64,000 bases of DNA from Kaiparowitsia implicata GSE-PSE-MK54-09C (GTDB taxonomy: Bacteria; Cyanobacteriota; Cyanobacteriia; Elainellales; Elainellaceae), in contig JAHHHI010000081.1 of the NCBI GenBank assembly GCA_019359435.1, positions 1 to 64,000 of the forward strand. Reading direction: 5' to 3'. Positions 1 through 64,000 of the stretch are shown one piece after another. Numbering within the stretch: the first letter of the stretch is position 1; each line of letters starts with the position of its first letter. The translations under genes and the position numbers were made by a program. The notes below the pieces were generated by a model. That model searched no databases and was not told where the DNA came from. It saw nothing but the letters and a program-made list of their open reading frames with translations.

Positions 1-491
1 CAGAAGATTTGGGTCAAGTCGAGGCGCGCTAGACTCAAAGACATGGCTGAGGTGCTTAGAATTCAATACTTTGAGCGTAACCCTCAGCCTTTCTTTCAGC
101 ACTTCACTCGTTGTCGAACTCAGGTTACTAAGAACCCGTTTATACATGAAGCTGCGCCCCTATCGTGACCAAATTTTGCACAGGCAGCTAGCGCAATTGT
201 GGTCAGAGGTGCTAAGACTACGAAATAGGGTTTGATCGAATGCAGCGCTAAGTACCGAAACAGGCCATCCTCTTCATGACCACTCCAGCGCCATGCATCG
301 ACCCAAAGCCCTGGCTAAATCGCTACCCACATCTGCTGCCCGACCCCTTCTCTATATAATGGCTAGACTATTGAGCATCTCCCTCATCACTTCGCTAATA
401 TGCCTTAGGTTCTGAGGATTGCTGCGACCGGTCGAGCCATTTCATCCCTGTCCCCTGTTGCCTTCTATAACCCTGAACCGCATCAAGAGTT
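1..491. other. Intergenic region upstream of topA
   Basis: No convincing gene is visible. A consensus -10 hexamer TATAAT lies at 355-360, about 130 bases before the topA start, without a good TTGACA-like -35. It could give topA a leader of roughly 120 nt. I see no stable hairpin or repeat in the rest. The upstream gene must lie outside the window. Confidence 0.5.
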
Positions 492-3338
492 ATGTCCACA
501 CTTGTTATTGTTGAGTCGCCCACCAAAGCCAAGACCATCCGAGGCTATTTGCCACCGGGCTATCGAGTCGAGGCATCAATGGGCCATGTGCGAGATTTGC
601 CCCAGTCTGCCAGCGACATTCCCGCTGCGGTCAAAGGGCAAGATTGGGCCAAAATTGGTGTAAATGTAGATGCCGACTTTGAGCCCCTCTACATCGTCCC
701 CCAAGACAAAAAGAAGGTGGTGAAAGCGCTAAAAGACGCGCTAAAGGATGCGGACGAACTGGTGCTGGCCACAGACGAAGACCGTGAAGGAGAAAGCATT
801 AGCTGGCACCTGCTGCAGGTGCTGAAGCCCAAGGTGCCGATCAAGCGCATGGTATTTCATGAAATTACTGAATCTGCCATTCAAGATGCGCTGTCTAATT
901 GCCGTACGGTAGATGAACAGCTCGTGCGGGCGCAGGAAACGCGGCGTATCTTAGATCGGTTGGTGGGGTATACGCTATCGCCCTTGCTGTGGAAGAAAAT
1001 TGCCTGGGGACTATCGGCAGGGCGGGTGCAGTCAGTGGCAGTGCGGCTGCTGGTGCTGCGCGAGCGGCAGCGACGAGCCTTCCGCAAGGGCAGCTATTGG
1101 GATCTGAAGGCGCTGCTGAGTCAGGCCGACACCCCGTTTGATGCCAAGCTCGTGACGCTGGGCGGCACCCGCATTGCCACAGGGTCAGACTTTGATGAAG
1201 CCACGGGGCAGGTGATTGCTGGACGGAATGTGCTGCTGCTGGGTGAAGAAGAGGCGCGATCGCTCCAAGATCGACTGCAACAAAGCACCTGGACGGTAGC
1301 CAGCCTGGATGAGCGGCCCTCCACCCGCAAGCCCTCGCCACCCTTCACCACCTCAACCCTACAGCAAGAAGCCAACCGCAAGCTGCGCTTCTCAGCCCGA
1401 GACACCATGCGCGTGGCTCAAAGCCTCTATGAGCAAGGCTATATCACCTACATGCGGACAGACTCGGTGCACCTGTCGCAGCAGGCGATCGCCGCTGCCC
1501 GATCCTGTGTAGAGACCAAGTACGGCACCGACTACCTTAGCCCTCAGCCGCGTCAATACACCACGAAGAGCAAGGGTGCACAGGAAGCCCACGAGGCTAT
1601 TCGCCCGTCGGGGACTAACTTTCGCACACCGCAGGAAACCGGGCTGTCGGGCCGAGAACTGAATTTGTATGACCTGATTTGGAAGCGCACCGTCGCCACC
1701 CAGATGGCAGAGGCGCGCCAAACTCACATCACCATTAACCTAGAAGCCGAAGACGCAGGCTTCCGCGCCACCGGCAAGCGAATTGATTTTCCTGGCTTCT
1801 TCCGAGCCTACGTAGAAGGCTCGGACGATCCCGATGCAGCGCTAGAGAGCCAAGAGGTGGTTTTGCCTCCGCTGCGCGTTGGGGATCACCCGTCTTGTCA
1901 AGAGTTGGAGGCGATCGCCCACGAAACTCAGCCCCCTGCCCGCTTCACAGAAGCCACCCTGGTCAAAACGCTAGAAAGCGAAGGCATTGGTCGCCCGAGC
2001 ACCTACGCCAGCATTATTGGCACCATTATTGACCGAGGCTATGCCCAAATGGCAAACAATAGCCTCATCCCCAGCTTTACCGCTTTCGCAGTTACCAGCC
2101 TGTTAGAAAACTATTTTCCAGACTTGGTAGATACCAGCTTTACCGCCCGGATGGAGCGCACCCTAGACGATATCTCGACCGGTGAAGCCGAGTGGCTCCC
2201 CTACCTTAAGGAGTTTTATCTGGGTGAGCTAGGGCTTGATACCCAAGTCAAGCAGCAAGAAACTCAGATCGACCCGGGTGAAGCCCGCACAATCACCCTG
2301 GAAGGACTGGAAGTAAAGGTGCGGATTGGCCGCTACGGCGCCTACATCGAAACCGATGGCGACGAAGGCCCCGTCAAAGCGACCATTCCTCAAGACCTAA
2401 CACCCTCTGACCTCGACCCCAGCCAAGTCGAAGTGCTGCTGCGGCAGAAGACCGAAGGCCCCGATAAGGTTGGTCTTCACCCAGATACAGGAGAGCCCAT
2501 CTATAAGCTGATTGGCCCCTACGGCCCCTATGTGCAGCTCGGTGATGAAGCCGAAGACAACACCAAGCCCAAACGCGCCTCGCTGCCCAAGGGCGTCAAG
2601 CTAGATGATGTCACCCTCGAGATGGCGGTGGGGCTGTTGGCCTTGCCGCGCACCTTAGGCCTGCATCCCGACACTGAAGGCCGAGTGCAGGCGGGTCTAG
2701 GGCGGTTTGGCCCGTTTGTGGTGCATGCCAAAGGGCCGGAGGGTAAGCCCGAGTATCGCTCCATCAAAGGTGAGGATGACGTGCTGACGATCACGCTAGA
2801 GCGGGCGCTGCAACTGCTAGCAGAGCCTAAAACCGGGCGGGGGCGGCGGTCCTCCACACCATTGCGAGAGCTGGGTGTCCACCCAGAGGATGGCGAACCC
2901 GTGAATATTTACAAAGGGCCCTATGGAACCTACATCAAGCATGGCAAGGTGAATGCGTCGCTGCCAGAGGGTGAAACCGTAGAGTCGGTGTCGCTAGAGG
3001 CAGCAGTGCAGGCGATCGCCGCAAAGGCCAGCACCAAAAAAACGGGTCGCTCTACAAAGAAGACTGCGGCCAAATCAACCACCAAATCAACCACCAAGTC
3101 CACGCGGAAATCGACCGCTGGCACCGCGAAAAAATCCACCAAGTCCACTACAAAATCAACACCCAAGGCAACAACCGCAAAAAAATCCACCCCAAAATCT
3201 ACAACTACGAAGAAAGCCACCGGGAGCAGCACGCGGCAGACAAGCTCAAAATCGGCAGCTAAATCAAGCAGCACCGGTAGCTCCACTAAAGCCAGCGCTC
3301 GTCGCAAAGCCGCAGACCAGCCGGACACCGATGAGTAA
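492..3338 (+). CDS. topA: DNA topoisomerase I (type IA)
   Basis: Relaxes negatively supercoiled DNA by transient single-strand cleavage through a 5'-phosphotyrosine. An N-terminal TOPRIM domain carries the acidic motif DEDREGE at residues 95-101. The active-site tyrosine is Y320 in YITYMRTDS. The C-terminal third has repeated topoisomerase C-terminal units ([32 protein letters not shown]) instead of the cysteine zinc fingers of the E. coli enzyme. The last ~90 residues are a low-complexity tail of Lys, Ser and Thr (KSTTKS-like units), probably disordered and DNA-binding. The ATG at 492 starts directly with the conserved [14 protein letters not shown] block. A strong palindromic terminator follows. 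At 948 residues it is longer than E. coli TopA (865) because of the repeats and tail. Confidence 0.97.
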
Positions 3339-3371
3339 GACAGTTGAGTAAGGCAGGTAGCCGTTGGCTCT

Positions 3372-3421
3372 AAGCGCGGGATAGGCAGAGCGATCGCTCT
3401 GCCTATCCCGCGCTTTTTTAT
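3372..3421 (+). terminator. HIP1-centred palindromic terminator of topA
   Basis: A perfect 44-base palindrome (3372-3415) centred on the HIP1 octamer GCGATCGC is followed at once by a run of T. The arms are AAGCGCGGGATAGGCAGAG and its complement. The position, 34 bases after the topA stop, and the T-run fit an intrinsic terminator. Confidence 0.85.
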
Positions 3422-3469
3422 GCCCAGTGCAGCAAGCACCACCGCAGCCAGCGCTATAGAATTTGGAAG

Positions 3470-4474
3470 ATGGCAACGATTCAGGAAAAGGGCATGGACA
3501 TCAGAACCGGATTTGTCGGCACCGTGGGCAACACCCCGCTCATCCGTCTCAATAGCTTTAGTGACAAAACCGGCTGTGAGATTTTAGGCAAGGCAGAATT
3601 CCTCAACCCTGGCGGCTCCGTCAAAGACCGTGCGGCTCTCTATATTATTGAAGATGCTGAGAAGAAGGGGTTGCTAAAGCCCGGTGGCACGGTGGTAGAA
3701 GGCACAGCTGGCAACACAGGCATTGGACTGGCCCACATCTGCAACGCTAAAGGCTATCGCTGCCTGATCATCATCCCCGAAACCCAGTCTCAGGAAAAGA
3801 TCGATCTGCTACGCGCGCTCGGGGCTGAGGTTCGCCCCGTCCCTGCGGTGCCTTACCGCGATCCCAATAATTTCGTTAAGCTTTCTGGCACGATTGCTGC
3901 CGAAATGGACAATGCCATTTGGGCCAACCAGTTTGATAACCCGGCAAACCGACTCGCCCATTATGAAACTACCGGGCCTGAACTTTGGGCACAGACAGAC
4001 GGCCGCATCGATGCTTGGGTGTCTGCTACGGGCACAGGCGGCACCTATGCTGGCGTGACCCAGTTCCTAAAGGAGAAGAACCCGACCCTCAAATGTGTGC
4101 TGGCAGACCCAATGGGCAGTGCTCTCTACCACTATTTCAAAACAGGAGAGTTTAAGAGCGAAGGCAACTCTGTGACAGAAGGCATTGGCACCAGTCGCCT
4201 GACCGAGAACCTCAACGGTGCCCCAGTAGACGAGGCCGTGCAGGTAGATGATGCCGAGATGCTTCGAGTGGTTTATCAACTGCTACGGCGCGACGGGCTG
4301 TTTATGGGGGGCTCGGTGGGCATCAATGTAGGCGCTGCGGTGGCGGTGGCCAAGCAAATGGGGCCAGGGCACACCATTGTGACCATTTTGTGTGATGGCG
4401 GCGCTCGCTATCAGTCGCGGCTATACAATCCCGAATGGCTCGCTAGCAAAGGGCTTTCAGTCCCTGAGCTGTAA
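3470..4474 (+). CDS. cysK: Cysteine synthase (O-acetylserine sulfhydrylase)
   Basis: PLP-dependent fold-type II enzyme that makes cysteine from O-acetylserine and sulfide in the cytoplasm. The PLP lysine is K52 in the motif NPGGSVKDRA. The phosphate and substrate loop reads TAGNTGIGLA, a variant of the usual TSGNTG, and the glycine-rich loop is TGTGGTYAG. The length of 334 residues is normal for the family. An alternative start is the ATG at 3494 (MDIRTGFVG), which has AGGAAAAGG just upstream and lines up better with typical CysK N-termini; the longer form would add eight residues. It stands alone between topA and an acyltransferase. The distinction between CysK and CysM types cannot be settled by eye. 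Confidence 0.9.
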   Translation: MATIQEKGMDIRTGFVGTVGNTPLIRLNSFSDKTGCEILGKAEFLNPGGSVKDRAALYIIEDAEKKGLLKPGGTVVEGTAGNTGIGLAHICNAKGYRCLIIIPETQSQEKIDLLRALGAEVRPVPAVPYRDPNNFVKLSGTIAAEMDNAIWANQFDNPANRLAHYETTGPELWAQTDGRIDAWVSATGTGGTYAGVTQFLKEKNPTLKCVLADPMGSALYHYFKTGEFKSEGNSVTEGIGTSRLTENLNGAPVDEAVQVDDAEMLRVVYQLLRRDGLFMGGSVGINVGAAVAVAKQMGPGHTIVTILCDGGARYQSRLYNPEWLASKGLSVPEL

Positions 4475-4652
4475 CCCAGTGCTGGGGGCTGTCCCTTCTG
4501 TTTCTGGGGTGGGAATGATGGAAAAGGGAGCGATCGCCCCTCGGGAAGCCGACATCCACAGTCGCGCCGGATTGGGGGCAGACGGTTTGCCCTGCACTCG
4601 TACTCCTTGAGATCACCATGCCGTTGACCTGATCCCAGGGGCGATCGCTCTA

Positions 4653-6152
4653 GTGTCCCAGTCCATTGGTTCCCCCTGCGCTATGCCCAGACCCACCGCC
4701 AAAATTCAACCCCCCTTAGCATTCATTCCGCCACGATTCAACCCATGGGTCTGGCGTTTGGTGCAGTTGCTGTTGCCATTGCGCATGCGCTACATCAGCC
4801 AAATTTCAGAGGTCAGTGTGACCCATGGCGATCGCCTGGTTGACCTATATCGCGACTTTCAGGCAGAAAAAATTCGGTTCTTGATGGCCTTTCGCCATCC
4901 TAGCGTTACAGATCCCGAATGCCTGTTTCGACTGCTGTCCCACGATGTGCCCCAAGCAGCACGCCGAGGGGGAGTTTCACTAACCCAACCGGTTCATTCT
5001 CATTTCATTTACGATCGCGGCATCCCTCTGTGGGCAGGGCCTGCGGTGGGGTGGCTTTATGCGCGCCTGGGCGGCATTCCCATCAAGCGCGGCAAGGTTG
5101 ATACTCCCAGCTTGCGCAGCATTCGGCAGCACTTTGCCCACGGGCGGTTTCCGATGGCAGCTGCTCCCGAAGGCGCCACCAATGGCCATAGCGAAATCGT
5201 CAGTCCCATCGAACCAGGCATGGCCCAGTTCGGCTTTTGGTGTGCTGAAGATCTGGAAAAAGCAGGCCGCACAGAAACCGTATGGATACTCCCCATCGGT
5301 TTGCAGTATCAGTTCGTCACGCCGCCTTGGCGCGCCCTAGAGAGCCTGCTGAGTGAGCTAGAGCAGGCCAGCGGCATTCCTCCCCACCCATCTCTCAACT
5401 TGCACGATGGCGTAGACCCAACCCATCGGCAGCAGACTGTTCTGTATGGGCGGTTACTTCGCTTGGGTGAGCACTTATTGCAGCTGATGGAGCAGTTCTA
5501 CACTACGTTTTACCATCAATCCCTAACGCCGCCCGCAGCAGTCGCAGACCGCAGGCCTGCAATTGCAGAACAGAGAGATGAGTCGGTAGACGGCGCGAGG
5601 GTTGAAGAACTTGATTCCCTTGACTCTAACTCGACGCTACGCTCGCGCCTACAGGCCCTACTCAATACAGCCCTCTCTGTAGCGGAAGAGTTTTTTGGCA
5701 TGACGCCTAAGGGGAGCTTTACCGAGCGCTGTCGCCGCATTGAGCAGGCCGCCTGGGACTGGATCTATCGGGAAGATTTAAAGCAGACGGACGGCATGGC
5801 TCCAGTCGAGTTGGGGCTGGCGAATCGCATTGCCGAAGAAGCCGACCTCCGTATCTGGCACATGCGGGTCGTCGAAACCTTTGTCAGCGTTACTGGCTAC
5901 TACGTTAAGGAAAAACCCACTGCCGAGCGCTTTGCAGAAACGTTGCTGCTGGTGCGAGACGTGGTGATGCGGCTCAAAGGCGATGACCCATTGCCACAGC
6001 CTAAACTCGGGCAGCGCCGTGCCCACATCACAATTGGAGAGCCCATATCCATCAGCGATCGCCTGCTAGACTACCGCAAAAACCGAAAAGGGGCGATCGC
6101 CGCCTTTACCCAAGACTTACAAACCGCACTAGAGTCCATGATTCTGCCTTGA
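4653..6152 (+). CDS. PlsC-like glycerolipid acyltransferase family protein
   Basis: A 499-residue protein with PlsC/LPLAT acyltransferase hallmarks: the HX4D catalytic motif in FRHPSVTDPE near residue 80 and the acceptor-binding PEG block (APEGATNGHSE) near residue 172. The family moves acyl chains onto glycerophosphates or related acceptors at the membrane. The protein is about twice the length of a minimal PlsC; the C-terminal half (about residues 300-499) is helical, of unknown role and contains no recognised second domain. The start is given as the GTG at 4653; an in-frame ATG lies at 4683. The substrate is unknown, so it should not be taken as the housekeeping PlsC. No operon partners: cysK ends 178 bases upstream. 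Confidence 0.75.
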   Translation: MSQSIGSPCAMPRPTAKIQPPLAFIPPRFNPWVWRLVQLLLPLRMRYISQISEVSVTHGDRLVDLYRDFQAEKIRFLMAFRHPSVTDPECLFRLLSHDVPQAARRGGVSLTQPVHSHFIYDRGIPLWAGPAVGWLYARLGGIPIKRGKVDTPSLRSIRQHFAHGRFPMAAAPEGATNGHSEIVSPIEPGMAQFGFWCAEDLEKAGRTETVWILPIGLQYQFVTPPWRALESLLSELEQASGIPPHPSLNLHDGVDPTHRQQTVLYGRLLRLGEHLLQLMEQFYTTFYHQSLTPPAAVADRRPAIAEQRDESVDGARVEELDSLDSNSTLRSRLQALLNTALSVAEEFFGMTPKGSFTERCRRIEQAAWDWIYREDLKQTDGMAPVELGLANRIAEEADLRIWHMRVVETFVSVTGYYVKEKPTAERFAETLLLVRDVVMRLKGDDPLPQPKLGQRRAHITIGEPISISDRLLDYRKNRKGAIAAFTQDLQTALESMILP

Positions 6153-6167
6153 CCCTCCTGTCCACGG

Positions 6168-6215
6168 TGAGATGCAGAGGGGGATGAGATGCAGAGAGGG
6201 ATGAGATGCAGAGGA
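6168..6215. repeat. Short tandem repeat, ~17-bp unit
   Basis: Three imperfect copies of a GAGATGCAGAG(A/G)GGGAT unit follow the acyltransferase stop codon and run into a HIP1 site. Simple slippage-type repeat with no obvious function. Confidence 0.7.
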
Positions 6216-6415
6216 GCGATCGCCCCTGGCAATAAAACTTAATAGCTTAAATCTCGCAAACGCCTTGGAGAGCGCCACCTTTCGCCTCATAATGGGGTTA
6301 CTTCTTTTACATGAGCATTATGGGTTTGCTACTCATGCGTTGAGCCTTATAGGAGGTTCGTCGAATCAGCAAGCCCCGTCCATGCATCATATTCATTCAT
6401 TAAGGAAGAATACTC

Positions 6416-6694
6416 ATGGTTCAACGCGGTTCCAAGGTTAAAATCCTTCGCAAAGAATCCTACTGGTTTCAAGATGTGGGCACCGTTGCCACTGTCGACC
6501 AGAGTGGCATCAAATACCCAGTCATTGTTCGCTTTGAAAAAGTGAACTACGCTGGCGTCAATACCAACAACTTCGCCCTTAGCGAAGTGACTGAAGTGGG
6601 TGCGCCACCTAAGGCCGCCAAGGCTGCAGCAAAACCAGCTGCCAAGCCAGCACCTAAACCCGAGGCTTCGCCAGAAGGCAACTCCGAAGGCTAG
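6416..6694 (+). CDS. psaE: Photosystem I reaction centre subunit IV (PsaE)
   Basis: Stromal-side PSI subunit that helps ferredoxin docking and cyclic electron flow. The SH3-like core occupies residues 1-65, beginning [17 protein letters not shown] with the conserved [11 protein letters not shown] segment near residue 50. Residues 66-92 form an Ala/Pro/Lys-rich extension ([14 protein letters not shown]) absent from the shortest cyanobacterial PsaE proteins and probably flexible. A ribosome binding site, AAGGAAGA, lies about 8 bases before the ATG. The gene is monocistronic and ends in a strong terminator. A -10-like CATAAT (6288-6293) and TATAGG (6349) are possible promoter elements. Confidence 0.97.
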
Positions 6695-6718
6695 ACTGCA
6701 CATATCCTAAAGCGCTAG

Positions 6719-6779
6719 TTAGGGCTAGATACAGTAGATGCGTAGTAACACGTCTGCTATATCTAGCCCTAATCTTTTT
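6719..6779 (+). terminator. Intrinsic terminator of psaE
   Basis: A long imperfect hairpin: TTAGGGCTAGATA pairs with TATCTAGCCCTAA across a loop of about 30 bases, followed by CTTTTTC. It begins 25 bases after the psaE stop codon. Confidence 0.8.
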
Positions 6780-6827
6780 CTATGTCAGTTCAGCAAATTC
6801 CTAAAACCGTGTTGTCCGCGTTGGTTT

Positions 6828-6868
6828 AGCGTTGATTCAGCCTCGCAGCGCGGGACTGAATCAACGCT
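6828..6868. repeat. Inverted repeat (hairpin) between psaE and prk
   Basis: AGCGTTGATTCAG and CTGAATCAACGCT form a perfect 13-bp stem around a 15-base GC-rich loop. There is no T-run on either strand, so it is not a classical terminator. It may be the 3' boundary of the structured region next to it. Confidence 0.6.
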
Positions 6869-6917
6869 ATCGATCTCACAGTGAATATATAATCAACGTC
6901 AACTCAGATTAGCGAGC

Positions 6918-7163
6918 TTTGGGGCACCGCGAGACGCGCAGTGCCCCAAAACCCTAAATGCTGACTGCCTGACACATCTCTGAAACCCCTGATCTCTCGT
7001 CAGTCGCGCTGCCTTAAAGCCTATTTGATTAAGCCTTTCGGCTCCAATCCGTAAGCTATGACCTGCGGCTCTGCACCAACGTATTTTCAAGGCTTTCGGA
7101 ACTCGTGTCAGGCAAACAGCCCTAAATGCGCTGTAGGTATCTTGCACGGCACATTTAGGGTTT
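6918..7163 (-). ncRNA. Candidate structured RNA with nested long-range pairing, downstream of prk
   Basis: Two nested inverted repeats span about 215 bases: AAACCCTAAATG (6949-6960) with CATTTAGGGTTT (7152-7163), and TGCCTGACAC (6966-6975) with GTGTCAGGCA (7105-7114). A third element, CCCTAAATG at 7121-7129, can also pair with 7152-7160, so two folds compete. A perfect hairpin, TTTGGGGCAC with GTGCCCCAAA, closes the region at 6918-6950. The region lies between the convergent genes psaE and prk. A small minus-strand open frame here (82 codons) looks unlike a protein. It may be a trans-acting RNA, a prk 3' UTR structure or a decayed mobile repeat. The strand is inferred only from the position of prk. 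Confidence 0.35.
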
Positions 7164-7276
7164 GAGTTTATCTCGAACTCAGGTTCATATCACCACCACT
7201 GGGAGCGTCTAATGTGAGAGCCCCACTCTTTGTATTGAGGCAACGTAAGCACCTAAGCTGACACTATATACGCCAA

Positions 7277-8290
7277 CTAATTGACAGCCGCTTTCGCCGC
7301 CATCGATACCGTACCGCCTACCAATTGCTCACACGTCGCCCGCATCTTCAGTCCAACTAACACCTGGAACAGACCGCTACCATTGTTAGAACCCGGATAA
7401 TCCTTGTGCTTCAGCAATAGCTCCGTCATCTCACCGTGATATTTAGCCGACGTATTGCTGAGGTGACTCTCGATATAAATCAATTCCTCTAGCCGATCAA
7501 ATTGCCCATCAACCTCTAAGACTGACACACTGTTTTTGTAGTACGTGTCAGGGCCATAGGCAAGACGAATACCCGGGTAAGAGCAGGTGAGCTTACGTCC
7601 GCAAGGAATCCAATCAATCGTAGAGCCTTCGTCAAATAGATAGACAGGCTCAAACCCCTCTATTCCATCCTTCTGCATCAGCCGAACTCGAAGCACCTTG
7701 CGCTCAGTGTCATCTTTGATTAACCGAGTTGGCAAAATCTGAATCACTACATCAGCATGCTGCTTTTGTGGGTCGATATAGGCCATAAAGTCAGGGCGCC
7801 GAGAGTTGATAGCGGCCAGCACATCTTCATAGGTGTGCCCACGCTCCGCCATGTCGCGCTGAATCTTCCAGGCGATCTTTACTTCATCATCAATATCAAG
7901 ATAAACACTAAAGTCCAGCAGCGCTCGCATGCGATCGTCATACATGGGGTGCAGCCCTTCAACCACCACGATTCGGTTCGGATGAATCGTTTCTGGCGGA
8001 TCAATCAGCCCCGTTTCGTGATTATAAATCGGCTTTTCAATTGACTTGCCTTCCTTTAGAGCTTTGATTTGCTCATACATCAAGTCAAAATTATTGGCTT
8101 TGGGGTTTAGCGCCGTTACGCCAACTTCTTTCCGCTGATAACGGTCAAGCGAGTGATAATCATCAAGGCAGATGACCGTCATCATCTCTTCGCCAAACAA
8201 ATCTGCTAAGCGACGAAGAAACGTAGACTTCCCACAGCCGGAGTCCCCTGCCACTCCAATTAACACGACACGGTCTAGCTGACTGGTCAT
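7277..8290 (-). CDS. prk: Phosphoribulokinase
   Basis: Calvin-cycle enzyme that phosphorylates ribulose 5-phosphate to ribulose 1,5-bisphosphate with ATP in the cytosol. The P-loop is GDSGCGKST (residues 16-24). The redox cysteines C19 and C41 are both present, as is the C-terminal cysteine pair in PCGRKLTC, so thioredoxin control and CP12/GAPDH complex formation are expected. At 337 residues it is of normal cyanobacterial length. It is transcribed divergently from petH across 836 bases of non-coding sequence. A 15-base palindrome at 8617-8631 could be a regulator site. Confidence 0.97.
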   Translation of the reverse strand: MTSQLDRVVLIGVAGDSGCGKSTFLRRLADLFGEEMMTVICLDDYHSLDRYQRKEVGVTALNPKANNFDLMYEQIKALKEGKSIEKPIYNHETGLIDPPETIHPNRIVVVEGLHPMYDDRMRALLDFSVYLDIDDEVKIAWKIQRDMAERGHTYEDVLAAINSRRPDFMAYIDPQKQHADVVIQILPTRLIKDDTERKVLRVRLMQKDGIEGFEPVYLFDEGSTIDWIPCGRKLTCSYPGIRLAYGPDTYYKNSVSVLEVDGQFDRLEELIYIESHLSNTSAKYHGEMTELLLKHKDYPGSNNGSGLFQVLVGLKMRATCEQLVGGTVSMAAKAAVN

Positions 8291-10359
<2,069 letters not shown>

Positions 10360-10600
10360 CATTGATGACATCTTGGTGAGTGATGGTTGTGTAGGAGATA
10401 CCTCGAACAACCATCGTGCCTAAAGGCTAGGATGGAGCAGGGCTTGTCTGAATCTGGTTGAGTTTGTCAGCACTGGTTCTGGTAGTGGGCAAACATAGTT
10501 GAGGCTAAGCCTTAAAGTCTGTAACGCTGTGCCACAGGCGATATGGGGTTTGAAGACTCTAGTTGTATGGGCTATTTGTCAAGATTGTATGATATTCGTT

Positions 10601-10629
10601 AGGCGTGCCGTTGGGTACGCCTTTTTATT
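10601..10629 (+). terminator. Intrinsic terminator just ahead of a small gene
   Basis: GGCGTGCC-GTTG-GGTACGCC makes an 8-bp stem with one G-T wobble, followed by TTTTTATT. It ends only about 12 bases before the ATG at 10640. It may end the petH transcript or an unseen RNA in 10360-10600, or act as an attenuator for the small gene. Confidence 0.65.
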
Positions 10630-10639
10630 CTGGGTCGCT

Positions 10640-10858
10640 ATGTCTTTATCGAAAGCGGAAGCTAAATCTCTCTTAGAGCGGCTGATCTTTGAGAATGAAA
10701 CGCCGCGCGGTTGGGCGCAGGATGTTTGGGACTTTAGCCCTACATTGGGTGAGACTGCTGCTAACTTGGTTGATGTCTTTGATGCGCTGGTTGAGTGTTG
10801 CCCTGATGAGAAGTTAGAAAATTTGCTGCAGTCGCTTTATCGCGAGTTGGAGCAGTAA
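10640..10858 (+). CDS. Small conserved-type hypothetical protein, 72 aa
   Basis: Not recognised. The frame is open from 10499, but the sensible start is the ATG at 10640 (MSLSKAEAKSLLERLIF), because a terminator hairpin occupies 10601-10629 and the codons before it are not protein-like. The product is a short acidic, mostly helical cytosolic protein ending in LQSLYRELEQ, with no cysteine pair other than CC in VECCPDE and no membrane segment. It lies downstream of petH on the same strand, about 280 bases away. Function unknown. Confidence 0.55.
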   Translation: MSLSKAEAKSLLERLIFENETPRGWAQDVWDFSPTLGETAANLVDVFDALVECCPDEKLENLLQSLYRELEQ

Positions 10859-10940
10859 AACGGTTGGGCTAAGCACTGGTCTGCTGATCTAGGGATGTTG
10901 TGGTAAGGCGATCGCCCGTTCTGCAGTCACACCCAGAGCC

Positions 10941-11651
10941 TCAGACCCGTTGATCTTTACGCCGCCTAAATTCATTGGGAAAAAACTGCTGCAAGAACTC
11001 ACTTCGACAGCCAAACTGCTGCAGGATGTAGAGTAGGTCTTGCTTTCGAACGAGCAGCACCAGTGTTTGGATGGTCGTGATCTGGTGATAGACCGAAGGC
11101 TCTCTTAACGCCTCATCAATCAGATCAAGGCGATCGCGCTCATCTTGGGGCGAAAGCGCAATATCTGCAGAAAAGTAAGCTCTTAGATCCTTTAAGCCCT
11201 CTTCTAGATTGGCGGTAGGGTGGATCAGCTCACGCTCAAACTCACGCAGAAACTGTGAGGTTCGACGTGTTTCTCTAGCTGCGATGATGCGCACACCAAT
11301 TGCCAAAAGGCGATCGTAGAGGCTTTTGATATCAATGGTCAGAAAACCGGTTTCGGTGCGGGCATTGAGGAATGCGACAAAGCTCAACCCTACGGCGATC
11401 GCCTGAATAACCAGCAATACATCTACCACAGGATTGAGCGTAAAAAACTCTGTAACCCAGAGGAGAAAGGTAATAGAGGGGAATAACACCTGAACCAGAA
11501 TCAGGAGCCAAAAGCCGACACTCTTGGCGGGTTCAAAGAACAGCAGTTTTTTGCAGAGATCCATGATCTTCTCATAAGCATCTAGAAGATTGCAGACCCC
11601 TGCAATGCCGGCTACCAGCACAACCGGTAGCCAATCTGTCAAACCATTCAC
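10941..11651 (-). CDS. Membrane protein of unknown function, second gene of a pair
   Basis: A 236-residue protein with three likely membrane segments in its first 95 residues (around WLPVVLVAGIAGV, VGFWLLILVQVLF and VVDVLLVIQAIAVGLSFVA). A charged, helical cytoplasmic part follows, ending in FRRRKDQRV. Its ATG overlaps the stop of the upstream winged-helix gene (ATGA-type junction), so the two are almost certainly cotranslated and work together. No known catalytic motif is visible. The pairing of a soluble DNA-binding-like protein with a small membrane protein could be a sensor/effector unit, but that is inference. Confidence 0.7.
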   Translation of the reverse strand: MNGLTDWLPVVLVAGIAGVCNLLDAYEKIMDLCKKLLFFEPAKSVGFWLLILVQVLFPSITFLLWVTEFFTLNPVVDVLLVIQAIAVGLSFVAFLNARTETGFLTIDIKSLYDRLLAIGVRIIAARETRRTSQFLREFERELIHPTANLEEGLKDLRAYFSADIALSPQDERDRLDLIDEALREPSVYHQITTIQTLVLLVRKQDLLYILQQFGCRSEFLQQFFPNEFRRRKDQRV

Positions 11652-12394
11652 TAACGCTTGCCCTCACGTCTACCGACGACGACCACAGGATGCAAGAAAA
11701 AGTGCCCCTTACTGGTTAGTGTCAGGTAGGTGTCTGGATCGATGGATTCGTTCCGATGATGCCTTACCCCGATTAGGGCAGCAAGACTTCTAAAAATATT
11801 GCCGGTAAATTGATCGACATAGCCTTTTTCCCAGAGCGACTGCACAATCGCCCGAGACTGATCAACCGATAGCCCCACCATAGACGGCAAGCTGCGAATT
11901 GTGAGGGGACGCTGCTCTAGCGCTTTGAGTATGGCGATCGCCCGCTCCCGCGTTGCCGTCACGGCTCGCTGCAACGCACTCAAAAACACCTTCACATCGC
12001 CAGATGCATTGGGCACGCCATGCGCCTGCGCCCGCCGCAGCAGATTTTGTGCGCCACTGTAGTAATCATCTGCCTTGAGAATAGCATTGGCGATATGTGC
12101 CCACGTAATTTCATCCACATCGCCCGCATGATGCCCGTTGATCACCCGTTTCGCACGCTCTTGGATGGGGTATAGCTCTTGGAGATGCCGACATTCGGTT
12201 TCGTATAGCTCGTTAAGGCGGGCATGCTGCTGCACGAGCGATCGCACCTCCTCTGCCAACTCGGGCCGGTGTTGGGTGAGTTCATTGCCAATGCGATGCA
12301 CCGCCTGATGTAGATCATCGGGCAGCTCATCATCAAGCTGAACCAGCGCCAGCATAAACGCCTGTATTGTAATTAGATCGTTAGAGTCCATCAT
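11651..12394 (-). CDS. Winged-helix-like protein of unknown function, first gene of a pair
   Basis: A 247-residue soluble protein. Residues 1-160 are helical and rich in His, Gln and Glu. From about residue 160 the pattern RPLTIRSLPSMVGLSVDQSRAIVQSLWEKGYV looks like a winged helix-turn-helix, followed by a possible wing and YLTLTSKGHFFLHP. This would fit a DNA-binding regulator or a protein-interaction wHTH. The next gene starts within its stop codon and encodes a three-pass membrane protein. Upstream lies an AT-poor gap without genes. I do not recognise the family by name. Confidence 0.7.
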   Translation of the reverse strand: MMDSNDLITIQAFMLALVQLDDELPDDLHQAVHRIGNELTQHRPELAEEVRSLVQQHARLNELYETECRHLQELYPIQERAKRVINGHHAGDVDEITWAHIANAILKADDYYSGAQNLLRRAQAHGVPNASGDVKVFLSALQRAVTATRERAIAILKALEQRPLTIRSLPSMVGLSVDQSRAIVQSLWEKGYVDQFTGNIFRSLAALIGVRHHRNESIDPDTYLTLTSKGHFFLHPVVVVGRREGKR

Positions 12395-13037
12395 GCGATC
12401 GCAGCTTAGTCACTCCCATGCCTCAGTTCATTACCCAAATCACAGTATCGCGTCCATCTGCTCAGTACCTAGGCAGAGCTTAGTCCGCAAATTCTATACA
12501 TCAAGCCCTAAGCTAGCCGAGCCGGATACATCAACTTCCGTTAAACGCAGCCCCACTCATCCTTATTCACCCGTGCCGTCACTTAAATAACTCATCAGAC
12601 AGCTTTAGACAGCTTGAGTAGCATGACATCTCAGCGCTGTAGCAGTTGAGTTGGTATCTGCGCAGTTTCAACCTGATTGAACACCTTGCCCACTCAATTT
12701 CTCCCATGAGCTGAGAAAATCCAAGATGCTTGCTCTAGAGAATCCTTGGGATCAAGCAAAATCAATGCATCTTTGCGCCCATTTAGTTCCGTTATTAAAT
12801 CTTACCCAATTGTTTCTGTGAGTGGGAACAATCTGGGGGCGATCGCAACACATCACCGCAACTCTCTCTCGGACATACAGTCAGTGCTGACGCCTGCGGC
12901 AGTCCTAAAGCATGGCTAAACTGATGCGATATCTCGATACCGCGGGCAGCCAAACCACCAGCTACTTGACACCGCGGCATTGCTGCATTGCGCCCTGACT
13001 AGTCGGTCGCTACAGGCAATCTTTAGCCGTAAAGTAT
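12395..13037. other. Gene-free region before tRNA-Leu
   Basis: 643 bases with no credible coding frame. A weak imperfect hairpin lies around 12805-12840 (CCCA, TTGTT and complements). Nothing else is recognisable. Confidence 0.5.
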
Positions 13038-13118
13038 GCGGATGAAAGGACTTGAACCTTCACACCTTGCGGTACTAGAACCTAAATCTAGCGCGTCTAC
13101 CAATTCCGCCACATCCGC
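13038..13118 (-). tRNA. tRNA-Leu (anticodon UAG)
   Basis: Read on the minus strand, an 81-nt cloverleaf: acceptor GCGGATG pairs with CATCCGC, and the D-loop is GGAATTGGTAGACG. The anticodon stem CTAGA/TCTAG encloses loop TTTAGGT with anticodon TAG. A class II variable arm and a T-loop GTTCAAGTCC complete it. CCA is not encoded. It reads CUA (and possibly other CUN) leucine codons. Confidence 0.95.
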
Positions 13119-13298
13119 CTATACTCAGACTCCAATCATAGCAGGTCATGCGCCCATAGAGCGATGTTGAACGTAGAGTGGAGTCAGCAAATCCCGACTC
13201 AGATAGCTGCACCACCGTCTGCGACCTCCGCGCTCACTCAGCCAGTGATTAACATCGCAATCCTAGTCGAGCCGCCTCCACCCAAAATCGACAATCTA

Positions 13299-13327
13299 TT
13301 GACAATTATTTTCAATAAATGTACTCT
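13299..13327 (+). promoter_or_regulatory. Strong promoter overlapped by a Fur-box-like palindrome
   Basis: TTGACA at 13299-13304, a 17-base spacer, then TACTCT at 13322-13327. The segment 13300-13314 reads TGACAAT-T-ATTTTCA and matches the 7-1-7 Fur box TGATAAT-n-ATTATCA at 12 of 14 positions. The box covers the -35 and spacer, where Fur binding would block RNA polymerase in iron-replete cells. Confidence 0.6.
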
Positions 13328-13333
13328 TTATTT

Positions 13334-13396
13334 TAGTGTTCTCCTCTCAAAGGATCGGCAAGTGGGGTTGGTCGTCAGACCGATCCCACTTTTTTT
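13334..13396 (+). ncRNA. Candidate iron-responsive small RNA (IsaR1-like)
   Basis: A promoter with a near-perfect Fur box is followed by only about 62 transcribed bases and a strong terminator. The 5' half is unstructured and has CTCCTCTC (13341-13348), complementary to Shine-Dalgarno-type GAGAGGAG, a plausible target-pairing seed. The 3' half is the terminator stem. This matches the architecture of IsaR1, the Fur-controlled ~68-nt RNA that lowers photosynthetic electron-transport and iron-protein synthesis during iron starvation in Synechocystis. I infer the identity from architecture, not from an alignment. The transcription start is estimated from the -10 box. Confidence 0.6.
13360..13396 (+). 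terminator. Intrinsic terminator of the candidate small RNA
   Basis: AAGTGGG-g-TTGGTC-GTCA-GACCGA-t-CCCACTT forms a long stem with small interruptions and is followed by seven T residues. Confidence 0.85.
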
Positions 13397-13675
13397 GTTC
13401 TTAATGTTCAGTTCGGCAAATGCCCCACACACCACCTGCGACGAGAGCAGCGTGATTTTAGTGTGGGGCGCTGCAGGGCTGAAACCCACAATTGAGTTCG
13501 CAGTGTTCTTGGATTTATGAGGCGGCAGTAGTGTGCGGCGTGCGGTATTTCAGAGCATTAAGATAGTTTTGCTCCGGCCCCAGCATGCTGCAACAGGCTT
13601 GCTCAACTCCATTTGTTTGATGGCTAGAGCACTGGCCGTTCACCACTTACACTAAGGAGAGTAGTTCAGCGCAAC

Positions 13676-15223
13676 GTGGCCGCAATGATTGTTGATTCGG
13701 ATTCCGCCTCAGTGTCTTCTACTGCTCCTCGTCTTGATTGGGATGTGATTGTGATCGGGTCGGGTATTGGTGGTTTGGTCACGGCAACCCAACTGGCCGC
13801 AAAGGGCGCAGCCGTTCTGGTGCTTGAGCGCTACATCATCCCCGGTGGCAGTGCTGGTTTTTTTGAGCGGGCTGGCTATCGGTTTGATGTAGGCGCGTCG
13901 ATGATTTTTGGGTTTGGACAGCAGGGCACGACTAACCTATTGACCCGAGCGCTAGATGCCGTGGGGATGCATCTAGAAACGATTCCTGATCCAGTGCAGA
14001 TTCACTATCACCTCCCGAAGGGGTTGGATCTAAAGGTGCATCGCGACTATGAGAATTTCTTGCAAGAGCTGATTCAGCATTTTCCCCATGAAGCAGTGGG
14101 GATTCGTCAGTTTTATGACGAGTGCTGGCGTGTGTTTAATTGCCTCAATGCAATGGAGTTGCTGTCGCTTGAGGAGCCTCGCTATCTAACGCGGGTGTTT
14201 TTCCAGCATCCTCTGGCCTGTTTGGGCCTAGTGAAGTATTTACCTCAAAACGCAGGCGATATTGCCCGACGGTACATTCAAGATCCTGCCCTGCTGCAGT
14301 TCATTGATATGGAGTGCTATTGCTGGTCGGTGGTGCCTGCTGCTAAAACGCCGATGATTAATGCGGGCATGGTGTTTAGCGATCGCCACTACGGCGGCAT
14401 CAACTATCCCAAGGGCGGGGTGGGGCGCATTGCCGAGGCCCTGGTTGCCGGTTTAGAAAAAACTGGCGGCAGAATTGAATACAAGGCGCGGGTGACAGAG
14501 ATTGTGACCGAGGGCGATCGCGCCGTTGGGGTTCGCCTTGCCTCTGGCAAAACCTATACAGCTCGGCGGGTTGTCTCTAACGCCACCCGGTGGGACACGT
14601 TTGATCAGCTGCTGCCCGCAGAGTCGATGCCTCGGGCTGAACAAAAATGGCGATCGCGCTACCAAAAGTCACCCAGTTTCTTTAGCCTGCACCTCGGGGT
14701 CAACGCCGAGGTGCTGCCCACAGGCACCGCCTGTCACCACATTTTATTAGACGATTGGGCTCAGTTAGAAGAGGCCCAAGGCACACTGTTTGTGTCGATT
14801 CCCACTCTACTCGACCCCGATTTGGCTCCGGCAGGGCACCACATTATCCATGCCTTTACGCCAGACTGGCTCGAGGCTTGGCAGACCGTGCCGTCTAAAG
14901 CCTATCAGGCCAAGAAGGAGGCCACGGCGGCTCGGATTGTGGAGCGGTTAAGTGCGGTTTTTCCGGGATTGGCAGACGCGCTAGACTTTCAAGAAACCGG
15001 CACACCTCGCACCCATCGCCGCTTTTTGGGGCGCGCCGATGGCACCTATGGCCCCATTCCCCGTCGCAAACTGCTGGGTTTGTTGGGCATGCCCTTTAAC
15101 CGCACGGCGGTTCCTGGCCTTTATTGCGTGGGCGATAGCACGTTCCCGGGGCAGGGGCTCAACGCAGTGGCCTTTTCAGGTTTTGCGTGCGCGCACCGTA
15201 TCGCGGTGGATTTAGGGTTATAA
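13676..15223 (+). CDS. crtH: Carotene isomerase (prolycopene cis-trans isomerase)
   Basis: FAD-dependent enzyme of the phytoene-desaturase superfamily that turns poly-cis lycopene into all-trans lycopene in the thylakoid or plasma membrane. The dinucleotide-binding motif GSGIGGL is at residues 28-34, followed by ERYIIPGGSAGFFER, and the C-terminal FAD motif reads GLYCVGDSTFPGQGLNAVAFSG. The length of 515 residues is typical of CrtH/CRTISO. The start is the GTG at 13676 or the ATG at 13685, three codons later. It is convergent with the universal stress protein gene; a short mobile repeat lies exactly between the two stop codons. Confidence 0.92.
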   Translation: MAAMIVDSDSASVSSTAPRLDWDVIVIGSGIGGLVTATQLAAKGAAVLVLERYIIPGGSAGFFERAGYRFDVGASMIFGFGQQGTTNLLTRALDAVGMHLETIPDPVQIHYHLPKGLDLKVHRDYENFLQELIQHFPHEAVGIRQFYDECWRVFNCLNAMELLSLEEPRYLTRVFFQHPLACLGLVKYLPQNAGDIARRYIQDPALLQFIDMECYCWSVVPAAKTPMINAGMVFSDRHYGGINYPKGGVGRIAEALVAGLEKTGGRIEYKARVTEIVTEGDRAVGVRLASGKTYTARRVVSNATRWDTFDQLLPAESMPRAEQKWRSRYQKSPSFFSLHLGVNAEVLPTGTACHHILLDDWAQLEEAQGTLFVSIPTLLDPDLAPAGHHIIHAFTPDWLEAWQTVPSKAYQAKKEATAARIVERLSAVFPGLADALDFQETGTPRTHRRFLGRADGTYGPIPRRKLLGLLGMPFNRTAVPGLYCVGDSTFPGQGLNAVAFSGFACAHRIAVDLGL

Positions 15224-15227
15224 GCTG

Positions 15228-15352
15228 GGGGCTGTCATCAATTAGCCGCTAATGGCCCAGAAATGAACGGTCAAAGCCCCTAGCCTGTTTTTTGGGTCGG
15301 GCGTGGCAACGCTCATATCACAAGGCTTTTGGTCGGAATTGATGACACGCCC
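15228..15352. mobile_element. MITE-like repeat, copy 1
   Basis: A 125-base non-coding element with ends GGGCTGTCATCAATT and the complement of GGGCGTGTCATCAATT. Its interior matches copies at 16128 and 48728 (AGCCCCTAGCCT, TTTTGGGTCGGGC). It lies between the convergent crtH and usp stop codons, and its right end supplies the last base of the usp stop codon. The left flank lacks the TA seen in the other copies. No transposase is encoded. Confidence 0.8.
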
Positions 15353-15921
15353 TAGAACAGGTGGGAGGAGGTGGCCGGAGTTATCGCCTCTGCCTCTGCA
15401 TCCTCTACATTTGGGGCTGCTTCTACTGCCTGCATCGCGGGCTGCAGAGATTGAATCACCATCACCGCGCAGGGAGCGTGATGCAGCACATAGTTGCTAA
15501 CGCTGCCCAGCATCACCTCTGCCAATCCGCGCCGCCCCCGACGCCCCATCACGATCAAATCAGCGCTCCACTGGCTTGCCATGTGGCAAATTCCCTGACC
15601 AGGTTCTTGATAGCACGGCATGTGCTGAGTCGGAACGCCGCGTTGATTCGCGGTTTGAGATTTTTGCTGCAGTGCTTGCTGCACGTGCTGGTTACGCTGC
15701 TCAAGATAGACCTGTTGCGATTGGTAGGCCTGAGTAATAAAGTGAGACGACAGCCCCAATTCTCCGGGCAGCATCATGGGGCTGGTGCTGAGCTCAGGGG
15801 CGTAGCAATGAACCAACAGCAGCTCGGCTTGGTGTTTTTCTGCCAGGTCTAACGCTTGGTCAAAGACGTCTTTTCCCAACGGAGAATCATCTAATGCCGC
15901 GAGAATTTTGTGGATAGCCAT
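15352..15921 (-). CDS. Universal stress protein (UspA family)
   Basis: Cytoplasmic UspA-fold protein of 189 residues, starting MAIHKILAALDDSPLGKDVF, with the ATP-binding-type motif GRRGRRGLAEVMLGSVS near residue 128 and the typical ending HHAPCAVMVIQ. A C-terminal tail of about 30 residues (Ala, Glu and Pro rich) goes beyond the fold. Members of this family bind ATP or act as stress chaperones; the specific role is unknown. Copies of the same short repeat flank the gene on both sides (15228 and 16128). Confidence 0.9.
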   Translation of the reverse strand: MAIHKILAALDDSPLGKDVFDQALDLAEKHQAELLLVHCYAPELSTSPMMLPGELGLSSHFITQAYQSQQVYLEQRNQHVQQALQQKSQTANQRGVPTQHMPCYQEPGQGICHMASQWSADLIVMGRRGRRGLAEVMLGSVSNYVLHHAPCAVMVIQSLQPAMQAVEAAPNVEDAEAEAITPATSSHLF

Positions 15922-16127
15922 GGGCTACTCCCTGCCGATTGGGCAATGTGATAGCGGTGCCATGGGCCTGCGGCAGTGGTGCTAATTTGCAGACCTCACC
16001 CATGAGCCTAGACGCTCGGGGCGATGGGCTGGTTCTGCGATGCCGCTTGCTCTACTTTCACACTACTGCACGGATGGGCGATCGCCCCTATTTTGCAACA
16101 GTTGCTAATATTTGAGCGATTCTGCTA

Positions 16128-16251
16128 AGGGCTGTCATTACTAGCCACTGATGGCCCAAAAATCAGCAGCTGCAGCCCCTAGCCTATTTTTGGGTCGGGC
16201 ATGACACCGCCGATGGAATCAGGATTTTAGCCAGAATTGATGACACGCCCT
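16128..16251. mobile_element. MITE-like repeat, copy 2, TA-flanked
   Basis: A 124-base element starting AGGGCTGTCATTAC and ending AATTGATGACACGCCCT, flanked by TA on both sides (16126-16127 and 16252-16253). A TA duplication is the signature of IS630/Tc1-mariner transposition. It lies 12 bases after the stop codon of the CRP/FNR gene. Confidence 0.8.
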
Positions 16252-16262
16252 TAGCGCACCCC

Positions 16263-16964
16263 TCAAAACAACAGCCGCTCAAGGGCGTTGATATCTGGGA
16301 TGGTCATAATGTCGCGATCGCGCATAATCAGCCCTTTGCGCTCTAGCTTGCTGAGCACCCGCGTCACGGTTTCACGCGCTAGCCCACTCAGGCTACTCAG
16401 CTCACGGTGAGGCAAGTTGGGAATCTCGAGCCCTTGCTGCCCAACCTTGCCTTGACCATCCGCCAAAAATAGGATGATATCCGCCACGCGCGAGACGCTA
16501 TCCGTTTCACGCAGTCGCAACCGCCGATTCACCTGGCGCAGCCGCCGAGCCATGAGCTTGGCGAGCTTGATCCCAGCTTCTGGCTCGGTTTGCAGCAGCT
16601 TCACAAAATCTTGCGCGGGCATATTGCCGATCACCGTTGGCGCCAGCGTGATCACGTCGGTAGAGCGGGGCACTTCATCCAACGGGGCCATTTCACCAAA
16701 TAGCTCGCCCTTGCCAATAATATTGAGGGTGACTTCTTTACCGTCTAAGTTATAGGTGCGAATCTTAACCCAGCCTTCCAAAATGAAGTAGACCGAACTA
16801 CCCCAGTCATTTTCTAGTAAAAGGACTTGGTTGGGCGGATGGCTGCGCGTCACCACTTGGGTTACAGCACGTTCCACAGCAGCAGCAGGCAGCCCTTCAA
16901 AGAAGGGTGCCGACCGAATCAATGCGCTGTCTTTAGAGTCGCGGAAGCCAAACCGATCGTGCAT
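16263..16964 (-). CDS. CRP/FNR-family transcription regulator
   Basis: A 233-residue regulator. The cyclic-nucleotide-binding-type beta barrel spans about residues 20-135 (VYFILEGWVKI, GKGELFGEMAPLDEVPRSTDVITL). A dimerisation helix follows, and the HTH lies near residues 185-210 (ELSSLSGLARETVTRVLSKLERKGLI). The PRSTDV segment replaces the PRSAS-type cAMP pocket, so ligand binding is uncertain. It lacks the cysteine cluster of FNR and is not obviously NtcA. A second, diverged member is at 54044. Confidence 0.9.
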   Translation of the reverse strand: MHDRFGFRDSKDSALIRSAPFFEGLPAAAVERAVTQVVTRSHPPNQVLLLENDWGSSVYFILEGWVKIRTYNLDGKEVTLNIIGKGELFGEMAPLDEVPRSTDVITLAPTVIGNMPAQDFVKLLQTEPEAGIKLAKLMARRLRQVNRRLRLRETDSVSRVADIILFLADGQGKVGQQGLEIPNLPHRELSSLSGLARETVTRVLSKLERKGLIMRDRDIMTIPDINALERLLF

Positions 16965-17109
16965 GAAACCATCGCATCCAGGCGGTTGGGAGGAGCAGGC
17001 TAGAAGTCATATTAAACCATAGACTGGGTGAACCGCCTATTTCCCAAACCCTTTTCGGGGGCGATCGCCCCCTCTGCACCCATCTCCATCAAACGACTTA
17101 CTCTCTAAC

Positions 17110-17334
17110 TTAGTCTAAAATGCGAAATTCGCTGGGATACAGCGACAAGATCAGGTCGTCTGCCTGCACCAACCAACGATCGCACAGCGGATCCAAAGAT
17201 TCGTCCTCTCGACCACAAATGACGCCCATGCGCCCTGCTGCATATGCAGGGTACAAAATCAAAACGGCATCACCAATATGGGGGGAAGAGGGAATCTCCA
17301 AGGAGGTTGCAAAGCAGCGTACAGAACGGATCAA
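17110..17334 (-). CDS. Small hypothetical protein, 74 aa
   Basis: Not recognised by name. The sequence is protein-like, with GDAVLILYPAYAAGRMGVICGRE followed by DRWLVQADDLILSLYPSEFRIL, suggesting a small beta-rich SH3-like or KOW-like domain. The ending WLVQ...DLILSLYPSEF resembles short hypothetical proteins seen in cyanobacteria. An overlapping frame on the other strand is less convincing. No partner gene is evident. Confidence 0.55.
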   Translation of the reverse strand: MIRSVRCFATSLEIPSSPHIGDAVLILYPAYAAGRMGVICGREDESLDPLCDRWLVQADDLILSLYPSEFRILD

Positions 17335-17454
17335 TTCAAAGCTTAACCAGATCTTAACGTTTAAAGCCGCTCATGCTGAAGCAATTCCAAGAACTACAGG
17401 CTAACAAGTCGTGAAGATAGCACTTTTCTCTGAGCAGCGCTAATTTTGTCCGAT

Positions 17455-17490
17455 TCTGCGTGAATGGGGCGATCGCCCCATTCACGCAGA
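17455..17490. repeat. 36-bp perfect palindrome centred on HIP1
   Basis: The arms TCTGCGTGAATGGGGCGA and TCGCCCCATTCACGCAGA are perfectly complementary around a GCGATCGC core. No T-run follows on either strand. It lies in the gap between the BON protein (minus strand, ending at 17661) and the 74-aa gene. Confidence 0.8.
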
Positions 17491-17660
17491 TGGCCCATGA
17501 AGAATCTCCCTGAGATCGCCTCCTAAAACGCCAATGGCGCAAACGCTACGAAAGGCATAGCATTCACGCCATTTTGCAGTCACTGACTACATCATTGAGG
17601 CTGCCCTTAAACAGATAGAGGATAAGTCCAACCTGCTATTAAAGGTTCAGGTTCAGAACC

Positions 17661-18041
17661 CTAACCCTGAGCCATGATTTTTACCTGTGATGCATCGACC
17701 TCAGTCGCCCCATCCACGCTGCGGGCCACGCTGATGGCTTTGTTGAGATAGTCTTGAGACGGCACTTCACCCTTAAGCACCACTTTAGAGCTGGTCTGCG
17801 CGACCCAGAGCCGACCCAGATCTTCTAACGTGGAGTCGTCGTCAAACGCTAGCGCAACGCGCTTAGCCAGACCGCTGTCGTCATACTCGCCATCTAACCC
17901 AACGCGCTCAGGGGGAATTTCTGCCTCAGATGCGGCAGGAGCCGCCTTCGCTGTGGACTTAGCTGCGGCAGTCGCGGCAGGAGCCGTCTTAGAATCTTCT
18001 TTTTTCTTACTTCCGGGGAACAGTCTGCTTAGCCAACCCAT
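17661..18041 (-). CDS. BON-domain protein
   Basis: A 126-residue protein. An N-terminal basic segment (MGWLSRLFPGSKKK) is followed by an Ala/Lys linker. A BON domain covers about residues 70-125: ALAFDDDSTLEDLGRLWVAQTSSKVVLKGEVPSQDYLNKAISVARSV is characteristic, quoted here in parts only as DSTLEDL, KVVLKGEV and AISVARSVDG. BON domains bind membranes or lipids. There is no signal peptide, so it may be peripheral to a membrane or scaffold. The start at 18041 has GGAG just upstream; the frame is open to 18107, but the extra residues look non-coding. Confidence 0.8.
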   Translation of the reverse strand: MGWLSRLFPGSKKKEDSKTAPAATAAAKSTAKAAPAASEAEIPPERVGLDGEYDDSGLAKRVALAFDDDSTLEDLGRLWVAQTSSKVVLKGEVPSQDYLNKAISVARSVDGATEVDASQVKIMAQG

Positions 18042-18824
<783 letters not shown>

Positions 18825-18932
18825 GCGCTATCTAAGCACCGACTGAGCGTGGCTAACGCTCTAGATGAGTGAGGCGTAGGCCGCACACCTTGCTCAATGT
18901 TGCTCAAAGTTGATGATGTGGTCCTTGGTAGT

Positions 18933-18967
18933 CAAAGGGGAAGTTAAAAACTCCCCCTTTTTTTGGT
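18933..18967 (+). terminator. Intrinsic terminator downstream of psaC
   Basis: AAAGGGG-a-AGTT pairs with AACT-c-CCCCTTT with one mismatch and is followed by a T-run of seven or more. Confidence 0.8.
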
Positions 18968-19080
18968 TTATTTTCGCCTGTCTTTATCGATGCCTATCGA
19001 GCGCTTGGCGCGCTAATGAGCACTCATGTCTTTTTAGAAGCCTTATATCATAAGGGTTCTGTAAAAACGCACTGAATCTT

Positions 19081-19202
19081 ATATCAATTCCGAAAATTTG
19101 GGCGACAAATGGGGGGCAAGGGTGCTTTGCCCCCTTGTGGGGAGCGCAGTTCCTCACCCCCCTCCTTAAACAATCCGTCGTTCTGATTTAGAGAATTGAT
19201 AT
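19081..19202. mobile_element. Second MITE-like element, distinct family
   Basis: A 122-base non-coding block bounded by perfect 10-bp inverted repeats ATATCAATTC and GAATTGATAT, flanked by TT and TA. The interior has a small hairpin, GGGGGCAAGG with GCCCCC. No gene is inside. It is unrelated to the GGGCTGTCATC family. With a single copy here, its mobility is an inference from its ends. Confidence 0.5.
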
Positions 19203-19271
19203 TAGCCACCTTATTCAATCGTGCTGTGGCGCATTCGAACAAAACCGCTGCCGCCGCTCAGTGAGCAGAAA

Positions 19272-21095
19272 TCAGAACGTGCCGTATTGGGCGATCGCCG
19301 CTGTTAACCGTTCCAACACGTCAGCAACGGCGATCGCCCCGAGTTCACCCGAGGCCCGCGTCCTCACGCTGAGGCCATTGGCTTCTACTTCTTTAGCGCC
19401 AATCACAGCCATCACAGGAATCTTCTGTTTTTCCGCATTGCGAATCATCTTGCCTAGCCGTTCGCCGCTGGTATCGACCTCAACCCGAATGCCGAGCGAT
19501 CGCATCTGTGCAGCCACCGTCTTCGCATAGGGCAGAAACTCCTCCGTCACCGCCAGCAGCCGCACCTGCACCGGAGCCAGCCAAAGCGGAAAATCGCCTG
19601 CATACTCCTCAATCAAAATCCCCACTAGCCGCTCTAGCGAACCAAAGGGAGCGCGGTGAATCATGACAGGACGCTGACGTGAGCCATCCTCCGCCACATA
19701 TTCCAGCTCAAACCGCTCCGGCAGGTTATAGTCCACCTGCACCGTGCCAAGTTGCCACTCCCGCTCCAGCGCATCCTGGAAAATGAAGTCTAGCTTGGGG
19801 CCATAGAATGCGGCTTCGCCAACGCCCAGAAAATAATTCAGGCCTAGCGCATCCGCCGCCTTTTGGATGGCACTCTCTGCCTTAGACCACGCCTCATCCG
19901 AGCCAATGTACTTATCTGAGTTGGGGTCGCGAAAGCTCAATCGGGCTTTGAAGTTCTTTAGCTGCAAGCTGTTGAACACAGAGAGGATCAAATCCACCAC
20001 ACTCATAAACTCGTCAGCCAGTTGATCCGGCGTGACAAATAGATGAGAGTCGTCTACCGTAAACCCGCGCACCCGCGTCAGCCCGCCTAGCTCACCCGAT
20101 TGCTCATAGCGGTAAACAGTGCCAAACTCCGATAACCGCATCGGCAAATCCCGATAAGAACGCAGCTCATTCTTATAAATCTGAATGTGGAAGGGACAGT
20201 TCATCGGCTTCATAGCAAAGCCCTGCTCGGCTAGCCGAGCAGCGTCATCCTCCGCCATCATGGGGAACATGTCTTCCTTATAGTTCTGCCAGTGGCCAGA
20301 GACTTTGAACAAGTCTACTCGCGCAATGTGGGGCGTCACCACAGGCAGATAGCCCCGTTTTAACTGTTCCTGCTTCAGAAAATCCTCTAGGGTAGAGCGC
20401 AGCACTGTGCCTTTGGGTGTCCACAGGGGCAACCCTGGCCCCACCACATCGGAAAACAAAAACAGCCCCAGCTCGCGCCCCAGCTTGCGATGGTCGCGGC
20501 GTAACGCTTCTTCTTTGCGGCGCTTGTACTCCGCGAGTTGCTCTGGTGTTTCCCAGGCCGTGCCATAGATGCGCTGGAGCTGAGCTTTTGTTTCGTCACC
20601 CCGCCAATAGGCTCCGGCCACCGATTCTAGGTCAATCGCGCTGGGGTTGAGATCGGCAGTGTTGTCTAGATGAGGTCCAGCACAGAGATCCCACCATTGG
20701 TCGCCCAGATGATAGATCGTAATGGGATCTTGCAAATCCGCTAGAATTTCGAGCTTGTAGGGCTCGCCCAGTTCCTTAATTCGCCGCTCGGCTTCGTCCC
20801 GGGGCACCTCTTCGCGGGTGACGGGCAGCTTGCGGTTGATGATCTTGATCATCTCTTTTTTGATGGCCTTCAAGTCCTTTTCGGTGAAGGGATCCGGCGC
20901 ATCAAAGTCGTAATAGAAGCCGTTTTCAATCCAGGGGCCAATGGTCACCTGCGCTTTGGGAAACAGCTTTTGCACCGCCATCGCCATGACATGAGACGTG
21001 GTGTGGCGAATCTTTTTCAGGGTTTCCGATTCGCTGGTTTTGGGCAGCGAGATAGGCTCAACGGATACAGCGCTGGAGGGCAGGTCGTTTGGCAT
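19272..21095 (-). CDS. thrS: Threonyl-tRNA synthetase lacking the TGS domain
   Basis: Class II aminoacyl-tRNA synthetase charging tRNA-Thr. The protein starts almost directly in the second editing-like (tRNA-SAD) domain (RHTTSHVMAMAVQKLFP, with the HxxxH-type pair, and CAGPHLDNT). The catalytic core has the zinc-ligand motif MNCPFHIQIY and motif 2 (FGTVYRYEQSGEL), and motif 3 ends with HRAPFGSLERL. The anticodon-binding domain fills the last ~100 residues. With 607 residues it lacks the ~60-residue N-terminal TGS domain of E. coli ThrRS. The start at 21095 is the first ATG; the region upstream is non-coding. Confidence 0.95.
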   Translation of the reverse strand: MPNDLPSSAVSVEPISLPKTSESETLKKIRHTTSHVMAMAVQKLFPKAQVTIGPWIENGFYYDFDAPDPFTEKDLKAIKKEMIKIINRKLPVTREEVPRDEAERRIKELGEPYKLEILADLQDPITIYHLGDQWWDLCAGPHLDNTADLNPSAIDLESVAGAYWRGDETKAQLQRIYGTAWETPEQLAEYKRRKEEALRRDHRKLGRELGLFLFSDVVGPGLPLWTPKGTVLRSTLEDFLKQEQLKRGYLPVVTPHIARVDLFKVSGHWQNYKEDMFPMMAEDDAARLAEQGFAMKPMNCPFHIQIYKNELRSYRDLPMRLSEFGTVYRYEQSGELGGLTRVRGFTVDDSHLFVTPDQLADEFMSVVDLILSVFNSLQLKNFKARLSFRDPNSDKYIGSDEAWSKAESAIQKAADALGLNYFLGVGEAAFYGPKLDFIFQDALEREWQLGTVQVDYNLPERFELEYVAEDGSRQRPVMIHRAPFGSLERLVGILIEEYAGDFPLWLAPVQVRLLAVTEEFLPYAKTVAAQMRSLGIRVEVDTSGERLGKMIRNAEKQKIPVMAVIGAKEVEANGLSVRTRASGELGAIAVADVLERLTAAIAQYGTF

Positions 21096-21380
21096 GGGAT
21101 GACAGAAAGTACAGAGACCATAGTTTGACTTCTCTTTCTTATATTACGGGTTGGATACGGGGTCGTAGTTGTCCGTTAGGGATTTTGGCTCATAGCTTAT
21201 ATGTTCTCTACTAATGATTGAAGTAATGACAGAAGCGCTAATGGGGATTTTTGGTGGTGTGGAACCTGCGCAAACTGCACACACTATCGGCAGGCTAATG
21301 TCACAGATCACGACCAATTGTTGCAAAATGTAAATCGCGTTAAGATTAACGCATGCTGTCTGTAGTCATGAATTCTTTTA

Positions 21381-21719
21381 ATGGTGGGGTCTGATTTGCC
21401 TGAGTCGCAACTGCTAAAAACGTTGTTAGAGCCGCTGCTGGATGATTTCCAGTACTGGTTTGAGCGATCGCACACCCTGCTTAACGAGCAACCCCTAGAA
21501 GGCTTGAGCGCCCAAGAGCAGGCTACGCTTCTGGCGCGTGTTCAGCAAGCTCGCCAAGAAGTCGCCTCTGCGAAGGCTCTGTTTCAAGCAACAGGGGGGC
21601 AAGTAGGAATTGAGTCGTCGGCCCTGATGCCCTGGCATCACCTGGTTATGGAGTGCTGGAAGGTGTCTGTTCAGCATCGGTTGGGATCGTCTAGTACGCG
21701 CCCAGACTCACCTCAATAA
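21381..21719 (+). CDS. DUF2605 family protein
   Basis: A 112-residue helical cytosolic protein matching the cyanobacterial DUF2605 pattern: LLKTLLEPLLDDFQYWFERS, then LLARVQQARQEVASAKALFQATGGQVG and LMPWHHLVMECWKVS. Function is unknown in the family. The DUF2973 protein gene follows about 440 bases downstream on the same strand, an arrangement I recall as recurrent in cyanobacteria. The start is the ATG at 21381, next to the -10-like region of a short intergenic segment from divergent thrS. Confidence 0.8.
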   Translation: MVGSDLPESQLLKTLLEPLLDDFQYWFERSHTLLNEQPLEGLSAQEQATLLARVQQARQEVASAKALFQATGGQVGIESSALMPWHHLVMECWKVSVQHRLGSSSTRPDSPQ

Positions 21720-22157
21720 TCCAGCAGAATTAACCCCTGTGAGGTCGCGACTGGTGCAAGAGTCTGCCAGAATGAGAGTGCGATCGCAGCAAAAAATCTG
21801 GGTCTAGCGTTTAATAGAGAAGAGCCGCAGTTCTCATAATTTGCGAGTTTATGCTGAGAGTGCTGGGCATGTTAGCCAAAGGCGGAAGCCTGAGCAATGC
21901 AAGTTATCCTCATTCAGCGGGATGTGGGACAAGGCGGTTGGGGTTCGCAGGTTAATTTTTTTTAGAATAGATGCCAGTTTAGCGAGCAGGCTAGTTGGGT
22001 TAAAGAGTTTTTTGGACGGGGTTTCAGCGCTAGGTGATAGGGGCTGATGGGGTTAAAACATGCGCTAGAGACTGTCAAGCGCAGAGTTTGCCTAAAGCAC
22101 CGCATGCAGAATCGGGTTTAAGTTGTACTAAGGATAAGGGCGAGGAAAAGCGCAATC
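21720..22157. other. Gap between DUF2605 and DUF2973 genes
   Basis: 438 bases without a credible gene. A 22-codon ATG frame (21897-21965) has a faint ribosomal-protein-L9-like look but no ribosome binding site or continuation. Otherwise I see nothing. Confidence 0.45.
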
Positions 22158-22463
22158 ATGCTGCAATTACTTTATATCTGTGCGTTTACACTGCTCGCGT
22201 TTTTGGCGGTGTCAAATCTAATTCGAAATTTGATGACGCTTGGCGTCGAATCACAGCGCCCCCAGCCCCGAGGTGGACAAGGAACTGGTACTTCTCCACA
22301 GCAGTCGAGTCAGCATCCTGAACTGATGGATGAATCGGGGCGGTTGATTCGAGAGCCCTATCTAGTGATGAAGTCGATCTCGGTTGATGATGCGCGGCAG
22401 CGGCTCGATGCCCTGTACAATGCTTCGCCAGAAACCCGAGACGCGGCTCAGGATGATGCTTAG
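22158..22463 (+). CDS. DUF2973 family membrane protein
   Basis: A 101-residue protein with one N-terminal membrane helix (MLQLLYICAFTLLAFLAVSNLI) and a conserved cytoplasmic motif near residues 55-85 (HPELMDESGRLI, EPYLVMKSISVDDARQRLDALY). This is the DUF2973 family pattern of cyanobacteria. Its role is unknown; it probably forms a functional pair with the DUF2605 protein upstream. Confidence 0.8.
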   Translation: MLQLLYICAFTLLAFLAVSNLIRNLMTLGVESQRPQPRGGQGTGTSPQQSSQHPELMDESGRLIREPYLVMKSISVDDARQRLDALYNASPETRDAAQDDA

Positions 22464-22726
22464 GGGATGAATCATGAAGTAGCGACGACGGGTTCTATTG
22501 TCTGCTGCTCTGGTTTATTTCGACTTTCATAAAGGAGTGCCATTGCCGCCCAATAATAAGGCTTGCGATGGCATTTTAGTTATGGCATTTTAGTTTTTAG
22601 GGATATTTAGGCAGCGATTGAACAGCTTTCGGGCGATCGCCCCCGATTTCTATGCTGCATAACAGGGCTGGAACCATGGGGTGGTTAAGATAGCGATACT
22701 AGCAGCATCCTAAACGCTATCCCCTC

Positions 22727-23140
22727 TCAACTGCTCTGAAAGCGCGAATGGGTGGTGAGGGTTTCGGCGTCAAAGTCTTGCAGCCATCGAATAAACGCTT
22801 CGGATACTGCTGTAGTTTGGGATTGGTGCAGCAACAGGGCGAGGTATTGCGATCGCTGCCGAATCACAATGGCGCGGCAGTCGTTGCCGTGAATGACGGC
22901 ATAGCGAAACCCCTCTAGCCGCAGCGACGACAGCAGCAGCGATTGCAGCCCCAACGCCTGAAAAATGGTTTGCACCCAGCTTACGTCGTTATGTTCTGCT
23001 GTGGTGAAATAGTCTCGAGGGAGACCGCTTAGATCAAACGTCGCTGCACCCGCAATGGCATCAAGGTAGGATGTCAGCGTGGAGGGCGTCTCTGGGGTGC
23101 TGGCGATCGCCCCAGATTGAGCATTAACATTCGCGGGCAT
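22727..23140 (-). CDS. Hypothetical protein, roadblock-like
   Basis: A 137-residue protein. The stretch FDLSGLPRDYFTTAEHNDVS, then VQTIFQALGLQSLLLSSLRLEGF and AVIHGNDCRAIVIRQRSQYLALLL resembles a roadblock/LC7-type alpha-beta fold, a family associated with small GTPase control. This is judgement from pattern only. The start MPANVNAQSG at 23140 is preferred over the upstream ATG at 23170, because a divergent gene begins near 23261. Confidence 0.6.
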   Translation of the reverse strand: MPANVNAQSGAIASTPETPSTLTSYLDAIAGAATFDLSGLPRDYFTTAEHNDVSWVQTIFQALGLQSLLLSSLRLEGFRYAVIHGNDCRAIVIRQRSQYLALLLHQSQTTAVSEAFIRWLQDFDAETLTTHSRFQSS

Positions 23141-23260
23141 AGGCCATGTCCAACGTATGTGCGATGGCATGGAGTGTCATCGCAGCGCGACACCGCCCAA
23201 CTCCATTGCACTTATTACAAGTCTCTTAAAATCAAGTCTCTTGAAATCTCTGTTATTAAG

Positions 23261-24919
23261 ATGCCCCAATTTCAGAGTGCTGGAACAGGCAATCATCAGT
23301 CAATATCAGTTGGGCGATCGCTCTGGTCGCTATCTGAGATCGTCTTCTTTCACCCGTTCAGGTCTCAATGGCGGCACTGGAGACGAGCGCTGCTGATCGT
23401 GGGATGGCTGCTGCTAATCAGTCTGGGGAATCCGAAGCAAGCCATCGCTGCGCACACCCTGTCCCACCGGCCTGATTCACTAGGGGCGATCGCCCAAGAA
23501 AACGCCCGCCCCGGCACCCCCGACTGGCAGCTCACGCGGCCCGCCCGCCAGCATGAAATTGAAGGCTATGCATCGCTGACCAGTGTTAACCAGGGCGAGG
23601 AGATTGAGCTATTTGTTAATACCCAAGCGCCTACATACCAGATCGATATTTTTCGCATGGGCTGGTATGGCGGCGAGGGCGGTCGCCAGGTGGCTGGGCC
23701 GATTAAACGACAGCGGGTGCGCCAACCCCGTCCCCGCGTTAACTGGTGGACGCGCCAAGTAGAATGCAACTGGCGATCGCCCTATATCCTCACCATTCCA
23801 GATGGCACCGGCGACGACCCGGCCTGGCTCAGTGGGTTCTATCTCGCGAAGCTCACCGCTAGCACGGGCGAGCAAAGCTACATCATTTTTGTCGTGCGAG
23901 AAGACGATCGCCCGTCAGACTATCTGTTTCAATCCAGCGTGACCACATACCAGGCCTACAACAACTGGGGTGGGCGATCGCTCTACACCTGGAATAGTCG
24001 CTGGCCCCGCGCCTACAAGGTCTCCTTCAACCGCCCCTACGCCCCTAGCCCCAACCCCGAAGCAGCCTATGGCGTTGGCGCAGGTGAGTTTTTGACCAAC
24101 ATGCAGCCCAGCAGTCGCTATGGCGCCGGGTGGGAATATAATTTGGTGCGCTGGCTAGAGCGCGAAGGCTACGATGTGACCTACGCCACCAACATCGACA
24201 CGCACCGCACCGCCAACGTGCTGCTCAACCACCGCGCCTTCTTAATTGTGGGGCACGACGAATACTGGAGCTGGGAGATGCGTCAACAGGTGACTGCCGC
24301 ACGCGATGCCGGCGTCGGAATTGGCGTCTTTTCTGCCAATACCTGCTATTGGCAGATTCGGCTAGAACCCAGTTCGATCACCGGGGCGGGCGATCGCACG
24401 ATAGTAGCCTACAAAGAATGGGCTCGCCACGACTCCCTCTGGTATGACAACGACCCAACCAATGATCAGTTTGTGACCACCCGCTGGCGCGATGAGCCCG
24501 TCTATTTGCCAGAGGGGCTGCTGTTTGGCGTGATGTATACCGTTGACCCCGTGCGAGGGGATGTGCAGCTCGCAGAGGCCGTGCCCGACTGGGTACTGCA
24601 CAAGTCAGGCCTAAAGCCGGGCGATCGCCTGCCCGGCTTACTGGGCTACGAAGTGGACAAGATCCGCACTATTCACCATCCCAATCTGACGCTCATTGCG
24701 CACTCGCCCCACCTGCGCCACGATCGGGTGGAATACTCCGACATGACCTATTACGAAGCCGACAGCGGTGCGCTGGTGGTCGCCACAGGCACCATGCAAT
24801 GGGTGTGGGGATTGGATAACTTTGGCGCACCCCAGCTACGGCCTCCGGTGCAGCACCTTGGTGCGCAGCAAATCACCCGCAACCTGCTGTCGCGGTTAGT
24901 GGCGGCCAAACCCCGCTAG
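23261..24919 (+). CDS. Secreted N,N-dimethylformamidase-large-subunit-like protein
   Basis: A 552-residue protein. A hydrophobic segment near residues 45-65 (ALLIVGWLLLISLG) ending AIAAHT looks like a signal peptide. The body matches the DMFase beta/large subunit C-terminal-like family: RMGWYGGEGGRQV near residue 130, TYQAYNNWGGRSLY near residue 230, and VGHDEYWSWEMR near residue 330. In the true enzyme this fold carries the iron site that hydrolyses dimethylformamide; the substrate here is unknown and may be another amide. The start is the ATG at 23261; the frame is open to 23117, but the extra residues are not protein-like. Confidence 0.8.
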   Translation: MPQFQSAGTGNHQSISVGRSLWSLSEIVFFHPFRSQWRHWRRALLIVGWLLLISLGNPKQAIAAHTLSHRPDSLGAIAQENARPGTPDWQLTRPARQHEIEGYASLTSVNQGEEIELFVNTQAPTYQIDIFRMGWYGGEGGRQVAGPIKRQRVRQPRPRVNWWTRQVECNWRSPYILTIPDGTGDDPAWLSGFYLAKLTASTGEQSYIIFVVREDDRPSDYLFQSSVTTYQAYNNWGGRSLYTWNSRWPRAYKVSFNRPYAPSPNPEAAYGVGAGEFLTNMQPSSRYGAGWEYNLVRWLEREGYDVTYATNIDTHRTANVLLNHRAFLIVGHDEYWSWEMRQQVTAARDAGVGIGVFSANTCYWQIRLEPSSITGAGDRTIVAYKEWARHDSLWYDNDPTNDQFVTTRWRDEPVYLPEGLLFGVMYTVDPVRGDVQLAEAVPDWVLHKSGLKPGDRLPGLLGYEVDKIRTIHHPNLTLIAHSPHLRHDRVEYSDMTYYEADSGALVVATGTMQWVWGLDNFGAPQLRPPVQHLGAQQITRNLLSRLVAAKPR

Positions 24920-24932
24920 CGAGAGCACACGG

Positions 24933-25376
24933 CTACGGATGAGCACTCACCGTATCGCCAATTTCGGCCCGCCCCGCTTCACCAAAAATGGCGGCGGCAT
25001 GGCGATAAAACTTAAACTCCAGCAGGTTGTGAAACGGGTCTTCGAGAAACACCGTGCGGTGCTCTAAGGGCGTATCGGGAAAGCGCAGCTTAGGCGACTG
25101 GTAGCACTGGAGGTGGTGCTGGTGCGATCGCGCCACCAATGCCTCCCAATCGGCCTCGTCTGTAAACACCAAGCCAAAATGGCGAGGATACACCCCCCGC
25201 TGTGGCTCTAGCGGCTCACGCGTCACATGGGCCACCAGCTGGTGCCCATAGAGATTCAGAATCAGCGCCTGCGCCGTTTCTCGGCCTGCTATACAGCCCA
25301 GACCCTCCACATAAAACGCCTTGGTCTGGGCGACATCGCCCACGGGGAACGCCAAATGAAAAATGGTTGGAGACAT
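24933..25376 (-). CDS. VOC-family (glyoxalase/dioxygenase-like) protein
   Basis: A 147-residue protein with two beta-alpha-beta-beta-beta units. The first reads MSPTIFHLAFPVGDVAQTKAFYVEGLG, with a metal-ligand histidine at H7. The second has HFGLVFTDEADWEALV and ends with VFLEDPFHNLLEFKFY, which includes the conserved glutamate. Family members are metal-dependent lyases, dioxygenases or resistance proteins; the reaction cannot be assigned. The start is set at 25376. Confidence 0.85.
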   Translation of the reverse strand: MSPTIFHLAFPVGDVAQTKAFYVEGLGCIAGRETAQALILNLYGHQLVAHVTREPLEPQRGVYPRHFGLVFTDEADWEALVARSHQHHLQCYQSPKLRFPDTPLEHRTVFLEDPFHNLLEFKFYRHAAAIFGEAGRAEIGDTVSAHP

Positions 25377-25471
25377 AATGGAACGTGCGGATGCTTTATT
25401 TTGAAATGGTACCGTTGGAGCAGGCAAAGGGTCATAATCGCATCCTGATCATCGCAGTCTGATTACAGACG

Positions 25472-26290
25472 GTGGCCGTCCTAGACTCAACCTGGCACAA
25501 TCCCGGCAAACGTCAACAACCCTATCAACCATCACTCATGGATGCTCTACTGCCTTGGGGCGTGGCGATCGCCCTCAACTCATTTCTGCTGGCGATCGCC
25601 TGGGTTGCGCCCAAGGCTCTCCTCACTCCCCAGGGGCTACTTCATGCCTGGGTGCTGGGAATCGTGATTTGGGGCACCTTGGGCTGGCGCGGCTATGTGG
25701 TGATGCTCACCTATTTTGCGCTGGGCACGGCTGTGACTCGCATTGGCAAAGCTCGGAAAGAAGCCCTAGGCATTGCCGAGAAGCGATCGGGCGTACGCGG
25801 CCCCGAAAATGTGTGGGGCTCTGCGCTGGCGGGCACGCTCTGTGCGCTGGGGGCGTATCTGTTTGCGGGTCGGATAGAAAATCTGCCGCTGGTGGCAGCG
25901 CTCGTGCTGGCCTATGTGGCAAGCCTTAGCACAAAACTGGCAGACACCTGCGGCAGCGAGGTGGGCAAAGCCTACGGCAAACGCACGTTTTTGATTACCA
26001 CCTTTCAGCCAGTGCCTGCTGGAACAGAAGGGGCGATTAGCCTTGAGGGCACGCTGGCGGGGCTCGTGGGGGGATTGGCGATCGCCCTAGTTGGCTATGG
26101 GCTGGGGCTAATTTCCTCGGTGGGCATTGGCATCTGTCTGGTGGCGGCGTTTATTGCCACCAACCTAGAAAGCGTGATTGGCGCGACCTATCAATCCAAA
26201 TATCGCTGGCTGACTAATGAAATGGTCAATATTATCAACACAGCGATCGGTGCGGCGATCGCCCTCCTAATTGGGCTAGTCTGGCGGTGA
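25472..26290 (+). CDS. DUF92/TIGR00297 membrane protein, VTE6-like prenyl-phosphate kinase candidate
   Basis: A 272-residue integral membrane protein of the DUF92 family with about seven hydrophobic segments. Motifs include GTAVTRIGKARKEALG near residue 90, GPENVWGSALAGTLCALGA, and KLADTCGSEVGKAYGKRTFLITTF. Plant VTE6 and the cyanobacterial homologue phosphorylate phytyl phosphate to phytyl diphosphate for tocopherol and phylloquinone synthesis; I infer the same activity. The start is either the GTG at 25472 or the ATG at 25538, where hydrophobicity begins. Confidence 0.8.
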   Translation: MAVLDSTWHNPGKRQQPYQPSLMDALLPWGVAIALNSFLLAIAWVAPKALLTPQGLLHAWVLGIVIWGTLGWRGYVVMLTYFALGTAVTRIGKARKEALGIAEKRSGVRGPENVWGSALAGTLCALGAYLFAGRIENLPLVAALVLAYVASLSTKLADTCGSEVGKAYGKRTFLITTFQPVPAGTEGAISLEGTLAGLVGGLAIALVGYGLGLISSVGIGICLVAAFIATNLESVIGATYQSKYRWLTNEMVNIINTAIGAAIALLIGLVWR

Positions 26291-26373
26291 GGCCACCCCA
26301 AAAAAGAACCCTGCTAAGCCCGGCCTGAGGCATCTTCATTCTGAGGCATCTCCACCCTAGCGCTAGATAAGCC

Positions 26374-28431
26374 TTAGTTCGGCAGGCGATCGCGCAAATC
26401 GGGCCAGTGGCGAATCAGCTCCGCAACCGACCAAGCCTGGGCGATCGCCCCCTGGGGCGCATGGGGCGGATCGCCGTCAAAAATCTCAGAAATAGAGCCC
26501 AGGCAGGCTTGCCGTTGCCAGTGATCGAGCAGGGTGTCAGGGCTCCAGGGCAGGGGCACCTCGGGGTAGAACCGCTGCCAGGCGCGAATAAAGGGGCCAA
26601 TCAGCCAGCTCCACACCGATCCTTGGTGGTAGGCGCTATCGCGCTGTCGCTGGTTGCCGCCATAGTGTCCCACATACTCGCGGTCGGCTGGGTCGAGCGA
26701 TCGCAGCCCTACCGGTGTCAGCAGCCGCTCCCGTGCAACATGCAGCACCTTTTGTCCCTGCGCCGCAGAAAAGCCGCAATGACGTAACGACAGCGCAATC
26801 ACCGCATTGGGGCGAATTTGCAGATTGGGCACATCGTTGGGGGCAATGGTGTCATGAAAATAGCCCAGCTCAGGGTTCCAGAATTTTTGCAGAGAGGCTT
26901 TGACCTGCTCAGCCTGTTGCTGATAGCGGTGCGCCTGCTTTTCAAACTTGGCCGCCTGTTCTGGCGCAGTAGACTGCTGCAGTCGGGTGGCCCAGTCTTG
27001 CGCCCAGCACAAGGCTGAATACCACAGCGCGCTAATTTCTATCGGTTTTCCCTGGCGCGGCGTGATCGGCTCACCATTCACCACCGCATCCATCCAGGTG
27101 AGGGCGCAGCCGGGTTCATCCCAAGTAACGAGCCCGTCGATAGCATCGACCCGGACTTTGTAATGAGTGCCCGCCACAAAGGCCATGTAAATCTGGCGCA
27201 CGATGGCATATTGGCTCTTCAGAAACTCCCAGTCCTGGCTGGCTTCTAGATACAGCCCAAGGGTTTCAATCCACCACAGCGCCGCGTCAATGCTGTTGTA
27301 AAGGGGACGTTCGCCTGCATCAGGGAAGGTGTTGGGAATCAGCCCATCCTGGCAATGTTTGCCGAGGGTTTCGAGAAGGCCCCGAGCTAGGTCGTAGCGC
27401 TGGGTGGCGATCGCCAATCCTGGCAGGGCAATCAGCGTATCGCGGCCCCAGTCGTCAAACCAAGGATAGCCTGCAATCACCGTTGGCCCCTGAATTGAAA
27501 CCCGGTGAGCTATGAACTGATCGCCCGCCTGGAGCAACTGCCGCCAAATCTGGTCAGGGTTAGAGGGGGGCCGGGGTAAGGGTTGGGCCGGGGGTGTAGA
27601 ACTGAGATGAAAGGTTTGAGCCAACCGGTTAGATTCGTCGGCGATCGCCCGTTCAACGGTGTCGTCTGTCGGAGGAGAGAAGGGGCGATCGGTACTGCGG
27701 CGGCGCACGCGGGCTTCGAGGGTGAGGCGATCGCCCGGTCGCACCATCATCGTCAAGCAGCCGGGACTATAGAGATCTTCGCCATCGATTAAACCTCGGC
27801 GGCTCTCTTCAGGATAGAGATAGTCGCGATACCACAGGCCCTCGCGGTGATAGGTGCCCTGGCTCCAGCCCAACTGCCACGAGATGCCCTCGCTGCCGGG
27901 GCGCATCGCCTGAAACAGTGCCCGATGGGACTCCACCAGTTGCGAAAACTCTAGCCCAGCCTGCACCCGCTGCTGATGGTGAAAGCTGCGGTCGGCAATC
28001 AACGGGCGCAGGTTGAGCACGGCATCATCTTGCCCGTGGTAGCGGTAGTGCACAAACACCCGATTGCGAAACTGCACCGGGTCGTGAGACTGCAGCCCAT
28101 AGGGCATGAGGATTTGGCGGGTGAGTTGCCAGGTCGCGGTGCCCCACACCCAGGTGGGGACTGGCTGCCGCTGAAACGATTGCAGCAGCCGGTAGCCTTG
28201 GGGTTCCACAACGCCACTTTGCCAATAGTTAGTCGACAGCTCAACCGATTGGTTCGACACGATGAGTTCTGCATCAATGCGCGAGAGGAGCAGCGTGCGC
28301 TGGCCGGGTGGGGCGATCGCCGCCACCAGCAGCCCATGATAGGTGCGCGTGTAGGCATCGCACACGGTGCCACTGGCAAAGCCTCCCAGTCCGTTGGTTA
28401 ACAACCATTCGCGCGTATCTAAGTCATTCAT
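26374..28431 (-). CDS. Glycogen debranching enzyme (amylo-alpha-1,6-glucosidase family)
   Basis: A 685-residue cytoplasmic enzyme of the bacterial/archaeal GDE type. The N-terminal domain (residues 1-260) begins EWLLTNGLGGFASGTVCDA and carries the typical RTYHGLLVAA. An (alpha/alpha)6 toroid follows with IAGYPWFDDWGRDTLIALPG near residue 320 (catalytic Asp candidates in DDWGRD) and NSIDAALWWI. The C-terminal HQGSVWSWLIGPFI motif is also present. It probably trims branches during glycogen breakdown at night. It stands alone on the minus strand. Confidence 0.9.
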   Translation of the reverse strand: MNDLDTREWLLTNGLGGFASGTVCDAYTRTYHGLLVAAIAPPGQRTLLLSRIDAELIVSNQSVELSTNYWQSGVVEPQGYRLLQSFQRQPVPTWVWGTATWQLTRQILMPYGLQSHDPVQFRNRVFVHYRYHGQDDAVLNLRPLIADRSFHHQQRVQAGLEFSQLVESHRALFQAMRPGSEGISWQLGWSQGTYHREGLWYRDYLYPEESRRGLIDGEDLYSPGCLTMMVRPGDRLTLEARVRRRSTDRPFSPPTDDTVERAIADESNRLAQTFHLSSTPPAQPLPRPPSNPDQIWRQLLQAGDQFIAHRVSIQGPTVIAGYPWFDDWGRDTLIALPGLAIATQRYDLARGLLETLGKHCQDGLIPNTFPDAGERPLYNSIDAALWWIETLGLYLEASQDWEFLKSQYAIVRQIYMAFVAGTHYKVRVDAIDGLVTWDEPGCALTWMDAVVNGEPITPRQGKPIEISALWYSALCWAQDWATRLQQSTAPEQAAKFEKQAHRYQQQAEQVKASLQKFWNPELGYFHDTIAPNDVPNLQIRPNAVIALSLRHCGFSAAQGQKVLHVARERLLTPVGLRSLDPADREYVGHYGGNQRQRDSAYHQGSVWSWLIGPFIRAWQRFYPEVPLPWSPDTLLDHWQRQACLGSISEIFDGDPPHAPQGAIAQAWSVAELIRHWPDLRDRLPN

Positions 28432-29001
28432 TGCCCACCCCCCATTTCACGCTGAGGATGCCCAGCTTACACTGCCCTGAGTCCATCTTCCCCCAGCCTT
28501 AATCTCAGCCTCATACTCTGGCAAATGACAGCACGCAGAGACTCGTGATCTTGGGGTGAGGATCTTGAGTGGCGTGGACGTTGCCCACACTCCTCAAAAT
28601 CCTGACCTGTTTAGAACTATTGCGCAGAGGATAGAGAGCCTTATACAGAGACTAGAGAACAGTTGTCTAACTGGCCTAATCCAGATGTAACACGGCATTA
28701 CCAGCGATTTAAAGCCAATTACACCATGAATTTTGCACATTACGCGCGAGCCTTCAAAATCTAGCCTGCCGCCGCAAGAGTTCTAAAAGGTTGCTAGAAC
28801 GCCAAGCCCGCAGCCGAATGTAGATGCCGCAGAGTGCGATCGCCCAAATCTAAAGTTCTTACTCAAAATCGTTATGACTATGATATAGTCGTAACAGTTC
28901 GTAAGAACTTACTGGATGTAACAGACGAAGCGCAGCGCTAGTCGGCCTGCTATACCTGCACATCCCTATCGTTAATGACACTATATCTGGAGAGCAATTC
29001 C
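28432..29001. other. Peroxiredoxin upstream region
   Basis: 570 bases without a gene. The last 130 bases hold two overlapping dyads listed separately. The rest shows nothing recognisable. Confidence 0.5.
28872..28914. promoter_or_regulatory. Paired dyads upstream of the peroxiredoxin gene
   Basis: TTATGACTAT-GAT-ATAGTCGTAA (28872-28894) is a 10-3-10 inverted repeat with one mismatch. Next to it, CAGTTCGTAAGAACTTACTG (28895-28914) contains GTTC-GTAA-GAAC. They sit about 90-130 bases before the start codon, where a redox regulator such as PerR or OxyR could act. Which protein binds is unknown. Confidence 0.4.
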
Positions 29002-29601
29002 ATGACTCTATCTTCTGAGTGTCTTCGGGTTGGACAAACTGCACCCGACTTCACTGCAACCGCAGTTGTTGATCAAGAATTCAAGACCATCAAGCTGTCG
29101 GACTATCGCGGCAAGTATGTGGTGTTGTTCTTTTACCCCCTTGACTTCACCTTCGTTTGCCCTACGGAAATCACGGCCTTCAGCGATCGCCACGAAGAAT
29201 TCAAAGCAATCAACACCGAGATCCTGGGCGTTTCTGTAGACAGTGAATTCTCTCACCTCGCTTGGATTCAGTCCGATCGCAAACAAGGCGGCGTAGGCGA
29301 TCTCAACTATCCGCTGGTGTCTGACATCAAGAAAGAAATCAGCTCCGCTTACAACGTGCTGACCGAAGATGGAATTGCTCTACGCGGCTTGTTCATCATG
29401 GACAAGGATGGCGTGATTCAGCACTCCACCATTAACAACTTGGCCTTTGGTCGTAACGTAGACGAAACACTGCGGGTGCTGCAAGCCATCCAGTATGTGC
29501 AGTCTCACCCCGATGAAGTGTGCCCCGCTGGCTGGAAGCCCGGTGACGCCACGATGAACCCTGATCCTGTGAAGTCGAAGAACTTCTTCGCTGCTGTCTA
29601 G
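29002..29601 (+). CDS. 2-Cys peroxiredoxin
   Basis: Thiol peroxidase of 199 residues that reduces hydrogen peroxide and alkyl hydroperoxides with electrons from thioredoxin. The peroxidatic cysteine is C53 in DFTFVCPTE and the resolving cysteine is C174 in [13 protein letters not shown] motif is near residue 97. The protein starts at the ATG at 29002, with GGAGAG upstream; the earlier in-frame ATG at 28975 would add nine residues. The C-terminus NFFAAV is slightly longer than in eukaryotic forms. A strong terminator lies at 29786. Confidence 0.95.
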
Positions 29602-30135
29602 ATCGAATCTATCGAAGCAAGTGCCAGCCTGAATGGCTGAACGTGATGCTGAAGAGCAGAGTCAATGGGCTATACCTGCTGACTCTGCTCCTAGCTTCAC
29701 CAAGCGTTTCACGCCATGCGCAAGCATGAGCAATGAAATCAAGCGGTTCATCAGCCAGATAGTTTTTTATAGGTTCTATATCTCGCAGCGCTGCATTTGC
29801 AGCGCTGTTTTTTTGTTGACTTGAATGACCCGATCGATTGGTTGTCTACCGCCGCTGGTTGCGAACGTTAGGCTGCTTGTTAGTTGGTGAAGGCTCGAGC
29901 CACAGGCGGCGTTGCTGAATACGAGATAAATTCAAATCTCAATATTTCGCGCATTTCTTGTAAGGTCATACGTCTGTGCGCCCGTACACAGATTCATACT
30001 GTCAGTCGCAACGCCTGAAGCCTTGTGCCCCAGCTCTCTTGTTTATTTCGGAGAGAATCAGAGTGTAAATTCCCCCCAACGTGATACCCATTGCGCTACC
30101 GCACTGCTCAGTGTGGGCCAAACAGATCAGAGATC
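29602..30135. other. Region between peroxiredoxin and M16 genes
   Basis: 534 bases without a gene. A 12-bp stem (AGAGCAGAGTCA with TGACTCTGCTCT-like complement, about 29652-29692) and the terminator at 29786 are the only structured elements seen. Confidence 0.5.
29786..29814 (+). terminator. Intrinsic terminator downstream of peroxiredoxin
   Basis: CAGCGCTGC-ATTT-GCAGCGCTG is a perfect 9-bp stem followed by seven T residues. Confidence 0.9.
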
Positions 30136-31671
30136 TTAGGGATCACCAAGCTCTAGCGGGATCACCTGCCCATCCGCAGCAATGCTGTTTAGCGGGGGCT
30201 GAATGGCTTCGCCGTTGCCCACCACCAGCGTTACCAAGTTTTCGGGCTGAAGGTGAGTTTTGGCGGCGCGCAGAATATCTTCGGCAGTCGTAGCTTCTAC
30301 TTCCCGCTGATAGCGGAAGATGAAGTCTTCGGGATAGTCATAGTACTCATAGCGCATGAGCCGCGACATCAGTTGTGCTGGAGTCTGAAAGTTAAACACA
30401 AAGGAATTTAGCTCTGACTCTTTGGCCAGCTGTAGCGCTTCATCGCTAATGGGCTGAGTCCGCACTTTTTCGATTTCTCCCGTCCAAGCGCGAATGAAGT
30501 CTACTGTGGCTTCAGAGCGCGTTTGCCCGCCGCCAACAAACAGGCCAGGATAATCAAACCGAGGACTCCAATAGCCGTAGACCACATAGGCCAGACCTTG
30601 GCGCGATCGCACTTCATTCGTCAATTGACCACTAAAGCCGTTGAGCACTTGGTTGAGCACCGACAGCGACGTATAGTCGGGGTCGCTCAGCTTGCCACCC
30701 AAGTGACCCATTTGAATGTAGCTCTGAGTAAGCTGGGGGCGATCGATAAAGTACACGCCGCCTGCGCTCGCCTGAGCTACATCCGGCAGGGTGAGATCCG
30801 GCGGGGGCATTGATGGGTCGGGTTGCCAGTCGCCAAACGCTGCTTCTAGGCGCGATCGCATCTCTGCCGTATCGAAGTCACCGACAATCCCCAGCAGGGT
30901 TGTATCAGGGCGGTAATACTGACGGTGAAACGCCACGAGCGCATCGCGGTCGATCCTATCAAGGGTGCTGTATTCCACCGTGCGGGCATAGGGGCTATCC
31001 GCCCCATAGATGAGCTTGCCAAACTCACGGCTGAGAATGCCACTGGGCTGGTCATTGCGGCGAGCAATTGAGCCGCGCCAGCGGGTTTTGCTCAGATCAA
31101 TTTTGTCTTGCGGAAACGCAGGCTCGCGCAGCACCTCAGCAAACAGCGCAAACACCTCATCCAGATCTTCCGTCAGGCTGCCAAAGCCTGAGATGCCGCT
31201 AACGGTGTCCATCCCCGATTCAATCAGGGCGGCACGCTGCTCCAGCAATTCATTAAGCGCGTCTCCAGGGTGCGACTGAGAGCCCCCGCTGCGAATCACT
31301 TCCCCCACGATGCTGGCTAGCCCAACCGATTCCGCAGGCTCTACTCGGCTGCCAATGCGCAACATGGCCGACCCACTCACGAGGGGCAGTTCGTGGTCTT
31401 CTACCAGGTAGGCCACTAAGCCATTGTTCAACTGCACCCGCGTGTAGGGGGGCAGCTGCACCTCGCGCAGGGGCGGAAACTCTAGTTCATCGTAATGGCG
31501 GGGAACATCGGCCCGCACGGGAGCAGGCTGGAGGCCTGAACAGATCACCAACACTAGGGCGATCGCCCCCGCCAGCAGCAGCGACACGCGCCGCCGCCGC
31601 CGTAATCTAAACAATCGGGTCATTAAATTCATCCTATCGAGCAGGTTGGGCAGGTCACGAGGGTGGCTCAT
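30136..31671 (-). CDS. M16-family protein without the metal motif (inactive partner)
   Basis: A 511-residue secreted or periplasmic protein with a signal peptide (basic MTRLFRLRRRRR, then LLLAGAIALVLVICSG). It has M16 domain architecture (about residues 65-260 and 270-460), including PDTTLLGIVGDFDTAEMRSRLEAAFGDW. The place of HxxEH reads SIVGEVIRSGG, so the zinc site is lost. M16 pairs often have one active and one non-catalytic subunit. Its ATG overlaps the stop of the active paralogue by four bases, so the two are very likely coexpressed as a heterodimer. Confidence 0.85.
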   Translation of the reverse strand: MSHPRDLPNLLDRMNLMTRLFRLRRRRRVSLLLAGAIALVLVICSGLQPAPVRADVPRHYDELEFPPLREVQLPPYTRVQLNNGLVAYLVEDHELPLVSGSAMLRIGSRVEPAESVGLASIVGEVIRSGGSQSHPGDALNELLEQRAALIESGMDTVSGISGFGSLTEDLDEVFALFAEVLREPAFPQDKIDLSKTRWRGSIARRNDQPSGILSREFGKLIYGADSPYARTVEYSTLDRIDRDALVAFHRQYYRPDTTLLGIVGDFDTAEMRSRLEAAFGDWQPDPSMPPPDLTLPDVAQASAGGVYFIDRPQLTQSYIQMGHLGGKLSDPDYTSLSVLNQVLNGFSGQLTNEVRSRQGLAYVVYGYWSPRFDYPGLFVGGGQTRSEATVDFIRAWTGEIEKVRTQPISDEALQLAKESELNSFVFNFQTPAQLMSRLMRYEYYDYPEDFIFRYQREVEATTAEDILRAAKTHLQPENLVTLVVGNGEAIQPPLNSIAADGQVIPLELGDP

Positions 31672-33233
31672 GGTTGCGCCTCCTGCGACAGCAATCGCCC
31701 AATGGTTAATTTCTCAGGCACAAAGGTCTGCTGAGACACGCGCTGCACATCAGCGGCAGTCACCTGTTCCACGGCTTTAAGTTCTTCAAATAAGTTGCGC
31801 CAGTCACCGGTTTTAGCCTGGTAGTCGGCCAGCAAGCTCGCCATGCCTTGGTTCGACGACACAATTTGCAGCAGGCTCACCCGCACCTGGGTTTTGATCC
31901 GATCCAGCTCCTGCATCGATACAGGTTCGGTCTTCAGACGAGTCAGCTCCTCTTGAAACACTGCTGCAATATCGTCGGTAGTGTGGTCAGGAGCCGTCAG
32001 GGCGTAAAGCATAAAGACAGTGGGAAAGCGATCGCCCGGAAAACCATTCCCCACATCCATGCTCAGGGCAATTCCCGACTCAATCAGTGCCTTATACAGC
32101 CGCGAAGTGCGCCCCCCCACCAGCAGCGAACTGAGAACAGAGTAGGTCGCCGCGTCGGCACTGGTGCGCCCTGGCCGCTGATAGCCCTCGATATACCAGG
32201 GTTGAGATTGCAGCTGCACCGACACCTCGCGCGGTTCAGTCTGGGCAGGCGGCTCCACCTCCATTAGGGGAATGGGCGATCGCGCCACAAACCGACCAAA
32301 ATAAGTCCGCGCCAACCGCTCAACCTCAGCGGGGTCTACATCGCCCACCACCACCATGGTCATGCGGTCAGGCGTGTAGTAGAGGTCAAAAAACTCTTGG
32401 ATATTGGCGCGGGTGAGCGATCGAATGTGATCTTCATAGCCAATCACAGGACGACCATAGGGATGCCCCTCAAACGCCGTTTCTAGAAACGCCTCAATCA
32501 TGGTGCCAATGGGCGAGTTGTCGGTGCCCATGCGCCGCTCTTCCAGAATCACCTCGCGCTCTTCATGAAATTCGCGAAAGACGGGTTCAAGGAATCGCTC
32601 CGATTCCAGCGACATCCACAGCTCTAGCTTGTTGGATGGAAAGCTGTAAAAGTAACGGGTGGCATCCAGCGAGGTCGTAGCATTCAGCCCAACGCCGCCC
32701 GCCCGTTCCACAATTTGGCTGTACTCGTTCTGCTTCGTGAATTGCGCCGTCTGTTCTTGCAGCGCCTCAAACCGCTGCTGCAGCGCTTGCAGTTCTGAGT
32801 CTTGCCCAGCGGCCCGCACCACCTGCATCTGGTCAAAAAGTTCGTCTAGCTCTGTGAGCAGCCGTTGCTCTTGCTCATAGTCCACCGTGCCAATGCGGCG
32901 AGTGCCCTTAAACGCCAAGTGCTCAAGAAAGTGAGCTTCCCCCGTTTGGCCGTCTCGCTCCTCCGCTGCACCCACGTTCACATGGGTCATAAAGGAAACA
33001 ACCGGAGCCTGGTGCCGCTCCATCACAATAAATTTCATGCCGTTATCGAGGGTGAACTCAGAGATGCGTTCGAGAGCCCGGTCAATATACGGCTGAATGG
33101 TGGTGGCCCCCGCGGGGAAGCTGCGCGCTAGAGCCGGAGCAGCACTGCTCCACACCATCAACAGAGAAAGGGCGATCGCCCAGCCCAGTCGCTGCACCCG
33201 GCGGCGACCTGGCAAATGATGAAAATGAGACAT
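31668..33233 (-). CDS. M16-family zinc metallopeptidase
   Basis: A 521-residue protein with signal peptide (RRVQRLGWAIALSLLMVWSSAAPALA). The inverted zinc motif HFLEH is at residues 101-105 in GEAHFLEHLAFKGT. Downstream, EEREVILEERRM carries the third ligand glutamate. A second M16 domain follows (TMVVVGDVDPAEVERLARTYFG). It probably degrades peptides in the periplasm. The start is set at the MSHFHHLPG ATG (33233); the frame is open to 33320, but that part contains cysteine-rich non-family sequence. It is cotranslated with the inactive M16 partner. Confidence 0.88.
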   Translation of the reverse strand: MSHFHHLPGRRRVQRLGWAIALSLLMVWSSAAPALARSFPAGATTIQPYIDRALERISEFTLDNGMKFIVMERHQAPVVSFMTHVNVGAAEERDGQTGEAHFLEHLAFKGTRRIGTVDYEQEQRLLTELDELFDQMQVVRAAGQDSELQALQQRFEALQEQTAQFTKQNEYSQIVERAGGVGLNATTSLDATRYFYSFPSNKLELWMSLESERFLEPVFREFHEEREVILEERRMGTDNSPIGTMIEAFLETAFEGHPYGRPVIGYEDHIRSLTRANIQEFFDLYYTPDRMTMVVVGDVDPAEVERLARTYFGRFVARSPIPLMEVEPPAQTEPREVSVQLQSQPWYIEGYQRPGRTSADAATYSVLSSLLVGGRTSRLYKALIESGIALSMDVGNGFPGDRFPTVFMLYALTAPDHTTDDIAAVFQEELTRLKTEPVSMQELDRIKTQVRVSLLQIVSSNQGMASLLADYQAKTGDWRNLFEELKAVEQVTAADVQRVSQQTFVPEKLTIGRLLSQEAQP

Positions 33234-33352
33234 GCAGTCCTTATAGCAACGACAGCAAACGAGTTCACCGTTTACTATAGCTGCTGGGTTAGGGCACTCG
33301 CCACAGCTCCGCTGAGGCATCCCATCCCCAATGCCGCTGCAAACGCTAAAAT

Positions 33353-33670
33353 CTAACGCCCTCGCAGGTCTTTCAGGTTTTGATGGCGGTAGGCGTTGTA
33401 TACGTCGAACAGCATGCCCACCGTGCCGCAGACAGCCCCGATCAACATCAACCCGTGGTAGACGCTACCATTTCCAAAAATTTCTAAAAACTCGATGAGC
33501 GGACGGCTACCCGCCTGCCCAAGCGATTGCAGCCCCGGCACCAGCGCCACCGCCTGCGCCGCCAGCATCAACCCGCCAATCAGCAGAATAGGCGCAAGAA
33601 ATGCCAGAAACCCAGTCAAAACGAGCGATCGCACCGCAGTAGACAAGAGCTTCATAGGTAAACGTTCCAT
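33353..33670 (-). CDS. Small membrane protein of unknown function
   Basis: A 105-residue protein with two hydrophobic segments (LVLTGFLAFLAPILLIGGLMLAAQAVALV and YHGLMLIGAVCGTVGMLFDVY, each described in part) ending with a charged tail NAYRHQNLKDLRGR. The start is uncertain: ATG at 33670 or 33655; the open frame extends to 33850, but residues before METERLPM-like MERLPM are low-complexity and unlikely to be coding. Family not recognised. Confidence 0.6.
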   Translation of the reverse strand: MERLPMKLLSTAVRSLVLTGFLAFLAPILLIGGLMLAAQAVALVPGLQSLGQAGSRPLIEFLEIFGNGSVYHGLMLIGAVCGTVGMLFDVYNAYRHQNLKDLRGR

Positions 33671-34595
33671 CGTTTGATGCGTTGTGGGGTCAGGGATAGA
33701 ATCCGTCGCTGTAGCAGTCCGTTGCGTCTGAAGTTCTTGCCGCTGCCGCTCAACGGTTTTGAGCGCAGAGCTGCGATATTCAACGCTATAGGATAGCCGA
33801 CTGGGGGATTCGTGCCGACTTTGCTGACGACATGATGAAGAGAAAGTCATGGTTGAACACAGCAGGCAAGATTACAACCCCTACGATAGGCGCAGAATTG
33901 GCCTCTAAACCGAGTTGAGAGAAAACTTCAATCCTGTATAGAAAGGTTTTTGAACAAGCATGAACCCTTCTCAGGATTCTATCCGGCGTAGGTCTGCGCG
34001 ATGGCAAGAGACGCCCATCCAGATGAGAGCGAACGGTTGCTGCGTGGGCGATGCCCGCTCTAGCCTCGTTTAATACCCAGATCCCACTGGTTTTAATCTA
34101 GAATTCAGTCCATGAGTTCAATTCTGCAGTTTTGTATCGGGTTTGTGTCTTCATAATCTTCATATCTTCATGTGTGGGTTAGTCTGCATTAAGAGTATTC
34201 CAAAGAAATAGTGATCCAGTTGAGAATCCTCCTTTTGGCCAGAATGACACGCAATGTCATGTTGAGCGAAGCGAAACCTCTCTGATGATGGGCTTTTACG
34301 CTGGACGCTTATTATATTGGAGCACTCTAAGCTCAACACAACCCTTGGGAGAGCGCTCTGGGGTTTCAAGACTGTTGAGCTATTTTTGTTGAACTATTTT
34401 TGAAGGATGGATGCTCGGCTGCCTGGGTTTTGCGAAGCGGCACAGGACAAGTGGTATTCACAAGTAATATTCAGGTCATGATTGGATAAGGCCACGCTGT
34501 CACGTCAGCCAAGCGTGATCCACTCAGTTGGGCCAACCCAGTTTGCATTTACTTTCTTTCAGCTAATTTCTTTCAATTTTTAAGGATGAGAACCG
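33671..34595. other. Long gene-free region with a dispersed-repeat fragment
   Basis: About 925 bases without a credible gene. Positions 34244-34288 hold ATGACA-CGCAA-TGTCAT followed by GTTGAGCGAAGCGAAACC, which resembles widespread bacterial intergenic repeats of the TGTCATCCTGAGCGAAGC type. The rest, including 33850-34200, shows nothing recognisable. Confidence 0.5.
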
Positions 34596-35387
34596 TTGTC
34601 AGACCAATCAAGCCTATCGAGCCTTAAGCTGTGGAGTCGGCGGCTGCTGGCAGCGACTCTCTTGGGAGGGCAGGTGCTGGTTCACCTCTTCACCAAAAAA
34701 ATCAACCGTCGCAACGTTATGGAGCAGTTAGCGCTGGTGGGCCCTGGTTCGCTGCTAATTGCGTTGCTGACCGCAGCCACCGTGGGCATGGTGTTCACCA
34801 TTCAGGTCGCCCGCGAGTTTATTAGCCTGGGCGCGGGGACTGCGGTAGGCGGGGTGTTGGCGATCGCCCTCGCTCGAGAACTTGCGCCTATTTTGACAGC
34901 GGTGATTGTGACGGGGCGAGTCGGGTCGGCCTTTGCCGCAGAAATTGGCACCATGCAGGTGACAGAGCAAATCGACGCGCTGTATATGCTGCGCACAGAC
35001 CCCATTGACTATCTGGTGATTCCCCGGGTGATTGCCTGCTGCATCATGCTGCCGATTCTCACCATCCTGTCGTTTATCACGGGGATGATGGGGGGAATTT
35101 TGGTCGCGAGTACGGTTTACGGCATCTCGGGCACCGTGTTCCTTGACTCGGCCCGCAATTTTTTGGGGCTTTGGGATTTGTTCAGTGGGGCAGTGAAGGC
35201 GATCGCCTTTGGCTCTCTGATCGCGATCATCGGCTCGAGTTGGGGATTGACGACGACTGGCGGAGCCAAAGGGGTGGGTCAATCCACCACCACAGCCGTA
35301 GTTACAGCCCTACTAGCGATTTTTATTTCTAATTTCTTTCTATCGTGGATTATGTTTCAGGGTGAGGGCAGCGCTACGATTTTTTGA
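34596..35387 (+). CDS. MlaE-type lipid ABC transporter permease
   Basis: A 263-residue permease of the MlaE/YrbE/TGD1 family with five to six hydrophobic segments. The family motif is visible as FAAEIGTMQVTEQIDALYMLRTDPIDYLV. It moves lipids or lipophilic molecules between membranes, with an MlaF-like ATPase and an MlaD-like protein that are not in this window. The TTG at 34596 is chosen because AAGGATGAG sits 7-10 bases upstream and no in-frame ATG occurs before residue 42. DUF3119 and DUF3086 genes follow on the same strand. Confidence 0.9.
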   Translation: MSDQSSLSSLKLWSRRLLAATLLGGQVLVHLFTKKINRRNVMEQLALVGPGSLLIALLTAATVGMVFTIQVAREFISLGAGTAVGGVLAIALARELAPILTAVIVTGRVGSAFAAEIGTMQVTEQIDALYMLRTDPIDYLVIPRVIACCIMLPILTILSFITGMMGGILVASTVYGISGTVFLDSARNFLGLWDLFSGAVKAIAFGSLIAIIGSSWGLTTTGGAKGVGQSTTTAVVTALLAIFISNFFLSWIMFQGEGSATIF

Positions 35388-35701
35388 TTGGGCTTATGTT
35401 CCACTGCAATGGGTGGGGATATGCACCAATCGCGCCTCACCAGCCGAACCGTGCCAACCGAACCGTGCCAGTACAGAAAACCGACCGTGCTACGCTCCCT
35501 CACCCTTTACAATGTGGAGTAATCCACATAATGGGCATTGCCTAGCTCTCGCCTGCTCCTAGGATCAGATGTTCTTGACGTAGGGGATGTCCGAGACGCC
35601 GTGTCAATCCAGGATTTCAGCTAGGGTTCCAGTACGGACGCGCGACGTTCCTAAAAGTATTGTTGGTGTTCTCGCTGTTGTTACGAGTCAAATATTTCCC
35701 C
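35388..35701. other. Intergenic region before DUF3119
   Basis: 314 bases without a gene. It has repeated GAACCGTGCC units (35445-35475) and the dyad TGTGGA-GTAA-TCCACA (35513-35528), a possible operator or small hairpin about 175 bases before the DUF3119 start. Confidence 0.5.
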
Positions 35702-36097
35702 ATGACCACAACGCCGTCGATTACTCCCCCCACAACAGAAACCGTGCAATTGGCTCCTAGCTATCGCATTCCGCTCGGGCTAGTGGCGATCGCCCTACCT
35801 CTAATCTTGGTGCAGCCCTGGGTTAGTGGGGCGATTGCCCTGTTTGGCGTATTTTTAATGGTGCAAGCAGCCACCTTGCGGCTGCACTTTACCCCCACCG
35901 ACCTCGACATCTACCGGGGCGAATCGCTACTGCGGCGCTTCCCCTATCAAGAGTGGCAACACTGGGAGATCTTTTGGTCATCTGTGCCAATTTTGTTCTA
36001 CTTCAAAGAAGTTAAAAGCATCCACTTTCTCCCGATTCTCTTTGACCCAACCCTGCTCAAAACTTGCCTTGAGCAACGCTGCCCGACATCTCGCTAG
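35702..36097 (+). CDS. DUF3119 family membrane protein
   Basis: A 131-residue protein with two adjacent hydrophobic segments (IPLGLVAIALPLILVQPWV and AIALFGVFLMVQAATL), followed by LRLHFTPTDLDIYRGESLLRRFPYQEW. The pattern fits DUF3119, a cyanobacterial and plastid family with PH-domain-like character. The start at 35702 has the conserved MTTTPSITPP beginning; the frame is open to 35660. The DUF3086 gene starts only 14 bases after its stop, so the two form an operon. Confidence 0.8.
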   Translation: MTTTPSITPPTTETVQLAPSYRIPLGLVAIALPLILVQPWVSGAIALFGVFLMVQAATLRLHFTPTDLDIYRGESLLRRFPYQEWQHWEIFWSSVPILFYFKEVKSIHFLPILFDPTLLKTCLEQRCPTSR

Positions 36098-36111
36098 GTT
36101 TCAACACGCCC

Positions 36112-38418
36112 ATGAATTCCGACGAATTTTCGAATCAGCCTCGGTATTCCCAATCTGAGCGCCCACCCGCCCGCGCCGGCAACGATGTAGAGCTGTCTGA
36201 CGAAGTTCTGGACGGCATGATCAGCGATCTGTGGAGCGAAGATGAGGCTGATGCGGCTCCCACGCAGCGTTATCCCAAAGCTAAAGACGAACTAGAAGAC
36301 GACAACGATTCCCAGTTTGACGATCCGCCGGGGGGTTATGAACCTGCTACGCCAGTCGTTGAAGCCCGTTCACCCTCTCAGAACATAGCTCGCGACGTTG
36401 CGTTTGAGTCGATGGATGAATCCCTCGATTCTAATGATCCCTTTGGCAACCTAGACGAGTTAGACTCCGCACCCATCGGCAATGCGCCCTTTGATAGTGC
36501 ATCCACTGGCAATTCAGTGCTGCAAGTGGAACCGCTGCCGCCGCTAGAGTTGGGAAAAGCATCAGGTGCAGAGTCAGGGCGTCCGCCCCTTTCGCTAACG
36601 CCTCGGGCAGAGTCTCAGTCAACGGACACTCCCGATGCAGTCAACCGCTACGACGCAGACCGCTACAGTACAGATAGAGCTGAAATAGATAGCGTCGAGC
36701 CGGAGGAGGATGGAGTGTCATTCTCTGACTTTGATGCGACTGCAACAGAATTCTCTGCAGTAGATACAGCATTGGAGAGCGATCTGGCTATCCAGGGGCT
36801 TGAGGCAGATTTATCTGAGCCAGACGCTGAGCCAGATGTCATTGAGGCAGATATTGTTGACTCCGATATTGTCGATGCAGACATCGTTGAGCCGGATGCG
36901 GTTCAATCTGCCCCTTCTTCGGCAGATATGCCTTCTAATTTCAGCGCAGATAATGTCAGCTCAGACTCTCGATCAGAGAATGCTGAGCCTGCTGGCAAGA
37001 AGGCCAAAAATACGACGCATGCAGACCTCTGGGCCAGTGAAGACTCTAATGCGTCTGATGCAAATACCTGGAGTTCAGACTATGCCGCACCCTCTACACC
37101 GGCCCCAGACCCCATGCCCGATTTAGACGCGATGGATATTTACCAATCTGCTGCGGATGATTCTGCAACCGATGACTCTGATGCTAGTGACTCATCTGAA
37201 CCCGTCTCCCCATTCACCGGGTCTGATCAATCGGCTGCATCCACGGCGGTTGAGATGTCACCTAGCAGCCCAGAGATTGAGGCAGACCTAATACCTCCCT
37301 CATCACTCGAAGAAGCCACCGTAGGAGATGATCTGGGATCGCTGACGGATGCTGCGCCTCAGCCTGCGATCGCCCCCCTCAGCGCTGAGGGTGCACTGCT
37401 TATGAGGCGTAGAGAGAGTGGCGACCCGGCATTAGAGCAGCGCGTGCTGGCTCTGCGCCAAGAGGAGTACCGTCTGCGGCAAGATATAGCGACCTTGCAA
37501 ACGGCCCAGAGCCAGCTTTTGAAGGAGCAGTTGCTTGAGGCTCAGCAGGCGATGGAGCGGTTCGCGAAGGGTGGCATTGGGGAGCTAGAGCAGCGCAAGC
37601 GCACGCTAGAAATTGCGGTGGAGCAATTAGAACGACGGCAGGAGCGCATTCGCACTGAAATGCGCACCACATTTGCTGGCACCTCGCAAGATTTGGCGAT
37701 TCGGGTGCAGGGCTTTAAGGACTACCTGGTCGGCAGTTTACAGGAGTTAGTGACGGCAGCCGATGAGCTCAAGCTGGCGGTGCCAACCTCAGAGCCAGAG
37801 GCACCCCGCCGTAGCCCAGGTCGTGAGGTTGAGCGATCGCCCCGCAACCGTGACGAAACCCCTAACAAGCCACAGTTCTCTCCCCAAGGATTTGAGGAGC
37901 AAGCGCGAGGCATTCGCAAACTGTTAGAGCAGTATCGCAGTGCGCCCGACTACTACGGCCCGCCCTGGCAATTGCGACGCACATTTGAACCTATTCATGC
38001 TGAGCGGGTATCAAACTGGTTCTTTACCCAAGGCGGCAGAGGTGCTGTGCGCACGATGGGGTCACGCTTGCAGAATATTCTAGTGGCGTCGGCCTCTATT
38101 TCAGTGCTGCGGCGCATGTATGGCGATCGCCTTCGCACATTGGTCTTGTCAGACTCACCAGAGCGGCTAGGCGAATGGCGGCGCGGTCTGCAAGACTGTC
38201 TTGGCATTGCCCGAATGGACTTTGGGTCTGATCAGGGTGTCATTTTGTTTGATGCGCCCGAGCCCCTAGCCCAGCGCGCCGATCGCCTGATCAAACAAAA
38301 GCAAATGCCCTTGATTATCATTGACGAGTCAGAAGACGTGGTGAATCTTTCACTGCTGCAGTTTCCGCTGTGGCTTGCCTTTGCCTCTGATCCCAACAAT
38401 CCACCGATGGTGTACTAA
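36112..38418 (+). CDS. DUF3086 protein with a very long acidic N-terminal region
   Basis: A 768-residue protein. Residues 1-425 are disordered, acidic and repetitive, rich in Asp, Glu and Ser (the block DIVDSDIVDADIVEPDAV near residue 250 shows the repetition). A coiled coil follows near residues 445-520 (LRQEEYRLRQDIATLQ, ELEQRKRTLEIAVEQLERRQ). The C-terminal DUF3086 domain (about residues 600-768) includes DYYGPPWQLRRTFEPIHAERV and ends with LAFASDPNNPPMVY. Function is unknown. It is cotranscribed with DUF3119. Confidence 0.8.
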   Translation: MNSDEFSNQPRYSQSERPPARAGNDVELSDEVLDGMISDLWSEDEADAAPTQRYPKAKDELEDDNDSQFDDPPGGYEPATPVVEARSPSQNIARDVAFESMDESLDSNDPFGNLDELDSAPIGNAPFDSASTGNSVLQVEPLPPLELGKASGAESGRPPLSLTPRAESQSTDTPDAVNRYDADRYSTDRAEIDSVEPEEDGVSFSDFDATATEFSAVDTALESDLAIQGLEADLSEPDAEPDVIEADIVDSDIVDADIVEPDAVQSAPSSADMPSNFSADNVSSDSRSENAEPAGKKAKNTTHADLWASEDSNASDANTWSSDYAAPSTPAPDPMPDLDAMDIYQSAADDSATDDSDASDSSEPVSPFTGSDQSAASTAVEMSPSSPEIEADLIPPSSLEEATVGDDLGSLTDAAPQPAIAPLSAEGALLMRRRESGDPALEQRVLALRQEEYRLRQDIATLQTAQSQLLKEQLLEAQQAMERFAKGGIGELEQRKRTLEIAVEQLERRQERIRTEMRTTFAGTSQDLAIRVQGFKDYLVGSLQELVTAADELKLAVPTSEPEAPRRSPGREVERSPRNRDETPNKPQFSPQGFEEQARGIRKLLEQYRSAPDYYGPPWQLRRTFEPIHAERVSNWFFTQGGRGAVRTMGSRLQNILVASASISVLRRMYGDRLRTLVLSDSPERLGEWRRGLQDCLGIARMDFGSDQGVILFDAPEPLAQRADRLIKQKQMPLIIIDESEDVVNLSLLQFPLWLAFASDPNNPPMVY

Positions 38419-38644
38419 TCCCCACCTGTAGTGTACTAGTCGTCCACAACCTTGATGTTGTCAGGCTAAAGGCTAGGCTCTGAGTTCACGGTTCAGACGC
38501 GAGTTCGGAAATGCTGTTGAACTCACGTTCTGCTGGGTGGACGACGGATCGTGCCGAGCTGATGGTGCCGAACAGATTGCTCTACGTCACGGCTCCAAGT
38601 CACCACTTCAAGTCACGGCTCTACGTCACGGCGAATATTGTTCC

Positions 38645-40237
38645 TCAAAGCCGCCGTTCTAAGTGCATCACGTCGCCCGGTTGGAGTTGCTGCACGTCAG
38701 TCGTGAGGTCGTGCCAAGGCTGCAACTGCCCCGGCTGAAAGGTGCGGCTCATCACCACATAGATAGAGGTTTGGTCGCCCCCCAGACCTGCTGCTTGCAC
38801 TGAGCGCCAGTCATTTGCCGATAGCTGGTCGCGCACCACCCACTGCCCGTCTGCCCAGTGCAGCCGCCGCACAAATTGGAAGGGTGCCGGAGCCTTGCCC
38901 ACAATCAGCATTTTTTGCAGCAGCGTGCGAATGAGGTTTGGGAAAAAGCGCCCTACCGTAAGCATGACAAGGCGCAGCACCATCAGCTTTAAGGGCGTCA
39001 TTTGGGTTTGCTTGGCCCAGCCTAGGTTGCCGCGCACTTCTATCGCATCGTCGCTGACCTGAACAGCGTAGTCGCCGACTAAGTGCCCTACCGCGTTTCG
39101 AGAACGCTTACCCTGCTGCACCACTACCGAAAACTGTGTATCCGATGCCACTAATTTGCCGTGGCGAAAGCACTTGAACACGCCGCCCTTGTTCAGCGCC
39201 AGGTAGAGTTCTGTATCGTGACGCCGGTCGATTAAGAGTTGAGCGTTTTTGAGCCAGATCTGACCCGATTCTCGGGCGTGCAGTGGGGGCCGAGTCGGCA
39301 CAAAATCCCGCCACGCCAGCAGATAGTTCCAGGTGTGGTGGCCGATGATATGGTCGTCGGCGTAGCAGGGCGCTTGGCCGTTTGCCAATCCCTGAAGAAA
39401 GCGGTCGTTGATGCTGAGGGCTTCGGGAAGCCATTGCCCCACCAACTCAAAGCCGTAGGGGAAATAGTTGTAGGTATTGCGGCTGGTGTATTCGCCGCCC
39501 AAGGAGCCATCGGGATGAACGAACTCTGCTGCCAGATGAACGGCGCGAGTCAGTGCTTCTTTGAGCTGAGGGTCGGGTGCAAGCTGGTGCAGCCAGGCTA
39601 GGCAGGAGACTGTGAGAGTGTGGTAGCCGGGGTCACAGCCTTCGTATTCCTGAAACCAGCCTTCAGAATTTTGCCAGGAGAGCACGGTTTCAATGCGCTG
39701 CACTTTGGCCCGATCCCAGCGGGTGGTGTTGAGCAGGCGAGATAGCACCTCTAGGCACAGTGCAATGAGTGCCTGGTGGTTTGCCAGTTGGCCGCTTTCT
39801 TGATGGTGTGCTAGCCAGTCGGCGCGGCGGGTGAAGAATTGCAGGGGGCGATCGCTCGTGAGTCCCATCCGTCGATAGCTCTCAATGCAGGCTAGGAGCG
39901 AAAACGCTGCCGCGCCCCCCGCCCGCTCAAAGGGGAAATAGTCATCGCAAGAGCCATCGGCATGAGCGCTGCGGGCCGCATAGAGGATGCCCGCCTCTAC
40001 CCAATCTCGCAGGGCTGGCTGCTGATAAAAGGGATTGTTGGGCAGGTTAGTGTCGTAAGCGAGCGCTAGCGGCAGCACAAACTCCTGCGCCATGCCGCTG
40101 GGAAAGTCGATGATTTTGTAATGCCAAAAGTTGCGGTCGAAGCAGCCATAGGTGGGGCTATGCGGGTTGCGATCGCCCAAGGTGAGAATAATTGGAATCT
40201 GAGCTAGGGCTTCTTTCGCAAACAGGTCACGCAGCAT
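38645..40237 (-). CDS. Protein with (alpha/alpha) toroid fold, heparinase/epimerase-like, function unknown
   Basis: A 530-residue protein whose repeats around residues 60-330 (AAAFSLLACIESYRRMG, YHTLTVSCLAWLHQL, GSLGGEYTSRNTYNYFPYGFEL) suggest an (alpha/alpha) toroid like those in polysaccharide lyases and C5-epimerases. The C-terminal half is beta-rich, as in heparinase II/III-like proteins. No signal peptide is seen. It follows a GT2 glycosyltransferase by 39 bases and probably takes part in making or modifying a polysaccharide or glycolipid. No catalytic residue can be assigned. Confidence 0.7.
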   Translation of the reverse strand: MLRDLFAKEALAQIPIILTLGDRNPHSPTYGCFDRNFWHYKIIDFPSGMAQEFVLPLALAYDTNLPNNPFYQQPALRDWVEAGILYAARSAHADGSCDDYFPFERAGGAAAFSLLACIESYRRMGLTSDRPLQFFTRRADWLAHHQESGQLANHQALIALCLEVLSRLLNTTRWDRAKVQRIETVLSWQNSEGWFQEYEGCDPGYHTLTVSCLAWLHQLAPDPQLKEALTRAVHLAAEFVHPDGSLGGEYTSRNTYNYFPYGFELVGQWLPEALSINDRFLQGLANGQAPCYADDHIIGHHTWNYLLAWRDFVPTRPPLHARESGQIWLKNAQLLIDRRHDTELYLALNKGGVFKCFRHGKLVASDTQFSVVVQQGKRSRNAVGHLVGDYAVQVSDDAIEVRGNLGWAKQTQMTPLKLMVLRLVMLTVGRFFPNLIRTLLQKMLIVGKAPAPFQFVRRLHWADGQWVVRDQLSANDWRSVQAAGLGGDQTSIYVVMSRTFQPGQLQPWHDLTTDVQQLQPGDVMHLERRL

Positions 40238-40276
40238 AGGGGTTGATGAAGAATGGGGAAGACGGATGGAGCAGGG

Positions 40277-41251
40277 TTATGACGGGGGTTCTGGCTTGAT
40301 CTGCTGGGCATCTAGGTCGCGGCGGCGCTGGCGCAGCTGGGTTTCTTCGAGAATGCGGCGATTGGCAGCCAGCAAATCAGCAATCAGGCCAAACATCCAC
40401 AGCTGAAAGCCAATCAGCACCATCACAGCCGCGAGGATCAGACTGGGGGCGCGCGATCGCGTTGAGTCAATAAACAGAAACAGGTAGAGCCACCTCAGGC
40501 TGAGCAGCGCCCCCAGGCTAAACGGCACCGTGCCCAGCGTTAGAAAAAACCGCATCGGCTTATAGAGCATGAAGATGCGCAGAATCGTCACGCCCGACCG
40601 AAACACATAGGAGGGAATGCTGCGCACCAGGCGCGATCGCCGGAGCTGGGGATTGGTGCGAATGGGCACAGATACCACCGTCATGCCCCGTCGCCCCGCT
40701 TGAATCACCGTCTCTAGCGTGTAGGTGTAGCTGCTGAACACGTTAAATTGCAGCGCGGCCTCGCGGCTAAAGGCCCGAAAGCCGCTGGGTGCATCCACAA
40801 TATTGGTATCACTCGCTAACCGTACCACCCAGCTCCCCACCTTTTGCAGCAGCTTTTTGGCAGTGGAGAAATGCGAGGTTTGCCAGATGGGCCGCGCCCC
40901 AATCACCATGTCGGCTTGCTGGCGCAAAATGGGCTGCACCAGTTTGGGAATATCAGCGGCGCAGTATTGGTTGTCAGCATCGGTATTGACGATAATGTCG
41001 GCCCCGGCGCTGAGGGCTTCTTCAATGCCAGCCATAAACCCCCGCGCCAAACCCTGATTGGTGGGAAAGCGAAGAATATGATCAACGCCATAGGACTTAG
41101 CAATGTCGAGGGTGCGATCGCCACTGCCATCATCAATCACCAGCCACTCTACAACATCTATCCCCGGCACCTGGCGCGGTAGTTCTGACAGGGTGATCCC
41201 CAAGGTTTTTTCTTCGTTGTAGCAAGGGATTTGGATGATTAGCTTGGTCAT
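40277..41251 (-). CDS. GT2 glycosyltransferase, dolichyl-phosphate-mannose-synthase-like
   Basis: A 324-residue protein with a GT-A domain: IIQIPCYNEEKTLGITL at the N-terminus, IDDGSGDRTLDIA near residue 45, and the metal-binding NTDADNQY near residue 93. Two C-terminal membrane helices (FLTLGTVPFSLGALLSLRW and LILAAVMVLIGFQLWMFGLI) anchor it. Such enzymes move a sugar from a nucleotide sugar to polyprenyl phosphate or a lipid. The start is at 41251 (MTKLIIQIPCYNEE). It lies in the run dapL, GG-reductase-like, GT2, toroid protein. Confidence 0.88.
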   Translation of the reverse strand: MTKLIIQIPCYNEEKTLGITLSELPRQVPGIDVVEWLVIDDGSGDRTLDIAKSYGVDHILRFPTNQGLARGFMAGIEEALSAGADIIVNTDADNQYCAADIPKLVQPILRQQADMVIGARPIWQTSHFSTAKKLLQKVGSWVVRLASDTNIVDAPSGFRAFSREAALQFNVFSSYTYTLETVIQAGRRGMTVVSVPIRTNPQLRRSRLVRSIPSYVFRSGVTILRIFMLYKPMRFFLTLGTVPFSLGALLSLRWLYLFLFIDSTRSRAPSLILAAVMVLIGFQLWMFGLIADLLAANRRILEETQLRQRRRDLDAQQIKPEPPS

Positions 41252-41344
41252 AACGGGCGATCGCACCGACGCAGGACGTTTCAGCATTGTACGAGGTTCG
41301 TTACCCCGCTGTCGCAAGAGCCTGCATGCAGACCCGCAGCCTGC

Positions 41345-42481
41345 TCAGCCCCCCCCGCCTGACACCAGCCCACCTGTTAATCGGGCGATCGCCCGCCCCG
41401 CCACATCGCCATAGCGCAACTTTCCCGTGAGAATCTGCGCCATCTTTTCACTCGTTGCAGGTCGTTTCACCCCCAGCCGATAGCCCAGCCCCGGCATTCG
41501 GTAAAACACACCCGCTAACCGCTGGGCCCATGCCATATCCGCACCCCATTCGCGCTGAATCGTCTGGGTATAGCCCGCCAGCGCTTGGTCGTCGCCGCTC
41601 AGCGCCGCATGAATCGCCGCTGCCGCCTTCACCCCCGTGAACATAGAGGGGCGAATCCCTTCCGCCGTCATTGGATCGACCACACATGCCGCCTCACCCA
41701 CCAGCACCGCATGCTGCGTATGCAACACCTGATCCCCATCCCAGAGCGATAGGGAGTGGCCATACTGTCGGGTCTGGGCAAGATCAATGCCAAACTGCTG
41801 CTGCGCATACTCGGTCAAAATGCGGCGAAAGTCTTGCCGCTCTCCGCCGCGAAAGGTACCTACCCCAATGGAATAGCCATCAGCCTTGGGGAAGTTCCAG
41901 ATATAGCCATTCTTCACCATGCCAAATTCAAAGTGAATAGGCTCAGTCGCACTCACAGAGACATCGGCTTCGACCTCCAACGCACCGGCCAGTCGGCGCT
42001 TGCGGTGGGTAAAGCCCAACCACGCTGCCATCGGCCCTTGCCCCCCATCCGCCGCCACCAGATAGCGCGCCTCACAGGCCTGTCCGGCCATATTTACCTG
42101 CCAGCGATCGCCCGTCCACTCAATTCCCGTGACGGCTGTATCATCCCGCAACTCAGCCCCCTGCCGCTGGGCTTGCTGCACCAAAAAGTGATCAAACACG
42201 TCGCGCCGCACCATCCAGATCGGCTCCATGTCTCCTAGGTCTACCCCTACCGGATCATCCATATCCCAGGTGTAGCGGAGCGCATGCGCTTTGAAGGAAA
42301 TCGCAGGGCTAAAGTCAAAATCAAACCACTCAGCGACCTGAGGCGACACACCGCCACCGCACGGTTTATAGCGCGGCAGCGATGCCTTTTCCACCACCAA
42401 GACAGAGCGCCCCTGCTTCGCCAAGTGGTAGGCAGCGCTGCCTCCCGCTGGCCCAGCCCCTACCACAATGCAGTCATACAT
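41345..42481 (-). CDS. Geranylgeranyl-reductase-family flavoprotein
   Basis: A 378-residue FAD enzyme. The N-terminal motif is GAGPAGGSAAYHLAKQG (residues 8-24), followed by the family's KASLPRYKPCGGGVS. It also has ADGGQG near residue 145 and the second FAD motif VGEAACVVDPMTAEGIRPS. The family includes ChlP (saturating the phytyl tail of chlorophyll) and archaeal lipid reductases, but sequence distance to ChlP cannot be judged by eye, so substrate assignment is open. dapL ends four bases before its start, implying cotranscription. Confidence 0.85.
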   Translation of the reverse strand: MYDCIVVGAGPAGGSAAYHLAKQGRSVLVVEKASLPRYKPCGGGVSPQVAEWFDFDFSPAISFKAHALRYTWDMDDPVGVDLGDMEPIWMVRRDVFDHFLVQQAQRQGAELRDDTAVTGIEWTGDRWQVNMAGQACEARYLVAADGGQGPMAAWLGFTHRKRRLAGALEVEADVSVSATEPIHFEFGMVKNGYIWNFPKADGYSIGVGTFRGGERQDFRRILTEYAQQQFGIDLAQTRQYGHSLSLWDGDQVLHTQHAVLVGEAACVVDPMTAEGIRPSMFTGVKAAAAIHAALSGDDQALAGYTQTIQREWGADMAWAQRLAGVFYRMPGLGYRLGVKRPATSEKMAQILTGKLRYGDVAGRAIARLTGGLVSGGGG

Positions 42482-42485
42482 AGGC

Positions 42486-43721
42486 TTAGGCCTTAAACGT
42501 CTCCGTAATCCGCTGCATGGCGGCGTTTACATTCTCGCGGCTGTTAAAGGCCGAAATGCGGAAGTAGCCCTCGCCCGCAGCCCCAAAGCCCGCACCCGGC
42601 GTGCCCACCACATTGCAGGCATGCAGCAGCTTATCAAAAAAGTCCCAGCTTGAGAGGCCGTGGGGCGTTTTCACCCAGACATAGGGCGCATTGGTGCCGC
42701 CATAGACCTGAATGCCTGCCGCCGTTAATTGCTCACGGATGATGTGGGCATTTTTCATATAGAACGCCACCAGTTCCTGAATTTGCGCCTGCCCCTTGGG
42801 GGAGTAGACCGCTTCTGCCCCCCGCTGCACGATGTAAGACACCCCGTTGAACTTGGTGGACTGGCGGCGATTCCACAGCTTCCACAACTCCACATCGGAG
42901 CCATCTGCCGCTTTGCCCATCAAGGTTTTGGGCACCACGGTCAGGGCGCAGCGGGTGCCGGTGAACCCTGCGTTTTTAGAAAATGAGCGAAACTCAATGG
43001 CGCAGTCGCGCGCACCCTCAATTTCATAGATGGAATGGGGCAAGGCGGGGTCAGTAATAAACGCTTCATAAGCCGCATCAAACAGGATGATGGAGCCATG
43101 GGCGCGGGCGTAGGCCACCCAGTCTTGCAGATGTGCTTTTGTGGCAGTTGCGCCGGTTGGATTGTTGGGGAAGCACAGGTAAATCAGATCCACTTTTGTG
43201 GAGGGGATCTCTGCGGTGAAATCGTTATCGGCAGAGATGGGCAAGTACACCAAGCCATCGTATTCACCTTGGTCATTGGCATCGCCCGTGTGCCCCGCCA
43301 TCACATTGGTATCCACATAGACGGGATAAACCGGATCGGTGACAGCGATGGTATTGGTGCTGCCAAAGATGTCGAGTATGTTGCCACAGTCGCACTTTGA
43401 CCCATCAGAAATGAAAATTTCATCGGGGGAGATGTCGCAGCCCCGGGCTTGAAAGTCGTGGGTGGCGATTTTTTCTCGCAGCCAGCCGTAGCCTTGTTCG
43501 GGGCCATAGCCTTTGAAGCTGGCGCGATCGCCCATTTCATCCACAGCGGCAATCATTGCCGTGCGGCAGGCGGCGGGCAGCGGTTCTGTCACATCGCCAA
43601 TGCCCAATTTAATGATGCTGGCATCGGGATGCTCGGCCACAAAGGTGTTGACCCGCCGGGCAATTTCGGGAAAGAGATAGCCTGCTTTGAGCTTGAGATA
43701 ATTGTCGTTGATGGTGGCCAT
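42486..43721 (-). CDS. dapL: LL-diaminopimelate aminotransferase
   Basis: Class I PLP aminotransferase that makes LL-diaminopimelate directly from tetrahydrodipicolinate, the route cyanobacteria and plants use for lysine and peptidoglycan. The PLP-lysine segment is [21 protein letters not shown]. Substrate features include FPNNPTGA and [13 protein letters not shown]. At 411 residues it is the normal length. The start is set at [11 protein letters not shown] (43721), the conserved N-terminus; the frame is open to 43784. It heads a minus-strand run with the reductase gene. Confidence 0.95.
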
Positions 43722-44023
43722 GGGTGCGATCGCCGTGAGTTGCGTAAGAACCACTACACACAATACCAAGGAACCGCTGCACACGGCACTCTGGGAATTG
43801 TTCTGAAGATTCTAACGACTTTTCGCAGGTCTTCTTGTAAGTGGACAAGCCTGGGCGTTCTAAGCATTTTGGTTGATGGCTAAAATATGCTTTTCAGGCA
43901 TTGCCCAACGGCCTAAGGCCTCACGGCCTAAGTCCTCAGTGGAGGTTGAATCCCATGCCATCTTTCGTTCACGCACCGCACGGCTGCTTTACTAATTTTG
44001 GGTGAATCGAGTACTATCGAACT
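43722..44023. other. dapL upstream region
   Basis: About 300 bases holding the dapL promoter and, on the other strand, the start of the Mn-riboswitch transcript. No further gene is apparent. Confidence 0.45.
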
Positions 44024-44118
44024 CATGAAGGGGAGTAGCTAGCTGGCTCAGACATGGGTCAGCATCCTGAATCAACATACTGGCGATGAGCCTGGTTCAG
44101 GTGGCACTAACGGGTGTT
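44024..44118 (+). promoter_or_regulatory. yybP-ykoY (manganese) riboswitch aptamer
   Basis: The sequence has the two hallmark blocks of the yybP-ykoY class: AAGGGGAGTAGCT (44029-44041) and TCAACATACTGGC (44072-44084), separated by a stem region (GGCTCAGAC with GTCAGCATCC). These loops form the Mn2+-binding site in known structures. The gene downstream is a Gdt1/Mnx-type Mn exporter, an expected target. The exact edges are estimated. Confidence 0.88.
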
Positions 44119-44159
44119 TTTAGAATGCTGGTTACTGCAAGTGAGACCTTCACTAAGTT

Positions 44160-44235
44160 CGCAACCGCGCGAGCTTGGTGAGGTCGTCGGTCTCTTCAAG
44201 CTCGCGTTGCGCCGCACCACGAGAGGAGCTTGAAG
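44160..44235 (+). promoter_or_regulatory. Riboswitch expression platform (SD-sequestering switch)
   Basis: CTTCAAGCTC (44194-44203) is a perfect complement of GAGCTTGAAG (44226-44235), which covers the ribosome binding region of the Mn exporter gene. The same CTTCAAGCTCGCG strand can instead pair upstream: CGCAAC-cg-CGCGAGCTT (44160-44176) with AAGCTCGCGTTGCG (44198-44211). These two folds exclude each other, which is the layout of a translational on/off switch. Confidence 0.65.
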
Positions 44236-44239
44236 GACG

Positions 44240-44869
44240 ATGCTCGAAGCATTTACAGCAGGTCTGTTGCTGATTACGGTCTCTGAGTTAGGAGACAAGA
44301 CCTTTTTTATTGGCGCTATTTTAGCCACGCGCTACCCTCGCCGTTGGGTGTTTTTGGGTAGTGCTGCCGCACTGGCTGCTATGACGGTGCTCTCAGTGCT
44401 GCTGGGGCAAGTGATTGGTCTCTTGCCTATGGTTTACGTCAAGCTCGCGGAATGTTTGCTGTTTCTAGTTTTTGGGCTCAAGCTGCTGTATCAGGCCAAC
44501 CGCATGAAGGGCAATGCGTGCATGCTTGATGAGCAACAGGAAGCCGCAGAGGCCATCCACAACGCTGAGAAAACTCTGCCCACTCGCCGCACGCCGCTGA
44601 TGATTGTGGCAGAAGCCTTTGGGCTGACCTTTGTCGGCGAGTGGGGCGATCGCACGCAGTTTGCCACTATTGCGTTGGCCGCCGCCAACAATCCACTCGG
44701 GGTGGTGCTGGGGGCCACGCTGGGGCACGCCATCTGCACGGCGATCGCCGTAGTGGGCGGGCGCATGATTTGTCAATATTTATCGGAGCGCGTGTTAACG
44801 CTATTGGGTGGCGGGCTGTTTTTAGTGTTTGCGGCGATCGCCGGTGTGTCTCTGGTCGGTGTGGTCTAA
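44240..44869 (+). CDS. Gdt1/UPF0016-type manganese exporter (Mnx-like)
   Basis: A 209-residue membrane protein with two halves of three helices each. Each half has the signature E-x-G-D-[KR]-[TS]: ELGDKTFF near residue 17 and EWGDRTQF near residue 134. In Synechocystis the homologue Mnx exports Mn2+ from the cytoplasm into the thylakoid lumen; plants have PAM71. A middle loop (ANRMKGNACMLDEQQEAAEA) joins the halves. It is controlled by the upstream yybP-ykoY riboswitch, which fits metal-induced expression. The ATG at 44240 has GAAGGA nearby. Confidence 0.93.
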   Translation: MLEAFTAGLLLITVSELGDKTFFIGAILATRYPRRWVFLGSAAALAAMTVLSVLLGQVIGLLPMVYVKLAECLLFLVFGLKLLYQANRMKGNACMLDEQQEAAEAIHNAEKTLPTRRTPLMIVAEAFGLTFVGEWGDRTQFATIALAAANNPLGVVLGATLGHAICTAIAVVGGRMICQYLSERVLTLLGGGLFLVFAAIAGVSLVGVV

Positions 44870-44923
44870 TTGAGGCACACCCGTTGATGACCACTTGATG
44901 ACTAGTTGATGACAGGGGAATGC

Positions 44924-45307
44924 ATGACTCGAAAACGGCTGATTATTGAAATGGGCATGGGGGTAGACCAGCATGGTCAAGACCCCACTGTGGCGGCAGC
45001 CCGCGCCGTACGCAATGCGATCGCCCACAATGCCCTTCCCGGCATATGGGAAGTCGCCGGACTCGAAAACCCCAACGACATGGTGGTAGACGTGCAGGTG
45101 GCGGTGCCTTTTCCAGAACAAGTGCGCACGAGTGAGGTGCTGGCGGTGCTACCCTTCGGGCAGAAAACCCTGGCTTTAACCGCAGGCGGCATGGTGGTCG
45201 AGGGTCGCGCCATTGCTCAGCTCAACGACAAAAATGACGACATGTATGTGGCGATCGCCGCAGTGACCGTCTCTATCGATACGGCAGAAGATACAGCAGA
45301 TTCCTGA
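44924..45307 (+). CDS. Lin0512 family protein
   Basis: A 127-residue soluble protein matching the Lin0512 conserved family: RLIIEMGMGVDQHGQDPTVAAARAVRNAI, then VDVQVAVPFPEQV and GQKTLALTAGGMVVEGRAI. Function is unknown. The start at 44924 (MTRKRLIIEMG) is preferred over the earlier in-frame ATG at 44906. It lies 54 bases after the Mn exporter gene and may be cotranscribed with it. Confidence 0.8.
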   Translation: MTRKRLIIEMGMGVDQHGQDPTVAAARAVRNAIAHNALPGIWEVAGLENPNDMVVDVQVAVPFPEQVRTSEVLAVLPFGQKTLALTAGGMVVEGRAIAQLNDKNDDMYVAIAAVTVSIDTAEDTADS

Positions 45308-45353
45308 CGGCAGATAAGTTGAGATCCGACAAACGACCCCACCCAATGAGCCG

Positions 45354-46109
45354 CTAACCAGAAACCTGAAGCACTTGCAACTCGCCCCGATCTAGATAAA
45401 ACACTTCTGAGCGCTCCCCCAATGTGTCAGGGCGAAACATCTCTGAGGTGAGGGCCGCGGGGGGCTGCATGGGGCTGATAATAGGCGCCGTCCAGAGCTC
45501 CACAGCGGCAACGGAAATGAAGTGCGATCGCCCTGAACTCCCTTCCGCCAGCGGAAAGCTATCTCGATAGGCCGGGCCGAGTTGATGTGGCAGCTTTAGA
45601 AACATGGCCGTATACACTAGACCTTCATCCGTCTGGGGCGGCGTGGGAAAATCCCGAGTGGCGACAATCTCAGGACGATCGCCCCGAGTCAGCACGAGCC
45701 GAAATTGGCTGGTCTGGCGTTGCTCATTGACGACTATCAGCGCATAGTCCAGATGGCGATCGCCATTAAAATCTGCCGCGATCACGCTACAGGTAATCGG
45801 TTGGTCGCCATACCGCACCGTAAATTCTCCATCTTTGGCCTGATTTTCCCAGTCTCGCAGGGTTGCAATAAAGTCCTCAGGCTGGGCCAGCCGATAGCCG
45901 TTTAACGTGCCGTCTAATTCAGGGGGCAGTTCAGCCTGACAGGGTGCACCAGAGCCCGAGGGCGTCAGCGCAGCGCTTTCTGGTACAGCATCAGAAGGCA
46001 GACTGTGGCGCAGGGTAGGCACACAGGCCGCCAGACTCAACGACACAAAGAAAAGCGCAAAGAGGGCGATCGCCCACCCACCCAGGGGTGTCCAGCGGTG
46101 TGATGTCAT
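45354..46109 (-). CDS. Lipoprotein of unknown function
   Basis: A 251-residue protein with a lipoprotein signal: basic start MTSHRWTPLGG, hydrophobic WAIALFALFFVSL, lipobox LSLAAC. The mature part has a DFNGDRHLDYALIVVNEQ segment, like VCBS/FG-GAP-type repeats, and is likely beta-rich and periplasmic or outer-membrane anchored. The start is set at 46109; upstream in-frame codons are not signal-like. It lies 97 bases after the TetR-fusion gene on the same strand. Confidence 0.75.
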   Translation of the reverse strand: MTSHRWTPLGGWAIALFALFFVSLSLAACVPTLRHSLPSDAVPESAALTPSGSGAPCQAELPPELDGTLNGYRLAQPEDFIATLRDWENQAKDGEFTVRYGDQPITCSVIAADFNGDRHLDYALIVVNEQRQTSQFRLVLTRGDRPEIVATRDFPTPPQTDEGLVYTAMFLKLPHQLGPAYRDSFPLAEGSSGRSHFISVAAVELWTAPIISPMQPPAALTSEMFRPDTLGERSEVFYLDRGELQVLQVSG

Positions 46110-46206
46110 CCAGTGCCCTCTCCGTTGACATAAGAGCCTAGCGGCTGTGTTGCTGCGGGTATTGTAAGTGCGATCGCCCACCGCAGAGTTAGTTCGCAAT
46201 CCGTCC

Positions 46207-47442
46207 CTAATTACTCACGCGCTGATCCAACCGAGCCACCTCATCTAACGCCTTTTTTTCCTGAGCGCGGCGAATATAAGGCTCCAACGCCGTCATATCG
46301 CACCCTGCCAGAAGCGTCAGCGTTTCGGGGCTAAGGCCACGCGTCAACATCTCCACATACCAAGTCGCTTGGCTTTGCTCTACCAAGGGCAGAGCGCCCT
46401 GGGGCGTCGTTAGTCCATCGGTCCACCGCTGCCAATGCTGCTGAATATCGGTCACACTCATGGCCGACTCGCGCTCATTCAAAAACAGGGGATATTGGTC
46501 ATCTTTGCGGCTTTTAAGCCACTGCGCAAGAGGGTTATTGGCAGGTGTGCCATAGCGACGCCCCAAAATCCACTGGTTGAGCGGCACCTGCCGCACAGCG
46601 CCGCTGACCACCTGCACCAAATGCTGGTGGTCTTCGACGAAGACATGCGATCGCCACAGGCCCGCTACTTCCGCCACGCTTAACCCCGATGCAAACAGTA
46701 CATAGGCCAGCGCATAGTCTTGGCTATGGTGCTGGCGGGCTCGACGCAATATGTCATGCACCAGCGGCGCGGGCAAATCCATCACAGGGCGATCGCCCCC
46801 CTGAGCTGCATCCGAAGCGTCTAGCTCCACGGGCTGCACGACTGCACCATACAGAAACAGTTCTACCAGCCCATCGACGAAATACTCGCGATCATGCCAG
46901 AGCTCATGAAACTCGCTCGTAAACTCTAGCACGGCATACCCAAGCAGCAGGCTGTTGAGCAAACTCGACAATTTCTCAGTCGGCAGGCGCGTTTGTAACT
47001 GCTCATGCCCAAATATAGTGGAGAGGTATTGCGCCGTATAGCGATTCGCCAGCATCACCCCCCGCCCTAACGCCCGCCGGTTCTCAACGGGATAATGCCC
47101 CGACTCACCAATGAGCGATCGCACAAACTCTTGAATCTGCTCCAACGCCTGCATATGCACATTGGCATAATTCTTTAACGCTTGCGATACGCTGCTCATC
47201 TGAGACGCCTCTTGCCCCAAGGCAAGTCCCAAATGCGCCAGCGCTTCTGCATCTTCCATCACAGCCAGCAACAGCCCATGCTTGTTGCCAAAATGGCGAA
47301 ACAGCGTCACTTCATTAACTTCAGCCAGATCAGCAATCTGCCGCGTGGTGGTTTCGGCCACGCCCTGAGCAATAAAGAGTTGCGTCGCAGCTTGAATCAA
47401 GCGCTGTCGGGTAGGACGTCGGCGATTAGACATTAAATCCAT
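46207..47442 (-). CDS. TetR-family regulator fused to a degenerate tyrosine-recombinase-like domain
   Basis: A 411-residue protein, about twice the length of a TetR regulator. Residues 1-60 are a TetR HTH (RLIQAATQLFIAQGVAETTTRQIADLAEVNEVTLFRHF, in part). Residues 60-205 are a TetR ligand/dimer domain. Residues about 215-400 follow the tyrosine-recombinase order: YALAYVLFASGLSVAEVAGL (box-I-like), VVSGAVRQVPLNQWIL, and a final helical part ending EPYIRRAQEK. The catalytic Arg of box I reads Ser (GLS rather than GLR). The HxLRH box reads LVEQSQATW, so the recombinase active site is absent. It may use the fold for DNA binding. It is divergent from desC across a 334-base region with repeated inverted motifs. 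Confidence 0.8.
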   Translation of the reverse strand: MDLMSNRRRPTRQRLIQAATQLFIAQGVAETTTRQIADLAEVNEVTLFRHFGNKHGLLLAVMEDAEALAHLGLALGQEASQMSSVSQALKNYANVHMQALEQIQEFVRSLIGESGHYPVENRRALGRGVMLANRYTAQYLSTIFGHEQLQTRLPTEKLSSLLNSLLLGYAVLEFTSEFHELWHDREYFVDGLVELFLYGAVVQPVELDASDAAQGGDRPVMDLPAPLVHDILRRARQHHSQDYALAYVLFASGLSVAEVAGLWRSHVFVEDHQHLVQVVSGAVRQVPLNQWILGRRYGTPANNPLAQWLKSRKDDQYPLFLNERESAMSVTDIQQHWQRWTDGLTTPQGALPLVEQSQATWYVEMLTRGLSPETLTLLAGCDMTALEPYIRRAQEKKALDEVARLDQRVSN

Positions 47443-47516
47443 CTACGGAAACTATCTATCTATGGAAACTATGTGTGGAAAGCAAAGAACAGCCGTAGAT
47501 CTGAAGAGAACGTTAA

Positions 47517-47539
47517 AAATGCAAGTACAGCTTGCATTT
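47517..47539. promoter_or_regulatory. Operator candidate A, desC/TetR-fusion intergenic region
   Basis: AAATGCAAG-n5-CTTGCATTT is a perfect 9-bp inverted repeat, 75 bases from the regulator start codon. Its half-site recurs at 47576 and 47749. Confidence 0.6.
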
Positions 47540-47575
47540 AAGATTTAAGAACTGTTAGACTCATTATTGTAAGTC

Positions 47576-47586
47576 GCACTTGCACC
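47576..47586. promoter_or_regulatory. Operator candidate B (single half-site)
   Basis: GCACTTGCACC shares ACTTGCA with candidates A and C. It is a lone half-site in the middle of the intergenic region. Confidence 0.4.
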
Positions 47587-47748
47587 ACACTACTGTAGCG
47601 AGCGTTTAAGCAATCAAGTAGAGAATAAATCTAAAAGACTCGGGCTCAACAGTGTTATTGCTGTTTTTGCATCGCCCATCTCACCCCTACGAGTTTTCAT
47701 TCTTATGTCTTTTGGTTTTTACTTCTGGTGGGTCAGGCGCAGTAGCAT

Positions 47749-47760
47749 ATGCAAGTGCAT
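47749..47760. promoter_or_regulatory. Operator candidate C next to the desC start
   Basis: ATGCA-AG-TGCAT is a perfect 5-bp inverted repeat, 16 bases before the desC ATG, and shares the TGCAAGT core. Binding here would interfere with initiation of desC. Confidence 0.5.
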
Positions 47761-47776
47761 TCAGTGAGGAAGGTTT

Positions 47777-48652
47777 ATGGCTTTTGGTTCTGTTCCCTCT
47801 GCTTCTACAGGTGAGACAAAGCGCCCACCGCTCAGTCCGTATCATGTCTTCTTCTTTGCCATTTTTCACGTTCTGGCACTGATGGCACCGTGGTTCTTCT
47901 CCTGGTCGGCACTGGGAGTAGCAATCTTCTTGCACTGGCTCACCGGCAGTATTGGGATTTGCATGAGCTACCACCGAATGCTGAGTCACCGGAGCTTTCA
48001 CGTTCCTAAATGGTTGGAATATGTCCTGGTTACCATTGGCGCTCTCGCCGTAGAAGGCGGGCCAATCTTTTGGGTTGCTGGGCACCGGGTTCACCACGCC
48101 TTTACCGAAGATAACGAGAAAGACCCCTACTCGGCAAATCGTGGCTTTTGGTGGAGCCACATGCTATGGATGGTCTGCCCTCAGAAGCAAACCTTTAATA
48201 AAGAAGTGTACGAGCGCTATGCCCCTGAGCTTGCGCGCGACCCCTATTATCGGTGGTTAGATCGCAACTTTGGCCTATTGCAAGTGCCCTTAGGTCTGGC
48301 GTTGCTGGCTATCGGGGGTTGGTCTTGGGTAATTTACGGCATTTTCTTGAGAACGGTGCTGCTGTGGCATTGCACCTGGTTCATTAATTCGGCGACCCAC
48401 ATGTTTGGTTATCGCACATTTGACTCTGATGACAACTCTCGCAACCTCTGGTGGGCCGCAATTCTGGCCTACGGCGAAGGCTGGCACAATAATCACCACA
48501 CATTCCCCAATGTGGCCCGTGCTGGCTACCAGTGGTGGGAGTTAGACACAACTTGGTGGGTGATTCGAACCTTGCAGGTGCTGGGTTTGGCAAAGCGTGT
48601 AGTGATGCCACCCGAGCAAGCGCGGGCAAAAATCCGCAAGTTTGCCTCATAG
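47777..48652 (+). CDS. desC: Acyl-lipid delta-9 desaturase
   Basis: Membrane di-iron desaturase that introduces the first double bond into acyl chains at the delta-9 position. The three histidine boxes are HRMLSH (66-71), HRVHH (103-107) and HNNHH (237-241). Four to five membrane segments are visible. At 291 residues it fits DesC. A ribosome site GAGGAAGG lies just before the ATG. It is divergent from the TetR-fusion gene, and the shared intergenic region has repeated TGCAAGT/ACTTGCA motifs, suggesting control by that protein. Confidence 0.95.
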   Translation: MAFGSVPSASTGETKRPPLSPYHVFFFAIFHVLALMAPWFFSWSALGVAIFLHWLTGSIGICMSYHRMLSHRSFHVPKWLEYVLVTIGALAVEGGPIFWVAGHRVHHAFTEDNEKDPYSANRGFWWSHMLWMVCPQKQTFNKEVYERYAPELARDPYYRWLDRNFGLLQVPLGLALLAIGGWSWVIYGIFLRTVLLWHCTWFINSATHMFGYRTFDSDDNSRNLWWAAILAYGEGWHNNHHTFPNVARAGYQWWELDTTWWVIRTLQVLGLAKRVVMPPEQARAKIRKFAS

Positions 48653-48727
48653 CAGTAGCCTCGTAGTGGCCTTCCTTGTGGAACCCTGACAGAATTAAGA
48701 GTCCACAAGGAAAGTTGATCTGAACTA

Positions 48728-48863
48728 GGGGCTGTCATCAATTAGCCTCTGATATCCCAGAAATATCCCAGAAATCAACAGTCACAGCCCCTAGCCTGGT
48801 TTTTGGGTCGGGCGTGGTAACGCTCACAGCGTAAGGCGTTTAGTTGGAATTGATGACACGCCC
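48728..48863. mobile_element. MITE-like repeat, copy 3, TA-flanked
   Basis: A 136-base element with ends GGGGCTGTCATCAATTAG and the complement of GGGCGTGTCATCAATT, flanked by TA (48726-48727 and 48864-48865). It is longer than the other copies because of an internal near-tandem duplication of ATATCCCAGA. Same family as copies at 15228 and 16128. Confidence 0.8.
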
Positions 48864-49067
48864 TAAGACTCACTTAAGTGAATGGCGTTTTAATAGTTTT
48901 AAATCGCCTAGGGCTCAATGGCTCCACCAGGTGAGGCGCTAGAGTCCTGAGCGACGCTGCTGAGTGATAGTGCTTGACGCGATGGTTAGTATTTGCGTAT
49001 TTCAAATCCTCTGCGACACAGAGGTGCTATGAATGCAGATTTATCCTAACTCTCTGAACAAGCGCAA

Positions 49068-49128
49068 AAAGAAGCAAAAAATTTAGGCCGCTGCAAAAAC
49101 CTGCAGCGGCCTAAATTTTTGCTTCTTT
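49068..49128. repeat. Long hairpin, 27-bp stem
   Basis: Two arms (49068-49095 and 49102-49128) pair over 27 bases with one bulged A and a 6-base loop. The GC core is TTTAGGCCGCTGCA and the outer arms are A/T rich, so it could terminate transcription in both directions. A possible promoter (TTGACG-n18-TATTTC) lies about 95-70 bases upstream. Confidence 0.7.
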
Positions 49129-49244
49129 GGAGTCTTTTAGAAGCTTCTTAAAGGCACACTCTTTTCCCTTCTTTCCTTGAGTCACTCTCAGATTGAGTTA
49201 ACTTGATTTGATATTACCCCCAAGTGTCTCGACTTAGATTGGGG

Positions 49245-49748
49245 TTAATTGCCTGAGCTGATGCTAGGTGGCAGTACACGATAGTGTTGCGCAATGAAGT
49301 AAAAAAATTTGAAATAATCGTCAATCTCTTGACTGGGCGATCGCCCCTCCCACACATACACCACATCATCTTGCACCAGCGTCAGCCGCATGCTGCTGAC
49401 ATCTGGGCGGATGTCTACCCGCAGTTGCCCCTGTAAGCCCTGCTCGGTCACAAAATTAGGCGTCATCGTCCCATCTCTAGCTGCAGCATCCAGCGGTAGC
49501 ACCGCGCTGGACGAGTCCTGACTTGCCCAGCCGACAATCGTTACTTCTGAGCTGTAGGGTGCGTTAAACCGCTGCCCATCTTGATTTGCCACTAAGGGCG
49601 CAGAAACCCAGTCGCTCGGGTGAAGAAACTCAAATCCATAGCGCTCATTGCGATAGGTTTCCCAATCGGGCGATCGCCCAACTCCACTTGGCGTGCAGGC
49701 CGCCAACCCCAGCATCACCAGTCCCATGCATCGACCTATCCAACCCAT
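49245..49748 (-). CDS. Lipoprotein of unknown function, 167 aa
   Basis: A 167-residue protein with a lipobox (GLVMLGLAAC) 18 residues from the start. The mature part begins DWETYRNERYGFEFLHPSDW, the YGF-x-F-x-P-x-DW motif seen in PsbP-like/DUF1795-type periplasmic proteins, though no firm family is claimed. It has no obvious partner: an RHH gene lies divergent about 470 bases away. Confidence 0.7.
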   Translation of the reverse strand: MGWIGRCMGLVMLGLAACTPSGVGRSPDWETYRNERYGFEFLHPSDWVSAPLVANQDGQRFNAPYSSEVTIVGWASQDSSSAVLPLDAAARDGTMTPNFVTEQGLQGQLRVDIRPDVSSMRLTLVQDDVVYVWEGRSPSQEIDDYFKFFYFIAQHYRVLPPSISSGN

Positions 49749-50153
49749 AGTGCAACCGCATTGTTGTCAGCAACGTTACAATCCGCGTCCGCGCCCTGAT
49801 CATGAGTCCTCATGGAGAGCCTGCACCCTCCTGAAGATGCTGAATAATTACTCAGATGCATTGTCCTAAAGCATCACTGATGAACGGCCTATCCCTGTTC
49901 AGCCCATCCTCCGATCTCTTTCAGCAGATCCAGCCCAATAGCCTCACTTCAGTTTTAGCGTGTTGCGAGCAAACCTCAGCACAGACCACTGAGCACAGGG
50001 GTTTCAACCCAACGACAACAAGAGGCTTCAGCACTCAGAGAATTGTCCCCTTACACCCCTAACGTAACGCCTTGGCTCAATCGCTGAGGACAGATGAGGA
50101 CAGACAAGACGTAAAGCAATGTAACGAAAATGCCGTCGTAGTGGCATGCTGTC
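49749..50153. other. Region upstream of the RHH-Ycf46-Ycf35 cluster
   Basis: About 400 bases without a gene until the promoter at 50154. The 14-base dyad GCTGTC-TT-GACAGC lies at 50148-50161, overlapping the -35. Confidence 0.45.
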
Positions 50154-50202
50154 TTGACAGCCCTAGAGCAGCCGACTATCGTAAACAGACATACCCGGGT
50201 AT
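50148..50202 (+). promoter_or_regulatory. Promoter with two palindromes ahead of the RHH-ycf46 cluster
   Basis: TTGACA (50154-50159), 17-base spacer, TATCGT (50177-50182). The -35 is inside the dyad GCTGTC-TT-GACAGC (50148-50161). Just downstream of the expected start lies the perfect palindrome ATACCCGGGTAT (50191-50202), 18 bases before the RHH start codon. Such positions fit a repressor, possibly the RHH protein itself. Confidence 0.5.
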
Positions 50203-50220
50203 TCGTTGTGTAATCGTTCT

Positions 50221-50565
50221 ATGCAAGACAAGCAAAAGGTCACGCTATATCTCCCACCAGATTTGCACCGCAAGCTCAAGATTGCGGCAGCAGTAGACGC
50301 TGAACCCATGTCGGCGATCGCCCAGAAAGCCATCGGTTTCTATCTAGATAATCCTGAAGTGGTAGATTCCATGGATGGATTCCATGGTCATACTCACCAG
50401 GTCTATTCTTGCCCCGATTGCAGCTCATCCTACGTGATTCGGGATGGAGAACTTCAGCCCATTGCTAAACAGTCCGCAATTTTGGACGATGCTGAGCTTC
50501 CGAGTCATTCGGTTTCCTCTGATACGGACTATTCTGGTGAGCAAGAGTTAGTACTTAGCAAGTAG
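50221..50565 (+). CDS. Ribbon-helix-helix protein with CxxC pair, first gene of the ycf46 cluster
   Basis: A 114-residue protein. Residues 1-45 resemble a ribbon-helix-helix DNA-binding domain (KVTLYLPPDLHRKLKIAAAVDAEPMSAIAQKAI). Residues 66-75 carry CPDCSSSYVI, a possible half of a zinc ribbon, with an acidic tail. The start at 50221 is preferred to 50206. It precedes the AAA gene ycf46 by 114 bases. In Synechocystis a stress-responsive cluster slr0373-slr0374-slr0376 contains a ycf46-type AAA gene, and this arrangement looks similar, from memory. Confidence 0.7.
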   Translation: MQDKQKVTLYLPPDLHRKLKIAAAVDAEPMSAIAQKAIGFYLDNPEVVDSMDGFHGHTHQVYSCPDCSSSYVIRDGELQPIAKQSAILDDAELPSHSVSSDTDYSGEQELVLSK

Positions 50566-50679
50566 TAGTTAGCTAGACATGATTCGATAATTTCTGAGCA
50601 TTGATGACTAATTATCATTTTGCTTGGCCCATCGGCCCCTTGTTCGCTTAGTCCGCCTCATCTTTAGGATCTGACGATT

Positions 50680-52188
50680 ATGAAAGAGGAATTAAGCATA
50701 CTGATACAGGCGCAATATCCTCTGATCTACCTCGTAACATCTGAGGAGGAGCGAGCAGAGCAGGCAGTCGCCAGCATTGCCCAGGTTAAGCCCAATCGGC
50801 GTGTGTTTTTGTGGACTGTGACCCATGGCATTGTTGAATATGGTCAGCCTCGCAATGTCACTCAGCACAACACCGTCTCTCCAGAAGCTGCAATAGAGTG
50901 GGTGGTGCGTCAGAAAGAACCCGGCATTTTTGTGTTTAAGGATCTGCACCCGTTTATCGACTCCCCTGCGGTTACACGCTGGCTCAGAGATGCGATCGCC
51001 GGCTTCAAAGAGGCGCAAAAGACCATCGTTCTCATGTCGCCAGTGCAGAACATTCCCATCGAGCTAGAGAAAGAAGTTGTAGTGCTCGACTTTCCACTGC
51101 CCAACATGGCAGAGTTGAACGAAGTGCTCACGCAGCAGCTTGAGATCACTCGCAGCCGCCGCATTACGACAGAAACCCGCGAAAAGCTGCTCAAAGCGAC
51201 CCTTGGCCTAACTCACGATGAAGCCGAGAAGGTATATCGCAAAGCCTACGTCACAGCGAATCGGCTGACCGAAGAAGAAGTTGACATTGTTCTGTCAGAA
51301 AAGAAGCAGCTCATCCGCCGCAACGGAATTCTCGAATTCATCGAAGAAGATGAAACTCTAGATTCTATTGGTGGGCTTGAAGAACTCAAGCACTGGCTGC
51401 ATCAGCGCTCCAACGCCTTTACCGAACGGGCCCGAGAATATGGTCTGCCCCAGCCCAAGGGGATGTTGATTCTAGGCGTTCCGGGTTGTGGCAAGTCGTT
51501 GATTGCCAAAACTACCTCACGCCTATGGGGCTTGCCGCTGCTGCGATTGGACATGGGTAGAGTGTACGACGGCTCGATGGTGGGGCGCTCAGAGGCGAAT
51601 CTCCGAAATGCTCTGAAGACCGCAGAGTCTATCTCTCCAGCTATTCTATTTATTGACGAAATTGACAAGGCGTTCGCTGGGACATCGGGTTCTGCTGACT
51701 CTGATGGGGGGACATCCAGCCGCATTTTTGGTTCGTTTCTCACCTGGATGCAGGAAAAATCTTCCCCGGTGTTTGTGATGGCAACTGCCAACCGGGTTGA
51801 GCGGCTGCCGGGAGAGTTTTTGCGGAAGGGGCGTTTCGACGAGATCTTCTTTGTTGACTTGCCAAATCCGCAAGAGCGCACCGAAATTTTCAGAATTCAC
51901 CTGACGAAGCGCCGGACGGACATTACCCGCTTCGACCTAGAACAACTGGTGAGTATCTGTGATGGTTTTTCTGGAGCAGAGATTGAGCAGGCGATAATCG
52001 CTGCGATGTATGAAGCGTTTGCCCAAGATCGTGAATTTACGCAACTCGATATTATTGCGGCGATCAAGGCGACCATGCCTCTCTCCAAGACGATGAGCGA
52101 ACAGGTCACGGCCCTGCGCGATTGGGCCCGGCAACGTGCGAGACCTGCCGCCGCCTCCGTCGCTGAGTATCAGCGAATGGAGTTTTAA
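50680..52188 (+). CDS. ycf46: Ycf46-type AAA ATPase
   Basis: A 502-residue protein. The N-terminal third is an ATPase-like domain without a P-loop (QAQYPLIYLVTSEEERAEQAV, with FLWTVTHGI near residue 43). The C-terminal AAA domain has Walker A GVPGCGKS (266-273), Walker B ILFIDEIDK (around 325-333), and the sensor/arginine-finger region RLPGEFLRKGRFDEIFFVDLP. This is the Ycf46 family found in cyanobacteria and some plastids, linked to CO2-related stress responses. It is followed by ycf35 after 163 bases with a small hairpin. Confidence 0.92.
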   Translation: MKEELSILIQAQYPLIYLVTSEEERAEQAVASIAQVKPNRRVFLWTVTHGIVEYGQPRNVTQHNTVSPEAAIEWVVRQKEPGIFVFKDLHPFIDSPAVTRWLRDAIAGFKEAQKTIVLMSPVQNIPIELEKEVVVLDFPLPNMAELNEVLTQQLEITRSRRITTETREKLLKATLGLTHDEAEKVYRKAYVTANRLTEEEVDIVLSEKKQLIRRNGILEFIEEDETLDSIGGLEELKHWLHQRSNAFTERAREYGLPQPKGMLILGVPGCGKSLIAKTTSRLWGLPLLRLDMGRVYDGSMVGRSEANLRNALKTAESISPAILFIDEIDKAFAGTSGSADSDGGTSSRIFGSFLTWMQEKSSPVFVMATANRVERLPGEFLRKGRFDEIFFVDLPNPQERTEIFRIHLTKRRTDITRFDLEQLVSICDGFSGAEIEQAIIAAMYEAFAQDREFTQLDIIAAIKATMPLSKTMSEQVTALRDWARQRARPAAASVAEYQRMEF

Positions 52189-52351
52189 CAGGCTTTCACT
52201 CCTGCTCCCAACAGGAGGAAAGGCTAGCGATGAGCTAGCAGTTTAAGAAACCGATGCCGTCTCTGTTTGCCCTCCAAAGGTTAGATTGGGCGGTTCACTA
52301 ATCCCTAAACGTTGTTGTTTCTCTCAGTTTCCCTACAGGAGGAAATCCCAA

Positions 52352-52705
52352 ATGTCTCACTTTAGCACTCTGCGCACCAAAATCACCGATGCTGAGATCC
52401 TAAAGTCGTCTCTGCGCGACCTGGGTATTTCGGTAAAAACTGAAGCAGATGTTCGCGGCTATAACGGTCAGCGCGTTCGCTCTGACATCGTAGCTGTGCT
52501 CGAAGGCGAATATGACCTAGGTTGGTCTCGCAACGCTGATGGTTCGTTCGACTTGATTGCTGATCTCTGGGGTGTTGCCAAGAAGCACAACCAGACTGAG
52601 CTAATCAATTCCATCAACCAGAAGTATGCGGTGAACAAGACCTTGGCCGAAGTAAAGCGCCCCGGTCTGCAAAATGCAAACGTGAAATTGGTGCTGCAGA
52701 AGTAG
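52352..52705 (+). CDS. ycf35: Ycf35 / DUF1257 family protein
   Basis: A 117-residue protein starting MSHFSTLRTKITDAEILKSS, the conserved DUF1257/Ycf35 N-terminus. It ends with the family's LAEVKRPGLQNANVKLVLQK. The start has GGAGGAAA seven bases upstream. Role unknown, but it is conserved in cyanobacteria and red-algal plastids, and here it is linked to ycf46 and an RHH protein, so the three genes may work together under stress. Confidence 0.88.
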   Translation: MSHFSTLRTKITDAEILKSSLRDLGISVKTEADVRGYNGQRVRSDIVAVLEGEYDLGWSRNADGSFDLIADLWGVAKKHNQTELINSINQKYAVNKTLAEVKRPGLQNANVKLVLQK

Positions 52706-52873
52706 TTCCTCTGAGCGTTCCCAATTAGCGGGTTGGCCTCTAGCGGGGTCAACCCGCTTTTTGCACGGGGTGGGCATTTGGTGAGCGGGATGCTGTGCGT
52801 TCTCGCAGTTGGGGGGAGAGTCAGCCATGCCCTTTTGAGGTATGGTCGAAGGCGAAGGGCTGAGGCACGTGTG

Positions 52874-53749
52874 ATGGGGCGGTTTTCTGAAAGCCAGTTA
52901 GAGCAAATGCGCCAGCTCTTGGTCGGGTGCGGGCAGCAAGCTCGTGAAATGGGTGCTGTTCCATTTGAGGTATTTGAAAAAGCTAAAAATGATTTTGTCA
53001 CTGCGGTTGATCAGGCGTTGGATGCACGCATCTCAGTAGCGCTGGCAGAGTGGTTTCCGGGAGATGCGGTGATTTCGGAGGAGAATTCGAGGTCGTTTGG
53101 CTTATTTTCTACCGCAGCGCCCCTCCTATGGCTGATTGACCCAATTGATGGCACTGATGACTTTATTCAGCGGCGTCCGTCCTATTCCACCTTGGTGGGG
53201 CTGCTTGATCACTTTGAGCCGGTGGCTGGCTGGGTAGGGGCTCCGGCGGTCGATCAGCTCTATTTTGGCGGGAAAGAGTTTGGCGTGTTTGAGGCTGCGG
53301 GCGATCGCCCCTTGACCCCACTGCAACAACCGACGTTGCCCAGCCTCAATGAGGCTTGCACTATCTTGATCGGCGGAAAGGACTACCAGCACTATGGTCA
53401 GGCGATCGCCCAGCACATTCCCCCATCGATTGCTCCAGCGCAGTTTCACACCGTTGGTAGCTTTGGCATCAAAGTCATGGACGTGGTGCTAGGCCGAGCC
53501 GGTCTGTATGTGTATCTAAACCGCCGAGTCAAACTGTGGGATACCACTGGTCCGGTGGCGATCGCCCGTGCCGCAGGTCTAATCTGCTGCGATTTGGAAG
53601 GGGCACCGCTGCAGTTTAGCCCCGACGTGATTCAGCCCGATAGCCTGAGCCATCAGCAGCCCATTCTGATTGGGTGGCCCCAATATATTGAAACGCTGCG
53701 ATCGCCCATCCAGCAGGCTGTTCACTCGATTGATTCTGCCCAGGGTTAG
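52874..53749 (+). CDS. Inositol-monophosphatase-family phosphatase, CysQ-like
   Basis: A 291-residue Mg/Li-sensitive phosphatase of the IMPase superfamily. The metal motif is LIDPIDGTDDFIQRRPSY near residue 92. The upstream acid pair EENS is near residue 75, and the C-terminal motif reads WDTTGPVAIARAAGL in place of WD-x-AA-x-x-I. The likely roles are 3'-phosphoadenosine phosphatase (CysQ) or sugar-phosphate hydrolysis. The start is the ATG at 52874 (or GTG 52871); a long open frame upstream looks spurious. Confidence 0.82.
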   Translation: MGRFSESQLEQMRQLLVGCGQQAREMGAVPFEVFEKAKNDFVTAVDQALDARISVALAEWFPGDAVISEENSRSFGLFSTAAPLLWLIDPIDGTDDFIQRRPSYSTLVGLLDHFEPVAGWVGAPAVDQLYFGGKEFGVFEAAGDRPLTPLQQPTLPSLNEACTILIGGKDYQHYGQAIAQHIPPSIAPAQFHTVGSFGIKVMDVVLGRAGLYVYLNRRVKLWDTTGPVAIARAAGLICCDLEGAPLQFSPDVIQPDSLSHQQPILIGWPQYIETLRSPIQQAVHSIDSAQG

Positions 53750-54043
53750 CCCGTCGAAGCGCGTAGAGCCCATGATATTCTTAGCGTTAAACGTCTGTCG
53801 CCATACCCGCACAGTACAGGGCTAACAGAGGTTAGACGGGCCCCTCTCTGAGGAATTTTTCGAGAAATCTGGGTATTCTAAGGGCATCAAACCGTTTATC
53901 AGGCTACTGTTCGCATCGTCTCCATCCATCCCAACTGTCATTGAGTCTTTGTGGCCGCTGCACGCTAACGTCGCGCAAGGACTCCAGTCCAAACATGAAT
54001 ACTTAGTGAAACCCTGTTCCCTTTCAACCCTACGGCGCTCTTC

Positions 54044-54727
54044 ATGCAAACCATCGCATTTAGTGAACTCTTTCCTCTCTTCAACTCCGCTAGTCCCGAG
54101 ACGCTGGAGTGGGTGATGACGAACGCGGTAGAGCACGACTATCCTGCCGGACGTGCCGTGCTCATGGAGGATGCCTGGGGCAACGCCGTTTACTTTATTG
54201 AATCAGGCTGGGTGAAGGTGCGCCGCCACGCAGGAGAATCGGTCGTGACGCTAGCGGTGCTGGGTAAGGGCGATTTCTTTGGTGAAATGGCGATATTGGA
54301 TGAGTCGCCTCGCTCTACTGATGTGGTTGCGCTGTCATCTGTGAAGCTGTTCAGCATTTCGGCCCAGCGGTTCATCCAAACCCTGTTTAAGGATTCGCAA
54401 CTGCACCACCGCATGCTGCAACTGATGGTGCGACGCCTTCGGCAAACCAACTTTCGCTTTCAACTGCGCCGCCAGCCGCCTGCCATTAAGCTGGCAAACG
54501 TGCTGGTGTCAATGGCAGAAAACTATGGGCAGCGCAAGGCCAAGTCCATTGAGATTTTCAATATTCCCATGAAAGACTTGGCGGATGTGAGCGACATCAC
54601 CCCCGAAGAAGCCACCAAAATCATGGAGAAGTTAGATAGCAAAGGCTGGATTCGCATCGACCCTGCCAACCATGTGGTGGATTTGGTGAACCTGCGTCAA
54701 TTGGCGCATCTAGCCGGGCGAATTTAG
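54044..54727 (+). CDS. CRP/FNR-family transcription regulator, second copy
   Basis: A 227-residue regulator with a cyclic-nucleotide-binding-type barrel (residues 15-130: VYFIESGWVKVRR, GKGDFFGEMAILDESPRSTDV). The C-terminal HTH has MKDLADVSDITPEEATKIMEKLDSKGW (near residues 175-205). The DNA-recognition helix has drifted from the RETVTR-type consensus, so its binding site may differ. It is related to the regulator at 16263. Spacing to neighbours suggests a single-gene transcript. Confidence 0.88.
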   Translation: MQTIAFSELFPLFNSASPETLEWVMTNAVEHDYPAGRAVLMEDAWGNAVYFIESGWVKVRRHAGESVVTLAVLGKGDFFGEMAILDESPRSTDVVALSSVKLFSISAQRFIQTLFKDSQLHHRMLQLMVRRLRQTNFRFQLRRQPPAIKLANVLVSMAENYGQRKAKSIEIFNIPMKDLADVSDITPEEATKIMEKLDSKGWIRIDPANHVVDLVNLRQLAHLAGRI

Positions 54728-54900
54728 TGGCTGTGGTGCCTCTGTGGTGCATCTGACTGAGGGCGATCGCCCCTAGCCCCATCAACAGCATCCAGCAGAT
54801 CAATTGAAAATTATCTATAATCCAGATTCGATCCTCTGCCGACTTCCTACAGGTATCGGAACGGCTGGGGATAAACGTTCTGTCGAATCATGGTGGGTTT

Positions 54901-56736
54901 ATGACACACGCGACGCAGTCAACCTCTGCTCCTAAGCCACAGACCCAGTTGGGGTTGCACTATCGCGTAGCAATGCCGCACCCTGAGTCTCACCTGTTTG
55001 AGGTTACGCTGCAGATCACCGGCTGGCATGCAGCAGCAGCCTCGGGTGACTCCTCCTCCTCGCTCGATCTAAAGATGCCCGTCTGGACGCCCGGATCTTA
55101 TCTAGTGCGGGAGTATGCTCGCCATGTGCAAGAGTTTGGGGCAGAAGCGGATGGAACGCCGCTGCGGTGGGCAAAGCTAAGCAAAAACCACTGGCAAGTA
55201 GACCCTGGGGAAGCCCCAGATCCGACCGTTCGCTATCGCGTCTATGCCAACGAGCTAACGGTGCGAACCAACCATTTGGACGGAACCCACGGCTACTTCA
55301 ATGGGGCCGCGCTGTTTTTTTACATCCCTGGGTATCAACACCTGCCGCTACGGGTAGAGGTCGTCCCGCCTCGCTCAACCTGGCACATTACAACCGCGCT
55401 GCAGGCGATTTCTTCTGAGACGGCAACGCCTAGCACGGTTGGCGCTCGCATCTTTGAAGCGGCCGATTTTGACACCCTGGTGGACTGCCCCGTCGAAGTG
55501 GGAGAACATCAGGTCTACGCCTTTGACGTGTTGGGAAAGCCGCATGAGTTTGCGATTTGGGGGCGCGGCAACTACGAGCCAGAGCATCTGCTAGAAGACA
55601 CACGCCAGATTATCGAAACGGAAAGTGCGCTGTTTGGTGGGTTGCCTTACGAGCGCTATCTGTTTTTGCTACATCTGTCTACCCAAGGCTTTGGCGGGCT
55701 AGAACACAAAGATAGCTGCACCCTCAACTATGCCCGGTTTGCGTTTCGCTCGGACGATCGCTACCACCGATTCATGCAGCTTGTCGCACATGAGTTCTTT
55801 CACCTGTGGAACATTAAGCGAATTCGCCCCAAAGCGCTAGAAGTATTTGACTACGACCAGGAAAACTACACGCCGTCGCTCTGGTTTAGCGAAGGCACTA
55901 CCAGTTACTACGACCTAGCCATTCCCCTGCGAGCGGGCATCTATGACGCGCCCACCTATCTCAAAGCACTGGGCAAAGAAATCACTCGCTTTATAACTAC
56001 GCCGGGGCGCGCTGTTCAACCCTTGAGTGAGTCGAGCTTTGATGCCTGGATTAAGCTATATCGGCGGGATGCTAACAGCGACAACAATCAGATGTCGTAC
56101 TACCTGAAGGGGGAAATGGTGACGCTGTTGTTAGATCTGCTCATTCGCGATCGCCATCAGAATCAGCGCTCAATGGACGACGTGATGCGGCACATGTGGC
56201 AGCGCTTTGGCAAAGACGAGGTCGGTTTTACGCCTGATGATCTGGAATCTATGATTGCGTCGGTCGCAGACGTCGATTTGCGCCACTTCTTTCAGCGCTA
56301 TCTGCACACGACTGAGGAATTGCCCTTTAACGAATACTTGGCACCCTTTGGGCTAGCGCTAACGCCCGATGAGACAACCAACCTGCCGCCCTTTACTGGT
56401 CTGACGCTGAAAAGTGACTCGGGACGCGATGTCATTAAGTTTGTGGAATACGACTCACCAGCGCAGCAGGCCGGACTGGATGCGGGCGATGAGCTGCTTG
56501 CGCTGGATGGGCTGCGGGTGACGGCTGACCAGTGGGGCGATCGCCTTAAGGACTATGCCGTGGGCGATCGCCTTCACCTCACCTTTTTCCATCAAGACGA
56601 CTTGCGCACCGTCTCGCTGACGCTTGCCGCACCGCGCCCCACCAGCTATAAACTGGTGCCCGTTGACCACCCCACAGACGCCCAAGCCACGGCGCTCAAG
56701 GGGTGGATTGGCATCGTTCCCAGTGATTTGGTTTGA
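54901..56736 (+). CDS. M61-family (glycyl aminopeptidase-like) metallopeptidase with PDZ domain
   Basis: A 611-residue enzyme. The N-terminal beta domain (residues 1-180) has MPVWTPGSYLVREYARHV, the M61 signature. The zinc motif HEFFH is at residues 297-301 in LVAHEFFHLWNIKRIRP, with the third-ligand segment WFSEGTTSYYDL. A PDZ domain occupies about residues 500-570 (VEYDSPAQQAGLDAGDELLALDG). Members release N-terminal Gly or Ala. No signal peptide, so cytosolic. Confidence 0.93.
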   Translation: MTHATQSTSAPKPQTQLGLHYRVAMPHPESHLFEVTLQITGWHAAAASGDSSSSLDLKMPVWTPGSYLVREYARHVQEFGAEADGTPLRWAKLSKNHWQVDPGEAPDPTVRYRVYANELTVRTNHLDGTHGYFNGAALFFYIPGYQHLPLRVEVVPPRSTWHITTALQAISSETATPSTVGARIFEAADFDTLVDCPVEVGEHQVYAFDVLGKPHEFAIWGRGNYEPEHLLEDTRQIIETESALFGGLPYERYLFLLHLSTQGFGGLEHKDSCTLNYARFAFRSDDRYHRFMQLVAHEFFHLWNIKRIRPKALEVFDYDQENYTPSLWFSEGTTSYYDLAIPLRAGIYDAPTYLKALGKEITRFITTPGRAVQPLSESSFDAWIKLYRRDANSDNNQMSYYLKGEMVTLLLDLLIRDRHQNQRSMDDVMRHMWQRFGKDEVGFTPDDLESMIASVADVDLRHFFQRYLHTTEELPFNEYLAPFGLALTPDETTNLPPFTGLTLKSDSGRDVIKFVEYDSPAQQAGLDAGDELLALDGLRVTADQWGDRLKDYAVGDRLHLTFFHQDDLRTVSLTLAAPRPTSYKLVPVDHPTDAQATALKGWIGIVPSDLV

Positions 56737-56996
56737 TCTTTTTGGTTTGATCTTGGGGAAAGGGGGCGATCGCCGCTCATAGGATGTGAGTGCTGTAGCC
56801 ACGGGCGAAGCATCCCCCGTTTTGGTGGCCTCACAGTCATAGGCTCAAGTGAATTCACATCTGCCAGAGCCATGGCTTGTTGTAACGGCATGTAACCAAC
56901 TCTGGAACATTTTGTTGAGCAACTGAGCCTAGTGAAAGGGGTGTGGTAGGTTTGCCAGTATCACCACCCTCAACTGTATCTGGAGGATTCTAACCC

Positions 56997-57482
56997 ATGC
57001 CGCTCCCTACTCCACCGCCCCCATCCATCAGCCCGAGCCAAATGAACATTCTGCGCATTGTGGCCTCGATGGCGTGGGCCGACGGCAACCTAGCCGAAGA
57101 AGAAGTCGATCTCATGCTTGATCGGTTTAGTGGCATGTTTGCTGCCGATGCACCCCAAATGCAATCGCTCCGGCAAGAGCTGCGCGATTACATGATGCAA
57201 AACATTCCGCTAGAAGAACTGATCCCCAAACTGCAAACAGCAGCAGAAAAAGAACTGGTGCTGCAACTCGGATATGAGGTGATTAGCTCTAGCTCGCGCA
57301 CTCCCGAAGAAGCGCTCATTAACGCCGACGAAGCGGATGAGTATCAGAAGCTAATCACCCTGCTAGGCTTTGCCCCTGAAACTGTGCAGCGGATCGAAGC
57401 AGAAGCTCGAACAGCCCTCAGCACTGATGAAACGATGATAGATCGGCTAACACGTCAATTAGAAGTTTTCATGCAGGGTTAA
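56997..57482 (+). CDS. TerB-like helical protein
   Basis: A 161-residue all-helical protein with the TerB/TerB-N-type pattern NILRIVASMAWADGNLAEEEVDLML near residue 15. Conserved acids typical of metal-sensing TerB domains are present (D in ADGNL, EEE). The role is unknown; TerB domains occur in stress and phage-defence contexts. Isolated gene. Confidence 0.75.
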   Translation: MPLPTPPPPSISPSQMNILRIVASMAWADGNLAEEEVDLMLDRFSGMFAADAPQMQSLRQELRDYMMQNIPLEELIPKLQTAAEKELVLQLGYEVISSSSRTPEEALINADEADEYQKLITLLGFAPETVQRIEAEARTALSTDETMIDRLTRQLEVFMQG

Positions 57483-57639
57483 TGCAACCCGGCTCTAGAA
57501 AACATTAGAAGCCAGCGTTTGCTAAAGCAACCCAACGGTGGGCAAGGCCGATTATTCCTGTGGGTTTCTTCGCTCACAGGGTTCTACAAAAACCAGAGGC
57601 TTCACTGCCGGGGGGGCAGGGCAGTGCAACCAGACAAAA

Positions 57640-57686
57640 ACGAGCGCCTGTTCAACCCTGCGATGCAGGAGTAAACAGGCGCTCGT
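57640..57686. repeat. Nested double hairpin between TerB-like and hydrolase genes
   Basis: Outer stem ACGAGCGCCTGTT with AACAGGCGCTCGT (13 bp, perfect), inner stem CCTGC-GAT-GCAGG. No T-run follows. It lies between convergent genes and may serve both as a terminator. Confidence 0.6.
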
Positions 57687-57769
57687 GCCTAGAGCTGGTT
57701 TACGCACTGGACTTTTGCGATTGGCAGGTTCGATCAATCTCAATGTCGCAGACGCTGCCCGTCAATCCA

Positions 57770-58603
57770 TTACGCCACGCCGTTTTGGCGGAACCAAGCT
57801 TGCAAACGCTCCCAGCCATCTTGGGCTGCCTCTTCGCGGTAGCTGGGGCGATAGTCCGCGTGGAACGCGTGGGGTGCATCGGGATAGATTACAAATTCAG
57901 ATGCACTGTTGGCGGCGGCGATCGCCCCTTCCATTTCCTCTACGGTCGTCAGCGGAATACCCGTATCTTCCCCGCCATAGAGCCCCAGCACAGGTGCTTT
58001 GAGGTATGCCGCTACATCAACAGGATAGGTTGGCTGCAGCGGCGTAGAATCGCCCACTAAGCGGCCATACCAAGCGACTCCGGCCTTAACGCCAGCATTA
58101 TGTGCGGTATAAAGCCAGGTGATCCGACCGCCCCAACAAAATCCGGTGACCCCCAGACGCTCCGTGTCACCCCCATTGGCGCTAGCCCATAGCACCGCTG
58201 CATCTAAGTCTGAAAGCACCTGAGTATCGGGCACTTCATTCACAATCGGGCGAATCTCATCGATGCTGGTGAGCTGAGAGACATCGCCTTGCCGAAAAAA
58301 CAGTTCAGGGGCGATCGCCAAATAGCCCAACTGAGCAAAGCGGCGGCAAACGTCCTGAATGTGCTCATGCACCCCAAAGATTTCTTGCACCACCAGCACC
58401 ACCGGCACGTTGCCGCTAGACTCGGGCATCGCGCGATAGGCCGGAATTTCTCCATCTGCCACGGGGATATTGACCTGACCTGCAATCAGCCCATCGGTAT
58501 CGGTGGTGATGGTCGCAGCCGCAATGGGGCGCACCGCCATCGCGAATCCAGCCGCCAGCGTGCCTGCAATCAACTGCCGCCGGCCAAACAAACCGTCTGC
58601 CAT
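57770..58603 (-). CDS. Dienelactone-hydrolase-family protein, Tat-exported
   Basis: A 277-residue alpha/beta hydrolase. The N-terminus [18 protein letters not shown] looks like a twin-arginine signal, so export is likely. The nucleophile is C156 in GFCWGG. The Asp is in GGEDTGIP near residue 205, and the His is in APHAFHAD near residue 254. The cysteine nucleophile is the hallmark of dienelactone hydrolases. The substrate is unknown. An export signal on this family is unusual in its simplest form. Confidence 0.88.
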
Positions 58604-58716
58604 GAACCTACTTCCTCAATGAACGCATTCATCCTTAGATTACATTAAGGAATGTAAAATGTTGACATCTCTCTGGCTAGAGACTTAGGGTAAGCGCCCA
58701 TGAAAATAGACACGGT

Positions 58717-59297
58717 ATGGATGGGTACTGCGGTCAGCGAATTTCGATTGTAGGCACAACTGGCTCGGGAAAGACAACCCTGGCCCATTAGGTCGCACAG
58801 CGTTTGCAGATTCCCCACATTGAATTGGATGCCTTGCATTGGGAGCCTAATTGGACGCCGATTTCAGACGATTGCTTTCGTGAGCGCGTAGCGGCGGCTC
58901 TGTCGGGCGATCGCTGGGTTATCGATGGAACTATAGTCAAGTGCGAGATTTGGTTTGGCAGTGGGCCGATACGGTGGTTTTTCTAGATTACTCATTTGGA
59001 GTTGTGCTGCGACGGTTATGGCGACGGACTCTACGGCGATCGCTCTACCAAGTCCCCCTGTGGAATGGCAACCGGGAGACCTTTTCAAAAGCGTTTTTGA
59101 GCCACGATTCTATCTTGCTGTGGATGCTGAAAACCTACCGACGAAACCGCAGAAAATACCCGGCCCTGATTCAGCAACCCGCCTATGCTCACCTGACGAT
59201 AGTTCAGTTGCGATCGCCCCGTCTTACCCAAGCCTGGCTCTCGCAGATTGGGCTAGGGGGAAATGCGCTGGTGATGGGCGATCGCCTTAGCCCCTAA
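58717..59297 (+). pseudogene. P-loop NTPase/kinase-like gene, broken by a stop and a frameshift
   Basis: Translated with corrections, the region gives a P-loop nucleotide kinase-like protein (ISIVGTTGSGKTTLAH, then VAQRLQIPHIELDALHWEPN), similar to DNA-topology-modulation FlaR-like/adenylate-kinase-fold proteins. The reading frame is cut by TAG at 58799-58801, where a CAG (Gln) is expected. It then shifts by a lost base near 58927-58931, after which DLVWQWADTVVFLDYSFG and WLSQIGLGGNALVMGDRL follow in another frame. Two lesions indicate a decayed gene; a sequencing error could explain only one of them. No function is expected. Confidence 0.75.
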
Positions 59298-59336
59298 CCG
59301 CGCGAGTATGCTGCACCCTCGCCGAGCAGTCTTCCC

Positions 59337-60863
59337 TTAGGGCGACGGTTCGGCCTCAGCGGCGTCCTTCCCAGACTTCAACAGCGGGAACGCAATCACA
59401 TCCCGAATGCTAGCGGAGTCTGTCAGCAGCATTGCCAACCGATCAATCCCCATGCCCATGCCCACCGTAGGCGGCAGGCCATACTCCAGCGCCAGCAAAA
59501 AGTCTTCATCCACCTCGTGCGCCTCCAAATCGCCTGCGGCTTTGCGGGCAGCCTGCGCCTCAAACCGCAGGCGCTGATCGATGGGGTCCGTTAGCTCAGA
59601 GAACCCATTGGCCGTCTCTCGTCCCACAATGAATAGTTCAAAGCGCTCTACCAGACCCGGTTTACTGCGGTGGGGCTTCGCCAAGGGCGAAATCTCTACC
59701 GGATAGTCGGTAACAAACGTGGGTTGAATCAGCGTGGGTTCCACCTTTTGCTCAAACGCTTCATTTAGCACCCGTCCAATTGCATCGCACTTGTCAAGGT
59801 TGGTAATGCCCGCCGCTGTCGCTGCCGCTTTGGCCTCATCCAACGACTGAAACTGAGCAAAATCAACCCCTATTGCGTCTTGCACAATCTCGTGCATCGA
59901 CACGCGTCGCCAGGGCGGGGTGAGATCGATCGGTTGCCCTTGATAGGTAAGCGCCAGCGAGGGGCAAACCGACTGCGCCACCGCCACAATCAACTCCTCC
60001 GTTAGCGCCATCATGTCGTGATAGTCGCCATAGGCCCAATACACCTCAATCGAGGTAAATTCGGGATTGTGGCGGGTGGAGATACCCTCATTGCGAAAAA
60101 TGCGACCAATTTCAAACACCTTCTCAAATCCGCCCACCACTAGCCGCTTCAGGTGCAGCTCGGTGGCAATTCGCAAGTACAACTCCATGTCCAGGGTGTT
60201 GTGATAAGTGACGAAGGGGCGAGCATCTGCGCCGCCTGCCTCACTTTGCAACACCGGAGTTTCAATTTCTAGAAAGTCGCGCTGGGTCAAAAACTGGCGA
60301 ATGCTGGTGGTGATTTGCGCCCGCCGCCGAAAGGTATTGCGCACCTCGGGGTTAACAATTAAATCTACATAGCGCTGGCGGTAGCGCTTTTCGACGTCGG
60401 TTAACCCATGCCACTTGTCGGGCAGGGGTTGAAGCGACTTTGTGAGAATGGCGTATTGGTTAACTTTGATCGACAACTCGCCCTTATCGGTGCGCTTAAG
60501 GGTGCCCCGCACCCCAAAGAAGTCTCCGGCATCGGTCAGGGTTTTAAGGTGGTCAAAGGCCTCTGCATCCGTATCGGCCATGCCGTCTTGGATAGTTTGC
60601 CTATCGAGGTAGAGCTGGAGGGTGCCTGTCTCATCTTGTAGGGTGAAAAACGCCAGCTTGCCAAAGACGCGGCGGTTCATAATGCGACCGGCGATCGCCA
60701 CTTCATCCCCCACTTCTGCCCCATTCTCTAAGTCCGCATATTTATCCTGCAACTCAGCAGCATTGTGCGTCACATCCCAACGGTATGCATAGGGATTAAA
60801 GCCGAGGTCTCGCAGCTGCTGGGCTTTTTCAATTCGAGTTGCACGGAGATCGTCAGATGCCAT
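59337..60863 (-). CDS. lysS: Lysyl-tRNA synthetase (class II)
   Basis: Class II enzyme of 508 residues. An OB-fold anticodon-binding domain (around residues 30-170) has [23 protein letters not shown]. The catalytic domain has motif 1 ([28 protein letters not shown], in part), motif 2 ([20 protein letters not shown]) and motif 3 ([22 protein letters not shown]). The start is the ATG at 60863 ([17 protein letters not shown]); the frame is open further, but the codons are not protein-like. Its neighbour on the same strand is an ABC-2 permease. Confidence 0.95.
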
Positions 60864-60937
60864 TTGAGAGTTGGGTATTAGGGGTTGTGGGTTAAGGGTT
60901 AGGATGTTGCAGCTTTTTGTTGACCGCCGACCAGCCC

Positions 60938-61897
60938 TCAATCTTTTTGATGAGAGAACTGATAGGCGCCGATCGCAGAGAGGGCGATCGCCGCGACCAG
61001 CAACACCGCAATACTGTACCAGGGAAAGCGAGCCAATGGCTCATACACCGCCGCTCGCAGTGCCGTTGTTGTGTATGTCAGAGGCAGCAGGTAAACGATC
61101 CCCTTGAGCACCAGCGGCAGCGTTGCCGGGTCGAAAAACGTAGCCCCCAAGAACGACATGGGCACAATCAAAAAGTTGTTGAGCAGTCCCACTTCTTCCA
61201 ACGACTTCACGTTGAGCCCCACAATCACGCCCAACCCGGCAAACACGGCGCAGTTGAGCACCAGCACGAGCAAAAACAGCGGGCTGAGAAAGTTAAGGTT
61301 GCGGGTAAAGAGGAGGGCGATCGCCACCACCGACACAGAAGTCATCAGCCCTCGCACCACGCCCGCGAGCATCTTCCCCAAAAACAAAGCCAGTGGCGGA
61401 GACGGCAGCAACAAAATCTCCTCAAACGTTTTGCTATACAGCCGCTCCCCGCAGATCGAAAACGTCGTGCCACCAAAACAAATGGTCATCGACGACAATG
61501 CCACCATTCCCGGCAGAATGAACTGGAGGTAGCTGTCTCCCACAGGCGGCTCCATCGCTGAGTCGAGGGCGCTCCCCAGCCCCAGCCCAAACGCCAGAAT
61601 ATAGATCAGCGGCGACACCAAGCCGGACGCTATGACTTGGGGGGCGCGCACCCGCAAATCAAGCCAGTCTCCCCAAAAGACCGTTAGGCTGTCGCTGAAC
61701 AGCGTTTTCAACGAGCCAGAGTGGGAAGAACGGAGGAACTTTAAAGAGGGCTGGGAAGTCACAGACGGCAAACCTCGGAATATTGAGTGCAAAAGACGCG
61801 GCAGATGGTTAGAAACACACTCGGCAAACCCGCTTAGAGAAACGCGAGGAGCAGGGATAATGGCGATCGCCATCCTGCGACGCTTTAATTTTGACAT
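60938..61897 (-). CDS. ABC-2-type transporter permease
   Basis: A 319-residue integral membrane protein with six hydrophobic segments (for example [86 protein letters not shown]). It begins with a basic segment of about 60 residues that may be disordered or non-coding. ABC-2 permeases export polysaccharides, lipids or drugs with a separate ATPase, which is not in this window. It lies upstream of lysS on the same strand (74 bases). Confidence 0.85.
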
Positions 61898-62211
61898 TTC
61901 TTTACGCCTTCTGCTGCACGGGGCTGAGTTCTAGCCCCCAATCTCAGAGGTCTTCCCTCCGCGTCCAGAGGCTGGTCTAGGCCTATGTAAAGGTAAAGTC
62001 TGTGTACAGGCTTAGAGGGGATGGGGGCAGAGACACCCTGCCTCCTGCTAACTCAACGGCTTCGGGCGATCGCCCAATGAATTTCTCGAAGCCTTCCTCA
62101 GCGCATCAAGCCTGACGATTTTAGGACGCAGCAGCTATACTATTGGATAAGATTATGTGGTTTAATGACCCAAGTCTTGACTATCCATTTACCTACCCGT
62201 TCATCTCAGAT
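61898..62211. other. Divergent gap between ABC-2 permease and DUF3172 genes
   Basis: 314 bases without a gene. No repeats or strong hairpins seen. Promoters for both genes should lie here. Confidence 0.4.
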
Positions 62212-62790
62212 ATGAGACGAAGAAACAGCATGCCACCCAGAAGCACATTGCCTAGGCCGCCTGTGGACAAGCCACAGAGCAAGTCACCTATTGCGGCAGC
62301 ATTTAGCTATGCCTCAGTCGCTGTGATGGCGGCTGTGTTTATTTTGGGGATTGGGCTAGGAATCGCCTTCAGCTCGACGGCGAACTTTGGTGTTGAAAAC
62401 GTCGCCTCACGGGAGGTCATTGACCGCAGCGCCCCAAACGCGGAACTATGTGCGAGCTATGGTGCCAGCTCCATCACGATGGATCTGCGCGCCTTTGTGA
62501 CACTCAACCCCTTCAACGTCTATGTATCTCAGCCAATGATGCAGCCCGGATGCGTGCTGCGGAGCACCAACTGGTCAATTCTAGAACGTAAGAATTTGGT
62601 AAGTTCGAATGATGTGAAGCAGTGTCGTCAACGGCTGAACACCTTTGGCTTCACGGGCGATATCGATCGCCCCAATGAGCGACCCAAGATTGATTGCCTG
62701 TACCAAAATGATGCAGCTAAAAACCTCTTCCTAAACCAGCCCGGGTTTGGCGATGGTGGTGGTTTACCTAGAGAAACCAATCGATTTTAA
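62212..62790 (+). CDS. DUF3172 family membrane protein
   Basis: A 192-residue protein with a basic N-terminus, one membrane helix (SYASVAVMAAVFILGIGLGIAF, described in part) and a conserved lumenal or periplasmic domain. Motifs include APNAELCASYGASSITMD, TLNPFNVYVSQPMMQPGCVLRS and CLYQNDAAKNLFLNQPGFG, diagnostic of DUF3172. Four cysteines could form disulfides. The start is uncertain (TTG 62143, ATG 62155, ATG 62212 or ATG 62230); 62212 is chosen as the first ATG consistent with the charged head. Function unknown. Confidence 0.75.
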   Translation: MRRRNSMPPRSTLPRPPVDKPQSKSPIAAAFSYASVAVMAAVFILGIGLGIAFSSTANFGVENVASREVIDRSAPNAELCASYGASSITMDLRAFVTLNPFNVYVSQPMMQPGCVLRSTNWSILERKNLVSSNDVKQCRQRLNTFGFTGDIDRPNERPKIDCLYQNDAAKNLFLNQPGFGDGGGLPRETNRF

Positions 62791-62830
62791 GACGGGTTTC
62801 TCTCGTGACCAAATAAGCTGTGCTTAACCT

Positions 62831-62871
62831 AAAAACAATGAGCCGTGGATTATCCACGGCTCATTGTTTTT
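62831..62871 (+). terminator. Intrinsic terminator of DUF3172
   Basis: AAAAACAATGAGCCGTGGA and TCCACGGCTCATTGTTTTT form a perfect 19-bp stem with a TTA loop; the A-rich arm mirrors the T-rich tail, so it may work in both directions. Confidence 0.9.
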
Positions 62872-62940
62872 GGTTGGTATGGTTTTGGTTGGTATGTTTT
62901 TGGTTGGTATGGTTTTGGTTGGTATGGTTTTGGTTGGTAT
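62866..62940. repeat. Tandem repeat, five copies of a 15-bp unit
   Basis: GGTTTTGGTTGGTAT repeats five times with minor changes directly after the terminator stem. An 88-codon frame over it only encodes the repeat (LVGM units) and is not a gene. Confidence 0.8.
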
Positions 62941-62997
62941 GGCGCTTGAAGCACTACTGCAAGACGATTATCACCCTGCTAAATCTCTAGAGCAGAA

Positions 62998-63387
62998 CTA
63001 CGCATTGTGGGTATCTGCAAGCACTCGCCGCAGATTAAGCAGCGACACAGTTTGTCCTAGATTGAGCGGCAGCATCGACACGCCTTCAATGGAGGATTGC
63101 ACCCAGCCATCGCCCCACTGCCAGCGGTGATAGCCATCAATGCCTTGGCTCAGCAACAGCCACAAGCAACGAGTTGAGGCCTGTTCCACCCGATGAACAA
63201 CCGCAACTGGGCCAAGCCAGCTTGTAAACTGCATCCCCACTGTCAATGCATTAGGGAGATCGGGAGAGAGTCGATTTGGGAGCATCCACTGGCGAATTTG
63301 TTCAGGTCGCAGCAAGCATTGACTAATTTTCGACTCGGATGCATCTACTTCAATTCTGAGCTGACTTTGTTGATAAATTCCAAACAT
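62998..63387 (-). CDS. SRPBCC-like (START/polyketide-cyclase-fold) protein
   Basis: A 129-residue protein. The pattern RIEVDASESKISQCLLRPEQIRQWMLPNRLSP near its N-terminus, followed by alternating strands (TVGMQFTSWLGPVAVVHRVEQA) and ending with a long helix VSLLNLRRVL, suggests the SRPBCC lipid- or ligand-binding fold. The start at 63387 (MFGIYQQSQLRIEV) is preferred over 63447. It is convergent with the DUF3172 gene. Function unknown. Confidence 0.7.
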   Translation of the reverse strand: MFGIYQQSQLRIEVDASESKISQCLLRPEQIRQWMLPNRLSPDLPNALTVGMQFTSWLGPVAVVHRVEQASTRCLWLLLSQGIDGYHRWQWGDGWVQSSIEGVSMLPLNLGQTVSLLNLRRVLADTHNA

Positions 63388-63539
63388 CACACAACCATGA
63401 CAAAGGGGCGGGGGAGAGCTTGTTGCAATAATTCTGGAGTGTGGCAACTCTGCGCCCCTGCTCCAAAATCATCGCCTGTTGAGGAACTGCCGAAGGTTGC
63501 GCAAACGTGCGATCGCACCAAACGATGGCGTTGGTCAAC

Positions 63540-63839
63540 TTACTCATCGGGTTCGATAGTACTGGTGAGGCCATGATTCTTGAGCGTTTCGCAATAAAAC
63601 TCGGCGTGTTCTTGGGCGCAGGTAATCACCAGTCCTACACCGTTCATGTGCGTTTCCATCATGATGTTTACGGCCTGAGGTGCCGTTAGCCCAGATACAG
63701 TTTTCATCAATACTTGCACCACATACTCCATGCTGTTGACATCGTCGTTGTGCAACAGCACTTTGTATCGGGGAGCAGGTTTTTTGGAGGCGGACTTATC
63801 AGGAGTAACAGAGCGCTTTTCTAATGTTTCTACTGACAT
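63540..63839 (-). CDS. clpS: ATP-dependent Clp protease adaptor ClpS
   Basis: A 99-residue adaptor that delivers N-degron substrates to the ClpA/ClpC protease. The diagnostic segment is YKVLLHNDDVNSMEYVVQVLMKTV (residues 26-49), with the Asn-Asp-Asp acidic pocket, followed by VNIMMETHMNGVGLV, typical of the substrate pocket. The ATG at 63839 has a plausible start context. Cyanobacteria often have two ClpS paralogues; which one this is remains unclear. Confidence 0.93.
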   Translation of the reverse strand: MSVETLEKRSVTPDKSASKKPAPRYKVLLHNDDVNSMEYVVQVLMKTVSGLTAPQAVNIMMETHMNGVGLVITCAQEHAEFYCETLKNHGLTSTIEPDE

Positions 63840-63952
63840 GGCAAACCTTCGCTAGAAATTTTATCGACTACGTGTCTACCCTATCTTGTGCAGGAGCCGC
63901 TATCGCTGCTGTGAGCAAAGGAGCCTGCAGTTGTGAGAGCTGTAGACAGTAT

Positions 63953-63994
63953 GTGACTTGGCATTTGTGACTTGGTATTTGGGACTCGGTATTC
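63953..63994. repeat. Tandem repeat, three copies of a 14-bp unit
   Basis: GTGACTTGGCATTT, GTGACTTGGTATTT and GGGACTCGGTATTC follow each other at the window edge, upstream of clpS. It may continue beyond the window. Confidence 0.7.
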
Positions 63995-64000
63995 TCTCAA

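Follow-up and report, generated by a model that had tools for sequence, protein, structure and literature searches.

A probable isaR1 homologue with a Fur-type promoter and conserved petF and sufB pairing sites in the cyanobacterium Kaiparowitsia implicata

The window, a 64,000-nucleotide stretch of the Kaiparowitsia implicata GSE-PSE-MK54-09C genome, carries upstream of the carotenoid isomerase gene crtH a short locus that is identified with high confidence, on grounds of sequence homology, predicted targets, size and literature, as IsaR1, adding a member to a known small RNA (sRNA) family. Homology with a Synechocystis sRNA gene, conserved pairing sites at the petF and sufB starts and one covariation between seed and target are observed, and the following features were assigned:

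13299..13304 (+): −35 box TTGACA, identical in all 30 aligned relatives
13300..13314 (+): 7-1-7 Fur box TGACAAT-T-ATTTTCA, 12/14 match, overlapping the −35 box
13322..13327 (+): −10 box TACTCT, a weak match, with a TA-rich equivalent in most relatives
13335..13398 (+): probable isaR1 sRNA gene, predicted start, end in the T-run 13390-13396
13336..13348 (+): seed GTGTTCTCCTCTC, invariant in the 28-sequence alignment and near-invariant overall
13336..13343 (+): seed part GUGUUCUC, complementary to the sufB start region GAGAACAC
13342..13350 (+): seed part UCCUCUCAA, complementary to the petF start region TTGAGAGGA
13360..13396 (+): intrinsic terminator, a 14-pair stem (13360-13391) followed by seven T, with compensatory changes
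13676..15223 (+): crtH, carotenoid isomerase (TIGR02730, 939.9 bits), a conserved neighbour outside the sRNA

The coordinates of the TTGACA-17-TACTCT promoter proposed in the sequence-only reading are borne out, with a spacer of 17 nt and TTGACA invariant in relatives; the TACTCT box, however, is too weak for a sigma-70 scan, which returned 0 matches. The overlapping 12/14 Fur box proposed in the same reading was recovered at 13300-13314 (TGACAATTATTTTCA; 12 of 14 positions against the 7-1-7 consensus) and is the sole match with two mismatches or fewer in the 64 kb, where 0.12 are expected by chance; in the 30-row alignment of relatives, the corresponding region consists of TTGACA followed by a TCAATAA-like stretch. 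A tRNA gene (13037-13118, −; Rfam tRNA, 58.9 bits) occupies the opposite strand ∼180 nt upstream of the promoter.

Counted from the predicted start A13335 to the T-run at 13390-13396, the unit measures 62–64 nt, in agreement with the earlier estimate of ∼62 nt before a strong terminator. Its minimum free energy of −27.4 kcal/mol (z = −4.85 against shuffles) derives nearly entirely from the terminator, where five of nine counted pairs are altered on both sides with pairing kept, a level matched by 0 of 500 shuffles; the 5′ part alone folds at −3.4 kcal/mol, no better than shuffles. The proposal of a single-stranded 5′ seed had to be narrowed, as UCCU (nt 8–11) pairs with AGGA in a weak 4-bp hairpin over part of the seed (unpaired probability 0.04–0.10), leaving the seed not fully single-stranded. 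Protein-coding readings of the unit were rejected: the overlapping open reading frames (118 aa and smaller) are not credible because homologues differ there by insertions and deletions that break every frame, and the claim that no protein gene explains the transcript stands.

The petF- and sufB-pairing stretches form two overlapping parts of the invariant seed stretch, which includes CTCCTCTC at 13341-13348; the conserved core in the 30-row alignment is AGTGTTCTCCTCTC-AAAGGATCGGCAGGTGGG, and in 20 more copies of diverse origin the seed is of the GTGTTCTYCTCTC type, mostly alongside a TTGACA-type promoter. One genome (G416; L071:1250-1650, −) holds isaR1 in two copies arranged in tandem ∼212 nt apart; both have a Fur-box-like promoter of their own, and the second has an altered seed, GTGTTCTCCTTTC, which may represent a natural case of seed divergence.

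A blastn search with 13290-13400 found the element in 41 of 60 relatives, and a covariance model built from 28 sequences, the window locus among them (13335-13398, 85.0 bits, E 6.7e-24 for this training-set member), extended it to 169 of the 390 genomes of the class and, within the Synechocystis family at the looser threshold of E ≤ 1, to 44 of 50 genomes; on a draw from the phylum, every match fell within that class. That relatives keep both seed and stem, a point on which the sequence-only reading had staked its proposal, is clear from blastn, the alignments, the covariance model and the terminator covariation. No Rfam 15 model matches the locus, with only weak chance-level scores and no sRNA family reaching its gathering score; PsrR1 (RF02701), a high-light regulated cyanobacterial sRNA that likewise acts on photosynthesis genes, reaches 14.6 bits where the gathering score is 42. 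In genus g60 of family f16, four genomes (G092, G181, G220, G439) are without a convincing isaR1, a possible loss in a family in which nearly all other members have one. For Trichodesmium, it has been suggested that such an sRNA may not exist (PMC12090762).

The identification as IsaR1 draws on clear homologues in Synechocystis PCC 6714, PCC 7338 and Synechocystis salina; all five genomes of the genus (G095, G212, G221, G240, G404) give one strong match each. Genome G404 was taken as PCC 6714, its plasmid sequence being identical to NZ_CP007543.1 over 15 kb, and its sRNA, which reads GTGTTCTCTTCTCAAGGA, sits just upstream of crtH like the window copy; crtH of G212 is likewise named by TIGR02730. 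Beyond the IsaR1 architecture proposed for the locus, there is homology to a Synechocystis sRNA gene beside crtH, whose top-ranked petF site and high-ranked sufB site correspond to published IsaR1 targets. IsaR1 is probably, in our assumption, the RNA also named NC-181. In PCC 6803, IsaR1 is 68 nt long with a start at 3164320 (PMC6202907); it is Fur-repressed and widely conserved (PMC7760821), and its iron induction far exceeded that of any other non-coding transcript in a comparison that included PCC 6714 (PMC5386190). NC-181 (ncl1600) was the top iron-induced non-coding RNA in other work (PMC3516471; PMC3925133). An attempt to place the gene at PCC 6803 position 3164320 through its distance to sll0045 (3142651) found no gene of sucrose-phosphate-synthase size at the corresponding distance in either PCC 6714 or PCC 7338. 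The window copy and Synechocystis IsaR1 are alike in their Fur-type promoter, length of ∼60–70 nt, 5′ seed followed by a terminator, conserved petF and sufB targets and wide cyanobacterial conservation; they differ in loop and terminator sequences and at seed nt 10, which is C in the window copy and T in Synechocystis, and no petC pairing was found in the window lineage.

Published targets of IsaR1 comprise Fed1, PetJ, SufBCDS, SodB, PetABDC1, AcnB, HemA and ChlN (PMC8136909). In relatives, the stretch immediately preceding the start codon contains TTGAGAGGA for petF and GAGAGAACAC or GAGAACAC for sufB, and both pairing sites are present in the genome from which the window derives (petF in L170, sufB in L139). 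In the window's family, a contiguous complement of at least 9 nt was found in 19 of 29 petF regions against 3 of 423 background start regions, and one of at least 8 nt in 12 of 27 sufB regions against 13 of 423. Seeds shuffled without regard to phylogeny matched as well in 0 of 300 cases for petF, 1 of 300 for sufB and 1 of 300 for acnB, as well as 0 of 300 for sodB, a set of only 11 sequences with mixed paralogues; support for acnB and sodB is weaker than for petF and sufB, the acnB of the window's own genome being poor (44th percentile), and the petF and acnB signal overlaps the Shine-Dalgarno sequence in part. The petABDC1 genes are among the published targets, but no pairing was found in petC start regions, where 275 of 300 shuffled seeds match equally well; nor was an obvious seed match found at the psaC and petH starts, both in the window. 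In some genomes (G040, G047) the sRNA was not detected, yet GAGAGGA precedes petF.

When 1,242 PCC 6714 start regions from 1.59 Mb (46% of the chromosome) were ranked by duplex energy with the sRNA of that strain, petF came first and sufB sixth. The third-best predicted target (L270-L349 ranking) has an N-terminus, MNPETKARIDQLVSQNKVMVFMKGTKLMPQ, which by eye resembles monothiol glutaredoxin, a type of protein tied to Fe–S handling. The PCC 6714 petF site, TTGAGAAGAG, carries a G to A change matching the C to T change of the Synechocystis seed, a covariation that supports but does not prove the pairing because it is a single event; in agreement with it, the PCC 6714 petF duplex reaches −20.6 with its own seed and −16.7 with the window seed. 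The window petF duplex does not discriminate (−16.9 with its own seed, −17.4 with the PCC 6714 seed).

A mechanism consistent with these features would have Fur with Fe2+ occupying the −35 box and blocking transcription when iron is sufficient, with departure of Fur upon iron exhaustion allowing production of a ∼62–64 nt RNA ended at its own terminator; expression and Fur control in Kaiparowitsia implicata are predicted on this basis. The near-invariant 5′ stretch GUGUUCUCCUCUC(AA) would then pair around the translation starts of iron-rich proteins, with UCCUCUCAA covering TTGAGAGGA before petF (ferredoxin) and GUGUUCUC covering GAGAACAC before sufB (Fe–S assembly), such that ribosomes may be kept from entering and photosynthesis would need less iron. 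Both the iron response and target repression are extrapolated by analogy from published work on Synechocystis IsaR1. A functional analogy, with no sequence relation, is offered by RyhB of Escherichia coli and PrrF of Pseudomonas, Fur-repressed sRNAs that spare iron by silencing Fe proteins.

The position of the element before crtH invites a different interpretation, namely a leader or attenuator acting in cis, whose terminator hairpin governs read-through into the carotenoid isomerase gene. Gene order lends this some appeal, with crtH following in the same orientation at 44 of 73 loci, its start 67–689 nt past that of the sRNA; however, 29 of the 73 were scored as having no crtH beside them (5 because the exact motif was missing), three genomes (G303, G089, G153) have other neighbours, conservation peaks over the 5′ bases matching petF and sufB, and Northern blotting in Synechocystis showed NC-181 as a discrete iron-induced RNA of ∼70 nt (PMC3516471), making an attenuator very improbable. 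The adjacency is old but not universal, and therefore most likely reflects inherited gene order. A rather unlikely addition to action in trans is that read-through past the terminator lets one Fur-controlled promoter yield both the sRNA and crtH mRNA, which, if true, would couple carotenoid isomerisation to iron supply.

That the locus encodes a Fur-controlled sRNA of a parallel family, not orthologous to IsaR1 but of the same design and with overlapping targets, is considered extremely improbable. Identity with IsaR1 is argued through homologues, and Synechocystis does have a second iron-induced sRNA, NC-1321 (∼80 nt), but possible homologues across distant cyanobacteria were remarked on for NC-181 and not for NC-1321 (PMC3516471); the single strong match per Synechocystis genome and the high ranks of petF and sufB, both published IsaR1 targets, also argue against two families. 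Taken as a whole, the evidence is best explained by the locus being the isaR1 gene of Kaiparowitsia implicata, predicted to be Fur-controlled and a putative repressor at the petF and sufB starts, a reading regarded as very probable.

The locus is a further, well-supported instance of a regulator that is key to photosynthesis under iron starvation, in a family already described, and provides a covariance model that reaches clearly across the class for an element that Rfam 15 leaves without a matching family. The two overlapping pairing stretches, together with the paired change in seed and target, offer a possible reason for the 13 nearly invariant bases of the seed.
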